DNA of 64,000 nt from Pyrenula massariospora (taxonomy: Eukaryota > Ascomycota > Eurotiomycetes > Pyrenulales > Pyrenulaceae). Below are positions 1 through 64,000 of this stretch, one piece after another. Positions within the stretch are counted from its first letter, which is position 1. Every line of letters begins with the position of its first letter. The translations under genes and the position numbers were made by a program. The DNA lies in NCBI GenBank assembly GCA_021030905.1, contig JAGFMI010000015.1:1054001-1118000 (forward strand). The letters are read 5' to 3'. The notes below the pieces were generated by a model. It was not told where the DNA came from and did not search any database. It worked only from the letters and a program-made list of their open reading frames with translations.

Positions 1-923
1 ACGGCTGTCTCCAGGTTTTGAATTCGGGGCTGGTGCCCGGAAACCGAAATGCAGACAATGTGGACCCAGTCATGGAGAAGTTTAGCTACATCGTCTACCC
101 CAGCAAGTCTATTCAGACAGATGGCATCAAAGCATTTTCCGTCACATCCTTTGGCTTTGGACAGAAGGGCGCCCAAGCTATTGGCATTCATCCGAAATAT
201 CTCTTTGCTGCGCTTAACCGTGTCGAATTCCAACGTTACAAGCAAAAGGTTGTGGCCCGTCAGAAGAAAGCGTACAGGTACTTTCACAATGGCATGATCA
301 ATAATACTCTGTTTGTCGCAAAGACCCACTCGCCTTACACAGACGCTCTGCAAAACCAGGTCTTCCTCAACCCAGACTCTCGAGTCGTCGCCGATAAATT
401 GACTGCCGAGCTTTTCTATCCGAGTTCACCACCCAAAAAGAAAAACGGCCCCGATGAATCCACAACGCAGATGCTTCAATCACTTGCAAAAGCTACTACC
501 TCAGAAAACTCCAAGGTAGGGGTTGATGTCGAAGACGTACGATCCATCAATATCACCAATGAGAATTTCGTGGAGAGAAATTTCACTCGTGCCGAGCAAG
601 CATATTGCAAGGCGGCTCCTGCTCCTCAGGCATCGTTTGCTGGTCGTTGGAGCGCAAAAGAGGCAGTCTTCAAATCGCTAGGCGTCCCTACCAAAGGTGC
701 CGGTGCTTCTCTGCATGACATAGAGATCACAAACGACAAAAACGGGGCTCCAGTCGTCTCGGTAAGTGACGGAGCGCTTGTCTGACTGCTCATGGCTAAC
801 TTTCGAATTCAGTTACATGGCGAAGCGGCTAACGCTGCACAAAAAGCTGGTGTGAAGGAAGTGAATGTGAGCATTAGTCATAGTGATACCCAGGCCGTAG
901 CTGTCGCAGTCTCAAGGTTCTAG
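1..923 (+). CDS. FAS2: Fatty acid synthase subunit alpha, C-terminal end (partial)
   Basis: This is the 3' end of the cytosolic type I fungal fatty acid synthase alpha subunit; the rest of the gene lies to the left of the window. The frame opens at base 3 and reads [15 protein letters not shown], the end of the ketoacyl synthase region. It continues into the C-terminal 4'-phosphopantetheinyl transferase domain, which charges the enzyme's own ACP (motifs VGVDVEDV and [16 protein letters not shown]). One intron is inferred at 762-812 (gtaagt...cag). It joins GAPVVS to [10 protein letters not shown] and the ending [18 protein letters not shown], with the stop at 921-923. The transferase fold is complete. 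Nothing marks it as a specialised toxin-pathway FAS; a primary-metabolism copy is most likely. Confidence 0.95.
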
Positions 924-1556
924 AGTAGTGTGTATAGCCCCTTTCGATGTACATCAACTGGGGGGCTCATTCGTTGCATGTCTTCAGAACTGCGGTATTT
1001 CTTACCGTGATGGGAGCTTGGTGTTCCGGGTACTGGGCGGTGTTCCGAGCAAAGCATGGCAGCATCTATAGATCATTGACTTGCAAAATGTTCAATAAGA
1101 CATAGAGGTGGATCTCACTTTTGCCCAATGACACGTACAGTGCATGTAAGAGATATGCCTTTGGAGTGCTAAAATTGGGAGATTGTGCCTGCAGTCGAAA
1201 TTGTCTTCGATGCCCCTCACCTTCGGAACGGAATCATCTTCCAGCCTCCTACTTTTGTTGAATTGATCGAGAAGCTCTCAAAATATCCAAATCGACAGGG
1301 CGACGATGCAGTAGGGCGAGCCAGCTGTCCCTCTTCTAGTGGCTCTCCTGTAGCCTGTCGCATGCGGACCGTTGCAGCCTCGACCCAAGGTTGCGACCAA
1401 TCAACAACGACCGGACGAGCCATCGCCAAAAGTGTCACAAGCTCTGTGTAGGGTCAGCGATTATTGGAACATTCCCCTCCGACTTCGTACCCAATGGCTA
1501 TATGAAGTGTATGCAATGGGCTGGCGGCGGGATCCCGTCTAGAGAGATCGTTTGGC
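924..1556. other. Intergenic, FAS2 3' flank and RBR gene 5' flank
   Basis: About 630 bases hold the FAS2 3' untranslated region and the upstream region of the RBR ligase. Only short open frames in both directions occur, with no family likeness. I see no further gene. Confidence 0.6.
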
Positions 1557-3914
1557 ATGGCGAAAGAGGAGGTTGTTCGACGAAGTCGCAGGCACAGCAG
1601 CAGTGGTGGCAAGGGTACGCATCGCCACAAAGATGGCGTCCGAAGGCGACATTCTTCTACTCGAGAACCAGCTGGATCTGTCTCTCTTGCGGACAATAAA
1701 CCGCGCGACGTCGACGAGCTCCGAAGAGCGCGGTTATTCTATCTCCAGAAGACTCCCGAGGAGCGGCGGAAACTCAGCATGAGATTTGTCGGTGAGACAA
1801 CGAGCAGCGCATCATCTGTCAAACTGGAGCCACATTACAGCAGGAAAGTCAAGAGAAGGCACTCGTCTGCGGATCCTGAAAGGAGAAGGCGTCGAAGATC
1901 TGAACATGAAGAGGGTGGGACGACTAGTTCTGATTTCGTTTATGGCAGCAGGGACAACACTAGTAGTCATGACGAAGCGCAATGTGCCGGCGCGAAAATA
2001 CACGACTTGCCCACAGTCGTAGAAGAAGTTTCTGGGTCTGAGTCGTCGGAGCGAAAGATGTCGCGCAAGCGCAAAATTCGAGAAGTTGAGGTTCGGAGGC
2101 GCAGTGATAGGCATGAAATGCAATCCGAAGATTTAGAGCCGAAGCCTTCACGTCGGGAGTCAGGCTCTATACTGAGACTCGGTGTGCCGAGACAGACTTC
2201 ACCAAGACGGAATGACGGTCATGCCAGAACGCGTAGGTTCGTGTTTGTGTCTGAGTTTGATTGGATTGCATTCTGATATACAGTCTTCAGGGCTTCATCT
2301 GCACACGAAATTCTCTATCCTCCGCGCCCCAGTCTTCACAGAAGTTCTACTACCATTGATCCCAAGCCTCGGTCAGTGGCAAGAATAGCACCGGAAAGAT
2401 CAAATACAACACCATCAGTGATCTCCAAAGATGAGAAAAGGGCACCAAGTGTCATCAGCACTTTTCTCAAGGCACCACCGCCCAGACCGTCTCCATCAGA
2501 GAAAAAGTGAGATCCCAATTTTTCAATTTCCCAATTTACTGACAAGCGTATTAGAGCCCAATGTCTGACCTGCTTTGACGATATCCCTATTTCGAGAACG
2601 GCGAAGCTAGCATGTACCCATCGAATGTGCCATACCTGTCTCAAACGAATCTTCACCATGTCGGTCACAGACCCTGCGCACATGCCCCCGAAGTGTTGTA
2701 CCGACCACCATATCCCTCTAAAGCATGTCGAAAAGCTTTTCGATCAGAAGTTCAAGGTCAAGTGGAACAAGAAATTTCAGGAGTACACAACCAGCAATCG
2801 GCTCTACTGTCCCTCAAAGGGATGCGGAGAATGGATCAAGCCAAATCACATCTCAGTGGATCAAGGAAGAAAAGTCGGCAAATGCAAGCGATGTGGGATG
2901 AAAGTCTGCGCTGCTTGTAATAATCGGATGCACACCTCAAAGGAATGTCCGAAAGACGAAGCGACGAAGCAGTTTGTGGAAGTGGCCAAAAAAGAAGGTT
3001 GGCAACGGTGCTATAACTGCAAGGCGATGGTAGAATTGAAAGAGGGCTGCAACCATATGACGTGTCGTTGTACAGCGCAATTTTGCATGATCTGCGGGAA
3101 CAAATGGAAGACTTGCGACTGTCCCTGGTTCAACTACGAGGCTGTTGAAGCGGACCGTCTCCAGCACATGAACGTTCCGCAAGATCATCGTGTCTTCCCG
3201 GATGGCGGTCGAGCGCCGATTCGATATCAAGAAGAGATGGACCGCCGCCGGGAGCAAGAGCTGCGGGACGAAGCTCTTGCTCGACGCCTCCAAGTTCTTG
3301 GTGTTGACGATGCCGAAGATCTCGCTGGCCAGCAGGATCAATCGAACGTTTATGGCATTGGTAACGCCGCCGGTCACTTCCTCAACCAAAATTTTCAGCA
3401 AGCTCGAGATCTGCTTTCGGGCCGTTTTCATGCCGCAGAACGCGCAGCAGAAGGTCTCCTGAACGGCACGATCACTGGACGAGAAAACCCGCTTCCACCA
3501 GCGCCGTTTGAAATCCCCCTATTGCCGCAGAACGACAACCCTAATAACCAGAGTGCACGCTTACTCCGTCAGCATAGTGCCGCCAGCCGAGCCTTCAATA
3601 CAGCACCGACAACCAGGCCAAGCGAACGCGTCGTTCCGGGGCGGAGAGTGTCAGACTACGCCGCTGAGGCAGCACGACATGCACCAGCGGGGCGGATGCC
3701 GTCGAATCCTGCACCAACTCCTGCTAGGCGAGCATCCACAAGGAACCCAAACCCGAGGCCACCTCCGTCAAGACGAACTTCGGCAGTGGCGGAGCTGGTG
3801 GAAGCAGACCGGGAAGCAAGTGGCGGGTTGCCGAGCGGGCAGCCGAGTGACAGGATTGCGAATTGGGTGAGGAACGTGCCGGTGGGAGACCCAGGCCCTG
3901 GAGTAGAGGCGTGA
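1557..3914 (+). CDS. RBR-type E3 ubiquitin-protein ligase (RING-IBR-RING)
   Basis: A predicted 752-residue E3 ligase that would pass ubiquitin through a thioester on RING2. Three exons are inferred: 1557-2232, 2284-2506 and 2555-3914; both junctions keep the frame. Residues 1 to about 300 are basic, Ser/Arg-rich and probably disordered. RING1 begins at the third exon (CLTCFDD, then CTHRMCHTC and KCC). The IBR follows (YCPSKGCGEWI, CKRCGMKVC, CNNRMH). RING2 is CYNCKAMVELKEGCNHMTC, with the expected catalytic Cys in GCNHM, then CMICGNKWKTCDCPWF. A helical EEMDRRREQELRDEALARRL stretch and a low-complexity Pro/Arg tail follow. The start is the first in-frame ATG. The substrate cannot be told. It converges on TRM1. 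Confidence 0.88.
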
Positions 3915-4215
3915 ACGCACGTGTTACATGTATTTGGAATATCAGGTTTCTCACAAAGGAATTGTGCAAGTGGGACGGTTTGAATATGTCTCTGTGCAAT
4001 GTTTGATGTGTACGTTAGTCAGATGATCGATGAGGGTGTAACGGCCTGAACGTGGAGGCTGTAATCGAAAAGGTTCGGATTTCCTGTCTACGAGCTTGTT
4101 GCAAGTCTTTCCAATGAAAAACATGTTCAATAGAAGGTCTAGCTTCGAGAACTATCATGCGAAGGTTGGAATTCTCGTTGATTGAGGAGCATGTGTGCTT
4201 GGAACAAGGTAAGTA
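3915..4215. other. Convergent intergenic spacer
   Basis: About 300 bases between the 3' ends of the RBR ligase and TRM1 genes. It presumably contains both transcript ends; no gene seen. Confidence 0.6.
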
Positions 4216-6777
4216 TTATCCCTGGCCACTACCGCTTCCAGTTGCTCTATTCATTGGACCCCAATTGGGCAGTGGGTTCACCTGATATCTCACGAGCCCT
4301 TTCCTAGGTCTCTCCTTTCCAAGCTTCTCATCAAAGACGACATTAAGCTTACTCAGCTTCTCATGACTAACGTCCACCTTCTCGCCTCCCTGCTCGCTAT
4401 CTTCACGACTGTCATTATCCTTCCTTCCCAGTCTGAACAACGCGGCTTCCAATTCCCTCTTTAAATCCTCTACCGCGTCAATATTCTCCATCCTTCCCAC
4501 CACATCCCTCCTCACACGGTCCACCCTCTCGCTCTCCGCCCCCCTTACCTTCCTCCAAACTCCCCATCCCGCCGTTCCAGGCTTCACCGAGCCCTCCTTT
4601 CCTGGCGCCTTTGTCCTCGCCCACTCCCGAATTATCTCCCAGATGACATTGAACGGTGCATCGGTTCGTATACTTCCGGCCTTGCAGTGTGAACGAGTGA
4701 TACGATAACCAAGGTGACGAAGTGCGCCGCGAAACTGGTCTTCAGATGGAGTGCTAACATGAATGATTTTACATAAGTAGGAGAGATTGAAGAAAAAAGG
4801 ATGTGGGTCGATTGCCGACGGGACAGTCTCGGGGATGATGGGTAGGCGGGAGTTGTCATCAGCAGGCGGTGTAGCAGGTCTGTCGGGAAGCGTGGGAAGG
4901 TCGAGGTCTTCCTCTAAGGCGAGGGTGAGCATGCCCTCTATACGATTGATGGTTGGGTAGGTATGCTTATCGAGAGAGGGAAGGAGGTTGAGCAGCCGTT
5001 GAAGAAAGTGGACATTGTGGATGGGTCCAGCCCACATTGGACCGGCAATGTGAGTCTTGAAGCCGCAATGTTCGCAATGGGGCGTCGTTAAGGGAGCTTG
5101 CGCAAGACCATACTTGAAGTACTCATTGCCAATTCTATCTTGCTGTGGCAAATTCTTTCCGATCATTTGTCTTGTCCATGAGCCACAACCAGAATCACAA
5201 TTATAGACAAGCATTGTCTTGCCAGCGAGAAGTTTGACTTCTGCCTGCCGTTTATGAATTCGGACGAAGAGTCGAGCATAAAAGTCAATGGATAGAGAGA
5301 GTAGCGGCTCGATTGCGATACCATATCTCGCGGCTGCCTGAGAGATAGCATGGAGAATGAGACGCAGCCCGCCTTCGTGAGAATGAGGCCCTTTAATAGG
5401 CACGCCACCATAGAGTCCAAACGCCTTCTCAGGGTATCCGTTGGAGGCGAAGACGCCGGCATCAGTGCATGTAATGCAAAGAAGGCCGCCATCCTGAAGG
5501 GCCTGAATAGCAGCATCGAAGTATGGCGCAGCGGTACCGTACGGGTCCAAATCAATAACGTCGAATTTGCGAGTTGACCTACGGGTTGGGGTGTTGTCGT
5601 TGTTTCCGATCGAACTATACATGTAGGCTCGCGCATCACCAACATTAGTTTCTACGATATCACTAGCTTCATTGTAATCCACGTTGAGTTTGATCGCTTT
5701 GACAGCATCATGGGAAAGATCATTCGCAACCACGTGGCTAGCAAATGGAATTTCTTTAGCATAACGTAATGCGCGAAGTCCAGAGGCGGAGAGGGCGTCG
5801 AGGATAGCAAAAGGAGGCTTTTTTCGCTTTTTGTGCGATTCAGACGTCGTTCCAAGGTGGCCTCTGGTTACTTCCTCAGGAAAATGAAGCTCTTTTTGGA
5901 TATCATTTTTAGAAGCGGCAGCAAGATTGCCTTGCTGAGGGTCGACTTTTGGTTCTTGCCCTTTCCCGCTATGTTTGCTTATGTCATCTCCACAAAGTCT
6001 TTTTGCCGGATTTTGTTCATTGCAGGATGTCATGTTGTGGACTTCCTGGTCATGGTCGGGACTATCTCGCTTTCTTTTAGTGCCCGTTTCTGGGGGAGTT
6101 TCTGTCTCTTCGCATGTACTTTTATCAGTAGTATGACCCAGAGCAGCGCTTGTCAAAGGCATGGCGGGATCTTGTTGCTCAGCAGGAATTTCCAACATTG
6201 CAGCATCTCTGCTTCCATCGCCTGAAATATCTGTTTCGCTGCGGTGGGAGGTCTTTTTTGCCTTCTGCTTCCCCTTCTCTTTGCTCTCGAATTTTCGCTG
6301 TTTCTCGACTAGTGCTCCTTCACCGTAGAGTAGGATCGCAAGGACGGAGAGGTCTCGATTGAACTGCTGGATGGGGTTATAGAAAACATTTTGGTCACCA
6401 TGGCCATTATTCGCAGGCTTAGCTGACTTGTCAATGGTAGACTGATCATGGTATTGGGTTAGAATGCAAGCTTTTCCCTCTTTGATTACTGAATACTTTT
6501 GGTTGTTGATTGTGACTGGGTCTGGATGCTCGCTCGCGGCTTTCATGCTGAGCATGCTTTCACAACCGGTGACGGATCGCTGGGCTGCCTTTGAAATACA
6601 ACATGAGGTATGTTTTCTGCATGGACAAGACCGGTTGATCAGGAAGGGTGATTTCAATTTTGACGCGGAAAGTCGGTAGAGGTTGAGCATATGGCAAATG
6701 CACCCTTTGAGTGATATGCATGCATTCACAGAGAGAAGAGTCGAGGTCAAGCGGGTCGCAGCCAAAAATTTCTCCAC
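4216..6777 (-). CDS. TRM1: tRNA (guanine(26)-N(2))-dimethyltransferase
   Basis: The enzyme makes N2,N2-dimethylguanosine at position 26 of tRNAs, using SAM. The 853-residue frame has the SAM-binding segment ILDALSASGLRALRYAKEIP, the catalytic DLDPYGTAAPYFDAAIQAL with DAGVFASNGYPEKAFGLYGG, and a C-terminal zinc-binding part (NCDSGCGSW, HCEHCGFKTH). The conserved core begins only near residue 87 (VTINNQKYSVIKEGKA). The 74 residues before Met75 contain just two acidic residues and many Ser, Arg and Lys, so they look like a mitochondrial presequence. Met75 (base 6555) or Met78 would then start a nuclear form. Two-start dual targeting is known for yeast Trm1; here it is inference. A charged insert at about 160-300 lies between conserved blocks and may be disordered. 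Confidence 0.93.
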   Translation of the reverse strand: MEKFLAATRLTSTLLSVNACISLKGCICHMLNLYRLSASKLKSPFLINRSCPCRKHTSCCISKAAQRSVTGCESMLSMKAASEHPDPVTINNQKYSVIKEGKACILTQYHDQSTIDKSAKPANNGHGDQNVFYNPIQQFNRDLSVLAILLYGEGALVEKQRKFESKEKGKQKAKKTSHRSETDISGDGSRDAAMLEIPAEQQDPAMPLTSAALGHTTDKSTCEETETPPETGTKRKRDSPDHDQEVHNMTSCNEQNPAKRLCGDDISKHSGKGQEPKVDPQQGNLAAASKNDIQKELHFPEEVTRGHLGTTSESHKKRKKPPFAILDALSASGLRALRYAKEIPFASHVVANDLSHDAVKAIKLNVDYNEASDIVETNVGDARAYMYSSIGNNDNTPTRRSTRKFDVIDLDPYGTAAPYFDAAIQALQDGGLLCITCTDAGVFASNGYPEKAFGLYGGVPIKGPHSHEGGLRLILHAISQAAARYGIAIEPLLSLSIDFYARLFVRIHKRQAEVKLLAGKTMLVYNCDSGCGSWTRQMIGKNLPQQDRIGNEYFKYGLAQAPLTTPHCEHCGFKTHIAGPMWAGPIHNVHFLQRLLNLLPSLDKHTYPTINRIEGMLTLALEEDLDLPTLPDRPATPPADDNSRLPIIPETVPSAIDPHPFFFNLSYLCKIIHVSTPSEDQFRGALRHLGYRITRSHCKAGSIRTDAPFNVIWEIIREWARTKAPGKEGSVKPGTAGWGVWRKVRGAESERVDRVRRDVVGRMENIDAVEDLKRELEAALFRLGRKDNDSREDSEQGGEKVDVSHEKLSKLNVVFDEKLGKERPRKGLVRYQVNPLPNWGPMNRATGSGSGQG

Positions 6778-7482
6778 ATTGCGGGGAGGCTTTTGTTGGT
6801 GTTAACCAGGCTCCAGGGGCCAGACTAAGGTACTGATTGTAGTCACCACTATCTCCATCTTCGCTCTACCCAACGGCCGAGTTACAATCCATACACAGGT
6901 ATCTTGTGGGCAGACCTTCCTTCCTTCAGCATCGTAAAGCTGACCTGGTCTTCCCACACTGTCCACCAAAACTCCTTGGACGCACCATCGGAGCTACCAA
7001 GATGGCGAGGTAGCAAATATTTCGAGAGGTTCGGTCTTAAATCAAATTCATTAATAATGAGAGACGCTCAGAGAGCCCAAACTCCTAACTCCATGCCGTA
7101 GGATAGAAGCTATTACCGTTTCGAGACGCCCGCTAACGTCGCAATACCGCCCGATTTTGCGTCATAGGTCTCCAAGATCTGGCCGAAGGAATGCTACGGT
7201 TCTCATGAGGAAGAAGCTTTCGGTGCAAGCCATATAAGGGTGGCCGGATCTATTGCTGTGAGAAGGTCCTCGGAACTTTCACAGATATAAAAGTATTTCC
7301 TTTGCCAGAAGCCGAGCACGTCACCACGAACCTAGTGTGGAGAGCTGTTTGATTATTCCTATCGTGACAGCAGTGCTCATTCTCATTCTCTCTCTTCTTT
7401 CGAAGTCATACTTAAGACATTTCAATTACCTTACAACATAAAAGTCTTTGCACTAGCTCGCAACTCTGACCGTAGCATCAAC
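6778..7482. other. Divergent promoter region, TRM1 / MDR oxidoreductase
   Basis: About 700 bases shared by two divergent genes. The stretch before the plus-strand gene is pyrimidine-rich (CT runs near 7380-7400), as is common in fungal promoters. No gene recognised. Confidence 0.55.
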
Positions 7483-8547
7483 ATGAAGGAAGCACGCGTC
7501 TTTAATGGCCCACAGGTGGAGATACATGATGTTCCTATTCCGTCTCCTGGACCTGACGAGGTCCTGACCAAGGTCGTTGTCTCCGGATCTAATCCAAAAG
7601 ATTGGAAGGTCCCTGAATGGATCCCTGGTCAAAATGGCACCAACGCAGGAGACGACATCGCCGGAATCGTCAGTGCGGTCGGGAGCGACGTCTCGGAGTT
7701 CAAGCCCGGGGACCGGGTCGCGGCCTTTCACGTCTCGAGAACGCCAGGCGGATCATATGCGGGGTATGGTATCTCTCCAGCCCATGCAACGTTCCACATT
7801 CCAAGCAGAACAAGTTTTGAAGAGGCCGCAACGATTCCCTTGGCTGCCATGACGGCTGCTGTGGGCTTGTTCGTCTATCTCGGCCTTCCTGAACCGTGGC
7901 AATCCACAGAGGAACGGAAGCAGAAGACTGGTGTCGACGGCGGACTCGTGATCTACGGAGGGGCGTCTGCAGTCGGAGCATTTGGCATCAAGCTCGCGGT
8001 GAAAGCCAACATTCATCCAATCATCGCAATTGCTGGCAAAGGTATTCCATATGTCGAATCTCTCCTCGACAAATCTAGGGGTGACACTGTAGTCGACTAT
8101 CGAATGGGCGATGACGCTGTCGTCCAAGGCATTAAAGCAGCAATACCTAGCGGCAAGAAGCTGGACTACTGTTTTGACGCTGTTTCAGATCATGGAAGCT
8201 ACCAGAATGTATACAAAGCTCTCAATGCCGAAGGGGGAAAAATTACCACCGTATTGCCGGGCAAAGACTATGAGCCACCAAAGGGCGTTGAACAGACCCG
8301 TACGTCAGTGTATGCAGCCCACACAGATCAGAAAGAATTTGGTTTCGCTTGGTTTAGGCTTATGGCCTTGGGACTGAAAGACGGGTGGTTCAGTGGACAT
8401 CCACATGAAGTAGTACCAGGTGGCTTGGCAGGAATTCAGACTGCGTTGACAAACCTCAAGGAAGGCAAAGCGAGCGCGATCAAGTATGTTTTCCGGATCG
8501 CGGATACGCAGGGAGTCAGCAGTGATCACACAAAAACTCCGAGCTAG
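7483..8547 (+). CDS. Zinc-independent medium-chain dehydrogenase/reductase
   Basis: A 354-residue, single-exon NAD(P)H oxidoreductase of the quinone-reductase/trans-enoyl-reductase branch of the MDR superfamily. The N-terminal GroES-like domain has PGPDEVLTKVVVSGSNPKDWK and GDDIAGIVSAVGSDVSEFKPGDRV. The Rossmann domain carries the cofactor motif YGGASAVGAFGIKLA. The cysteine and histidine ligands of zinc alcohol dehydrogenases are absent, so it should be zinc-independent. Relatives are common as stand-alone reductases or as trans-acting enoyl reductases in polyketide clusters. No PKS is near, so a general stand-alone role is likelier. Substrate unknown. Confidence 0.85.
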   Translation: MKEARVFNGPQVEIHDVPIPSPGPDEVLTKVVVSGSNPKDWKVPEWIPGQNGTNAGDDIAGIVSAVGSDVSEFKPGDRVAAFHVSRTPGGSYAGYGISPAHATFHIPSRTSFEEAATIPLAAMTAAVGLFVYLGLPEPWQSTEERKQKTGVDGGLVIYGGASAVGAFGIKLAVKANIHPIIAIAGKGIPYVESLLDKSRGDTVVDYRMGDDAVVQGIKAAIPSGKKLDYCFDAVSDHGSYQNVYKALNAEGGKITTVLPGKDYEPPKGVEQTRTSVYAAHTDQKEFGFAWFRLMALGLKDGWFSGHPHEVVPGGLAGIQTALTNLKEGKASAIKYVFRIADTQGVSSDHTKTPS

Positions 8548-9192
8548 AAGGCTCTGGATCATTCAGTATCGTCTTGCGATGAATAGCCTTTGTAAATTTA
8601 CTTGACCGTTGCTATCTGCAGAAGTACGCTTTCCTAAACCACGCGAATATTTCGTGCAATCAACTTCATCCACGTGAGTTAGATCTCGAGCTTGCCAAGG
8701 GACGTCCACATAGTTCAGTGTTGGTTGCATGATGTACAGGCACTAGATCCAGTCCTACTCGATATCGTACGCATAGGGCTCGAACATGTAGGGGCTATTG
8801 GTCAATGTAGACTGTTCCGTCGTTCTCCAAAAATAATCTACAATATCATGGTCTTAAAAAGCCGGATGTTCCGACGACTCTGCAAATTGCCTACTTGATA
8901 CCTAATAGAAAGAATCGTATGTTGATTACTTTCTCCCTGTTGGCTCTGCAAGTCATTACCTCGATCGACGGGTTTGTCCAAGACAAATGAGGAAGGAGAT
9001 ATCTCTCCGCCATGAAAAACGTCATTTACGATAGACCAAGACTCTTAAGACTGGAGATATACTATTGTATCCAAGACAAGATAAGATATTTTCCTCAGTG
9101 GTCTCTGCTATCACTTGTTTCACTTAAAGGGAAACGTAGTTTGCCATTCCTCCTTCTACTGTGTTGGTCTTACATTTCCATACCCGACCATA
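8548..9192. other. Intergenic spacer
   Basis: About 645 bases downstream of the MDR gene and upstream of the S28 peptidase. Short unconvincing frames only. Confidence 0.55.
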
Positions 9193-10995
9193 ATGTTACC
9201 GTTTGCCTTTTTGTTACTCTGCTCAATCGAGACCTTATGTGTAGCCGCAAATCAAAGAAATCTGCCTCTCAATGGCCTTCTCAGTCGCAGAGAAGCCTCA
9301 ATCAATGCCTCAGACTACCCTGCCCTTACTATCTCTATCCCTATTGATCACTTCAGCGACTCAGACAAGCGGACTTATTCCAATCGTTACTGGATCAATG
9401 CCACATACTATAAGCCGGGAGGACCTGTGTTCTATTTCGACTCTGGGGAACAGAATGCGCACCCGCTGGTGCCGTATTTTCTTGCGGAGGCGGCTGGACC
9501 ATCTGCTGTGATGACCTTAGCTCGGCGGTTTGAAGGGCTAGCTGTGATCTTTGAGCATCGCTTTTACGGCGACTTGACGGACGGTAGTTATCCTTTCGAA
9601 ATGAATTCCTCAACGGGATTTGCGAATGGGGGACAGGAGGCGTATAGGTACTTGGATACGGAACAGGCTCTGAGCGATCCAGTTTATTTTGCCAATCACT
9701 TCAGGCCGCCTAGCTTAAAAGATCACTGGTCAGGTCTCACACCGAATGCCACGCCTTGGATTTGGCTTGGAGGCAGCTACCCGGGAATACGTGGAGCCCA
9801 TTTGCGTGTTCGGAATCCTGAGACGTTCTACGCCACTTGGGCATCAAGTGCACCGACTCAGGCCGCCGTGGACATGTGGGTGTACTATGCCCAGGCTGAG
9901 CGAAGCATGACCCGGAATTGCTCTGCAGACTACACGGCTGTGACCAGATATGTTGATAACGTTCTAGCTACAGGCAGCAAGCAGGAAATTAGCGATCTCA
10001 AGTTTGCTCTTCAAAAAGCAATCCAGTCTAGCCCACGCGATCTGTCGCCCTCCGTCAATCGTACCGAAGCGGATGCGATGACCAATGAGGACGTGGGTTA
10101 CAATCTCCTGATACCGCTTAATTTCTACCAATACTATGGTTTTGGGAGGTCTATACTTCCATTCTGTGATATCGTGGAGACTCGAAATCGTACTCAGATA
10201 GCTACGACTGACAATGGAGGAACAGCTCAAGCAGTTGCGACAGAATCGGGATTGGCTGCGACCTACAACGTGTCTGTTGCATGGTCTTCATTTCTTACGG
10301 CACTGGCTCTGATCGATTACGATTCCATCTCTGGTACTGATGATCCCATAGCTGATATGTCCTGGACGTGGCAATACTGTTCGGAGTACGGTTACTACCA
10401 GCGCGGCAATCCGAATAATTCACACACAATCCAAAGTCGTTTCATCAGTATCGAATCCATTCAAGCAGGATGCAAGGACACGTATCCGTATGCTCCTGCA
10501 TCACCAAACATATCAGCATCTAATAAGTATGGCGGTTGGCACGTGAATCCATCTAACATCATGTTTACTAGCGGACAATTCGATCCATGGAGGACGCTAT
10601 CTCCAGCTTCGGAAGAATCAGAGCTCGGTGCACCAATGAGACAATCGGTACAGGTTATTCCGCAATGCAACATTGCGCCGCCTGAGGATCAAATCTTTGG
10701 GATCGTTCATCAAGGTATGGTCCATGTATCTGACATGCGGGCACTTCTGAACACGAGCGATGTAAATCACCAAAATTTCAGCACAGTCGGATTCAGCAGT
10801 CCGATCAGCACAGAGCCATTCTATGCGGGGACTGAGCTGTTCTCAATGGCCTTAGAGCAGTGGCTGCCATGCTTTGGTAATGGGTCACAACGAAAAGCTG
10901 CCACGAGCCTAGGATCGAAGATGGAAGGCTCCTGGGGAAGTCTGATTTGGGTATCCTTGTTGACGTTTTGGCATATTGTATGCTTGTATGGATAG
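9193..10995 (+). CDS. Secreted serine peptidase, family S28
   Basis: A predicted 600-residue prolyl-cleaving peptidase of the S28 family (the lysosomal Pro-X carboxypeptidase and fungal prolyl endopeptidase family). Met at 9193 is chosen because it opens a signal peptide (MLPFAFLLLCSIETLCVA); the frame upstream has no ATG. The nucleophile motif is GGSYPG (Ser about 195), followed by WASSAPTQA. The remaining catalytic elements lie in FTSGQFDPWRTL and in HQGMVHVSDMRALL. Several N-glycosylation sequons occur. The last 20 residues are hydrophobic (SLIWVSLLTFWHIVCLYG), which could be a GPI-anchor signal or a membrane tail. It probably acts outside the cell or at the wall in peptide nutrition. Confidence 0.9.
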   Translation: MLPFAFLLLCSIETLCVAANQRNLPLNGLLSRREASINASDYPALTISIPIDHFSDSDKRTYSNRYWINATYYKPGGPVFYFDSGEQNAHPLVPYFLAEAAGPSAVMTLARRFEGLAVIFEHRFYGDLTDGSYPFEMNSSTGFANGGQEAYRYLDTEQALSDPVYFANHFRPPSLKDHWSGLTPNATPWIWLGGSYPGIRGAHLRVRNPETFYATWASSAPTQAAVDMWVYYAQAERSMTRNCSADYTAVTRYVDNVLATGSKQEISDLKFALQKAIQSSPRDLSPSVNRTEADAMTNEDVGYNLLIPLNFYQYYGFGRSILPFCDIVETRNRTQIATTDNGGTAQAVATESGLAATYNVSVAWSSFLTALALIDYDSISGTDDPIADMSWTWQYCSEYGYYQRGNPNNSHTIQSRFISIESIQAGCKDTYPYAPASPNISASNKYGGWHVNPSNIMFTSGQFDPWRTLSPASEESELGAPMRQSVQVIPQCNIAPPEDQIFGIVHQGMVHVSDMRALLNTSDVNHQNFSTVGFSSPISTEPFYAGTELFSMALEQWLPCFGNGSQRKAATSLGSKMEGSWGSLIWVSLLTFWHIVCLYG

Positions 10996-11633
10996 ATTGT
11001 TGTAGTGGGCCATGTCGCAAGAATGAAATTGTTGGCTCGTGTACAATATGTTCGAGGTCCCTCTATTTTTACCAGACGAGCCAGAGTCAAGCAGCCCCTT
11101 CCAACGCACTTCGACAAACAGAGCAAACATCACCTCCTCAGACAAACCAAACAAACAGCATCCAAACAGTGCAAACATCTTTGAGCTGCATCGGCGCACG
11201 AGCCACCTTTCTCCAACTATATAGAGCTCGCTCTCCCCCAACCTCTCTTTCCATCTTCATACTTACCTTATTGGGCACGCGGTGATCAAGAAGACCGTTT
11301 TGCTAAGGAGGATCTCTTCATTGCACATCGAGGCAGATCGTCCTTATCGCCTTGTTTCGGCAATGCGACCGGTGTATTTTTTGGCTTCTACACTTTCATC
11401 CTTTTCATCATTGCTGTCGCTTGATGTGATGGCGTGGAGAAAAGACTGGATGTGATGCCAGAGGTTTAGAGAAGAGTAGGAAGTTTCTCACAAACGTTTG
11501 TAGCAGAATTTCATTACGTAGCCTGGCATTTAAGATTAAAATGTCTTCAGTATCCCCCAACGCCATCGCTACCAGAACACAGCGTCGCTTAAAACACAAG
11601 GCTCCCTCATCCGATCCGCCGCACTGCGTATCG
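10996..11633. other. Convergent intergenic spacer
   Basis: About 640 bases between the convergent S28 peptidase and zinc-finger genes. It includes pyrimidine-rich stretches; no gene seen. Confidence 0.5.
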
Positions 11634-12170
11634 TCATCTATTGCCAGATGTCGTTCTTCCCGGACAGCCTGGCATACAACCTGTAGGCCACCGTGGATCG
11701 TAGTAGTCCTCTTCGTCGGTAACATCGCTGTCGACGTCCTTCGCTTGAGAATTATCCACATCCCCCATCGGCACGTCCGCTTCTTCCTTCTTCATTGGTT
11801 CGTCATCCGCCTTTCCAAACGCACTTTTAAAACCACCTTTCTTGAACCCTCCCCCACCGACACTCTTCCCTGTCCCGCCTAACTTCACAGAGATCATCGG
11901 GCCCTTCTCTTCCTTGCCTTTGGGTTGCGACTGCCTCTGCATCTCCTTCATGTCCTTGAGGCGTTTTTTGTGCTGGTGATCGTAGGACGATTCGTGCGCC
12001 TCGAACTCGTTCATCCGACTGTAGCCCTTTTGGCAGAGGGAACAGAAGAAAGCGCTACGGGCGGCTTTAGCGCTGTCGGTTTTGGCCGAAGGAAGAGTGA
12101 AGCCGCGCTGCGGATGGGAATGTTAGTTCTAGAAGGGTGCGAGTGGTGATTTGGGATGTACAGGTGGCAT
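11634..12170 (-). CDS. U1-type C2H2 zinc-finger protein
   Basis: Two exons: a nine-base first exon (12162-12170, encoding MPP) and 11634-12107, with an intron at 12108-12161 (gtacat...cag). The product is 160 residues, beginning MPPRGFTLPSAKTDSAKAAR. It carries one matrin/U1-like zinc finger, FFCSLCQKGYSRMNEFEAH followed by ESSYDHQHKKR. A Gly/Lys-rich middle (GGGGFKKGGFKSAFGKADD) and an acidic region end in YYDPRWPTGCMPGCPG, a tail that I recall from the conserved fungal family. The role is unknown; such fingers usually bind RNA or RNP partners in the nucleus. The tiny first exon is easily missed, but its splice sites and frame agree. Confidence 0.82.
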
Positions 12171-12920
12171 GGTAGCTGAAGCTGCACGAGAGTCGAGGGC
12201 GCTCTCTTGACGAGGTAGAAAAATGTCGAGCTCGCCCAATGTTTGACAACTATTGATAGGCTGTGCCTCAAGACCTCTGCCACTCAGGCGTCTCTCACAG
12301 CCCCAGAGTTGACCGGTTGCACGCTGTCGGCGACTTAACTTTTCTGGTCGTTGTTCCCACAAGCGGTTACTCTTTCTTCGTGAGTGAGCAAGAATTAACG
12401 GATGGCTGAATTATTTCATCGGGTAGTTGGATATCCGACGAGTAGCTGCAGGCTGAGTAAACCCGCGAGAATCATCATTTCCAAGAAAACTTGTAACGCT
12501 ATACTGTTCCGGGCAAGGAGCTAGCCGTGAAGACAGACCAAGTCAGATTTATCGGCTGCCAGAGCTGGAGACGGAAAGTTCACATCCGAAAGAGGATTCC
12601 ACCTGGTTCCTCGGACGGAAAGATTTCACGATCTGAAAGCAAACACGATCATGGCTCGGTTCGAATGTCCCCTCTATGACGGAAGCGTAGAAACCTCGGC
12701 GAGACGTGAAAACGGATTTGCCGCAATGTGTCGAAACAGAGTCAACAGCCTTCGCTCGGCAACCTCGGCATAGCCGCATCCCACCTGAATGAAGGAATGA
12801 CTGTCGGCCGTAGCACTGGATGCTTCTTGCTCATGATCACAGTCGGCATGTCTAGCATGTACGATTCAATGCATCCTCCTCTTCTCGAAACTCATCGTCC
12901 TTGGTGAGTTTCGAGCCGGA
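12171..12920. other. Divergent intergenic region
   Basis: About 750 bases between the divergent zinc-finger and SDR genes, presumably holding both promoters. Short frames on the minus strand have no recognisable content. Confidence 0.5.
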
Positions 12921-13881
12921 ATGGGATCAAGACAAGAACCGCGCAAGACGGCGCTTATCACAGGGTTCGTCAACGGACCAACGTCTCAGACTTGATCACT
13001 CCCCGTCATGAACTAATTACAGTTACAGCTGCTCACCTGGGGGCATTGGCCACTCTCTCGCTCTTTGCTTTCACGAAGCCGGCCTCCGTGTTTTTGCCAC
13101 AGCCCGCGACAAAAAAGTCCTCTCATTGCTCGAAAGCAAAGGCATAGAAACACTGTCCCTTATTGTTGACAATGAGCAAAGTATCCAGAGCTGCCATGCC
13201 GACATCCAGAAGCTTACATCAGGTGCCGGGCTGGACTATCTCATCAACAATGCCGGCCGCAACTACACCGTCCCGCTGATTGATGTGGATATGAGCGAAG
13301 TCCGGCAAACCTTCGAGACAAACCTCTTCGCTGTCATGCGCCTCGTACAGGTCTTCTCTCCAGATCTCATCCAAGCGCGCGGAACGATCGTGCAGATTGG
13401 CAGCGTCGCTGGTGTCCTTCCGTACGTGTTCGGAGGTGCCTACAATGCAAGTAAAGCTGCGCTCCATGCCTATTCCAATACCTTGCGCGTAGAAATGGAG
13501 CCGCTCGGCGTGAAGGTGATCACAATTGTGACTGGCGGGGTGAAATCGAATATAGCACGGACAAAAAGGGCATTGCCAGAGGAGAGCTACTACGCAGATC
13601 TCGACGAGCAGTACCGGGCTCGGCAGGTGCAAAGCCAGACGCTAGGCATGAGCAACGAGGAGTATGCAAAGAGTGTGGTGAGGCAGGTTCTGCCGGGAGG
13701 TGGGCCGTGGCCGTGGAGATGGCTGTTGAGAGATGCGAGGAAGCGATGGATCTGGGAAGGGAGCCGAAGTTGGGTGGTGTGGTTCTTCATGGGTGGTTGG
13801 GCGTGGTATGGACTTCCGGATTTGGTGATGAAGAGGATGTTTGCGCTAGGTAGAGTGAAGCGGCCGGAGTCGAAGCCGTAG
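12921..13881 (+). CDS. Short-chain dehydrogenase, Ayr1-like
   Basis: A 298-residue classical SDR resembling NADPH-dependent 1-acyldihydroxyacetone-phosphate reductase (yeast Ayr1), which makes lysophosphatidic acid at ER or lipid-droplet membranes. Exons are 12921-12964 and 13029-13881. The intron falls within the cofactor loop, and splicing restores ALITGCSPGGIGHSLAL. Other motifs are NNAGRNY, GSVAGVLPYVFGGAY and the catalytic YNASK. A hydrophobic, Trp-rich C-terminus (SRSWVVWFFMGGWAWYGLPD) fits membrane attachment. The substrate is inferred from family likeness only. Confidence 0.86.
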
Positions 13882-14072
13882 TTCTCTGCAGAATACGAAA
13901 CATCGACTTTGCGCGCCTTCGTTTACTCAGTGGGTATTCTCAAAGCTCACACATTTCCTCATCCTATTCACCCAAATACCTGATTGTTGGGACCAAACAT
14001 ATTGCGCTGTACACCTATGCTAAGCTTGATGGTATTTTTCTTTTTTACAAAAAAAGGCTCTTCGCCAGCCAA

Positions 14073-15388
14073 TCACACCCTCAGCAATTTCGCTGCATAA
14101 TTGACAATAGTATCTTCTTGCGGGAAGCTCATCTCCTCCAATTTCTGCGCATAGGGAGTTGGAACCTCTGCGCCCGTCACTCTGACTGCAGGCGCGTTCA
14201 GGTAGTCAAATGCATACTCCATTGTCAAGGCCAGAATCTCAGCACCTACACCAAAGGCTGGGAACCCCGACTCCACGGCCACAAGATGGCCTGTCTTCTT
14301 GACAGACTTTACGATGGCTTCAACATCCAACGGCTTGACGGATCGAAGGTTAATGACTTCGGCTTCTACACCGTATTTCTTCTTTAGCTGTTCGGCTGCG
14401 GTAAGAGATTGGCCGACACATCTCGAGAGAGTCACGATTGTGACATCCTTGCCAGGTCGTTCAATTTTAGCCTTGCCGAAAGGTAATACAAAGTCGTCCT
14501 TCTGGGCTTCCTCACTCATCGGAAAGGCTTGTCCGTAAAGTAGTCTGACAGTGTTAGCGCATTCAGGGCCAAGGCGGGAGACTTTACTCATTCTCGAGGA
14601 CTACAACTGGGTTCGGATCTCGGATAGCGGCTTTTAAAAGACCCTTCGCATCTTCGGAGCTCCATGGAGCGACTACTTTCAGGCCTGGAATGCTTCCGTA
14701 CCAACTGGAATAATCCTGCGAGTGTTGAGCAGCAACGCCAGCTGCAAATCCATTGGGGCCTCTAAACGTAATATTGCATGGCTGTATGCCGCCGGACATG
14801 TAGTGCGTTTTGGCTGCCGAGTTGATGATTTGGTCGATTGCTTGCATGGCAAAGTTGAAAGTCATGAATTCGCACTATTCCGGTCAGGCTCGCATAGAGA
14901 TCGTCAGAATGGTCCTACCACTGGATGTAAGCCAGCCAACGCTGCTCCGACGGTGAGACCACAAAAGCCGGACTCAGTAATAGGACTATCGATCACCCTC
15001 TTGTCGCCAAATCTATCAAGAAGACCCTTGGTAACCTTATATCTGCATAGTTGTAAGCTCCATTGTCGAGATAGCCTGGTGTGACTGACGCTCCATTGTA
15101 TTGCGCAACCTACGGGGCTGTCAGCTTCGCCTGCACAATGGGGTTGAAATGACTGACCTCTTCTCCGAGCACAAATACTCTGTTGTTAGACTCCAATTCC
15201 TCCGCTAAGGCCTCATTGAGGGCATCTCTGACCGCAACCTCCTTAACGCCGCTGGGGGTAGCATAGGTTCGTATTCGAGGGATTGAGGGCGCGGCGACTG
15301 CTGGAAGGAAGGAGGAACGGAGCGATGGAGGGAGAGATGGTTTGCTCAATAGCCGCGAAGCCGGTCGGAACAGGCGGCGAGAGGCCAT
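14073..15388 (-). CDS. PDB1: Pyruvate dehydrogenase E1 component subunit beta, mitochondrial
   Basis: The beta subunit of the thiamine-diphosphate E1 enzyme of the mitochondrial pyruvate dehydrogenase complex. Five exons are inferred: 15158-15388, 15090-15109, 14919-15042, 14588-14874 and 14073-14544, giving 377 residues. The second exon is only 20 bases (VAQYNGA region). Each junction keeps the conserved protein reading: [23 protein letters not shown], then [20 protein letters not shown] and [13 protein letters not shown]. An Arg/Ser-rich presequence ([18 protein letters not shown]) is present. The longer upstream frame starting at 15493 is not needed. Confidence 0.95.
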
Positions 15389-17586
15389 CGAGGGGGGATG
15401 CTGAGAAGGGATGGGTTTCCAAACAGGAGGAATTAACGACAATTGACCTGGGGTGGTGGTGTTTTTTGGGCGGGAGAGCTCGGAGAAAATCACTACGGGA
15501 ATGTCAAGCTAAGCTCCGATCCCATCCCGCACCGCGATGAGAAATGCTTGGCAACAGCTTCGGAGGGTTTCCTCTCGAGGATTGCTGCGCGAATGTCGAG
15601 CAGTCGAGTATGAAGAGCTCGATAACATTATGATGTCTACTGATACTCTCTAGTGGACGAAGCTTAGCAACCTCCCTCCATCACCCTGCCTTAATCCTCC
15701 TGAAGCCTGCATTTCGTTACAGTTGTATTGAGGGTGGGAACATTGGTCGGTCACAGTTGCGCAATCAGCGTCAACAGGTAGCGCGGTGCGATGTTCACCA
15801 TCAATCATGAACAAGTCTTATAGTGAGAAAACCAGGCCGTCAGCCAAGCATCAGAGTTAAGAGACAAAGCTGAAAGACTGAAATGGAGAACTCACCGCAA
15901 TATGGCATCCTCTCAACTACGACTTGCAGAGCAAGTTAACGTCGTGGCGCAATTCCCTGAGACCTAGGCAATTCGTGCGCGATACTCAAACGTCGGGCTT
16001 TCGGGGGACTCGTTAGCCGCTGGATAACTTTGACCACTACAGACAGCGACCTCGATATATGACCCGTCAGGTTTTCAAATACTGGTACCAGAAGGCAGGG
16101 AACTCAAGTCCTCCAGGCACAGTGTTAATCGGAGCCTCGTTGCAAAGTCAAATCTGAGCTTCTCAAGAGACAGTCACGAAAGTGTTCGCTCATGCCTTGA
16201 TATCGATAATCAATGTGCAGCCTGGTTTCTGTTGACCTCCTTCACACGATTTAGTGGCTAGACAGATGCTTGTGGTGGGTTTGAAAAGAACGATCGAAGG
16301 CCTGCCAGGTAAACACGATGCATTGAGCATTGATCAAGCTGCCGTAGCACAGGGATTGATTTAGTTAGACAAGGGCTGCGTGGCATGCTGGATTGATCAG
16401 AGCTCTGTGACCAAGATCAACGACCGGTTGCTCAAAGGGGATTGTTCCGGCATCGAACACTTGGTTAATCTGTCGTCCATTTAGCGCTCTGCATCTCTTT
16501 GGAGGTAGATATTAAGAGGTGGGTTCTGCTTGGCAAGGCTGTTGCTTAAGTACTCGACTCCTTGACTTAGGGGTAAGACCTGACTTGAAATTTAATACAG
16601 CCTGATTGTCTCGCGGTTTTTGGCCGAACCTTTCTAGTATTACGAAGGAACAACAAGTCCCGTCCGCAAGAGCCTTGACCCAGCGCAGGAATGAGGTTGT
16701 AAATTAAAGCATTGGGCTTGATGACATGAGTAGACTTTTGTGTCTCGATGACAACGCTGTGTCTTGATAGTTTAGTAGAAAGGAGCCGTCGAAATCTTGT
16801 AGAAGTGGGTTGGTTCTGGCTTTCAACTGATCGAAGGAGCTTTGGCAAAATGTCACGAAGAGATGTGAAGCCACCTGGGCAACACAAAAGCAAGGCGTGG
16901 CAAATGTGACGCGATACAACACGTTGGCTATCAGGACCTATGGTTCGCCTTCAAAGGGTGTTCCTCAGCGGGTTCCCGACAACTTTACTTGTCGTTCAAA
17001 TAGATACCTAGCGACAAGGCCGGCTCCCCACTTTCCATCTATTTAGCGCTTGGGGGGTAGTCTCTGATCCCTTCACTTCTGGAGATGCGAGATCTTCTCT
17101 AAGCCGTGGTTTCGCACGGAGAGAAAAGATCTGTTAGAATTGATGACGGAGACCATTTCTAAAGCCCGCCTCTCTATCAACCCTTTCCTGGTGTTCCCAG
17201 GCCCATCCTTTTGACCAGACCCATGGGCCAATATTGTCAAGGATCATACGGAAACAACGGTCCGACGCCTACACTGCAGATGATCGCCAATACTATTAAA
17301 GTTTGAATGTGGCCAACCTTTTCTACTCTTCAAATCTTTACCGATTTGGACGTGCTTGACTACGGAAAGATACTCACCAAGCTCTATCCTGACGGCGGAA
17401 TGGCGAAAATGGCATTTCGCGTTCCAATCAGGTCCGCATAAACCACTCAACGTCGTACCACCATGCCAAAAGCCGGATGGTGCTCGAAATCTTCTCTTCT
17501 GATAAAAATAGACCTGTAGGAATTTTCTTCAATATCTTTCCGATGCTCCTCGCGCAGTTCTCTCTCGCAGTCGCTGTCGATCTGAC
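15389..17586. other. Long gene-poor interval
   Basis: About 2.2 kb without a supported gene. It contains the PDB1 promoter side and the upstream region of the secreted protein at 17587. Open frames up to 108 codons on the minus strand (16567-16893) have no signal peptide, motif or plausible splice partners. No repeat or RNA gene recognised. Confidence 0.5.
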
Positions 17587-18486
17587 ATGATGGACTGTTT
17601 TCATCTCAGCTTCTTGACGCTCTTGGCTATTTTTGTCGCTTTCATCAACGCTCAGACTTGTACAGTTACAATTTCCCATCCTCAGGCGACGTACACAGCG
17701 CCGAGGACGTCAACTCTGTACGTCACTGATACTACCGAGACTGGCACCATCACAACTACAACTACGCAAGTCTTGGTATCGACAAGGACCATCGTCACCG
17801 TGACTCTAAGTAGCAGCATCTGTCCCGGCAACGCTACATTGCCGTCGACTACATTTTACACCCCCTACTCTTCACCGACATCGGCCGCCATCGCTCGTCA
17901 CCGGAGAGCGCCGTCTATCCAACGCCGGCAAGAGAGCAGCAGCTGTAGCACCACGTCGACTTCAAACTACTTTCCACCAGCAAAAACCGTCACTGCCACG
18001 AGGACCGTCACTGTTTTCGGGGCAACAGCAACAACAACCAAAGTAACTTCTCGGTTTAGTGAAGCCCTGGCCGCTGCATCTACGACAACGACAATCATCC
18101 CATCTTCATGCGGTACGGTGACGCAGGCAGACATCTGTGCCCCTAGTGTACAAGCCTCTTCGTTGGATAGTCATGGCCTGAGCTATCTCGGAGAACTCTC
18201 TTCTAGTCCTGGTACGACATTCGTTACAACCGCAGTCACCGACCCTGGTCCCTGCTGCCAGCTGTGCGTTGACTCCACCCTTTGCTCTGCAAGCGCTTTC
18301 AATGTCCAGACTGGAGAGTGTCACCTAGAGTTCCTGGTTCAATACACGACAAGTGGACCGCCGTGGGGCCCGCAGAAGTGCGGAGAGGGTCTGTATGCTG
18401 TCGAAGGAACGAACCTTCAGGCCGGAGAAAGATGGTATGTGCAAGGTGTCTGTGGAAAGATAACGGTCATTCCACCGGAGGTATGA
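17587..18486 (+). CDS. Secreted Ser/Thr-rich protein with C-terminal PAN/apple-like domain
   Basis: A 299-residue single-exon protein with a clear signal peptide (cleavage probable after FINA). The region up to about residue 190 is very rich in Thr and Ser and is likely O-glycosylated, with one dibasic area (RRQESS). From about residue 215 a cysteine-rich module (PCCQLCVDSTLCSASAF, then CHLEF and KCGEGLYAVEG) resembles fungal PAN/apple-type domains, which bind protein or carbohydrate. A cell-wall or extracellular role is inferred. The adjacent ATG at 17590 is an equal start candidate. Confidence 0.7.
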   Translation: MMDCFHLSFLTLLAIFVAFINAQTCTVTISHPQATYTAPRTSTLYVTDTTETGTITTTTTQVLVSTRTIVTVTLSSSICPGNATLPSTTFYTPYSSPTSAAIARHRRAPSIQRRQESSSCSTTSTSNYFPPAKTVTATRTVTVFGATATTTKVTSRFSEALAAASTTTTIIPSSCGTVTQADICAPSVQASSLDSHGLSYLGELSSSPGTTFVTTAVTDPGPCCQLCVDSTLCSASAFNVQTGECHLEFLVQYTTSGPPWGPQKCGEGLYAVEGTNLQAGERWYVQGVCGKITVIPPEV

Positions 18487-18820
18487 GGCATGAAGATCGC
18501 ACTCGGCCATGTACAAAAATAGGAAAATGGAAATGGTAATGAGCTACGAGGACTATTCAAACTGCTTTTAGATATGGTTGTACGCTCGATTCTTTGATCT
18601 CTCGATATTGAAGTCTGATCGTTTGATTCTGTAGCCGCTCTTAGGACTCCTTGTTTCTGCCAAGACCGCTAAGCCCTGTGACGTGCAGCCATTCGCGGTC
18701 TTGCGTCAGAGTAACCGCCTTGTCAACAACTCATCTGTTGAAGACCGATGGTGCTCAACCCCTCTCAGATCTCTCTAAATGATCTAGAAACGCCTGAAAC
18801 TGTATTCAATACCAAGTACG
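18487..18820. other. Intergenic spacer
   Basis: A 334-base tandem spacer between the PAN-like gene and the phosphoesterase gene; no feature recognised. Confidence 0.5.
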
Positions 18821-20662
18821 ATGACCGGAAGATTCTTGATCGCGCTACTGGTGGCTTCCGCTCTCGCTGAACAGCCTGAAGCGCCGGAACCCTATGAAGC
18901 CCCACTGCGTGATTTGACCTGGGGACAGCTGAATTTTCTCCACACGACGGACACGCATGGTTGGCATGCAGGACATCTCCAAGAGTAAGTTCTATAACTG
19001 CGGCTTTTTTGGACAATGGTGACATGCTCTAGGCCGTCCTATTCCGCGGACTGGGGTGATTACATTTCCTTTGCTACTCGGATGCGCGAGAACGCCGAAG
19101 CAAGTGGGAATGATCTTCTCCTGATCGATACTGGAGACCGAGTCGAAGGAAATGGGCTTTACGATGCTTCCGACCCGAAGGGTCAATATACCTTCGCCAT
19201 ATTCAAGGAACAGCATATCGACGTCATTTGCTCCGGCAACCACGAGCTTTATAAACGGAAGTCTGCCGAGAATGAGTACAATATCACCGTACCAAACTTT
19301 AGGAATAATTATCTGGCCTCGAACTTGGATATTCTAGATCCTCGAGAGGGTAGACTTGTACCTCTGGCTCCGAGATTTAAGAAGTTTACAACTCCGAAAC
19401 AAGGTATTCGAATAATGGCCATGGGTTTCTTGTTCAATTTCATTGGAAATGCAGACAACACCGTCGTACAGCCAGTCGAAGACACGGTTAAAGAAAAGTG
19501 GTTTCATGATGCCATCAGGGACCAAGACGTGGATCTTTTCCTTGTCATCGGACATGTGCCAGTCCGATCCCCCGAATTCACGACAGTATTCAAAGCCATT
19601 CGAGAGGTTCAATGGGATACTCCAATCCAATTCTTCGGTGGGCATACACATATCAGAGACTACAAGAAGTATGATGGGAAATCGTACGCGCTCGAGAGCG
19701 GTCGTTTCATGGAGACTGTTGGCTTCCAATCAATTAGTGGTTTGTCCAAGAGCAAGAGTAGTATGATCCAGTCTAGTCCTAAATTTTCCCGTAAATACAT
19801 TGACAACAACCTGTTCTCGTTCCATCATCACACGGGCTTGAATTCTACCAGCTTTCCCACCGATCACGGCCGCGGAGTTTCGGACGCGATCAAAGTTGCG
19901 AGAAAAGACCTGGAATTAGACAGCGTCTTCGGATGTGCACCGAAAGACCTTTGGATGTTTCGTGCCAAGTACCCTGGACCAGAGAACATTTACACGTGGC
20001 TGGAGAAAGAGGTACTGCCTGACGTGGTCGAGGATCCGGCGCGGACAGATCAACCACGCTTGGTCGTCATCAACACTGGTGGCATTCGGTTCGACATTTT
20101 CAAAGGGCCCTTTACTCGAGACTCGACGTATATCGTCTCCCCATTTACAAGCGGCTTCCGATACATCAGGGAAGTGCCTTATGACAAGGCCCAGAGACTG
20201 TTGGAGGTCTTGAACAAAGCTGGGCAAATCTTACAGAACCAGGCTTTGGATCCGCATGAACTAGCGCCACCTGAGGTGAGATATCGAATGTCGTCAGGTT
20301 CGATCGGACCAAAATTTGAAGCAAATGGTCAAATCCATCTAGGCTCCGAAAAACCTCTCAATCCTGGATACACAACGAAGGACGATGCCGGCACAGATGG
20401 TGATGACACTATCCATTCATCAATTTCATTTTATGACGTTCCAAATTGCATCCAGGCAGAGGTAAATCCTTCAAAGTCCAATGCAGATCCAGAGACTGTT
20501 GATGTGGTTTACATCGAGTTCATTGAACCGTGGATTCTCTTAGCGTTCAAATTTCTCGGTCTTGAGTTTGCAGCCAATGAGACTGCACCTTACATGGAAG
20601 GTGCATCCTTAACGGGGCTGCTAGCTAACTGGATAAAGAGCAACTGGCAACAGAATTGCTGA
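18821..20662 (+). CDS. Secreted 5'-nucleotidase-like metallophosphoesterase
   Basis: A 597-residue calcineurin-type phosphoesterase. Exons are 18821-18984 and 19033-20662, with the intron gtaagt...ctag at 18985-19032. It opens with a signal peptide ([16 protein letters not shown]). The dinuclear metal motifs are in order: [42 protein letters not shown] and [13 protein letters not shown]-terminal nucleotidase-like domain follows ([17 protein letters not shown]). It ends in a hydrophobic stretch around [15 protein letters not shown], short of a clear anchor. The role is probably extracellular or vacuolar nucleotide/phosphate scavenging. The first exon carries the first metal ligands, so the spliced form is needed for activity. 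Confidence 0.88.
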
Positions 20663-21787
20663 TGTAACTCACTTTCTGGCCACATCAATGTTCCTCAAAT
20701 CCATCTGCTATCTGCGATGGGCTCTGACAGCTCGTTGCATCTGATCCGAACTGCATCATGCCCCTATCAGGTTGCGACTACTACAGGGCGAAGATGATGT
20801 AGGCCACTCCGCAAGGTCTATGTGAAACATTACGCCATTATCTACGCAAGCTGTATCTCAAGCCATTATTTGATCCATGCGCAGAATGCGAGCCAGAGCT
20901 TTGCTTTGACTTTGGAGATTACCCCGTATGGTTTGCCATCCAATCTCAACACCTTTGCAGCGCTGGATTTGACAGTCTCCAGGCCCTGATTTGAAAATCT
21001 TCATGTCGTTGTCATGCACCTAGTTGGGCTTTGACGCATCTTCCGCACAACGTAAGATCTGGCATGTCCCGATGTTTTCGCGTTGCTAAATTCGAAAACA
21101 GCAGCAAAATTATTAATGTTCAGCCGCACATCCTCTCCGAGCTAAGCATACTTTAGTGCGGGTCCTGTGGTCCAGACTCATCTGTCAGAATGACGGTGTG
21201 GATCCATTGATTGACTGCGGGTGCTCCCGTCGCGTGGGCACGAATGAGGAGCGACAGAGAAGCCTCGAAGCAGCTTGAAGATAGTTTCTGTAAGCGGAGG
21301 TTGGGATCGAGTTTGCGAGCGGAAGAAATATCCGATGCCATGCGAATGGGACTCCAACTTCGTCTTTGCCAGGTCGTCGCCAAGAAGCTGAAGCACACCG
21401 ACCTTTAGTATAGTCATCGCATGCAGTAGCATCTGACGGGATCTTCCTCGCCATGCAAGTTTTCCTGAGCTGAAGTCTCGGTCGGCAATGATACATTAGG
21501 ATGATGAGGCTTTTCACACTTGTCAGGCAGCACATGTAGGTGGGTGTTTGGCTGGGCCAACACGTCTCAATACCTACGACTTCAATAGGCTTCCATATTG
21601 GTAAATGAAGAAGCCCGATTGGTCGAGGCACCTCCTCGCCAGACTTGCCCCATTGGGAGAGGTTCGACCTTCTCGAGGTCTCGCGTCGTCTGCTGCAATT
21701 CATGTATCCAGTTTTTTTCTGACGGCCGAATGGAGACTGTCAGTTGATGCTAAGCTGACAAACTGTCTGGCAGGCCAACAAACCGGG
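20663..21787. other. Intergenic region without recognised gene
   Basis: About 1.1 kb upstream of the MCP1-like gene. Overlapping short frames on both strands at 21150-21700 look like chance openings; no motif recognised. Confidence 0.5.
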
Positions 21788-22702
21788 ATGCCCAAACATG
21801 ACGAGCCGCCTCCAGGCGGTCGGTCCCCATCTATGATATCAATGCACACCATTGAGCCCTCCCCGGTCGAGGAGACTCCCACTTCGGAAAAAGCCACGAG
21901 CTACTTCCCTCCACCACGCACGTCCACATTTCCGTCAAGCTCCTCCACGATACCAAAGGTCCTCTCAGCTGCTCAGAAATATTCCACGTATCCATTCCTT
22001 GCCTTCGCTGGCCTTCACATCACCAATACCTCAATCATCCCTCTGGTAACTAGAGACCTGCACGCGGCTGACAATTACCTCCTTCTAACCCGCCCTTACT
22101 ATCAATCTGAAGTCCTTGAAAAAGCCACGCTCTTCGCTCCTATAGCAATTCATGTATTCAGTGGGATCGCGTTGCGGATATATAGGAGGAGACAGAATGC
22201 CAAGCGACATGGTGCTTCGACGCACAAGGAGAGGAAGAAGATCCCGTGGCCGGCACTAAGCACCCAGAGCAAGCTGGGTTATGCACTTTATCCGTTGCTG
22301 GCTGGGCATATATTTGTCAATAGGATCCTACCCCTGAATATAGAAAGTGACAGCTCCGGTGTTGGGTTGAGATATGTGGCGCATGGATTTGCAAAGCATC
22401 CTGTGGTCGCGAACGCGGGTTATGTAGTATTTGTAGCTGTTGGTGTATGGCATATCATTGGAGGGGCCGCGAAGTGGTTCAAAGTCGGGCCCGAGTACAT
22501 CATAGAAGGTGGAGACTACGGAATGCGGAAACGACGCAAGAGACGACGCATAATCAACGGTGTGACCGCGGTAGCATACTTGATCTGGATCGCTGGCGGG
22601 CTAGGAATTGTGGGCAGAGGTGGTGCTGGCAGCGGCTGGGAGGCGAAAAATTGGAATGAGCTTTACAGGCGGACTCCTTTAGTAGGTAAATGGCTTGCAT
22701 AG
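21788..22702 (+). CDS. MCP1-like mitochondrial membrane protein (DUF1691)
   Basis: A 304-residue protein resembling yeast Mcp1, a mitochondrial outer-membrane protein in lipid homeostasis that recruits Vps13. The N-terminal 75 residues are Pro/Ser-rich and could carry a docking motif. Membrane segments and conserved patches follow: PFLAFAGLHITNTSIIPLV, YYQSEVLEKATLFAPIAIHV, LGYALYPLLAGHIFVNRILP, a stretch around GVGLRYVAHGF, and VGVWHIIGGAAKW. A basic patch (RKRRKRRR) precedes the last hydrophobic helix. ATG at 21788 is preferred because the frame upstream lacks a good start. Family assignment is from pattern memory. Confidence 0.72.
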   Translation: MPKHDEPPPGGRSPSMISMHTIEPSPVEETPTSEKATSYFPPPRTSTFPSSSSTIPKVLSAAQKYSTYPFLAFAGLHITNTSIIPLVTRDLHAADNYLLLTRPYYQSEVLEKATLFAPIAIHVFSGIALRIYRRRQNAKRHGASTHKERKKIPWPALSTQSKLGYALYPLLAGHIFVNRILPLNIESDSSGVGLRYVAHGFAKHPVVANAGYVVFVAVGVWHIIGGAAKWFKVGPEYIIEGGDYGMRKRRKRRRIINGVTAVAYLIWIAGGLGIVGRGGAGSGWEAKNWNELYRRTPLVGKWLA

Positions 22703-22871
22703 AGGTTAAGATCCGTTAAACTACTCTAAACTCTGCTTGGTACGTTTCATTGTCCAATTTTCAATTCAATTTACCTATTGTTGGTCTCACTACTCTCGGG
22801 ACCTATCTTATCAAACCAGCCATCACAATTGAAAGTCAGACTTGTTTCGAGCCCTGATTCTCTTTGTACCT

Positions 22872-23663
22872 TTAATCAAGAATATCCTTTCCGTCCTTGT
22901 CTTTGTGGAAATGCATAGGCTGGTCTTGCATGAGGTAATTCATCAACAAGGTGAAGTGACCGTCCGGCTTCATCAGTTGGGCCACTGGGCTCACAAAGTT
23001 GTCCGCTAGCTTCCTCATACAACCAAACCACCCATACTCGAACACCCAGTCGGTTTTGTCCATCCAATTTGAGACATCGAATGTGAATTGATACACTTCA
23101 TGTTTATCGCGGGAGATTGATGCAATTTCCGACACAATGACTTTCTGCCCCGGGTGCTGTTGATGCATGTGCTGGATAAAGTCAATTGCGTCTTGCGCCT
23201 TGGTGCCATAGTAATGGAGACCAAGAAAGTCGGGCGGGCTATCCTTGACGAGATCCATGAAACGATTGATCCAATTTTGACCATTCTGGTCATTTGAGCA
23301 GGAGGGGCTGACGAGCTTTTTGTGATGCTGCTGTCGCAGAGGAACCATCTTTTGGTGCCAGTCTTGCGCAGCTTTCTCGGGGGTAATGCCAGCACGCTCC
23401 GGCTCGTTGAAGAAATGGACGATCTCCCATTGTGAGTCCACGACCCACTGCCACTCGTTACCCTGAAGTTGGGGTTCGAGATGGATCATGGGACGGTATG
23501 GAGCTCGACCCTTGAGCTCTGGAGGGACCCATGTATTCCAGTTGCTGCATGAGGACATGGGGCCCTTCCAGTCCACATTGTCCATCGCCCATGGGACACC
23601 GGGGTTGCCTGGACCTGAGGAATTGGTCCAGTCCCAGAGGAGACAGCGCTTTTTGACGACCAT
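22872..23663 (-). CDS. Glycoside hydrolase family 128-like beta-1,3-glucanase
   Basis: A 263-residue TIM-barrel glycosidase of the Asl1/GH128 type. It opens KRCLLWDWTNSSGPGN. The acid/base segment is IVHFFNEPERAGITPEKAA and the nucleophile segment is VIVSEIAS; between them is FLGLHYYGTKAQDAIDF. The family has endo-beta-1,3-glucanase members acting on fungal wall glucan. No signal peptide is visible, so the protein may be intracellular, as for several fungal members. The gene ends about 170 bases from the convergent MCP1-like gene. Confidence 0.85.
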   Translation of the reverse strand: MVVKKRCLLWDWTNSSGPGNPGVPWAMDNVDWKGPMSSCSNWNTWVPPELKGRAPYRPMIHLEPQLQGNEWQWVVDSQWEIVHFFNEPERAGITPEKAAQDWHQKMVPLRQQHHKKLVSPSCSNDQNGQNWINRFMDLVKDSPPDFLGLHYYGTKAQDAIDFIQHMHQQHPGQKVIVSEIASISRDKHEVYQFTFDVSNWMDKTDWVFEYGWFGCMRKLADNFVSPVAQLMKPDGHFTLLMNYLMQDQPMHFHKDKDGKDILD

Positions 23664-24816
23664 TTTAGTGTTTGAAAGGGGAAGCGAGGAATGATTCCGA
23701 TGTATGCTATAGGAAGGTTTGACGATAAGGAGTCAAGATTCGACTTGAGGCGTTCTAACAAACGATATGGCATCTGGGTATAGGGACGCGCATTTTATAG
23801 AAGGGCATGGCCGTCGCCCTATACGAGCGCTGCCTGATCCTCCTCGAGCAGCTCCATGAATATTCACTTGCTCGCCAGAAAGCATTCATGCTTTTTGACG
23901 AATGGTCGGCGCATCCTGTCGAAGCCGTGGTGTGTTGCACGACCGAATCAGCCCGTGATGACATGCACCCCAGGAATAGCTGAGACTGGACGTAAAAGGC
24001 AGGTCACGTGGCTGTCCGGGAGGCTGACTGGGGCTTAGCTCTGCCTGGCCTACAAATCCTGCAGCTCAATGCATCCGCCACCAAATCCTTCACCAATTTC
24101 GCTTCCCATCTCTTCTCGCCCTGTTCATCAGCAGTTCTGACACCCACTAGCCCGATCCGATAACCGCTGAAGTCGATCCCGCCCGCGGTTACTGGCGGTA
24201 TTCTATCTTCTCAGACATGAAGTGCACCTCCGAATTGCCGCCATGCAGATGCGTGACCAATCCTTCCAGACCGTCATCAACGCCACTGTTTGAAAGCTGA
24301 ACCGCCCTGGATCATGGGAAGTCTCTTATAGTATATCCTTCCGCTTTTCGTCGCGTAAGGCTTTCGCAAAAGGATGCTCCCTCTTGCAATGCTTACATCA
24401 TGTAAGCTGCATGCCAGATCGATGAACCGGGAACATGCGCAATCGGTAGTAATCATCTACTATAGGCCGACTAGCTCATGCAGAATGGAACTTCTGTTTC
24501 TGTCAATTTGCGCGTCGTGTGATTGATAGAAGCGAGGATAAACCGTAAAGGCTGAGGATCTCGTACAGCAATCCTTCACAGGCTGCAGGATCATGGCCAA
24601 TGGGTGACAATAATAGCCCTTGCTAAATGCACTGCCTTTGCCTAATACTCTGTGCAACGGTTGCTGTCGAGATATTGCCTTGAGGTAGGTAATATAAATG
24701 TGTGTAATACTTCTGTCTTTTCCATCGTCTTTCGTTTTCAAGAATTCTTAACATCTCAAAACTTATTAGCACCTATTACTTATCGTTAAAGACATTTCTC
24801 CTATCGACGAGCCAAT
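23664..24816. other. Divergent intergenic region
   Basis: About 1.15 kb between the divergent GH128 gene and the two-domain protein gene. It holds a good TATA box at 24693 for the latter. Frames at 23755-23964 and 24460-24741 have no recognisable content. Confidence 0.5.
24693..24698 (+). promoter_or_regulatory. TATA box, two-domain protein gene
   Basis: TATAAA lies about 120 bases before the ATG at 24817, a normal distance for a fungal TATA promoter. It suggests a strongly or conditionally expressed gene. Seen by eye, not tested. Confidence 0.45.
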
Positions 24817-26229
24817 ATGACGCACCAGATCAATATTCACAACTACTCTAATCATGATCAGGAGTTCGAATGTCACAGTGGAGCCAAATGGATCCAGAAG
24901 AACATTGTCGTTCATGCTCGTACCGCTGTGAGCATTCCTGCAGTTGATGGTGCTTCCGGCGCCATCATCGCTCTTCATGAAGGCCACGAGGGCGAACAGG
25001 TCGAGTTTACGAAATCGGGTTTCCAGGGAAACGACTTTATCGATCTCAGCAACATCGTCGGAGCCGGCGGAAACATGATTGTGCAGCAAGTCGGCCTTCC
25101 TGACACGAGGAAAGGAGACCCAAGATTCATGCAAGACTTTAACAACGCATGGAACAAGGCAAGCAACGCGACCAAGGACAGTTTGAAGGACTGCGTTCAC
25201 CTCGATGCCCAAGGCCATGTCAAGCGTATTGATGCCATCAAGAACTACCCCAAACTTGATGCCTTTGTAAGATCTTTCGCCAATGGAATGACCTATATTG
25301 GCGTCGGTGCCTGGGGAGGGAGTCCCGGTAATCCCAACGACAACAAACAGTCCTCAGCCGGGAAAGGGTCCAGAGATCTTCTGGTTGTCTACAATGATGG
25401 AGACGCAACACCAAGGGCGGAGCCAAAACAAGCAGCCAGTGCTCCTGTTAAGAAGATGGTGACTCATGGCATTTCTCCGTCTGATGACACCTCCGACCAT
25501 TTTGTGGAGCATTCGATCGATGATGCTGCAGCCATCAATGTGGAAGATGGACCAGAACCGGCTGCAGATACCGAGCCCAAGACGCTCGAATCCGTCATCC
25601 AACACACGAGAGGCCCTGAAATCAAGGCTGCAGCACAAGCTCCCATCGCCGCAGCCGCCCCCGCGCCTCAGGGTACAGGTGTCACCGTTTTTAACCACTC
25701 GCCGCGTGCGCAACAGTTTGCATTTTACAACAACTACTGGAACGGAAATGGCACTGGTGGTGCAAACTTTGATCATCCGGCTCCTATAGTTACTGTTCCT
25801 GCCAAGAGCAGCAGTTTTGTGTCTCTGAAGCCGGAGTTTAAAGGCCGCGTGCAGCGTGGTACCCTGCTTCCAGCTACCTGGGTTGAGTTCCAATTGCGTG
25901 CCGATAATGACCACAAAGCTCACGGCGATATCTCCCTTGAGCAGGGATGTGATGGCGCGGCCATGATCAAAGCCACTGATGGATCAGGTCGACAAAATGG
26001 ATTCACTCAAGATATTCTAAAGGATGCGCCGAAGGCTGCGATCATGAATAAGAGCAATGGAGAGAAAGCTCTTGCGAGTACGATGGGAAATTGGATGGCG
26101 GGCCCCAACAAGGCGGCATCGGACTATGAGCAGAAGGTCGTTGGGCAAAAGCATGCCTATATCCTCGGCGGGACTGGCACGGATGATGTCGCGAGCGCGA
26201 ATGGAAGATTCGATGTAGATTTCTACTAG
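24817..26229 (+). CDS. Unidentified two-domain protein with internal duplication
   Basis: A 470-residue, single-exon protein that I do not recognise. Residues 1 to about 195 and about 285-470 appear to be diverged copies of one beta-rich domain. Each starts with a strand plus Asn-His-Ser/Tyr (INIHNYSNHDQEFE and VTVFNHSPRAQQFAFYNNYW). Each then has VxA plus a Ser/Val strand (VVHARTAVSIPAV and VTVPAKSSSFVSL), a VEF strand, and a segment around GAGGNMIVQQ or GCDGAAMIKA. A low-complexity Ala/Pro/Glu linker (about 200-285) joins them. No signal peptide or membrane segment is seen, so it is probably cytosolic or released without a leader. The spacing recalls small beta-sandwich or thaumatin-like folds, but no function is claimed. 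Confidence 0.75.
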   Translation: MTHQINIHNYSNHDQEFECHSGAKWIQKNIVVHARTAVSIPAVDGASGAIIALHEGHEGEQVEFTKSGFQGNDFIDLSNIVGAGGNMIVQQVGLPDTRKGDPRFMQDFNNAWNKASNATKDSLKDCVHLDAQGHVKRIDAIKNYPKLDAFVRSFANGMTYIGVGAWGGSPGNPNDNKQSSAGKGSRDLLVVYNDGDATPRAEPKQAASAPVKKMVTHGISPSDDTSDHFVEHSIDDAAAINVEDGPEPAADTEPKTLESVIQHTRGPEIKAAAQAPIAAAAPAPQGTGVTVFNHSPRAQQFAFYNNYWNGNGTGGANFDHPAPIVTVPAKSSSFVSLKPEFKGRVQRGTLLPATWVEFQLRADNDHKAHGDISLEQGCDGAAMIKATDGSGRQNGFTQDILKDAPKAAIMNKSNGEKALASTMGNWMAGPNKAASDYEQKVVGQKHAYILGGTGTDDVASANGRFDVDFY

Positions 26230-26971
26230 TATGGGAAATTCGGCAACTTGGTGAGAGATACTGATATGTAGGGCTACCTTGCTGGCACCGAAAATGTACA
26301 ACAATTGGTCTATGAGTTAATAGTTCCTTTGATAAAAGTTTCCACATAGGCCTGTTGCTCTGGGTACCGCAACATAATAGGAACTATACCCGTGAGCACC
26401 ATTTGGAACTTCAACTGGACCCTCTCGTAGCGCCCGGTTAGAGCATGGACACTCAAGATGAGATTAAGTGCGGACTTGACTAAACCACTGTTGACAAAAC
26501 CATTTCATTCTCAAAATCTCTATTTTTTTTTAAAAAAAACGACTACATCTTTTCCTCGCTCCCTCTCCTATCGGCTCCTCTTAATCGAGCATGTGAGAAC
26601 TGGTGAAAGGAGGTGGTGCCCGAAGATCAACCGGCTTTGTAGCCTATTTGGGGTTGTTGAGTGTCTTCTGCGAAGCTGGTGGACCACTAAGGGCCACTTT
26701 CGTCGGTTTTTGATAATGGTCGGATCCATATCATTCGTGAATTATCCCACGAAAGGCTTAACTAGACGCTCTACTTCTTCATTAGTCTTGCATCGTGAAG
26801 CAAATGCTAGGTAAGAGGTTCCGGTACCTACAACTTTCCGGGAAACGAATGAATCATTTAAACCTACACGGCAAGGCGAAGCGGAGATGTCTTAATTTCT
26901 AACCTTCAAACAATTCAAAGCTCACAGCCGAATATTTGGCATCTGATCGGCCCAAGTATTCAACGTTGTCC
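26230..26971. other. Intergenic region
   Basis: About 740 bases containing an A/T homopolymer run near 26520-26540. A 118-codon frame at 26458-26814 has no recognisable content. No supported gene. Confidence 0.5.
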
Positions 26972-27766
26972 ATGGTAATGTCGCCCTCTAACCTTGTCTT
27001 CGTTCTCGTACCTGGCTCTTTTTCCCCGCCAACGTTCTATCACAAAGTCACTGCAATCCTTACGTCAAAACGGTATGCTGTTTTTGAAAGTCCGCTCCTC
27101 TCAGCAAAACCTCGGCCAGAGGGTCCAGCAACTTTGCAAGATGATGCCAGCTTTATCCATAGCACGATCCAAACGATCATAGGTCAGGGTAAGAACGTGG
27201 TCCTTGCAATGAACTCCTACGGCGCGAGACCTGGCACTGAAGCGAGCAAAGGCCTTTCTCGAACAGAGCAAGACGCTCAAGGCAAATGCCGAGGAGCTCT
27301 CATCGGCCTCGTGTATCTCAGCGGTTCGCTTGTCCCTGTTGGCCTGAGCGGGCGTGAGCACAGAGGCGATCAAATGATAGAGGAGTTCAAGAACAAGCCG
27401 GGAAGAGACTACCTGCCCTTAATTGAAGGGTCCGCACAGTTCATATTCAACGACCTGCCGAAGGAGGATCAGGATCATTATTTCTCACAACTGACGAACC
27501 AGTCCTCAGTTTCGTTTGATGGGAAGTTCACGTATCCGGGCTACAGATACATTCCGAGCACATACGTTTATTGTGAGAGGGATATGGTTATCAGCCCAAA
27601 AAGGCAACAGGAGATAATCGACAGGATGAATCAGGAGGGGACCAACGTCAAGAAAGTCATCTTGGATTCCGGTCATTGCCCGATGCTGAGCCAGCCCGAG
27701 GCGATAGCGAAGATACTCGTAGAGGCGGCTGGGGAGATGCGGGAGAATCCAACTCCTGCTTTGTGA
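26972..27766 (+). CDS. Alpha/beta hydrolase
   Basis: A 264-residue serine hydrolase of the alpha/beta fold, single exon. It opens with a strand and oxyanion turn (VFVLVPGSFSPPTFYHKV). The nucleophile elbow is MNSYGARPG, an NxSxG-like form in place of the usual GxSxG. The acid is probably in YVYCERDMVISP, and the His is in ILDSGHCPMLSQPE. The protein resembles the many small fungal hydrolases near secondary-metabolism genes; the substrate cannot be predicted. ATG at 26972 is the first in frame and a second Met follows two codons later. The cloned-oxidase fragment next to it suggests rearranged accessory DNA. Confidence 0.8.
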   Translation: MVMSPSNLVFVLVPGSFSPPTFYHKVTAILTSKRYAVFESPLLSAKPRPEGPATLQDDASFIHSTIQTIIGQGKNVVLAMNSYGARPGTEASKGLSRTEQDAQGKCRGALIGLVYLSGSLVPVGLSGREHRGDQMIEEFKNKPGRDYLPLIEGSAQFIFNDLPKEDQDHYFSQLTNQSSVSFDGKFTYPGYRYIPSTYVYCERDMVISPKRQQEIIDRMNQEGTNVKKVILDSGHCPMLSQPEAIAKILVEAAGEMRENPTPAL

Positions 27767-27799
27767 ATAACTGCTGCGTGTCTATTCGCGGCTGGGTAG

Positions 27800-27846
27800 C
27801 AGAAGTTGTGGCGCATCTGATTGTTGGTAGCGGTGCCCGCCTGGCG
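27800..27846 (+). repeat. Relic of the palindromic element at 34988
   Basis: These 47 bases align without gaps to 35005-35051 or so in the left half of the fold-back element near 35 kb, with about 10 mismatches. They begin CAGAAGTTGTGGCGCATCTG, against CAGAAGTCGTGGCCCATCTG there. No right arm is visible. It sits just 5' of the truncated oxidase fragment. Confidence 0.5.
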
Positions 27847-27848
27847 CG

Positions 27849-28202
27849 GTAGGGGACGTCGAAAATGCAGTACTGCCAGCGTGGAGAGATACTCTGATCG
27901 ACACAGTGATAACCACGCCTTATGTCTTCAATGACCGGGCACGGATGATTGCGGATCAGGATAAGATGACCAATAATTTCATTCCGTCTCTGAAGCGGTT
28001 GGCACCGCAGTCCGGAGTGTACCTGAGTGAGTCGAACTTCAGACAGCCAGACTGGCAGAATGATTTTTACGGTGTCAATTATGCTCGATTATTGTTGATT
28101 AAGGAAAAATATGATCCAGAGCATTTCTTTTATGCGGTAGGTGCCGTTGGCTCAGAGTATTGGAGCGTCAGTTCAGTTGGACGGCGGATGTGTAGAGTGT
28201 GA
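27849..28202 (+). pseudogene. C-terminal remnant of a berberine-bridge-type FAD oxidase
   Basis: An open frame of about 117 codons encodes only the C-terminal end of an FAD-linked (BBE-like) oxidoreductase: VLPAWRDTLIDTVITTPYVF, SGVYLSESNFRQPDWQNDFY, GVNYARLLLIKEKYDPEHFF and VGSEYW. The FAD-binding domain (about 350 residues in the family) is missing. The open reading begins immediately after the repeat relic at 27800-27846, and no upstream exon fits. It is therefore most simply a gene that lost its 5' part by rearrangement. An unrecognised short peptide gene is less likely. Confidence 0.72.
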
Positions 28203-28849
28203 GACGATTGAAATTGCTTTCTGATGACCAATTAAAATGCTGTGGCTTGAGAATAGACTGTAAGCTATGTCTCCAATTTTAAAGGCAATCTTTTCATAAC
28301 ATACGTCATCTGCAGGGTGATGGACCATGCCTTAAGTCTGGAGGGAGCGTCTTTCGGGATATTTATATCCTGGATATTCTCGCTGTTATTTGTGTAGTAT
28401 CTTGTAAGATATTTAGAAAAGTGACGACATGAGGATATAGGTAGAGTTATATATAACGTACTGCTAATTCTGTGGGGGCTGCCTCCCGCTTCCTCACCCT
28501 CGCTGTTCCTTGGTGAGACCTGGCATACATGTATAGTACAAGGAATTGTTGAGGTCCGTGGGTATGCATGAACTCTGGATGGAGATCCTTACTATGCTTT
28601 CCATTCAAAAATCCTGCTAAAACTGCTTCCTGGTAGATATATACTGAGATAACAAAACGAGCTGTGTCGAATTTTTGAGCATCTAGCAGTGTAAGAAGGC
28701 AGATACGCAAGTAAGATTGAATTGCCTAAATACGAAAGCGGTAAGTCTTGTGGTAACCGCACTGCATCACACATATTTCATGTTCAGAACAAACAGATGG
28801 AAGACAACATCGTGCTGTGTTCTTCATTTAAAGTCATGATAACGTTCTT
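28203..28849. other. Intergenic region
   Basis: About 650 rather AT-rich bases between the oxidase remnant and the tautomerase gene. No gene or repeat recognised. Confidence 0.5.
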
Positions 28850-29301
28850 TCAGAGCTTTCCTGTCAAAAATTGAGCTTCTCCATCTCCAAAACTCCAATC
28901 TGCTCTGCTGTTCTCAATGCAAGAAATGATCAGATCTGATCCCTTCAAGTCACAGTTTGTCTCTAATTCCTCTGCCAGTTTCGCAAATGTTCCCTGCTTT
29001 GTAGCAGCATCTCGGCCTTGTTGTAGTATCTGAATGATTACCAGCTTCTTTGTTCGATTGTAACCAAGGTAAGTATCCTCACATATCAACTCGTACGGTT
29101 CATGCTGACTGATTATCTAGCGAAGTTCATTACTATTCGGGATCGTTCCAAGTGCGGTGAGGTTTTGTAACTTACCTGGTATCTGTCTCGGGGTGGCGCG
29201 TGAAAGTTGTCGAAGAGAACACGTTGGATGACATCTGCGAGTGCCTGCAATTCTTCACTCGAACGTTGGCCTTGAATGACATCTATTCTCACTAGAGGCA
29301 T
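28850..29301 (-). CDS. Tautomerase-superfamily protein
   Basis: Two exons: 29176-29301 and 28850-29104, with a 71-base intron (gtaagt...tcag). The product is 126 residues. It starts MPLVRIDVIQGQRSSEEL, so the mature protein would expose the catalytic amino-terminal Pro of this superfamily. It ends with the conserved WSFGDGEAQFLTGKL of the fused-subunit Tautomerase_2 type. Members catalyse keto-enol tautomerisation, hydration or decarboxylation of small unsaturated acids. It is divergent from the nitronate monooxygenase gene with 432 bases between, so co-regulation is plausible. Substrate unknown. Confidence 0.85.
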
Positions 29302-29733
29302 GGCCTTTTAATGCTGTTGAGAAGCTGATGATATGTTTCGAGAGTAGAGGGATGTTAAATGTGGATCAGAAACCACTCGGTAGAATAGGACTTTGGTCTT
29401 TGTTATATATCGTCATCTCCTCGGCTTAGACTTAGCTATCTACACTCTAATGTAGTATGATTTTTATGGGATCAAACTTTTTGGGCTGGCTTGAAACAAA
29501 GCATTGCCGGCGGCAAAAGCGGTACTCATCCCGCTCACTGCCGCTAGAGCCACTTCGGTTCCTCTTTCGGTCGGGCAACAATCATCACCAGTCGTATTGT
29601 CGCCCCATCTTGAAGAGTTAAGAACCATCATATTTCCTCGGAGTGTCAGGATCATGTGTATCAATAGTGCAATCTCTCAAATACCCTCTATCATTAATTT
29701 ACATCAGAAGACACAGCAGTAACAGCCTCCAGC
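29302..29733. other. Shared divergent promoter, tautomerase / nitronate monooxygenase
   Basis: These 432 bases separate two start codons facing away from each other. A TATA-like box serves the minus-strand gene. Binding sites for the nearby Zn2Cys6 protein may lie here, but none could be assigned. Confidence 0.5.
29403..29409 (-). promoter_or_regulatory. TATA-like box, tautomerase gene
   Basis: TATATAA on the minus strand, about 100 bases upstream of the tautomerase ATG. By-eye call only. Confidence 0.35.
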
Positions 29734-30810
29734 ATGTCTACCCTACAAAGAGACTATTCCTGGATCACTTTCCCATTAATCGTCGCAGCTCCTATGAGAC
29801 TTATCACTCTTGCTCCTCTTGCCGTCGAAGTGTCAAAAGCGGGCGGTTTAGGTTTTCTCGGAGGTGGAGATGATCTCGGCACTCTTGAGACGCATCTTGA
29901 CCATGCTGCAAATCTGATCCAAGATGACTGGAGGCTGAAGGGTATGTATAAAGATACAGGAGTACTGCCGGTGGGGTTTGGAGTCTTGAATTGGGGCGCA
30001 GATCTTGATCTCGCCGTCACAGCTGTTAAAAAATGGACTCCTGCTGCGGTGTGGCTTTTTGCGCCACGTGAAGTGCGGGACCTCGCTGAATGGACGGAGA
30101 AGCTCAGGCTGCATGGGAAACGCAAGACGAAGATTTGGATTCAGACGGGAACCGTCTCCGATGCAATGGAAATCGCGAGGACCTGTAAGCCTGACGTTTT
30201 GGTCATTCAGGGCAACGATGCTGGAGGACATGGTCTCGAACTCGGCGCCAGCATTTTCACATTACTACCAGAGGTTAGGGATAACCTACAAAAACAAGAA
30301 TATGGGAACATATCTCTTTTTGCAGCAGGCGGTGTTGGTGATGGCCGTGGTGTTGCTGCGTCACTTATTCTTGGGGCAGAAGGAGTCGTACTAGGTACAC
30401 GGCTGCTAGCTACTACAGAGGCGAACATTGCAAGAGGTTATCAAAAGGCAATACTGGAAGCAAAAGATGGCGGTGTCAACACTGTGCGGACTAAGATTTA
30501 TGATCAGCTGAGAGGTATTAGTGGATGGCCAAAACTTTACGGTGGTAGAGGTGTTGTTAATTGGAGTTTCTTCGATCACAATGCTGGACTCTCCATGGAA
30601 GAGAATAAAAAACTTTACGAAGAATGTACTAACAGAGAAGACGAGGGGTTTGGTCCTCAAGGAAGGCTCACCACTTACGCTGGGACAGTGGTCGGATTGG
30701 TTGAATGTGTCAAAGGCGCTGGAGATGTTGTACGAGAGATACGAAAAGAAACCTTGAAACATTTGAAGGAAACTTACCTTCTGCTACAGTCCCGTGAAGC
30801 AAAGCTCTGA
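29734..30810 (+). CDS. Nitronate monooxygenase (2-nitropropane dioxygenase family)
   Basis: A 358-residue, single-exon FMN enzyme. Family hallmarks are FPLIVAAPMRLITLAPLAVE with the early KAGGLGFLGGG, then VLVIQGNDAGGHGLELGAS (catalytic-His and phosphate region), ISLFAAGGVGDGRGVAASL and GAEGVVLGTRLLATTEAN. These enzymes oxidise alkyl nitronates such as propionate-3-nitronate to aldehyde plus nitrite or nitrate, using O2. The flavohemoglobin 0.9 kb downstream on the same strand could deal with nitric oxide arising from nitrogen oxides. This grouping is inference from context. Confidence 0.9.
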   Translation: MSTLQRDYSWITFPLIVAAPMRLITLAPLAVEVSKAGGLGFLGGGDDLGTLETHLDHAANLIQDDWRLKGMYKDTGVLPVGFGVLNWGADLDLAVTAVKKWTPAAVWLFAPREVRDLAEWTEKLRLHGKRKTKIWIQTGTVSDAMEIARTCKPDVLVIQGNDAGGHGLELGASIFTLLPEVRDNLQKQEYGNISLFAAGGVGDGRGVAASLILGAEGVVLGTRLLATTEANIARGYQKAILEAKDGGVNTVRTKIYDQLRGISGWPKLYGGRGVVNWSFFDHNAGLSMEENKKLYEECTNREDEGFGPQGRLTTYAGTVVGLVECVKGAGDVVREIRKETLKHLKETYLLLQSREAKL

Positions 30811-31664
30811 GATTCACGCGACCTTGAGTACTCAGTCGCATGGAGGGGTCTAAGAGGAAGCTAAAATCTAGACCTTGAACAACGGATTAGAGACTTGCCT
30901 GAGAGATCACATGAAAGTGACATCTCTCCTGAATGAAACTATATATTTAGTATCATAGGGTTGTGAAGACCCGTTAGTCTTGGTTATGCTATCTAAAGGT
31001 TATTTTAATGATTGTGCCCCTCAACACTCTCATTAAGACAAACGGCTTTCGGCTTTTTAGCAGTGAAGAGTAGAATCTTCATTAAATTCTAGCTCATTGC
31101 TCTTTGTAACTTATCTCAGACTGCTTTATGGTCCAATACTTTCATGTACATACAGGCTTTGCTGGTGTTTGAAGGTAGCAGCTCTCTCACCAGTGGCTTT
31201 AAGCTACGACTGATCGAAGTCCTGAATCATGACAAATGATGGAGATGATAATGCAAGATTTTCTTGTTATATCACAATGAGTAGTCTGCGATCGGATTTA
31301 TGTGCAGGTGGGGCTCCGAGCTAGGGACAGGATTTCGCGTTACCGCTGTTGCCGACTTTGCCGCAACAGCCGTTTATCATGCCCTCCAACGCGGACAGCG
31401 TTCTGCATCTGGAACAAAACTGAGAGTCATTACTCGGTTTTTCGAAAAGCACTGCATATAAAGGAGCAAAAGACTTCAATATTTAGCGGTAATAGATGGC
31501 ACGATCATCCTCGGCATTTACGGCCTTTCTACATCTCAATTATATTCAATGTCCCTGCTTGGCTTTGTCTACCTCCAGCTATATTTCCCAGCGAATATCA
31601 CTTTGGATTCTCAAAGCTCATCAGATCGATATCCATTCTTTTTTATTAAGACTGCCTCTGCACC
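30811..31664. other. Intergenic region upstream of flavohemoglobin
   Basis: About 850 bases holding the 3' end of the nitronate monooxygenase transcript and the flavohemoglobin promoter, with TATAAA at 31457. No other gene. Confidence 0.55.
31457..31462 (+). promoter_or_regulatory. TATA box, flavohemoglobin gene
   Basis: GCATATAAAGG lies about 205 bases before the flavohemoglobin ATG. It fits an inducible promoter with a long leader. By-eye call. Confidence 0.4.
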
Positions 31665-32897
31665 ATGTTGCCTCCACAAACGATCTGTACCATCAAAGCA
31701 ACCTTGCCAGCCGTTCGTGATCACGGCATAGAAGTCACAAGAGTATTCTATCGCAATTTATTGACAGAACATTCAGATCTCAAAGAGATATTCAACCAAG
31801 GAAACCAGGTGACCGGTCATCAAGCACAAGCTCTCGCTGCTGCAGTCTACGCTTACGCTGAGAATATTGAAACACCCAAGGTCCTCGAGCCAACAATCAA
31901 GCACATCACGCAAAAGCACGCCTCACTGTTCATCCAGCCTGAGCATTATGATATTGTTGGCAAATATCTTCTTGATGCATTCGGCCTGGTTTTACGAGAA
32001 GCCTTCACCAGCCAGGTGCGAGATGCGTGGGCAGCAGCATACAGCGAGCTGGCGAAGACTATGATCAATGCTGAAGCCGAGCTGTACTACCAAGGAGGAG
32101 ACTGGACGGACTGGAGAGACTTTATCATCAAGGAAAAGACACCGGAGTCTTTGCAAATCACATCTCTGATTCTTAGCCCCGCCGATGGACGCCCTCTACC
32201 AGCCTATCTGCCGGGACAATACATATCCATTCGTGTTTTCGTTCCGAGTCTCAACTATAGCCAACCTAGGCAATATTCGTTAAGCGACAGCTACGTTGCT
32301 GAGCATTACCGCATCAGTGTCAAGAAAGAAACTGGAGTTAGCTCGAACGACGTCGCGCACCCTGGTCTCGTTTCTAATGCTCTCCATGGCCTGAAAGTGG
32401 GAGAAAAGGTGCAGCTTTCACGACCTTTTGGCAATTTCGCGCTAGACATAAGCAAGGACACTTCGAATCCGCTGGTGCTGATTTCGGCAGGTGTTGGCCT
32501 GACACCCATGATGTCCATGCTTAATACGGCTGTGGTAAGCGATCCCGGAAGGCCCATCACCTGGATACATGGATACCACGATATACAAACTAGCGCATTT
32601 AAAGACCATATTGACAGAATCGCGGAGTCTAATGACGCTGTCCACGTCATAAGATTTTGCAGTAAGCCTCGAGAACGAGAATTACTTGGCGTTGATTACG
32701 AACGGGTCGGTAGAGTAGATCTTGACAGCTGTGATGGTGAGAAGGACTTATTTTTGGGTGATGGTTCCACGAGATACTATGTATGCGGCCCGAACTCGTT
32801 CATGTCGAAGATACAGAAACAACTCAAGGACCGTGGCGTCGAGCCCAAAAGAATAGACATGGAACGGTTTGGAACAGGGAACGTACAGCTAGCCTAG
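31665..32897 (+). CDS. Flavohemoglobin (nitric oxide dioxygenase)
   Basis: A 410-residue, single-exon flavohemoglobin converting NO and O2 to nitrate with NAD(P)H. The globin domain (1 to about 145) has the B10 Tyr region VTRVFYRNLLTEH, the distal Gln helix around HQAQALAAAVYAYAENI and the proximal His in IKHITQKHASLFIQPEHY. The FAD domain has PGQYISIRV and SQPRQYSLSD. The NAD(P) domain has VLISAGVGLTPMMSML and YYVCGPNSFM. All domains are complete and in order, and no targeting signal is seen. The Zn2Cys6 regulator gene converges on it, with 187 bases between stop codons. Location beside nitronate monooxygenase suggests a nitrogen-oxide theme. Confidence 0.95.
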   Translation: MLPPQTICTIKATLPAVRDHGIEVTRVFYRNLLTEHSDLKEIFNQGNQVTGHQAQALAAAVYAYAENIETPKVLEPTIKHITQKHASLFIQPEHYDIVGKYLLDAFGLVLREAFTSQVRDAWAAAYSELAKTMINAEAELYYQGGDWTDWRDFIIKEKTPESLQITSLILSPADGRPLPAYLPGQYISIRVFVPSLNYSQPRQYSLSDSYVAEHYRISVKKETGVSSNDVAHPGLVSNALHGLKVGEKVQLSRPFGNFALDISKDTSNPLVLISAGVGLTPMMSMLNTAVVSDPGRPITWIHGYHDIQTSAFKDHIDRIAESNDAVHVIRFCSKPRERELLGVDYERVGRVDLDSCDGEKDLFLGDGSTRYYVCGPNSFMSKIQKQLKDRGVEPKRIDMERFGTGNVQLA

Positions 32898-33084
32898 CAA
32901 CAAGTCTCTGGCCTGGGTTTGGTGTGGCATTGAACATACCACTACACAGAAATAAAGTAACCATAGATTACCGTTACTAGTATATTTCCCGGATTGATCT
33001 CAGTCAATACCATTGAGCGACGGTCGACTCCGAAGCAGCCAGCAATCTCACATACGTCCCGATCTCGCGAGCCTCAACTGATAT

Positions 33085-34767
33085 CTAGGGAAATGCATCG
33101 CACAGGAAGCTATCAATGTCAAAATTTTGAAGATATGGAATGCTGGCAACAGCCTCATCAAGCCATAAGAAGTCCGTTGTGCTGCTGGATGGCTGTTGTT
33201 GTTGTGGGTCCATGAACACGGTATTTTCGAGATTTCTGGTTTCGGGTGTCTCGACAGGGTGCCGTCGTAGGACGTTGCCAAGTTTGGTGAAATCGGATTC
33301 TTTGCGTCTTTGATGTAATGAGATAATCAATGAGGCCGTTCGCACTGCCTCTTGTAAGGTTGGTGTTTTATATGTTATGGCAACGTTCTCAAGAGTTTGC
33401 ATCGCGTCTTCAAGCTGAGCAAGAGAGGTAGGCGTGTCTATAGCGAGTAGACTACAAACTACTTGGAACGGAACATTAGCTATATGATGCCATGGACTGC
33501 AAGCGTTAAGCATCGTCTGCGCTGAGCTAACAGCCCGTTTTGTCAAGGCCAGTATCTGATCTATCACTCTCTTAGAGCGCACGATATTCGCCGCTCGCAG
33601 TCGACGGTAAAAACACAACACGAGGTTACATTGCGCAAGGATTGATGGTGGCTCAGAATGGGTTCGCTCGAGAACTCTAGCTAATGCAAGCGCGAGTTCG
33701 TCAGTATCTGTTGGTTTGCCTGGATCAAGCATTTCAGAGTACGGCAGAAGGCCCAGAAGTTCGATCGTGTAGTCACCAGGTCTTTGGCAAGGTAAAATCG
33801 TTGTCGCATTCTGGAGGATCACTCTAGAGCAGCCTATGTCGAAGGATATCCAAATGTTAAGATGCTGCGCTACTCCATACAATCTTCGGCGCAGTTCATC
33901 ATTCACACTGCTTGAGGCAGGGTGTAGGATAGATTCTGCCGCAGGCTCACAGTGTAAGCCCGCAGCTTCTACAATATGCATCAGCAGAGAACTTGCCATC
34001 CATGCTTTGTGAGGCGAGCTCGTCATTCGCAGATAAGCGACGCGAAGGACCCAGGCGGTAACGGTGGAAAATTCCGGCACCTCAAATATTGTGCGCTCTA
34101 GATTAGTTCTTGCCGCTTCGGCGAGGCTAAGCTCCACCTCTGTCGATTGACATCGGGAAAACAAGCATCCAAGAGCTGCAACCCCGCAGAGCACAGCATC
34201 GTATCCATCTTTAACATGTGGTGAAGCCCACCTATGCTTAATGTGGCGATCCACGTCTTGGCGATCAATGAACCCGTAGCAAGGGTCAACCTTCTCGAAG
34301 TAAACCATAGCCAGTGTCTCCATCTCAAAGTTCGAGAGCAGGTTCGTAACAGAAGTTTCCGATGCGATGGCATGACCAGTCTCACGTGCTCCAAAGAAGA
34401 CATTCCAGGCAAAAAGATGCATGCGAGGTGCATTAATGGGATCAAGAGAGAGCGCTAATTCCCTTACAAAAGCTGCTCCGGAATTTACCTCCATGGAAAA
34501 CGGCTGATCGCGAGGATCTTTATTTCTCCCTATCTCTTCCAAGAGTATTTCTGACTGAGGTGGATCAAAGGTATGAGTCAGTGGCGCAGTGCTTCGCTTA
34601 GGATAAGGGGGCGAGCGCCCGCGCTTTGATCTGCTGTAATAGCATTCATATTCTAGATCATTGCAAGTCTGGCAAGGTTGGCCGCCACCACACTTCCGTT
34701 TGCGTTGCCTGCATGGCATACAAGCTAACTTGGACCGTTTGCGCTTTGAGATCGTGGGACTCGACAT
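33085..34767 (-). CDS. Zn2Cys6 (GAL4-type) transcription factor
   Basis: A 560-residue, single-exon fungal regulator. The zinc cluster is at residues 16-42: KLACMPCRQRKRKC, then GGGQPCQTCNDLEYEC, preceded by basic KRKRSK. A basic linker (SRSKRGRSPPYPKR) follows. The middle resembles the fungal-specific transcription-factor domain, for example VDPCYGFIDRQDVDRHI and AWVLRVAYLRMTSSPHKAWM. The C-terminus is rich in Gln, Ser and Thr (PQQQQPSSST) and may activate. It sits between the nitronate/NO genes and the RiPP-like genes, so it may regulate either group, both or neither. Confidence 0.9.
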   Translation of the reverse strand: MSSPTISKRKRSKLACMPCRQRKRKCGGGQPCQTCNDLEYECYYSRSKRGRSPPYPKRSTAPLTHTFDPPQSEILLEEIGRNKDPRDQPFSMEVNSGAAFVRELALSLDPINAPRMHLFAWNVFFGARETGHAIASETSVTNLLSNFEMETLAMVYFEKVDPCYGFIDRQDVDRHIKHRWASPHVKDGYDAVLCGVAALGCLFSRCQSTEVELSLAEAARTNLERTIFEVPEFSTVTAWVLRVAYLRMTSSPHKAWMASSLLMHIVEAAGLHCEPAAESILHPASSSVNDELRRRLYGVAQHLNIWISFDIGCSRVILQNATTILPCQRPGDYTIELLGLLPYSEMLDPGKPTDTDELALALARVLERTHSEPPSILAQCNLVLCFYRRLRAANIVRSKRVIDQILALTKRAVSSAQTMLNACSPWHHIANVPFQVVCSLLAIDTPTSLAQLEDAMQTLENVAITYKTPTLQEAVRTASLIISLHQRRKESDFTKLGNVLRRHPVETPETRNLENTVFMDPQQQQPSSSTTDFLWLDEAVASIPYLQNFDIDSFLCDAFP

Positions 34768-35658
34768 TTGAATGCATCGGCAATTATGTCATAGGAGATA
34801 TTGTGGCTTTCACGATACGGTTGATGTCAATCATGTGTAGGTAGGGGAAAGCAATAGCTAGATGCAGCTAGTCGTACCTTTGGATACACTTGTGGTGGTA
34901 GATGAGCACGATGAGGTGGGAAACTCCAGCCAAGACAAAATCTCTGTCGGCCTTAGGCATGACGTCACCCATTTCCAGGAGTCCAGACGAGGCTCGGTGT
35001 CAGAAGTCGTGGCCCATCTGATTGTTAGCCCTAGCGCCCGCCCGGCGTACGTGGGATGCGCCATGACTTCTGACACCGAGCCTCGAGACTAAGCACTTCG
35101 GATACTGGGGCTGCAGTAGCAGGAGGCGAAGCAAAGGAACAGCCTCGTTTGCAGACAGAGACAGCATTGAACAAATTGCTAAATTGGTTCAGCTTGCAAA
35201 GGATCGCATCCGGCCGATTGCACCAGTGTCGCACTTTTTAGTGGGCGTTGCCCCACAATAGCAACTTCGGCTTATCTAAGGCAGTCCTCAAGGCGATTGC
35301 CGCTCTCTATCTTGAGTCCGCAGCACGAGGAAAACCCTTCAATAGTGATGATCTATGAGGCTGTTTATAATCTATTTAAGGACATCTTCCGTGCGGCTGG
35401 CTAAGGTTTTCAGGCGTTGCGAAGCCGGAATTCCGCACAGCCTATAACTACAACAGATATCTTCGTCGGCTCTCCTTATAGAAAAGTCCATCACATCATG
35501 GCATGGCAAGATGACTATACAGTGGAATCTAAATATAAGTTCATTCATGAGTTCCTAGGGGTATTGTTGCAACTATCCTATGTATAAGGTAGAAAGCAGG
35601 GTTGGTTCCGATTGGCCTACAATCTCGATTAGCCTACAATCTCGCCTACTCACTTGCT
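34768..35658. other. Intergenic region with fold-back repeat and possible coding relic
   Basis: About 890 bases between the divergent regulator and metallopeptidase genes. It contains the palindromic element at 34988-35085. Just after it is a stretch (35090-35350) that reads like broken coding sequence in two plus frames (DSIEQIAKLVQLAKDRIRPI and LSKAVLKAIAALYLESAARG) with stops between. Family not recognised. Confidence 0.5.
34988..35085. repeat. 98-bp fold-back (MITE-like) element
   Basis: Arms 34988-35018 and 35055-35085 are inverted copies, 31 bases with two mismatches, ending CGAGGCTCGGTGTCAGAAGT and its complement. A GC-rich 36-base centre separates them. The size and structure fit a small non-autonomous inverted-repeat element. 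AGAC occurs at both outer borders and could be a short target duplication, but this is weak. A diverged half copy lies at 27800-27846. Confidence 0.6.
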
Positions 35659-36690
35659 ATGAAAACGTCAACAAGTCTCTTACTGCTTGCCTCGATATAC
35701 TATGTTTTAGGGCAAGAAACATTCACTTATTGGGTTCATCGGTCATGCTTAGCTCGAGCGCGCAATGTTTTCCCAAGAGGTATGAAGGCAGCTGAACGGA
35801 TGGCAAATAGTGCGTTGTGGATGCTTGACAACAAGAACAACTTTTACAATGCATTCCTTTTTGAGAAGGTCTTCAACCTCTATCTAACTCACAGTGCGGG
35901 AGAAGCTATCGTTGACCGCCTTGAGGACATTCTGACCACTTTCGTCGTAATGCAGGACGAAACACCACCAGGTGGCGGGGTTGAGCCGATGGGGAAATTT
36001 CGGTATTACTGTGACGAAGATAATCTTGACGATCCGGCCTCACGGTGGGAACTTCGTCCGGATCCTCCAGTTTTGGAACGACATGCGGGATACATCTTGC
36101 AAAATGAACGACCAAGGTGGCCTCAGAAAAAATGGGGCCAGTCTCAAGAGTGGTGGGATCCAGTAAACAGAGTTATGATGGGTAACACGCTCGGCTGCCG
36201 AAGTTCTCGGGAAAATGAGAATAATCCTACCTTCAGCCGAACATACGATCCGACACCTATTTGGGCCTCTTTGCCCGGATATCCTAAAAAGCAAATTTTG
36301 GCCACTGTGACTATATGTGATGCCGCGCTTAACTCCAACGAACATCCATGTGTCGAAGATATTCCTTCTATTTTTGACTTCGGTCGACTTCTTGACCCGA
36401 TGTCACATCTCAGTAGTTTCACAAGCTCTGTTATTCTCCATGAGTATTGCCATTTCCCGCCGTGGAAGCTTGAGAACATTAGATCTCCAAATCCGGGTCC
36501 TTGGTCACAGGATAAAAAAGCCTTTGACTGGGCTGATGTACTTGACATTCAAAGTCCCTTCGATTCGATTCGGAAAGTCAATAGTATCGTGTATTATGCT
36601 CTTTTAGCCGTACTTAGAGATCCCCACTGGCGCTTGCCTATTGATGATGAAGAATCGTTCCGCAGCGGAAAGTTGGACAAGAAAGCGTAA
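35659..36690 (+). CDS. Secreted zincin-like metallopeptidase (HExxH)
   Basis: A 343-residue, single-exon protein. ATG at 35659 opens a signal peptide (MKTSTSLLLLASIYYVLGQ); the frame upstream has no ATG. It has a zincin motif, VILHEYCHFPPW at about 260-271, and a later FDWADVLDIQ, where an Asp could be the third zinc ligand, as in the deuterolysin (M35) and related aspzincin families. The assignment within zincins is tentative. Cysteines include CLARARN, YYCDEDN, LGCRSS, TICDAAL and HPCVED. The gene converges on the RiPP-like precursor gene, with 263 bases between stops. It may be a cluster peptidase or an ordinary secreted protease. Confidence 0.7.
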   Translation: MKTSTSLLLLASIYYVLGQETFTYWVHRSCLARARNVFPRGMKAAERMANSALWMLDNKNNFYNAFLFEKVFNLYLTHSAGEAIVDRLEDILTTFVVMQDETPPGGGVEPMGKFRYYCDEDNLDDPASRWELRPDPPVLERHAGYILQNERPRWPQKKWGQSQEWWDPVNRVMMGNTLGCRSSRENENNPTFSRTYDPTPIWASLPGYPKKQILATVTICDAALNSNEHPCVEDIPSIFDFGRLLDPMSHLSSFTSSVILHEYCHFPPWKLENIRSPNPGPWSQDKKAFDWADVLDIQSPFDSIRKVNSIVYYALLAVLRDPHWRLPIDDEESFRSGKLDKKA

Positions 36691-36953
36691 TGCCGGTAGT
36701 CATTTTTACGTTAACGACCTAATGAATCTTATCGAAAGAGACACCCATTGACAAACGATAGGAATCACATTGTAAAGACCGTTGTGAGATATTGTAGCAG
36801 GTTATGTGATAGAGTATAGACAGATGGTTCTATAGATTCATGGCACTCATGATGCTGGTGTACTGTACATACAGGCCGCTGTTCAGGGCACACCCATGAG
36901 CCGCACCAAATGCGCTCCTGTGGCGGTTCCCGCAACCATATCTATCTACTTCG

Positions 36954-37483
36954 TTACTCTTGTGATAAGTAATCGCTGGCTGCTTGCGTTTGCTGTTCGT
37001 CAGTACCTCTTACTCTCGGATTATGGCGATATCAACAGAAGTGATGGAATGTGGCGGGGAGGATTGGAGCGTTGGAGATTTGAGAGCAGGTTGAGGGCAA
37101 AGTCCTAGGGGGGACAGCATACCGTAGTCACTTGTCTTGCGCTTGTAATCCGTGGAAGTGTAGTCGCTTGGGACACGCTTGTAGTCCGGTGAAGCATAGT
37201 CGCTTGCTTCACGCTTATAGTCTGTGGGAGCGTAGTCGGGGCTATAGTCTTGGCCGAGCAAAGTAGTATCAGCTTATGCTTCGAAGAAGAATTTGTTTTA
37301 GGCAATACCATAATCGGCTGCTATACGTTTGTAGTCGGAAGGCCTGTAATCGGATCTTGTACCTTTGTTGTGCGTATCAGCTTCTCCTCAAGTGTTGGAG
37401 AATTCTGTGTCGGGTAACTTACTGAGAGGGGCCGCAGCAACGGAGCTTACTAGGACTGAGAGAATAACTTTGGTGTAGTACAT
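36954..37483 (-). CDS. Putative Kex2-processed RiPP (dikaritin-like) precursor, DYxxxDY repeats
   Basis: Four exons are inferred: 37423-37483, 37309-37362, 37123-37248 and 36954-36982, total 270 bases, 89 residues. Exon 1 encodes a signal peptide (MYYTKVILSVLVSSVAAA). Four Lys-Arg sites then divide the rest into segments: PLSTRSDYRPSDY, IAADYDYSPDYAPTDY, EASDYASPDY, VPSDYTSTDY and KTSDYAASDYLSQE. Each segment holds a DYxxxDY core, with the spacer varying. This is the layout of ustiloxin/phomopsin/asperipin precursors: leader, repeated Tyr-containing cores, Kex2 sites. All three introns are phase 1. Introns 1 and 2 are both exactly 60 bases with GCTGATAC branch-like motifs; all three use AAG acceptors, which is unusual. 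Exon 3 alone (three KR sites) is directly open. The tyrosinase gene is divergent, 955 bases away. Other secreted Kex2-repeat proteins (pheromone, wall peptide) remain possible. Confidence 0.72.
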
Positions 37484-38438
37484 GGTTTAGAAAGGTAAAA
37501 ATGGCCAATAATGGGGGTTGTTTGAGAAGTAGAATCAGTCGAATGAAAAAAGGATTGCGTTTGGACAAGGAGCCGTGATCACGCTTGTTCCTGCACTGAT
37601 ATTTAAACTTCTGTGTCGGCTGTGCAAAACTACTGCCCTTCGCTCCCACTGCTCGCGCTCGGATCCGCTATCGCAGCTTCCCAATCAGGCAATTTCATGA
37701 TGGTGGTGGACATGGCCGCTGTGACCATGCTCGAAAGGGTAGCGGTGACATCACTGAATGTGAGTCCAGGACACTCCGAAGTTGCAACGATCTCGAAAGG
37801 ATTGCTTCATAGTATGATGGGATGACGTGAACGCTTTGCTTTTAGTACCCAGTGATCGGTCCGGAGGAGCGTTTGCGCCAAGGCATTCTGGGACGACGTA
37901 ATACTTTCCTCAGATGTGTATCCGATCCCTTCGGTAGCACGGAGAAAGGGTTGGCATAGAATGACAACGTGGCGCAGTTGTTGCACTTTGATAGTGTCGA
38001 AAGCTTTTCCGTGCCGGATAAGGCGAGACCTACGCTTGCGCAAGAGCGGGATGTGGTGCATTAGTTGGTCCATCCCGCCGTCGGCGGAGAACGGCCTGGT
38101 CTATCTAGCTTCAATGTCATTACGATGCAACATCATTCGACTAAAGGCCGTGCAAGGCGAGAGACCGCCACGGCACGTCGGTGGCTTGCATCTGTTAGGA
38201 AAGTTGAAGCTGATGTCCACTTGATGCCCACTTGATGCCTATCTTATCGATCCACCGATGATGCTTGGTATTTGCTTAGCATAGCATGCTCACGAGGAGG
38301 CGATGTGTTGATCCCAATGTCTTCAATACTTCGGCTTAAGCCATTTGACGACCTTCCTCCTCTTTTAAGACTGTTTGACTCTGGGACACGGAATTGCACG
38401 TAAGAATTTCATACTGTTTTACTTTCTCGCCTGCTGTA
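37484..38438. other. Shared upstream region, precursor / tyrosinase, with decayed minus-strand frame
   Basis: About 955 bases between two divergent starts. Most of it, 37625-38090 on the minus strand, is one reading frame interrupted by stops, for example one between RSRHPIIL and SNPFEIVATSECPGL. Pieces such as MDQLMHHIPLLRKR and IKVQQLRHVVILCQ have a spacing faintly like the two HxxHC blocks of UstY proteins, but the diagnostic His-Cys pairs are missing. I regard it as a possible decayed gene of unknown family. Confidence 0.35.
37600..37607 (-). promoter_or_regulatory. TATA-like box, RiPP-like precursor gene
   Basis: TTTAAATA on the minus strand, about 120 bases upstream of the precursor ATG at 37483. 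This distance suits a fungal TATA element. Weak by itself, but it supports the chosen start. Confidence 0.3.
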
Positions 38439-39724
38439 ATGTATCAAAATAAACCTCTCCAATCTGATTATGTTCTTCTTGGCTCCAAAGCTGACCACAT
38501 CGCCCGAAATGAGTACTCTGATGGCTGGGAGGAGAAGTCGAGGATAAGAGCTTGGAACTCCTTTTCTGTTGTCGTTATAGCTCTGATTTGTCTCGCCATT
38601 GGTATTACTGGCGGTTTACTGCTAAATGATTGGGAATGGAATGACCGCAGCTTGCAAGCTTCATTAGTGTCGACGAACATTTCCCATTGTCGACAAAGCT
38701 CGGTGAGGCACGAATGGCGCAGTATGAGCATGAAGGAGAAGCACGACTACATCGATGCCGTCAATTGCTTGCGCAGAAAACCGTCGAGGCTAGGCCTGAA
38801 TCAGTCTCTATACGATGACTTCCCTTACACGCACGCTAGAATAGGCGCATATTGTGAGCAGTCATACGATCTGATCATGTCACATTTACAAAAGGCTAAC
38901 CGGTGACAACTCTCAGCCCATCATTCAGCAGCCTTCCTAGCATGGCACCGATACTTTCTCCACGTTTACGAGCGGGCCTTAAAGGAGGAATGCCAATATG
39001 AAGGGCACCTGACGTGAGTTGAGGGAGCCCCAAGCCTTATAGCAGCAATTCTGACAGCCGCTTAGCTTCTGGGATTGGGCGATGGACTGGGAAGATCTCG
39101 CGCAGGCACCGGTCTGGTCCTCTACACACGGCTTCGGCGGCACTGGCAACCCCAACGCCAGCAACAAGATCCTAGAGGGTTATTGCGTGACGACCGGGCC
39201 GTTTGCCAACCTATCGGTGACGTACATCAAGGAGGATTTCCAGCCTCACTGCCTTTCGCGCGGTTTCCTCCACACCGCAGCGCTCCGTAAGACCGGCACG
39301 CGCTACCGTCCAGCGGCGCTAGATAACATTCTCCAAAGTCCAGACTACGACGCTTTCAACTTAGGGCTGGAAGAAGGACCGCACAACGCAATTCCGAACA
39401 GCATCCAAGGCGATTTCTCGATGTTTACTGCTCCGGCAGGTATGTGTAACTCCCACCTCTGACACTCATTGCGGGACTTATGTTTATGACTCATCACTAG
39501 ACCCTGTCTTTTTCCTCCACCATACGCAGCTTGATCGGCTCTGGTGGACGTGGCAAGGCTTCAATGACTCCAGTCACAAGTGGGAATACATGGGCCTTGC
39601 TGCACATGAATCGGAAAAGAATGCTGCGTTGGATGATTTATTGCCCATGAAGGGGCTAGCACCAGACATCAGAGTATCGGAGATCATGGACACGGAGTCG
39701 GGCTTTCTTTGCTATCGATACTAA
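38439..39724 (+). CDS. Membrane-anchored tyrosinase, UstQ-like
   Basis: Four exons: 38439-38853, 38917-39013, 39066-39439 and 39501-39724; 369 residues, all junctions in frame. After a short cytosolic part, a membrane helix lies at about 41-62 (SFSVVVIALICLAIGITGGL). The type-3 copper domain follows: CuA at YDDFPYTHARIGAY (His132), HHSAAFLAWHRYFLHVYERA (His140/141, His149), then FWDWAMDWEDL. CuB ligands are in the GPHNAIPNSIQGDF and DPVFFLHHTQLDRLWWTW regions. The N-terminal anchor, size and RREWRS/EKxxYIDAV-like start (HEWRSMSMKEKHDYIDAVNC) match UstQ/PhomQ tyrosinases of dikaritin pathways. Those hydroxylate or couple Tyr residues of the core peptide. The precursor next door is Tyr-rich, which fits well. 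Confidence 0.88.
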
Positions 39725-40091
39725 GCTTCTCTGCCTGTTCCGCGACCGGCTTCAGATCGCCTCGCTGTCGAGATCCTTGACGACGGGGACACTGTAGATA
39801 AGTCAAGATCGACCAAGCGGAATAGGAGGTTAGAAGGAAGGTTGTCTTCAACCTTTTTCTGGACAGCCTGTGGGCGTGTGACCAAGAGGATTGGAGGTAA
39901 GCAATTTTAAGCATACTATGCGTTTGATATTTAGCGCTATATCCGAATACATGTTTGGGCTAGATTGTTTAAATGACATTCTAGCCTATTAAGAGAGTAA
40001 ATAATACTAAGGATCATGTTGATTTCGTAGTCCATAATAATGCGTCTGTGCCCAAGCATCGACTCCGGCTCGATAGCCATCGGGATTAGCT
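39725..40091. other. Convergent intergenic spacer
   Basis: A 367-base spacer between the 3' ends of the tyrosinase and methyltransferase genes; no gene seen. Confidence 0.5.
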
Positions 40092-41521
40092 CTATAGCAT
40101 CGCTTCGATGATTCCTTCCGCATCATCCTCGTACGGCGATGTCCAGATATTGATGATTTTGAGCCCCACAGACTCAATCAGGTCTACCCATTGACGTTGA
40201 TCCCTCTGCATCCCACTCAAGATCGCCATCATATTAATGTCGTTGGTCGCGAACCACGAGGAGCACCCGCGATCCGGCAACACTCCTTCATTGAGTAAGA
40301 TTTTAGAGTATCCGGGCTTCATGGCACCCATCATCTGGCGCAGTATGACGCGGCATTCTTCGTCTGGCCAGTCATGCAAACAAAAGTGCATATAGTAGAT
40401 TCTAGCTCCTAGCAATCTCGAATCAGTAGCCATTCTCCGCCGAGTTGGCCTTCTAAAACCTACCTATGACCGGCTGCTTGGTGAAGAAATCGTACTCCAT
40501 AGCCGTGATACCGTTATTGAGACCCTTGCCTTCTAGCCCTGTGATCGTAGTCCTGAGGTCCTGCAATACTAGGTATCCCGCGACCCTTGGGTGTTTCTGA
40601 ATAAGTGTCTCGAGATCGTGCCCGTTGCCGCCGCCAATATCAACCAGTAGCACCTCACCTTGCTGAAATCCAAATCCATCTATCACTCGCTCCTCCACGT
40701 CGTACCAATCTGCCCAAAATTTGCGACCGCCGCGGATAGCCCCCATGAAGGCATTGAAAGCTTTCATACCCGTAGGCGACTGGTGGATCTTTTCAAAATA
40801 CTTCAGGTTCGTCTGATGGACCCACTGGAAAGGACTATCACCGCTATCGGTTGGGCAGCGGTAGCCTTTCGCCTTGAAAAAATCTGCTAGTTGACCGGTA
40901 GCACCATAATCGTACGTGGTAATCATTGCCCCCTCCCACGATGGCTCCGTCATCGCTAGGGTGTAGGGTGTGGGAAGGTACGATCGAACGCCATCTTCCT
41001 GGGCGAACGAGATGCTACAGAGGACGCGCATCACACGAACTGTGCGTCGATTCCGTTAGCCAGGTTGTCCGGTCGAGCATGTCGGTTACTACCACTAGAA
41101 AGAATCGAGGCGAGGAGGTACTGTGTTCTTACTGATTAATAATTCCTCCCCTCCGGTCTGGTTGGCTAGCTCCGTGGATGTGAGCGGACCCTGTGCTGCG
41201 GTCAAGAGGTGGAAAATGCGGAGGTCGACGCCAACTTTCAAGCATACACGCTGGGCTAGTAGCTTTTAATATCCATTATTAGTCTGAGGGCTGTGTCAGT
41301 ATTCGTAAAGCAATCAAAGTACTTACCACGTTGGCAAAGCGCATGATGACCTCCTCCGGCTTTTCTAACGCCGTGACGACTTCTCGGGCCGCCTTCAACG
41401 CTGCTTTACGAGCCTCGTCGGAATCAGCGCCGGCGTCGATCGCTATCGCTCTCAACTGGAGAGTTTTGACCAGAGAACTGATTTCTTGACTTTTGGTAGA
41501 CATAGTATAGGCGACTGACAA
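40092..41521 (-). CDS. SAM-dependent O-methyltransferase (plant COMT-like fungal family)
   Basis: Four exons: 41327-41521, 41133-41262, 40464-41039 and 40092-40408; 405 residues. The N-terminal dimerisation/winged-helix part has LKVGVDLRIFHLLTAAQGPL and STELANQTGGEELLIIRVMR. The SAM site is VLLVDIGGGNGHDLETLIQK, then VLQDL. The C-terminal block is YYMHFCLHDWPDEECRVIL, with LHDWPDE typical of secondary-metabolite O-methyltransferases. The first intron needs an AAG acceptor, because the two CAG choices give stops. A start at the second Met (41503) is possible. It may methylate a phenol produced by the tyrosinase, a plausible but unproved pairing. Confidence 0.88.
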
Positions 41522-42327
41522 TCTGATTGACTGGCTGACTGATGTAGATCATAGATTAGTAGCTCGGACCTATAATTTCTTCTCGAAGAAGAGAACAAGG
41601 GAGAAAGAGGGAGAGAGATCAAGAAAGGAATTCTGCATAGCATGAATAGCTGTAAGACAATTACAGTAGCTAGGTCAGCCACCGATACAGAGCATGGTGC
41701 TTATCTTTTCCTCCATTCTGATTCCTACTTCCACGCCGCTTCTCTTCCCACACTGAATGTTCCCTGTACAGGTGTATTTGGCGCTAGTAACAGCGTAACC
41801 AAAAGAAACGCATTACGTAGCATCAGCATTCCAGCATTCATGATTGTCCCACTTTCTGTCGTTGTCGTATGACTCTAAACCTTGCGCAAGTACCACCAAA
41901 AAGAGCTTCGTCCTCTTTAGTTTCGTCCTCCGTAGAACAATAATAGATTAAGATAATTGTAAGGCTTTTCAGTTTATGTGGTGAATGTTATTTCCAAAAT
42001 TTTGCTTTTCTTTCTACTTTATTCTTTTCCCACGCACTCTTGCCTAGGAGCAAAAATTACGCTACGTATCTTATTACGATGAGATTACTATGAGGATAGG
42101 TATCCGATGCTAAGTTCGTGGACTCAGAGAAGGTTTGCGAGAATGGCTTCTCGTTGTTTAATTTCAACACTCAAAATATGATAGCGATCTCCGAAGGGAA
42201 ACCAAATATAGATTTTGACATCTGTGACTAGAGATGAGCTTTCACCAGCTTACTTATAACCTAAAACTTGCTAGCCGTAGTCTGAACAGATGCACATGCC
42301 GAAGAAATATGTATCTAATGCGCGGAC
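41522..42327. other. Intergenic region
   Basis: About 800 bases between the methyltransferase start and the MFS gene 3' end. AT-rich stretches; no gene recognised. Confidence 0.5.
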
Positions 42328-44068
42328 CTACGTAATTGAGAGTCGATGTACATCGCTTTTGGCCGTCCAAGTCCGCATCCGCTTCCCGAAAATCCAAAAC
42401 CCACCCGCCAAAACAAGCCACAAGATCAGGATACACATGTTGGTCATGAACACCGGCAAATAACCTGAGCTCATAACCCATGGAGCGATAAACTCGGATA
42501 TGCCGTATCCGTATACGTGCTTGACAATGATAATGGAGACGAAGATATAACCGGCGGCAGCCTTGTATGAATCTACGGCGTATGTTGCAGAAATGGAGGG
42601 CAGAGCAGCCACTGTGATACCTGCGATCCCGAACCCGACAATGACGACTGCCTGTGGGTGAAATCAATTCGTTAGTCATCAGGCTCTATTAGGGAAAGAA
42701 TCTGGTAAGGTATTTCTCACTCTCCAGTCCCATTGATTTTGCAGACCAAACGCTGTAACAAAATTCCCGATAATCATTAGAGCGGCGTACGGAGCTATGG
42801 CCAGCAGCCTCATCTCCGGCTCTCTAACGCCATTATTCCTCGCCGTCAGCTTGGCACTGACCCAATCACTAAAGGGACCGGCAGTGAGAAGACCAACCAG
42901 GGCGCCAATCAAAGAGGCAAAATTAGTATAACCGATCGATGCGGGATCGAAATTGTAGGGGGGTACGGCGAAAACACGTGCTTGGACGAACGTGATCATA
43001 AGATAGCAATTGCTCGCAAAAGTAACGACGAGAGCGGCCCAGAGCGTGATGGGAAAGAGCAAAAGCTTGAAGGGAAAATAAAAGCCCATTACGAGTTTGA
43101 GCCATGGTTTCGTGTTCCACACTAGGACACTGAATTGGTGTCTTTTAGGTTTGCCGTTGCCTACGTGGATATCGGTGTTGTTCTCTTCCACTGCAAGCTC
43201 CGCTTTGGAACTTGTTTCCGACGTTTGGCTGGCCATTGTCTCCTCAGCGGCTACGTTGTGCTGGGAGTTCGTATCCTGAGCGCTTGGTCGATGGTACATT
43301 GTTTCCGGAAAAGCACCAAGCACAATGACGAAAGCAAAAATGTTGATGGCTGCATTCATCCACCAGAAGCTACGCCATCCATACCTTTGCGCCATAACCC
43401 CCTGTAGTGTAGGTCCTAACTGCATTCAATTAGCGCTCTCATTGAGCCTGTCAGGGAACCAATGTTTGAGACTCACTATAGTCGAGCCGTATAGAATGGC
43501 AAAGTAAAGGGTGTTGTAGAAGCCACGTTCATGCAGAAACATAACATCTGCTACTATAAGGGGACCCATAGATTCGCCAGGAGAACCTCCTATCCCGGAC
43601 AAGATGGCAGCTCCATAGAAGCTGTTGTACGATGTAGCCTTCGCGCGCCAGATGCAGCTGCCTATTAGAATGGCAGTAGACGCTAGATAAGCGAATCGAC
43701 GACCATATATGTACGCAATGGTAATCCTATATAGTTAGAACCATGATTCTAAGTACAGCCTCGAAGACAAAATAGAGCACATACCAGATGAAGTTGCTGA
43801 ATCCCAAAATTAAGATCGTCACACCAGTGAACTTCACTACACCGTTGAGGTCGGATCCAAACTCCTCCGCCAGAAGCGGAAAAATAGGCGCGATGGCCAA
43901 TGGACCCAAAATCTGAGTGAAGGAGGTCAACATGCTAGAGCCCACAGCGCAAAATTTCCACCAGGGACTCCAATTGAGAGGGTCGCCTGGGTCGCTGCAG
44001 GGCTGGGGGACAAGAACTGTTCTGTTGCTTTGACTCTTGACAAAGTGATGCTGGCCCACGTCGGTCAT
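42328..44068 (-). CDS. MFS transporter, drug/metabolite exporter type
   Basis: Four exons are inferred: 43785-44068, 43477-43726, 42721-43419 and 42328-42651, at least 518 residues. It opens MTDVGQHHFVKSQSNRTVLV, then PQPCSDPGDPLNWS, the usual preface of this fungal MFS group. Twelve membrane segments follow around two six-helix halves with a charged central loop. Motif A-like YIYGRRFAYLAS and the GPTLQGVMAQRYGWRSFWW block are seen. A coding-looking stretch upstream (44069-44130, ELECEIHTVIVPGTEI) suggests a further 5' exon that I could not place with confidence. Placement beside the tyrosinase and methyltransferase suits product export; a DHA-type efflux role is inferred. Confidence 0.85.
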
Positions 44069-46054
44069 TATTTCGGTGCCAGGTACGATGACAGTATGGA
44101 TCTCGCATTCGAGCTCGCTGAGAGCCTACAGACATCATTGTAGCTGATCAGTAAAGATATCATGCTTACACAGATATGAATCTGTGTATGGCGCTGAAGT
44201 AACATTGAAAAGATGGAGGCTCTGCGTACTCACTACTCTGGAATGATTCATTTCCATTTTGATAGAGACGCTTGAAGAGCGCCTGATCTTGCTGTCCCTC
44301 TTGAAACTTGTGGCTGAATCGAAGAATCTCTAAGAAAATTATCGTTTGATTCAGAGTAACCATAATCGAAAGGAAGGCAAAGACCCTCTAGATATCTTCC
44401 ACGTGGAACGATGTGGAGCATAAATTGTCAGGCCTTGGTTGCTTACTACAAGGCGCCATACGGCAAACAGTGTACTAGGTAGTATGATGGTTTAAGCGGC
44501 TGATGGCCCGCTTTTTAGTGTTCTTTTGGGCCGCCCAGATCCAAGTTCATGTAAGTACCACCCTTAGGCCCTAGTAAACGGGGCAGTTGTCTCTCAGAAT
44601 TGTCTACAAAGGGCGTAGCTGGGGTTTCAACGCCTTCTTTAGTGGGGAAATTTGAAGCAGTCCTCATTCAGCTTGTTCAAAAATAGAAAACCGCGTGAAT
44701 TTTGTTGCTAGATGAATTCGAGGCGGTGATCGACTGCCCATTCCTGCGTATCGGATCATACTGGCCGAAACACAGGAGGGCAAATTTTGATTCAATAGTA
44801 CAGAGTGAGCAGAATGTTCTTACCCTCTCATGGGCGCCGCTGACGGTCAGGCGGACCATTAGTCTATAGATAAGGCCAGGCAAGCTACCTTTAGATGTGT
44901 GGCAGCAGGTTTTCGTTATGACGACGAGTGTTCATTGGGATCGGCGAAGCAAGGACGAATGGGAGCGTCACTTCGCCTACGATTCAAAGTAGCTTATTTG
45001 CAGGGGTCGCGAGTTAGTGACTGGTTGCTGTGCGGCTCCGGTGTGACAGTACTTTCAGGATTGTGACAGGTTAGTGAGTAGTGTGGCCAAATTGACCGGG
45101 AAGTAAGGAAAACAAATGCCGATTGTTATCAATGATGAAGTTTAAAGACGGGAGCACAACATCGGTCCGTTCCGTTACGATCGGAGACAGTATTCGCCCA
45201 TATGGTGTGGTAATACACTTCACAGTGAAACGTTGTACGGTGTTTCTTATTTCTTTTTTCTCGGAGCTAGTGCTGGAAGGGGTGGGTGGGTCACCTTGCT
45301 AGCGCTGCATTAGCCAAATATTCTGTTTGAGGATTGCCATGCACCTTGTCATGGCTTAATTGGCCTAGGACTAGATTTTGCTTCTTTTGACCTCAGCTCC
45401 GCAAACAAAGGTTGTGACGTTGGAGTTTCCAGCGCACTACGCTGCCCGAGATTGTATCAGAGATCGTCTCCTCAGATGTAGGCAACCCTGCTCTTGATCT
45501 TTAGTAGTATTTGGCTAGAGCCGCTTTTGTGAGGCATCTTTACGTTGAACTTGACCGTGCGCAATCGTCTCTGCATGAGGCTTTTGACTAGGATGACCCA
45601 ATGTACTTGAATAACCACCCAGTGAGCTTTAGAAGTGCATGAGAGAAGCGGCTTTTGAGGTGAGAGCAGGAAGACTTGCGTCACCAATGATCTCTACCTA
45701 ACGGACTGATACATGAGTAGTATTAACGAAAATCTCAAGCTGATGCCCTAGAGCGTAAAGAGTAAGACTGCTCTCGGACATGAGGAGGATCAGATAATAG
45801 CGAGATAGTTGATAAGGTAGAATAGAGAAGTAGAAGTAAAAGGTTGTATGACTTGATGCGTCATCTATAATAACTCTGCTGCTCGACTACGAGCAATAAA
45901 CAAGGATCAAAGCACATGTTGACTTCCTCTCTGTGTGTGCTTTGCGTCAAGGGCTTCTAGTTATAATGCTACGTATCTTCTCCTGTCAAGGAATTGGAGA
46001 GTAGGGCGTATGAACTGCGTCTTCTTTGTCTCTTCCACTTCCCTGCGACTTACT
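44069..46054. other. Long intergenic region
   Basis: About 2 kb. The left end (to about 44360) may include a missing first exon of the MFS gene: a 43-codon open stretch from 44363 could join ELECEIHTV by a gtacgc donor, but this is weak. The rest, to the decarboxylase gene, has no recognisable content. Confidence 0.45.
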
Positions 46055-47284
46055 ATGGCGTTTCTAGCCCGCTTTATTCCTTCTATGGTTTCGTCGCTTG
46101 TTTCTCATGTAAATTATCACCCAATAGTACAAGAGCTGGCGGAGTGGGTCTCTTCCTCCTCCGAACGTGTTGCTGATTTCGACGCTGCCATCCGAACCGC
46201 TACCTCTCAGAACATCCGCGAGATTTCTTCGATTAAGTCCTTCCAGGATTACCTTGATTTCCTCTCCTCCACGCTTTCGTGGTTACCATCAGAAAATGTC
46301 ACCGGGACTGTCATCTTTGACCATTTCGGCGTCTTTTACTTCATCCTGTCGCAGCCTTCAATTGCCTCCTATCTCTCGCCAATAACACCATCACGACGCT
46401 ATAATGCTCCACCTACTTTCCTATCTGCTTGGATTGTGCGCTATGGCCAAAGTATTGGTACTTGGATGGACACACCCGCCTCAATATCGTCCACCACGCT
46501 GGCTGCTTTCCGCGAGTGTCCCGCATTCCATGTCGAGGACTACCTCGAGCCACGCGGCGGCTGGCGTTCTTTTAACGACTTTTTCGCCCGTCAATTCAAG
46601 CCTGGCATGCGTCCGGTAGCGTACGTAGCCGACAATAGTTGTATAGTGGCGCCCACCGACTTTATGTACCTTGGTAAGCTGCCTATCACCGCCGAAGGCA
46701 CCGTGGTACTAAAGGGCTTGACGTGGCGTGTTCGCGAGCTGGTTGCCGACAGCCCGTACGCGGAGCGTTTTTGCGGTGGTGTCTGGCTGCATGGCTATCT
46801 GGGTACAAATGACTACCACCGGATCCATACCCCCGTCGGCGGCCGTGTCGTCGAAGCGCGGAGAGTGCTTGGGCTACACCACACCGAGATCGTGTCCAAA
46901 GAAGTCGAGAATGATTCCAAGTTGGCCATAGAAAGTGTAAGACACGAGGAGCAGAATGAAATGCCGATACGAAGGCTAGAGAAACGACGAATTTTTGACT
47001 GTCCAAATGAGATTGGATACCAGATTTTTCAGTCGAGAGGACTGGTAATGCTGGAAACTGAGATCGGTATGGTTGCCGTAGTACCGGTAGGAATGGCGGT
47101 TGTGTCTAGCGTGATGCTGACGGCCGAGGTTGGCGTAGAGTTGAGAAAGGGTGAAGAGTTAGGCTATTTTCAATTCGGGGGCAGTGATATGGTGCTTTTA
47201 TTCGAGGCTGCGACGCAAATGAACATAACCGCAGTCGTAGGAAAACACTACAATATGGGATCAGAGATTGGCCAAATAATTTGA
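46055..47284 (+). CDS. Phosphatidylserine-decarboxylase-family enzyme (pyruvoyl-type, possibly soluble amino-acid decarboxylase)
   Basis: A 409-residue protein from ATG 46055 (upstream ATG 46010 is possible), single exon. It has the fungal N-terminal preface domain (about 1-160), then the PSD fold: GWRSFNDFFARQFKPGMRPV, HGYLGTNDYHRIHTPVGGRV and ETEIGMVAVVPVGMAVVSS. It ends with the maturation site YFQFGGSDMVLLFE, in which Ser would become the pyruvoyl cofactor after self-cleavage. Membrane PSDs usually have LGST. A GGS site and a soluble preface are known from relatives such as the Psilocybe tryptophan decarboxylase, so a small-molecule decarboxylase is plausible. The substrate is unknown, and a lipid decarboxylase cannot be excluded. 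Confidence 0.82.
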   Translation: MAFLARFIPSMVSSLVSHVNYHPIVQELAEWVSSSSERVADFDAAIRTATSQNIREISSIKSFQDYLDFLSSTLSWLPSENVTGTVIFDHFGVFYFILSQPSIASYLSPITPSRRYNAPPTFLSAWIVRYGQSIGTWMDTPASISSTTLAAFRECPAFHVEDYLEPRGGWRSFNDFFARQFKPGMRPVAYVADNSCIVAPTDFMYLGKLPITAEGTVVLKGLTWRVRELVADSPYAERFCGGVWLHGYLGTNDYHRIHTPVGGRVVEARRVLGLHHTEIVSKEVENDSKLAIESVRHEEQNEMPIRRLEKRRIFDCPNEIGYQIFQSRGLVMLETEIGMVAVVPVGMAVVSSVMLTAEVGVELRKGEELGYFQFGGSDMVLLFEAATQMNITAVVGKHYNMGSEIGQII

Positions 47285-47477
47285 GACTTTCGAACATTTT
47301 AAAAGTAATAAAAACACATCGCTAAAATCGATCACTGAATGAATTGCATCAGAAATGCACTTGATTTGTCCAATATCCGTTGAAGAATATCTTGAGCTAT
47401 GTCGCCAATATTTTCATCATGTACCGAGACATAAACAATGAGCCGCATCCTCGAGATTGACGTATTTTCACGCATTC

Positions 47478-49082
47478 CTATTCATGTGCGTTCAATTTGC
47501 CTCTCCACTGGGCCCCAAACCGTTGGAGTAGAAAAACGGCAAATGCATTGCTGACTGAGACGACTGCGAAAATGGTGAAGAGCCAACCATTTCCTACGGC
47601 CGAGATGATTGGCTGTGCAATTACCGATCCGGCAGCTGCGCAAATGTTTTCTCCTAGTCCATCGAGTGCTGTCAGCGACGCGCTTCTTTCTGGCAAGAGC
47701 TCAACCAGTATGGTAAAAACGAGACCGAAAAGGGCGCCGCCAGAGAGACCGCACAAGAATAACCCTATCATCTACATGATATTTAGCTCCCGGTCGATTA
47801 TTGCATATGCTAAGTGCTTACCGGAACGACCCAGAAAGTACCCCGACTTACACTCCATCCCCACCAAAGTAATGCCCCCGGAAACAACACAACGGCAACC
47901 CAGGCATTCTCCCCAAGCCTATCCTCTGGTGTGTGAATAAGCTCGTTTTGTTCATTCCTATGTGTTGCTGCCACGGCTCTTCGGTTCATAACATAATCTG
48001 ACCAAGCACCACCAACTAGGTTCCCTACCACAAGGCCGATCGAGAATGGTAAATAAGCGATCCCGATGATGAGAGCTGAGTATTGATAAGGCGGTGCTGC
48101 GAAGGCTTCTTGAACGCTGATTTCTAAGCCTTTGAGCACGAGATAGGTGATACTCGCTAGACTGATGGTCAATGAGACAGCTGGATTTCGCAGGTAATAT
48201 ACAACCTTTAACGGCGATATAAATATTGAGACGAATTTGCGAAGAAAGCTGGTCTGCCACTTCTCTTTGGAGGAACTCTCGTTGTTGGTCGAGAGGATTA
48301 GAGTGTTTGGCAGCAATAAGACAATTAGCCCAAGGATCATGGCAGTATATACCGTCATGAACCACTGAGTTGATCTCCAGCCCCAGCGTTGCGTCAACAG
48401 GCCCCCAAAGACCGGTCCTAGCGTTGGGCCACAGAGAATGCCTACAAAAAGAACGCTCATGCCATGGCCTCGATTCTTTGTCGCCCACACATCAGAGACA
48501 ACAGCTGCACCGAGAGGTGTCACTGCAGAGCTGGCTGCTGCTGCAAGAATGCGCATCACGATAAGCATGGTCGTTGAAGATGCGATAGCGCAGAGAGCTG
48601 TAAGGACGACGGCAAGTGAAAGTGATGTGATATAGACATCGCGGCGGCCGAAACGTTCCGAAGCGCTTGACCAGTAGATAGGAACGACGGCCGTAGAGAC
48701 GATGGGCAGCGCGACGGCTAGATTCGCTACAGCGTTTACGGTATTGAAGTGGACTGAGATCGCTGCGAGAGACGCTACTCGTCGGGCCAAGTCAGCATAT
48801 CAATGAGACATTGTCACGAAGCATGGATATATAGTTACGATAGAGGATGTTTGTCGTTAAGGAATCCACCATTGCTGCAGCTGATAATAGGATCGTGATG
48901 AGCCATCTTGAGCGCGGGCTGTAGGCTTTGGGCTCCGCCAGTCTTGGGAGAAGGCAAAATCGGTCGAGTAGCCTGAGGGGCGGGAGTGCGTACGCCTCTG
49001 CTCTGCTGTCCTTCGAAGCAACTGCCCCGGCCGCCGGGCTCAAGCCAACAACGGCGTCAGTGCACTTTTCAATGGCCACCAT
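47478..49082 (-). CDS. MFS multidrug transporter, DHA1 type
   Basis: Three exons: 48839-49082, 47822-48774 and 47478-47771; 496 residues. The first intron is gtaact...tag, and splicing gives NILYPSLAAISVHF. Motifs include YWSSASERFGRRDVY (motif A), the helix-4 region RILAAAASSAVTPLGAAVVS and VGILCGPTLGPVFGGLLTQR (motif C, antiporter-type), followed by WGWRSTQWFM. The profile matches DHA1 drug:H+ antiporters. The gene converges on the PSD-like gene, with 193 bases between. It could export the product of that enzyme or act generally. Confidence 0.87.
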
Positions 49083-50737
49083 ATCTCTAAATTGATTGAG
49101 TGCGGGCTGAAAGGCATAACAGTCTAATTCGCGATGGACGCCGAAAGAGTAGCCAGAAGCCGGTCTCGGTTGATTCTGAATGTTTCCTATGGGATATTAC
49201 GGGGGAGCAATCCACGTAAGGATTCGGCAGCTTCGCAGGCCTGCGATTAACTCCGGTGTGCGCATGTACTGGCATCGTTGCAGCGACTCGGAGTGACTGC
49301 AAGGCTATTGAATTCGGCTTGTCTTCTCTCCACAGACTCGCCAGTGGGTCGCTGGCTCACTAATACAGTCATTTCATTGAAGTGGAGTGTCGTTGAGAAA
49401 AAACAAAGCGACATGCATGCACCTAAGTTTGAGAGAAGAAATGGTGACGTATCACACCTATTGAAATACGATTCCAATGGAAAATGGATGAAAAGTGGTT
49501 GTGTTGTCTCCTCGGATTTCCATCGGCTCTACCGATGGGTTCGAGGCCCGTGCCGTTACAAACCAAGCGGGAGTCTGCACCGGATATGGAGCTAGAGCCG
49601 GGAACCGAAGATGTCCCCTGCATGCTTATCACTTGCCGTGGATATCTGTGTCGCGATTTTCATGAAAGCGATAAGTGTACATGCGCATGGCGTAGAGTGA
49701 TGTATGTGTCCTTGTGCTGGAAAAAGAAATGGTAGACGTATCTTCGCGGTTCGGTTCTTTTTTCCACTCAAATAACTAGGAAGACCCTTGTCATGATCTT
49801 ACCGCTAGCTTGGTATTGTGGGACGCTTGCAGCCACTTTCGAAATTCGCGCTGCCTACATGCCTCGCCGCTACATCGGCGTCTGGCCAATCTTGACATGA
49901 CGTATGCCATGGGCAATTCGTCACTTACGAGAGGATGGGCTTGGGATGTTATCGTTGCTCTTAAGCATTACCCTGGCTTAGCCTCTTTCATGTCCCGTCG
50001 TCGTTACGCCTCATGGTCGTAATGTCTCCGGTGAACGGTCTGTACGGGAGGAAAGACCTAGCAGAGTCTCATGGTGGTGTATGGCAGACAAGGAAGACAA
50101 CCTCCTCAGAAAAGTTTCAGGCATATCATACGAGACGTTAAGCTCATACATATGGTCATTCACGGCTCAATCACGTTACGAAGGATGAAGAACTCCATTT
50201 ACGCGTGCGCCACCTGGCGCACCAACGGATGACAAGCTTTAGCACCTTTCATTATCTCCTGATGCATCTGTCTAGGGTTTTCAACATTTAACATGCCTCG
50301 ATAGCTCTAAATCATCACGTACACGCCGCCATGAACCGTCGTTAATGGCACACCTACGACATAAGTGATAGCGCGATGAATGATCCCCGAATTTCACAAT
50401 AAGTGGTGAGCCCGGGCTCTATGAGATCAAGTTCATCTGGCCCCCACCACACTAAACGTTGACCAAAAGGAATACTGGATGGCCTACAAAGTAAGGGGTT
50501 GAAGTCGGTTTTCCCGGAAAGGGGCATGTTGAGAATTAAATACATGCCTCAATACGCTTACCGGTTGAAGTTTCAAAATCATCTCTGAGAAGTTTGGAAT
50601 AAGACCGATAGCGCTTGGGAATATACGGTTAAAAATCGACTGATCCAGCATGCTAGAGCATGAAATTGCCTCCATCATATCGCCGCAGTCTTACGTGAAC
50701 CGGACTTAGAAAGTTGTTTGAGCTTTGAGCTGCTACT
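49083..50737. other. Long intergenic region
   Basis: About 1.65 kb between divergent MFS and SAT4-type genes. Several 60-105 codon frames on both strands; none has a motif, signal peptide or family likeness. Confidence 0.5.
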
Positions 50738-52150
50738 ATGTCTACCTTCAGCGACTCATCCGCCGTCACCCTGTACCCAGGAGCCATACCTCCTCCTAAA
50801 GGGATAATCGCAAATCCAGCAAACGCGGTGAACGAGCGTGTGGTCCTATGGGTTACGTGCACTACCGTAATTCTAATTGTCCCTACAATACTACTACTGC
50901 TGCGACTGTACATCAAGTTGTTTCTGATCAAGACTTCTATGACGGTCGAGTGTAAGTCTGAGAGATGCACACCTTGATATAGATTAATATTAACAGTGAC
51001 CTAGATATTCTTGTCATAGGCTGGGTTCGTGATTCAGAGGTTGAACACAGGTGTGATCACTGACGCTTTTCCTAGATATGCTTCGTTGGCTTGGAGGGGC
51101 TAGCATATGCCATTCAATTCCAAGGCCATATCGGCATGCACGCGTGGGACCTGTACCCAGCACCGTTCTCAAGATTTGCAGAGGTTCACATGAAGTCTTT
51201 CTGAGCAGTCATTCCTAATGCTGACGGGTAGGAAAGCTGATTAACGTCCAACAAATCCTTTACATGCCGGCAATTCTTTTCGTCAAAATTGCGATCCTAC
51301 TCCAGTTACTCCAGATCTTCACTACGACCAAGTACAACGCCAAATGGTATACAATAGTCACAATGATTGTGCTTAACATCATGTTCTTCACAATCTTCTT
51401 TTTCCTCACCACCTTTCAATGCGTGCCACGCAAGGCGATCTGGGATCGTCAGATTAAAGGGAGGTGTACCAACAACTTCGTACAGCAGATCTTCAGCGGT
51501 ACCGTCAATGTCGTCGACGACTTTATCATCTTGATGTTGCCAATTATTTGGGTTTGGAAACTTCAATTGCGGCTTGCGCGGAAGATCGGTCTCACACTCC
51601 TCTTCGCCATCGGACTCTTGTAAGTTCGCAGGGTCGTTCCTCCAATATTCAAATACAGCGACTAACATAGCTCCAGCGCCTGCACATCAAGTGTAATGCG
51701 TCTTGCATTCAGTATTATTGCATCACGAAGCTCCGATGCAACCTATACCCTGTTCCCTGTCTCATTATGGGCGTGAGCTTCCTCACCTCTAACATCGTTT
51801 GGCCTGCACTAACTCGTGCTGTTGGTAGTTCGGCCGAAATCGGCTCAGCGATCGTGGTTTGCTGCCTCCCCGTGGTACCGCGGCTATTCCGACGCAACAA
51901 TGTTAGCAATTACAAACAGTATACCAATTTCACCGGGGGGTCATTGGGATCTAGGCACCACAAGCAGTACCCCGCGATGAAAGACGTCGAATTGCAGACT
52001 GGTGATGCGCACTCGATCACGCGTCTAAGAGATGATTTAGAGCACAATCCGGGAGCTGTGGAGGTGGAGGTGGAGGCTGGTATGGAACGCGCGTATCTGG
52101 GTAGTAGGGGCATATTGAGGACGACGACGGTGCAGCAGACGTGCGCCTGA
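50738..52150 (+). CDS. SAT4/PTH11-like integral membrane protein (rhodopsin-like fungal family)
   Basis: Six exons are inferred: 50738-50949, 50997-51024, 51076-51183, 51237-51619, 51671-51772 and 51829-52150, together 384 residues with frame kept throughout. About seven hydrophobic segments occur, beginning VVLWVTCTTVILIVPTILLL. The family's TVDD motif after helix 1 forms across intron 1. The FVKIAILLQLLQIFT and AIWDRQIKGRCTNNF blocks are also typical. The C-terminal tail is hydrophilic with EVEVEAGME. Such proteins are often annotated as PTH11-related receptors or transport-associated proteins; ligand unknown. The short exon 2 (28 bases) and an AAG acceptor before exon 4 lower the certainty of the model, not the family. 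Confidence 0.75.
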
Positions 52151-53168
52151 GCCAGAGAGGTGACTCTCTTAAGCCATAAGATAGCTGCGTATGTGCTACA
52201 CTTTGTAGTGCATGGTTCGCATTTGTGTTTCAAACAGATGAAAGCTCTCAAGCATGACGGTCCCGGCAAATTCACTTTGTAAAGGACATGATTTACACGA
52301 TGTGGCAGGGAGACTCTGATAGGATAGGGTTGAAATGATATCGCGCAGTTGCTCCGAACGTGTATGGGTTAGCGTGATGTTGCTTTTAGTAAGCCCTTAG
52401 AGTAAAGGTAAAAGTCAAGTCATCAACTGTCGGGAGGGGTGGCTGTGAGAACGGACCAAGATAAGAAAGAAGTAAAGGATACGGTGCATCACAGCTGCCA
52501 AGCGAAAGCTTGGATTCAAGCACCCGACTCTATCAACATCATCTCATGATTGTGTATCGGATTGACATTATTCGTAACGTTCGAAATTACCTTCCTTGGC
52601 TCGTCACCTTGGAGCTTTTCACTACTAGCGTCGGGTAGCATGGTGGAGCCATTGAAGCAGTGGACCGCCGCGTGCCGGGCGAAACAATCTACTGATAGTT
52701 GACAAGGCTGAGCAGTGTCTGCCAGACCACTAACCCACTTATTCTTAAGCATACGCTTATTGTAACCTTTTGTCCTTTATGCATCTACTAATCTATCAGA
52801 AGTTCAGGATCTGTACCAACGGGATTTTGGCGTAGTCGGGTGGCAGGGTTCCCCGGCAGTATTTGCCAAATCTCCGAAGACCCAGCCATGTCCAGCATGA
52901 TAATAAAACTGGACCTTTTCTAATCGCTTTTAATGATATTGATTTGCTGCATAGGCTGTCTTGATAAGGCTTTCAAGGCTGGTTCTTCGGATTCAAGATT
53001 ATTTAAGTAATTGAAGGCTATTGAATATAATTTTAATACTTATAATCTGTCATTTTTACTCGATAATCACAAGTTGTGTAAAGCCTTCAATCCGTTATAA
53101 CCTAGAGGTGCCCAAATACCTTGACTAAAATTGGGATAAGCTCAAAATCACAATTTACATCTCCTCAT
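52151..53168. other. Intergenic region with AT-rich stretch
   Basis: About 1 kb between the convergent SAT4-type and tautomerase genes. Bases 52920-53100 are clearly AT-rich. A 78-codon minus-strand frame at 52516-52752 has no recognisable content. No supported gene. Confidence 0.5.
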
Positions 53169-53706
53169 CTACGCCCCTCTTTCGCCTTCCCACGCGATGG
53201 GCTTATTCTGCGCAAACCACGACTTCTCCGCCTCGCTGCCCTCCGGTGGTGCCGCAAACCCTTGAGCTCTCCATAGATCCACCGGAGTCTCGATAGTGTG
53301 CAAATCCCATTCCAAGTCGCCGCGGTCTGTAAGATGAGGCTTTAAAGTCTAACGTACCACTTAGTAACGAACAATGGCTACATCTCTACTAGTCTACTCC
53401 AATCCGGGCTTCTCTCACCTTGCTTATCGTATCCATCCATGCTGCCCTCACCTTCCTCCCCTCCTCTGTCGCGGGATCCGCCACCGTCCGCTCCGCAATG
53501 TGCTCCACCACGATCTTGACAAAGTTCGTCCGCTGTTCGCCTCCGATCCAGAAATCCTGCGGCTCCGTCGGGATGAACAATAACTCGACATAGAACTTCG
53601 GAAGCCCCGCACGAGCCTGATAAAGTGCTGTCAGGTCCCGTGCCAGCGCGGCTTTCTGATCCGTAGTGAAAGCGCTCGGATGGTAGAAGATTCGCCAGAG
53701 AGGCAT
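53169..53706 (-). CDS. Tautomerase-superfamily protein (Tautomerase_3, cis-CaaD-like)
   Basis: Two exons: 53419-53706 and 53169-53348, with a 70-base intron (gtgaga...gttag). The product is 155 residues. It starts MPLWRIFYHPSAFTTDQK, exposing Pro1 after Met removal. It continues FYVELLFIPTEPQDFWIGG and VVEHIAERT. The second exon supplies WDLHTIETPVDLWRAQGF and PPEGSEAEKSWFAQNKP, the family's C-terminal signature. Relatives include cis-3-chloroacrylic acid dehalogenase-like proteins and many uncharacterised fungal tautomerases in metabolite clusters. It is divergent from no near gene; the 2OG dioxygenase lies 1 kb upstream on the same strand. Confidence 0.88.
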
Positions 53707-54669
53707 ATTTTTACAGCTTTGCTACTTTGGAGAAGATGAAAATAGAGGAAAAGAGGTCTCAGATGTTTGATTCACTCGAGAGCGTGAGCGAGCTTGAGCA
53801 AGGACTTTCCTATGATTTCCGGGCTTCTACTCCCCTTGTGTCTTTTGTATGTTTGACCCCGCTCTCACGTTACACGGTCTGCTCTCCCGTCACAGCAATA
53901 TCCGAGTATCCGTTCTGTATGCTCCTAGGTGCCAGCTTCATGATTGCCCACCGCACTTGAGTGAACATCATTAACAGCAGGCTTGAGTCTGCATCATCAA
54001 TTAGAGATTTTTGAGCAGGCTACTGTGAGAACGCAGCCTCTTTACTTTTCTCAATTGGTCTTGGATAAGTCTAATTTTATTGTAAGTCGATAGGATTAGA
54101 GATATTTACAGTTTCTATATGATCACTCGTACTGGACTAGACCAAAGTTTCTTAGGAGCATTCTGCTATTTTCTTCGTTCGGACAGTTTTGGAATTAGCA
54201 AATGAGCTTAGGTGCGTTCGAGGCAGCGAATATTCATCTGTCAAACATAAAACAGTCTATTTATCTTGACCTCTTGGCCGGTCTTTTGGTGCAGTGGACT
54301 GTTCAATATCATCACAGGAAGAAGGTGGGAATTTAGGACAGCTCTAGCTCAATATCACGTCAGGAACAGCGGGAAGGAAAAGGAAAAGCTTGCTGGACGA
54401 GATGAGCGACGAACCGTTTTCTGGCACATATTTATATGCCTTCAAGTATGCGACCTAGATAATAGTCTCCATGGGAAAGTTACTAGTATTGCATTCCTGA
54501 AGCAAATACCAAAAGACAGATTGAAAGAGGTGTGCTGTCATGATCATCATTTGTTGAAAATCAAATAATCGGATGAAAAAGCTGTGACGAGCTAAAACAA
54601 ATCTCTAAATTGAAAACTAATTACTTGTTGCACAATCCCATTACTCGATGACTGTTTTCGTCAAATCAA
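53707..54669. other. Intergenic region
   Basis: About 960 bases, AT-rich in the middle (54050-54110). A 100-codon plus frame at 54266-54568 has no motif. No supported gene. Confidence 0.5.
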
Positions 54670-55792
54670 TCAATATACCAACCGGTTCCGGCTCTGTAGA
54701 TGCTCTAGAGCGCTGATATCATCGTAGCAAGCCGGCTGTTCCTCTGTTACAAAATTGCGGATCGGCCCGGCAGATTGGTCTTCGCCCGGTCGCTGGAAAA
54801 ACGCTAGCGAATATCGGTCCGGAAGCATGCAGTCCGTTTCCTTATTCCCATCGGCTTGAAACTGCATAGGTACGGAAACTCGGTGTAATCCAGCTTTGAG
54901 CACACCGTTTGTCCAGCGTTGCAAGATGTCTGACACATTGACAATCAGATCCGAGGGATCCTCGCTCGTCACTGGGATAAATGTCCCTGGGCTTGTGCGA
55001 TCCTCAAACTCTAGTCCGCCCTCGCTGTCCTGTACCAGAAGGGTAAGGGTGCCGAAGTCGGTGTGTGGCCATATACGTCTTAGGCTTTTGCCACATAAAT
55101 CGCGCTTTGAGATGCTTGGATAGTGGTTTAGACGCAGTTCGCTAGGGTCTGGTAGGATGCGTGAGACTAAGGAGCCTGTAGGGAGACTAAGACCGAGCTC
55201 GATAGCCTCAAGAAGAATATTCGCGGTCTTTTGGAAAGTAGTATAGTATGTTTCGACGTGTTGTCGGAAGGTGGGCAGAGCTTCCTCGGCAATCCATTGA
55301 TTTGGAAACTTAACGTCATGAAGGGGTCCAATGTTCAGCGATTCCTGTACGAATAGTTTGAAAAGCACGTCAAAGATTTTCGGAGATGGTTTAACATACA
55401 AGTGCGTCTTTGGCGTCTACCAGCCCTTCATTTCCCGGGTGAAGCTTCGAGGACTTTTCATAACTGCCGTCATTGAAGCCTCTTACTGGTCGCTGTCCGC
55501 CCGTATGAGTGCAAGACAGTTTCACCTCTTTTGATAGATTAAAAAACTGCTTATTCTATGGTCATTCGATATCTAAGTCAGATTTATTGTGATCTCAAGA
55601 TCTTATCGTAAGGTATGGCAGCAAGCTTACCCAGCTGAACATTTCGGTAACTTCCTGGCTAGGAATTCCATGGTTCCTTAGTTTGACAAATCCATCCTTG
55701 CTTAAGCACGAGACCAAGTCTCTGGCAAACTTAATGCGATCATCTGCTAAGCCTTCAATATATTGAGACGCATCTAACGTAGCTAGGGACAT
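54670..55792 (-). CDS. 2-oxoglutarate/Fe(II)-dependent dioxygenase (isopenicillin-N-synthase-like)
   Basis: Three exons: 55631-55792, 55400-55555 and 54670-55344; 330 residues. The N-terminal domain (DIOX_N) starts SLATLDASQYIEGLADDRIK and includes DGFVKLRNHGIP. The catalytic domain has the iron motif HTDFGTLTLLVQD (His-x-Asp), the distal His in LKAGLHRVSVP and the 2-oxoglutarate Arg in the same HRVSVP. Substrate-side features include NHYPSISKRDL and VNVSDILQRWTNG. The family hydroxylates, desaturates or cyclises small molecules in fungal pathways. Substrate unknown. It lies between a tautomerase and a transporter gene on the same strand. Confidence 0.88.
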
Positions 55793-57181
55793 GATGAATT
55801 GTGAGAATCAAGGCTGCATTAAACCATGAAAGAGAAAGAGAATAGAAGCTAAAGAGATCAAAGCTTAAAAGGACATTGCCGAAGTTTATAGGCAATCTTA
55901 CTCACCTAATACCAATAGCCCAAGTCTGATGACAGCTGGACTTGCAAGTTTTTCTGCTTGATGAGAAATCAGCAAAATGACAAGACACATTGGGTATCCT
56001 GACCCATGTGTGCGCCCCGCATGCAAAGCCACACCACCTTCTTTGTCGGGTGCATTGCATACCGTGCTTCTTCGAACACCATGCGGCCCGTACATGAGCC
56101 CTCCTTTACACACAGACACTTGGACATCTGTTGCTGGAGTACTAACCTTATCCTTGTCAGCCAGCTGGCACAGCTCCTCCTATACTGAGGTCTTGAAGCC
56201 ATGACCTCCACATCGACTGCATGCAAGACCCTGAAGGGTCATGCCTACCACAACTAAGTCTGTCACCTGAGTCTGTTCCGCCTGCCAAGTGGTTAACACT
56301 CATGATAGTGTGTGACTCCACGCGGCTCTTTCTGCTCTTCGCAGACTCGCCATCTACTGATAGTGATAGTATCCTTGGCTCAAAGCTGCAATAACGTGAG
56401 TATAGACCGTGCATTCTAGGTCTTCAGAATCTTCTTCATGTTGGTAGCCGTATATTTGCGCTTTTTTGGTCGTTCCCGCTGTTGTAAGATGCCCGAAAAG
56501 AGTACTTTGACGGTAAGAATTAGCTCTATAAGAAGTGCAGAAAAGTCCTTATGCAAAGCCACTTTCAGCTATTGACGGCGAGAAACTCGAAAGAGTGAGA
56601 AGACAAACTAGCCAAACTTTGGAAGAGTCCCAAATAGCAGAAACTTTTGAAGTTCAAAGACAAACAGACGCTAAGCAACCGGAGGGCTAGTTTGCAGAGC
56701 TTACGAACGGCCCCCGGAAAGCTGCGAACGATAGACTACGATAGACTTGGTACTTCAGAACGTTAAAAGGGATTCTGTTTTCGCAATCCCTGATTGACAT
56801 AATTGGACCAATAGTCTCGTATATTCTTTCAGTGTCTGATATCACAGACATGCAGAGTTTCTCAATAGGCTTTCGAAGTGAACTGAGCCTAGTATATCTA
56901 CCCCCTGGGCCTTCCTGGTCCCTATGGCTCTACGCTAGCTAGATAAGACGAAGTCAGTACACATGAAGTTGAGCAACTCCCTTCACTATAGCCACGTACG
57001 ACCAAAAGGACCCCTTCTGGAATCGTAGCCTAATACAACAATCTTTGAACCCTAGGTAACTATAGTGTGTGAAGACTCTCGTAGAAGAACTTAAAGAATA
57101 TTAGGAGATAGTTCATTTTTCAAACTCCTGGATAGTGATTTCTGTAAGTCTTGGGCAGTATTTTCTGTTCATCTGCGCCTA
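55793..57181. other. Long intergenic region
   Basis: About 1.4 kb upstream of the dioxygenase and downstream of the MCT-like gene. Overlapping 60-85 codon frames near 55970-56410 occur on both strands without family likeness. No supported gene. Confidence 0.5.
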
Positions 57182-58813
57182 TTATACTCGTTTCAGCTCA
57201 AAGAGCTTTTTGACGGCCAAACCGCTACGGCCCAAACTAATCTTGCCTCCTCTAAATGAGGTCCCAGATTGCTGTGGCATATTTTCTCCATCGTCGCGTT
57301 CGCGGTTTCGTTTTGCAATGGCCTCTTGCTTCCCTTTGCTAATCTTCCATGACCTCAGGAACAAAGTACAGATTGAAGCTCCGATAAACATGAGGCCCGT
57401 GAATATTTGAGCATCTAGATAGATGTCGCCAGTTGAACGTCGTAACCTCAACCCGATTGGCTCAGCAACTGCATGGATCGATGTTGTTAGAGAAGCCATG
57501 TGCACAATCAAAGTAGAGCAGTTTAAATACTTACATGTAGTAGGTATAACCATTAAGAAAAGAATGATACCGAGAGTACTGGGGAGCTCCGAAAGTCCCA
57601 CCACATCTGCCGCAACCGGAGCAATTGTTGCCCAGAAGGAACCACAGACCAGCCCCGCGAGTATAGCGAAGAAACACAAGACTCCAAAACTTTTTGCAAA
57701 GATCCAGATAAGGAGGCAAATCGTACCACAGAACCCTGTCGTTAGAGTCGTGATGTTGATCCTCCCCAGGATGTCACTGAAAAGGCCCAAAAGCGGCCGA
57801 CCAATGCATTGGCTCAAATTGAGAAGAGCAACCACGATAGACCCTTGATGAGCGCTGAGACCGATGCGACGAGCGTAGTTTGGCAAAGAGTAGAGCAGTA
57901 CGGTATAGCCTAGCTCACTCATACAACCCCAGCCAACCAGAAACCAGATCTCTACGCATTTCAGGAGTCGATAGTTGAAAGCAGCCTGGTTGGGTTGCTG
58001 TGTCTGGTTCCGGTCGCTGATCAAGATGACAGAGACGAGGTTCGCAACAAATTCACATATGGCAAGAATACGAAATGTCAAAGGCGGCCCCGCTCGTTCA
58101 AGTAGCGAACTTGAGGCTAAGCTGTAGACAAGGCCTCCAAACCCGGCTCCGGCGGCAGTAATGCCATTAGCAAGGCTTCGTTTGTTGGAGAACCATTGAG
58201 GTATAATATTGGAAGACCCAACATAGAGGAATCCCAAGCCCCAGCCAAAACAGACACCTTGACTGAGATACAACTGCCAAACTTGGGTCGCAAATGAGGC
58301 GCCAACGAGGGAAGCTGTTAAAATGACAAGACCGATCGAGAGTGTGGGACGGGTCCCCCATATGCGAGAGCTCATGTTGATGATAGGCGTGATAATAAGA
58401 GACATGGATGTGGAAAGACCACCAATTAAAGCATAGTCGAGGGGGGTAGCGTTAGGATAGAGGTTCGCCGAAAGGAAGTAGTCGAGGAAAACACCATATG
58501 CCTAGTCAAGCCTTATTAGCCAAAAGATTAAAGTTGATTCAAAGTGGAATCTTTTGTAAGTACTTCAGAGATCATGGAGAAGATCACTCACAAAATTGAG
58601 ACCCCACGTGTGAGCATTCACTAAGAAGACGCATGCGACGCACATCCACCCATAGCCACCATCTGGAGGCACGTACTCTCGGTCCCTGGCGTGAGCCGAG
58701 GGTTGTCGGTCGTGATTTGTTACAGAGTCGAGGCTGTTTCTGGGAGACGAGAGCTCCAAATTCATAGTGGTCTCTGCTCTGGCCAGACGAGCCCGGGTTC
58801 CGCGTGGTGCCAT
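57182..58813 (-). CDS. MFS transporter, monocarboxylate-porter (MCT) type
   Basis: Three exons: 58592-58813, 57535-58501 and 57182-57468; 491 residues. A hydrophilic N-terminus of about 50 residues leads to the MCT signature YVPPDGGYGWMCVACVFLVN. Twelve membrane helices follow. Motifs are LYLSQGVCFGWGLGFLY, KRSLANGITAAGAGFGGLVY, LGLFSDILGRINITTLTTGF and the ending PTTFAEPIGLRLRRSTGD formed across intron 2. Intron 2 is 66 bases and has no stop in frame, so a retained form would still read through. Fungal members include riboflavin and metabolite carriers; substrate unknown. Confidence 0.87.
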
Positions 58814-61131
58814 GGCTCCTTTCTCTCTAAGGTGGTACCACTTTGATTTATTGGACTTTGCGGCTGAAAGGACAGAAAGCTTCAGGAGTAGATTAGAGGG
58901 ATTAAGAGAGTCAGGTTTGATACATGAATGTAAAAGATTCGCTTCACAACTGTGCCTCACACCGCGGTTAGAGACTTCGTAACCACAGTCCGGGGCCAAA
59001 TCCACGGATATTCACGATCACGTCCGTCCATAGTCACGTGAAAATATCGAAAGAGAACCAATCACGTAGACCTAAAGCGCCAAGAATGCGAACCATATAG
59101 TGACGTACAGATATGACACACAGCATGTGAGTTACTTGGACAGTATGCCACGGCACAGATCACAGCGCAGTTCACCGAGTCTTGACCACGCTACCCCACA
59201 AGGCAGACATTCATGCTGTGGAGCCGTAGTTGCTTACCCTTGTGAAAGGATCCCACAACGGAGCGGACCCATTGTTTTTTGCCTTTTGTCGAGCATCATC
59301 ATCACAACAGATGGCGGTAAGAGATAAAATGTATTTTAATAGCGCACTGTTGCATTGCTGGAAAAAATGTAGCGAGGGAGCAGACTTGTACCCGTACATC
59401 GTTGCACACGACTTGGCCAATCGATATTGTTCCATCGTTAGAAGAGCCAGAGGCATAGGCTAGGGCTGCCGAACCAGCTATGGCCATTACGTAGCTCAGC
59501 GGAAAATGAGCGGCATTTCGATGTAGAAAGCTAAAATAATGTTTATGCCGCAAGCTGGAATCCTTCCAATTGGCGCGGATCACGCCATTGTGCTAATATA
59601 GCCTGTACCCGCACGCCGAGATCGGTCTTACATTAGAACACATCGCTTGACACTCAAGGTTTTTTTTTATATATTTCGAGGCATTTCAATCCTCACGCTG
59701 GGGGTAATTAACTAGAGAATGGTGTGGATTGTTTCTTATGTTATAAGCTGGTATGTTGAGAGGAAGTAGTTTCCATCCTGAAGGAGGGATTTGGGAGACC
59801 TTTCCCAGAGAAGAAAAAGAAGTGAATACGCACTGAGCAGAGCCCCAGCAAGCTAAAATGTTGGATAAAGCAGGCTTGCAGTAGGTGCTGTCTTGTCGAT
59901 GCGTAGTCTAAAGAGCAATGTCAACCTCGGAGTAACCAGTTCTTAAAACTAAGACTGTTCTCTGTATCATGAATTACGGATCCAATTTGTTCGTAACCTC
60001 TGAGGTGAGAAAAATACGACGTCGTACAAACTACCCTATTATTATTTTTCGCCCCTTAGCAGACCTGAACGTACAAAGCAGGGGCCCCTTGGCAGGAGCA
60101 ACCATGGCATATGCAAGTGGTCTCAGCATAAAACTCACCGACAGGTCGCTGACAGAGAAATCACACGCTCACCCTGCGCGTACGTCCGGCCACGGAAATT
60201 GACCCTTCGGGCACCGATGTCGTTCGGATATGGTGAGGTCTGCCAGAGATAGGAATCAAATGGTTTTCCACGGTGAGAAGACTTCTAGTAGTTGTTACTG
60301 ATGACGAAGATCAAGTGGTTCTTCTGGCAATCAAAAAAGGCGGCTCTAAGGGGACGGTGTTGAGCTGTCGCTTCCACAAATGTCACACGCACCCTGCATA
60401 GCCTATCTCCCTGCACCTACAGATGTGGACACCCACAGCGTCTTGGAAATGCGGGAATTATGGCGTGATGCAAGGGCAAAGATGGTGATGGTGATGGTGG
60501 AATCCGTCCGTGGGGCTCGTAAAGACGGCTTGAACGGCTGCGCTTGTGCGACCCGAGCCATCGGCATTTGCTAGTGGAGTCGAAGCGGCCCGCGGCCCTT
60601 TTTCCGTGCTTCCGAAAATATTTGCAGCAGAATTCTACCACTACCTAAATGGAGGATAGATCATTTGGCACGAGAACACCGCTCACTGATGTAAACCATG
60701 GACGCAATGTCAATGTGTTAGAAATTGTCATAGCAGGTCTTGCATATTGCATGCCGAAGAAGACACAATATTGAACCAATAATTCTAGGTCTTTCCTCCA
60801 CGTCCCATAAGGATGCAAGTGACATGGCTCACGCTGAGAAGGCGTTATTCGGCACGCCCATCTACCCCCCCGGGAAATCTGCGATCAATTCTGAGCCATT
60901 ATACGATGGGATACATGTGTCGCCAATAAGACATTACTCCATACATCCGTCTACCCCGCTTAGAAGAACCCTTGATCAGTTTTGCGAGACTGCAGGTGCG
61001 GTTGGTACGTCGCTGTGAAGTCTGCCTGCCTGCTATCCTTCTTATTCCGGCGACTGCCTGGTGAAAAGAACCGCTATGCTTCAGCAAGACATTCAAGGCT
61101 TTCGAAAACTTGGATCTCAATCTGGAACAGA
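58814..61131. other. Long gene-poor interval
   Basis: About 2.3 kb holding the MCT-like promoter side and the upstream region of the SET-like gene. Short frames only (for example 59211-59583, 60380-60641), none with recognisable content. A T-run followed by TATATATTTC occurs near 59665. No RNA gene seen. Confidence 0.5.
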
Positions 61132-61674
61132 ATGACAACCACAATGAGTTACAGCCGGCTGGAGGAACCCTTCAAGATTCCCCCATGGGTCGTGCCTGAC
61201 ATCCCTTCCCTCCTCCAAGTGAATAGGGGCGAAGTCCCTTTTGGCTCATCTGCCAGCTCAAAGATCTCTCTTCCTGCTGGCGCTCTCTTTGCACGAATCA
61301 CAAGCGCTACAAACACTCCTCTTCAAACATACTCTTCTGTCCAAGTTGGTCGTGATATCCACATAGACCTTAACTCCGATCTCGTACTTATCAACCATGG
61401 CTGCAGACCGTCTCTGGAATTCGACATGGCTAGATTCGAAATTCGCGTCGCTAAAGACCGTCCGCTGCACGAGGGCGACGAGCTGACTTTCTTTTATCCG
61501 AGCACGGAATGGAGGATGGCGCAGCCATTTGACTGTCGATGTAATGCACCAAAAGGAATCTGTCTAAAAAGAATTGGAGGGGCTGAAAATTTGAGTGATA
61601 CCATTTTGGGTCGGTACTGGCTTAACAAGCATATCGAAGAGCTGTTAGCAGACCGGAGCATGGGAAGGTGTTGA
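61132..61674 (+). CDS. SET-like domain protein, short
   Basis: A 180-residue, single-exon protein. It carries the end of a SET-like fold: LVLINHGCRPSLEFDMARF (compare NHxCxPN), GDELTFFYPSTEWRMAQPFD, and a cysteine-containing tail CRCNAPKGICLKRIGGAENL. The N-terminal SET strands (GxGVFA region) are represented weakly by VPFGSSASSKISLPAGALFA. Such short SET-like proteins occur widely in moulds and are not known histone methyltransferases. ATG 61132 is the first in frame; 61144 is an alternative. Function unknown. Confidence 0.7.
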   Translation: MTTTMSYSRLEEPFKIPPWVVPDIPSLLQVNRGEVPFGSSASSKISLPAGALFARITSATNTPLQTYSSVQVGRDIHIDLNSDLVLINHGCRPSLEFDMARFEIRVAKDRPLHEGDELTFFYPSTEWRMAQPFDCRCNAPKGICLKRIGGAENLSDTILGRYWLNKHIEELLADRSMGRC

Positions 61675-62998
61675 TTAAAAATGGCAGGGGAATGGCGCTT
61701 CATTATTTGATCGACTGATCTAGAAAGGAGTAGTATGCAAAAGACACAAGATAACAGTACCGTGTAAGGGTGCATTAAAAGTGCGCCGAAAATGGAATAA
61801 ACCCTCTATTGTCTTGAGCTGGCTTGCGAACATATGAGCTTTGAGCCGGTGCACGAGTTCAAAACATCATTGTGTCAAATTGAATGACCCGCAATTTAGA
61901 ATTCATGACTGCTTGGCTGGGTAGTACCTTTCAAGAGCCAAACATTGCCTTGCCGTCACGCTGATTTAACATAGTAGGTAGGTCCATCGTATTGAAAGTT
62001 TGCTGCACAGTCCTGTCATAAGGATAAGACGTCACATTTCCTAGGGTCTAGGCTCCAAGTCCAGGGGAGCGAGCGCAGACTCAAAATCCCCAACACACCG
62101 GTAGCCCCCTTTCATTTTTAACTTCGCAAGTAAGGAAAATTTCACGTCTCGAACTTATATAACCAACTCAAGCAAATAGGAATATTCACAGGAATTGTAA
62201 TTAAAAAGCTTTCTCTGGTCGCGGCCAGAGTGCATAAGACACAGCTTCGTTGTTTCCGCTATGATCAACATATGACGCAAAGGTTCCGCAACCTGCAAAA
62301 GGCACACTGGGAATAATCAATCCTCTTCGATTCAGTACTGACAGAGTAGAAGTCCTACCCACGAGAATATACGCGTTTCGATTCAAGCGCACATTTAGTC
62401 TCATCGCGCGTCCGTAAGTATACGACAACGTTATTACCTCCTCTTCTCCTCGACCACCAAGGCAGGAACTCATTTTCGCTCTTATACCCAAATGAAGAAA
62501 GACTGACGTTGTAAGACTCATGGCCCACCATTTCAAATTCAGGTCGAGATTCCTTTAACCACCTTATTGTGCGACCAGAAGCCATTTTTATCTAAGGGTT
62601 GACTTCCGCAGAGCGTGAAGCAGCAACGTGAATGACGCTACGGAAAGGGATCATTGCGGCTCAGAGTGCTGCTATCCGGATACTAAGCAGCGTTTGGTGG
62701 ATACTTTCTCGGCCAGACGTGTATTTCTTCTTAGAACTGATCATTTAATTGCCATTGACTTGAAAAAGTCCGTTACCGCTAACATGGATACAGATTCCGG
62801 ACAATATTACTGCGATCGAAATCGAACAAGCACAAAATGGGATTTCCATGAAATGCGAGGATAACATATATCTTACAAGACCCAAATAATTGGAAAGGGG
62901 CAAACGACGGCCATAGAAGCTTTTACAGTTGGGATTGGCTTCATGCACTCGGTCAAGATCAGTGTAAACGTCCTCAACCAAAGATAGAGCAGTCCACC
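61675..62998. other. Intergenic region
   Basis: About 1.3 kb. Two overlapping minus-strand frames (62201-62536 and 62355-62585) could be fragments of one small spliced gene, but I found no motif and no convincing junction. Otherwise nothing recognised. Confidence 0.45.
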
Positions 62999-64000
62999 AT
63001 GGCGCTCACAAGCCTACCTAACGAGCTTCTTGACAGCATTGTCGAATCCACTCGACCACAGGGCTTCGAGAGCATGGCCTTAACCTGTAAGAGAATCTAC
63101 AGGCGATGCACAGCATTCATCAAGCGCCACAACGAGCTATGCTTCCGCTTTCGAGATTTTAGATACTACGCCCTAAACTATATTTACTACGTGGACCCGC
63201 GCAGCAGCTTGGTGACCGCTTCCGATCTTCTTACTCTCATCGCCGTCGAACCCATTGTCGCGCGGTACATTCGGACTGCGAACGTCGAAAATGACAGCCA
63301 GTCCTTTATGTATGCACTCGTTCGTAGGGAACCACCGAAGTCTGTGCTGAGCATCGACGATGGTAGAGCCATTGTTGACCTGTCTGCCAAATCCACCTAT
63401 CTGCGGCAGGCCAGTATCGACTGGAAGGAGAACTATGCTATATTCGAAGCAGACCTTAAAGAGAAACGATACTCGGAGCATAGTACTGCCTTGCTTCTGA
63501 CGCTGCTGCCTGACACGGAAAAGCTGATTATGCCAGAATTATGGCAGTTAAATGCCACAATGAACAAGCTGCTCGCTGTCCTCATTGATAAGTCTAAGCA
63601 GTCGCCTCTCCCCTCTCCTAAACCTGGTCTTGCCGAGGTCAGTAGGCTCGAGCGCTCAATCTCAGCAGACGCAAGGGACCAATTTGACTTCAGCTGGATC
63701 AGCCTACTTCTGGCCTTATCGCGCCAGCGATATTTTCACGGCTCTAGCTGCTTAGCATAAGGTGATGACCTGCGAGCCCTTGCATTTATTGGCTCGTATT
63801 ACAACACGGAAACACCGCAAGCGGCTAACCTACTCGGCGGCTGCGTCGACGATGTCGGCATCGCAAACATTCTCAAGCACACTCCACGCCTAATGACGCT
63901 AAGGTATTGGCACTTTACAAAGGACAACTCCCCTGTTCAGGACTGGGATCTTTGCAAGTTTGTCAATGCAATCGCGCGCGAAGCCAGAAGCCATCTCGTC
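62999..64000 (+). pseudogene. F-box-like protein gene with in-frame stop, partial at window end
   Basis: The frame opens MALTSLPNELLDSIVESTRP, with CKRIYRRCTAFIKRHNEL, an F-box-like N-terminus typical of fungal F-box/leucine-rich proteins. It runs 253 codons to TAA at 63758-63760, inside a segment (RYFHGSSCLA) where such proteins normally continue. After the stop the same frame stays open for about 80 codons to the window edge and reads like the family's repeat part (VDDVGIANILKHTPRLMTLR and CKFVNAIAREARSHL). The gene is therefore probably interrupted by a nonsense mutation; a truncated working protein or an assembly error is also possible. F-box proteins act as substrate receptors of SCF ubiquitin ligases. 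Confidence 0.6.

Follow-up and report, generated by a model that had tools for sequence, protein, structure and literature searches.

A Putative Secreted DYxxxDY Repeat Precursor beside a UstQ-like Tyrosinase on a Pyrenula massariospora Contig without a UstYa Match

UstYa/DUF3328 proteins are considered the ring-forming enzymes of the dikaritins. What, then, is made at a locus where a secreted, Tyr-rich precursor and a tyrosinase lie side by side on a contig without a UstYa match? The locus is in Pyrenula massariospora (assembly of 37.8 Mb in 33 contigs), on contig JAGFMI010000015.1 (C6; 1122464 bp). The window, meaning the whole 64-kb stretch of DNA analyzed, is positions 1054001-1118000 of this contig, and coordinates below are counted within it unless a contig is named. 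The reading that we favor, with a probability of about 0.5, is a compact secreted-peptide pathway that is related to those of the dikaritins, is free of UstYa, and would, by its predicted chemistry, give DOPA-type SDYxxxDY peptides.

The precursor gene lies on the minus strand, from an ATG at 37483 to a stop codon at 36954, and its spliced product is 89 residues long. Translation of a four-exon model yields MYYTKVILSVLVSSVAAAPLSTRSDYRPSDYKR-IAADYDYSPDYAPTDYKR-EASDYASPDYKR-VPSDYTSTDYKR-KTSDYAASDYLSQE, which confirms the original prediction of a minus-strand gene encoding a signal peptide and five segments separated by four KR sites. Exon 1 (37423..37483) contains the start codon and encodes the signal peptide MYYTKVILSVLVSSVAAAPLS (called by eye, not with SignalP); it is followed by a GTAAGT donor and an intron with an in-frame TGA. 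Exon 2 (37309..37362) encodes (T)R-SDYRPSDY-KR-IAADY. Exon 3 (37123..37248), which is also found by a KR-repeat scan, encodes (D)YSPDYAPTDY-KR-EASDYASPDY-KR-VPSDYTSTDY-KR-KTSDY, and a probable exon 4 (36954..36982), whose acceptor choice is uncertain, ends the protein with AASDYLSQE and the stop codon.

The earlier proposal of four exons and three introns holds up in part. Each of the first two introns spans 60 nt and has in-frame stops and a branch-like sequence, GCTGATAC; the third is longer, at 140 nt, and carries TACTGAC as its branch site; on these features, a four-exon model is plausible. The acceptors, on the other hand, are atypical. All three modeled introns end in AAG, a rare acceptor in this genome that is used by 1 of 13 homology-guided introns at six tyrosinase loci and by none of the three introns in the model of the window's own tyrosinase. 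In intron 3, the acceptor is also ambiguous. A nearer one, AACAG, is the first AG past the branch site, and its use would change the tail to ANASSQRLLITRVTK, unrelated to AASDYLSQE; a further CAG, 3 nt on, would delete one Ala (read by eye). Given the rarity of AAG acceptors and the nearer CAG in intron 3, the fifth core is probable rather than certain.

The repeat structure itself is far beyond chance, and the gene, judged by sequence, is real. Unspliced, the window contains four DYxxxDY matches, all in one frame and each followed by KR. When a 64-kb sequence is simulated 200 times with a first-order Markov model (not by exact shuffling), DYxxxDY occurs on average 0.07 times (maximum 2) and DYxxxDY followed by KR 0.005 times (maximum 1); close DYxxxDY pairs number three in the window versus none in every simulation. 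The product contains 12 Asp and 14 Tyr, two of the latter in the leader, and has neither Cys nor Trp. Every Asp and every post-leader Tyr belongs to one of 12 DY pairs. Two Asp-preceded Tyr had been claimed for each segment; the pairing with Asp is complete after the leader, but segment 2 (IAADYDYSPDYAPTDY) holds four Tyr. The five DY cores differ from one another and are of the (S/P)DYxxxDY type. In any pair of the four KR-ended units, 2-5 of the 7-8 identical residues are encoded by different codons, and both TCC and AGC are used for Ser at identical residues. This synonymous variation, with the amino acids kept, is better explained by selection on the peptide than by recent DNA duplication. 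With an apparent ER signal peptide followed by similar KR-separated units, the translated precursor falls within the definition of a KEX2-processed repeat protein (KEP).

At E<=0.1, none of the 21 word-sharing candidates in a set of 5.8 billion proteins matched the precursor, and a genome search at E<=10 gave no paralogue, its three matches being the gene's own exons. The KR-repeat homologues for which a protein search with the 89-residue product had been suggested thus did not appear. A DY/EY-rich scan across the UstYa-linked tyrosinase loci of the genome (described below) found the window alone. The view that DYxxxDY is unlike the described dikaritin cores agrees with the common EDYXI core published for ustiloxins and phomopsins (PMC6339444), whose core ring joins Tyr and Ile (PMC7329392). 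Among the titles and abstract openings of the open-licence literature, no UstYa-free tyrosinase RiPP was recognized; supplementary tables may list a DYxxxDY KEP.

A tyrosinase gene (38439..39724, plus strand; exons 38439-38853, 38917-39013, 39066-39439, and 39501-39724) lies head to head with the precursor gene, and the two are transcribed divergently from a shared upstream region of 955 bp (37484..38438). A search of this region for a shared regulatory motif gave nothing convincing, only short, unremarkable repeats. The encoded protein of 369 residues matches PF00264 at 1.3e-37 and is related to UstQ and PhomQ. Among the matches listed (the best 120 of 229), BLAST gives 40% identity over 89% of the query to PhomQ1' of Diaporthe leptostromiformis (P0102) and 46% identity over 78% of the query to a protein named ustQ from Fulvia fulva (P0085); the named homologues come from several ascomycete groups and include a number from lichen fungi. 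MAFFT aligns the window tyrosinase, PhomQ1', and the named ustQ end to end, with a hydrophobic N-terminal anchor in each. In the window protein, a basic N-terminus accompanies the single membrane anchor (by eye), and the domain that follows has five N-glycosylation sequons. The anchor and the sequons together suggest that the catalytic domain lies on the lumenal side, where the precursor would also be.

A quick tree of 127 rows groups the tyrosinase with P0034 and P0056, both metagenome proteins, at a support of 94. When sets covering at most half of the rows are considered, no fork that contains it has a support of 95 or more; PhomQ1' and the named ustQ sit in other clades. The protein belongs to a broad UstQ-like group, within which its exact placement is unsure and only moderately supported. 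Where the haemocyanins have HNxIH, the tyrosinase has HNAIP, placing a Pro at the second CuB-His column. The same Pro is present in PhomQ1' and the named ustQ in the MAFFT alignment, in 5 of the 6 UstYa-linked tyrosinases of the same genome, and in 100 of the 120 matches listed of 229 (the others being 9 Ser, 7 His, and 4 other residues).

Directly beyond the tyrosinase are an O-methyltransferase gene and then an MFS transporter gene. The first (40095..41503, minus strand) is a spliced model of about 400 residues of the COMT type, with Dimerisation and Methyltransf_2 matches (PF08100, 3.7e-7; PF00891, 1.8e-18) and no evident signal peptide. The second (42330..44068, ends approximate, minus strand) is a spliced model of about 501 residues (PF07690, 1.7e-19). 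On the other side of the precursor, a Zn2Cys6 fungal transcription factor (33085..34767, minus strand; PF00172, 3.3e-9; PF04082, 2.1e-9) is a possible regulator and a candidate cluster member. The original prediction was silent on the adjoining tyrosinase, tailoring methyltransferase, and transporter. Its idea of a hidden RiPP precursor is strengthened by the secreted Kex2-type repeats and by these tailoring genes, but the implied dikaritin membership is not, as UstYa has no match on the contig.

Even with the cut-off relaxed to E<=10, a profile search for UstYa (PF11807) finds nothing on the 1.12-Mb contig, and the nine HxxHC matches in a six-frame scan of the window include none that is UstYa-like by eye. 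Across the genome, UstYa matches at exon level number 82 with E<=0.001 and rise to 95 with E<=10, and C6 has none of them. Given so many matches, the genome looks rich in fungal RiPP clusters. PF00264 has 26 matches in 14 places of the genome, of which one (C29:1942165) was left out of the comparison with the window tyrosinase and two (L022 and L025) gave no match at E<1. Seven other loci encode close relatives of the window tyrosinase (tblastn E<1e-40), and for six of these (on C28, C1, C11, C4, C8, and C7), UstYa is matched at a distance of about 2 to 8 kb. At the seventh, C11:1876336-1876782 (L018, L052), the second CuB-His column holds Ser; UstYa has no match in the vicinity, and the 10 kb around the gene contains no KR repeat. 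Thus, a tyrosinase of this kind without UstYa beside it is uncommon in this genome, not unique. Among the tyrosinases compared from the genome, the window enzyme is closer to the UstYa-linked ones than to the others. Unspliced scans, which intron-containing precursors would escape, reveal KR-repeat precursors beside two of the six UstYa-linked tyrosinases: (EVGYAYTTVEEKR)n at C11 2989585-2990229 (L036) and (DVESPFYKR)n at C4 511833-512483 (L039). Other frames from the KR scan at these loci (Arg-rich frames and a two-unit repeat in C8) were dismissed by eye.

These comparisons bear on the alternative that survives best, a true dikaritin whose DYxxxDY cores would be closed into Tyr-ether macrocycles by a UstYa-type cyclase acting in trans from another place in the genome. 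Genes of a fungal pathway usually lie together, and a distant cyclase fits poorly with the finding that six of the seven close tyrosinase relatives have UstYa within about 8 kb while this 1.12 Mb has none. The cores also do not have the Ile found at the +2 position of the ustiloxin and phomopsin rings (PMC7329392). What speaks for the idea is the large pool of 95 exon-level UstYa matches, a tyrosinase related to enzymes used with UstYa, the Asp-Tyr that is common to the EDYXI core (PMC6339444), and the XA/XP dipeptides after KR, which two UstYa-linked precursors of the genome also have. On balance, we consider action in trans unlikely, though worth keeping in mind. Neither a UstYa gene in the cluster nor an EDYXI core was found, and the locus is therefore not filed as a dikaritin locus. 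The Tyr-ether macrocycle first suggested for the paired Tyr is, with no UstYa match on the contig, an unsupported conjecture.

The residues that follow the KR sites are relevant to a second alternative, in which the precursor is a pheromone-like or signaling KEP whose linear, unmodified peptides are released by Kex2, Kex1, and STE13, and the tyrosinase is a chance neighbor. XA or XP follows three of the four KR sites (IA, EA, and VP), and KT follows the fourth. According to Le Marquer et al., KEPs with this STE13 signature are good peptide-hormone candidates, and a passage of their paper describes the signature as absent from toxic cyclic peptides and epichloecyclins (PMC6339444). In addition, 6120 of 7878 KEPs are without DUF3328 neighbors (PMC7329392). 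The precursor resembles alpha-pheromone-type KEPs in its signal peptide and its XA/XP after KR. However, the two UstYa-linked precursors of the same genome carry XA/XP after 7 of 11 and 4 of 15 KR sites. Thus, the signature is not special to pheromone-like KEPs here, was rejected as a mark separating the locus from dikaritins, and neither excludes a dikaritin nor makes the locus a pheromone gene. Trimming by a STE13-like enzyme is possible. The precursor differs from pheromones in having neither the two-Cys nor the PYGXPXG core (PMC6339444), and its units differ rather than repeating one peptide nearly identically. Beyond the leader, no Tyr stands outside a DY pair, and chance would leave the head-to-head tyrosinase, the O-methyltransferase, and the MFS transporter unexplained. 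An unmodified signaling peptide is accordingly a poor fit, and we think it quite unlikely. Least probable, indeed very unlikely, is a structural or pigment substrate whose DOPA-rich peptides become quinones and are cross-linked into the cell wall or a melanin-like polymer: a tyrosinase does lie beside a Tyr-rich secreted precursor, and the KEP Rep1 of Ustilago maydis yields peptides that become attached to hyphae (PMC6339444), but a pathway with a transporter and an O-methyltransferase is more in keeping with a discrete small molecule, and the window tyrosinase is more like the UstYa-linked enzymes than like the rest of those compared.

What the sequence shows is how the genes are arranged, the repeats, the class of the tyrosinase, and that no UstYa match lies on the contig; each cleavage, modification, membrane placement, and biological use in the favored UstYa-free pathway is a prediction. 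The locus probably works like the first half of a dikaritin pathway. The general role of Kex1 is KR trimming, and that of COMT-type enzymes is O-methylation of the catechol/phenol type. The precursor would enter the secretory pathway, Kex2 would cleave after each KR, and Kex1 would remove the KR; a STE13-like dipeptidyl aminopeptidase may then strip IA, EA, and VP to leave SDYxxxDY-type peptides. The membrane-anchored tyrosinase, with its catalytic domain in the lumen, would oxidize Asp-preceded Tyr to DOPA, a catechol. This chemistry has at least a candidate enzyme beside the precursor, and the Asp before Tyr, common to EDYXI, may be a feature that the tyrosinase recognizes. The O-methyltransferase may methylate DOPA, and the MFS protein would export the product, which is predicted to be a small family of Asp-rich bis-DOPA peptides, linear or at most joined by catechol-derived cross-links. 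Two catechols and two carboxylates on an eight-residue peptide would make a reasonable metal ligand or could serve redox chemistry. A more specific version, which we put forward tentatively and hold to be rather doubtful, is that a UstQ/PhomQ-related tyrosinase without UstYa gives bis-catechol (DOPA/methoxy-DOPA) octapeptides that act as a ribosomal catechol metallophore or redox peptide and stand between the linear pheromone-like KEPs and the cyclic dikaritins.

The locus has much in common with the dikaritins ustiloxin and phomopsin, including the signal peptide, KR-delimited repeats, Asp-preceded Tyr, a related tyrosinase, and a methyltransferase and transporter nearby. It differs from them in that its contig has no UstYa/DUF3328 match, its core is DYxxxDY instead of EDYXI, and its precursor gene has three modeled introns. 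The Kex2-processed, Tyr-containing repeats are shared with the asperipin-2a type and with the epichloecyclins. The latter rely on a UstYa homologue. Asperipin-2a has the UstYa homologue AprY without a tyrosinase (PMC6514808), the reverse of the tyrosinase without UstYa seen here. PhomM methylates the N-terminal amino group (PMC6514808), whereas the Pfam matches of the enzyme here indicate a COMT-type O-methyltransferase. Lichen RiPP Clan R1 likewise has a tyrosinase and an O-methyltransferase as conserved accessory genes, but it also has two DUF3328 (UstY-type) genes and an FGE-sulfatase (PMC12048977); no FGE-sulfatase match was found in the 34 ORFs scanned of the window's 115 of at least 100 residues.

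Several points weigh against a pathway free of UstYa. In ustiloxin biosynthesis, ustQ, ustYa, and ustYb are each essential for the first intermediate (PMC6514808), which leaves unproven whether such a tyrosinase acts by itself, and the same review reports DUF3328 proteins in all of the dikaritin-type clusters surveyed. The Pro at the second CuB-His position sets the window tyrosinase apart from haemocyanins and classic tyrosinases. Among the 15 genes nearest to each of 7878 KEPs, 341 tyrosinase genes were counted, with no peak where DUF3328 is absent (PMC7329392), and this also argues against the reading, as tyrosinase genes are not enriched there. The lack of an evident signal peptide in the O-methyltransferase model, the placement of PhomQ1' and the named ustQ in other clades of the tree, and the second close relative without UstYa nearby, on C11, count against it as well. 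Finally, a UstYa protein from another locus could contribute in trans.

If the UstYa-free reading is true, the locus might yield a modified peptide of a kind not yet familiar, and a natural tyrosinase cluster without UstYa would let the tyrosinase's own peptide chemistry be read directly. UstYa/DUF3328 has been used as a hook for fungal RiPP mining, which gave 94 clusters in Aspergilli (PMC6514808); with such a hook, UstYa-free clusters could be missed. Such a pathway would be relevant, too, to the idea that the earliest KEPs were linear and unmodified, with modified cyclic forms arising afterwards (PMC7329392).

Convergent with the precursor gene is a gene for a secreted protein of 343 residues with an HExxH-like HEYCH motif (35659..36687, plus strand). 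This putative peptidase has only two homologues at E<=0.001 in a search of 5.8 billion proteins and no Pfam match above the cut-off, and its family has 121 matching places in the genome (E<=0.1), 22 of which, its own included, span at least 290 of the 343 residues. HE[FY]CH is kept in 5 of 6 aligned members, and the proteins may represent an undescribed, expanded metallopeptidase-like family. A role as the dedicated processing protease was considered and rejected, as the size of the genome family argues otherwise; with so many relatives, the protein is probably not specific to the cluster. An S41 peptidase and a zinc-finger regulator are features looked for in dikaritin clusters. The same 34 scanned ORFs gave no S41 peptidase match, an S28 peptidase is far from the cluster, at 9085-10992, and the Zn2Cys6 factor described above is the candidate for such a regulator. 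The genome has a proprotein-convertase P-domain match (PF01483, 1.0e-14) with one internal stop, which counts in favor of Kex2-type processing in the favored pathway. Beyond the transporter, at 45935-47284 (plus strand), is a phosphatidylserine-decarboxylase-family protein (PF02666, 5.8e-42). This family includes amino-acid decarboxylases, and a C-terminal Tyr is a conceivable substrate of the protein, which may also be unrelated. A nitronate monooxygenase gene adjoins a flavohaemoglobin gene at 29698-32894 (plus strand), and the two are possibly a nitronate/nitric oxide detoxification pair.
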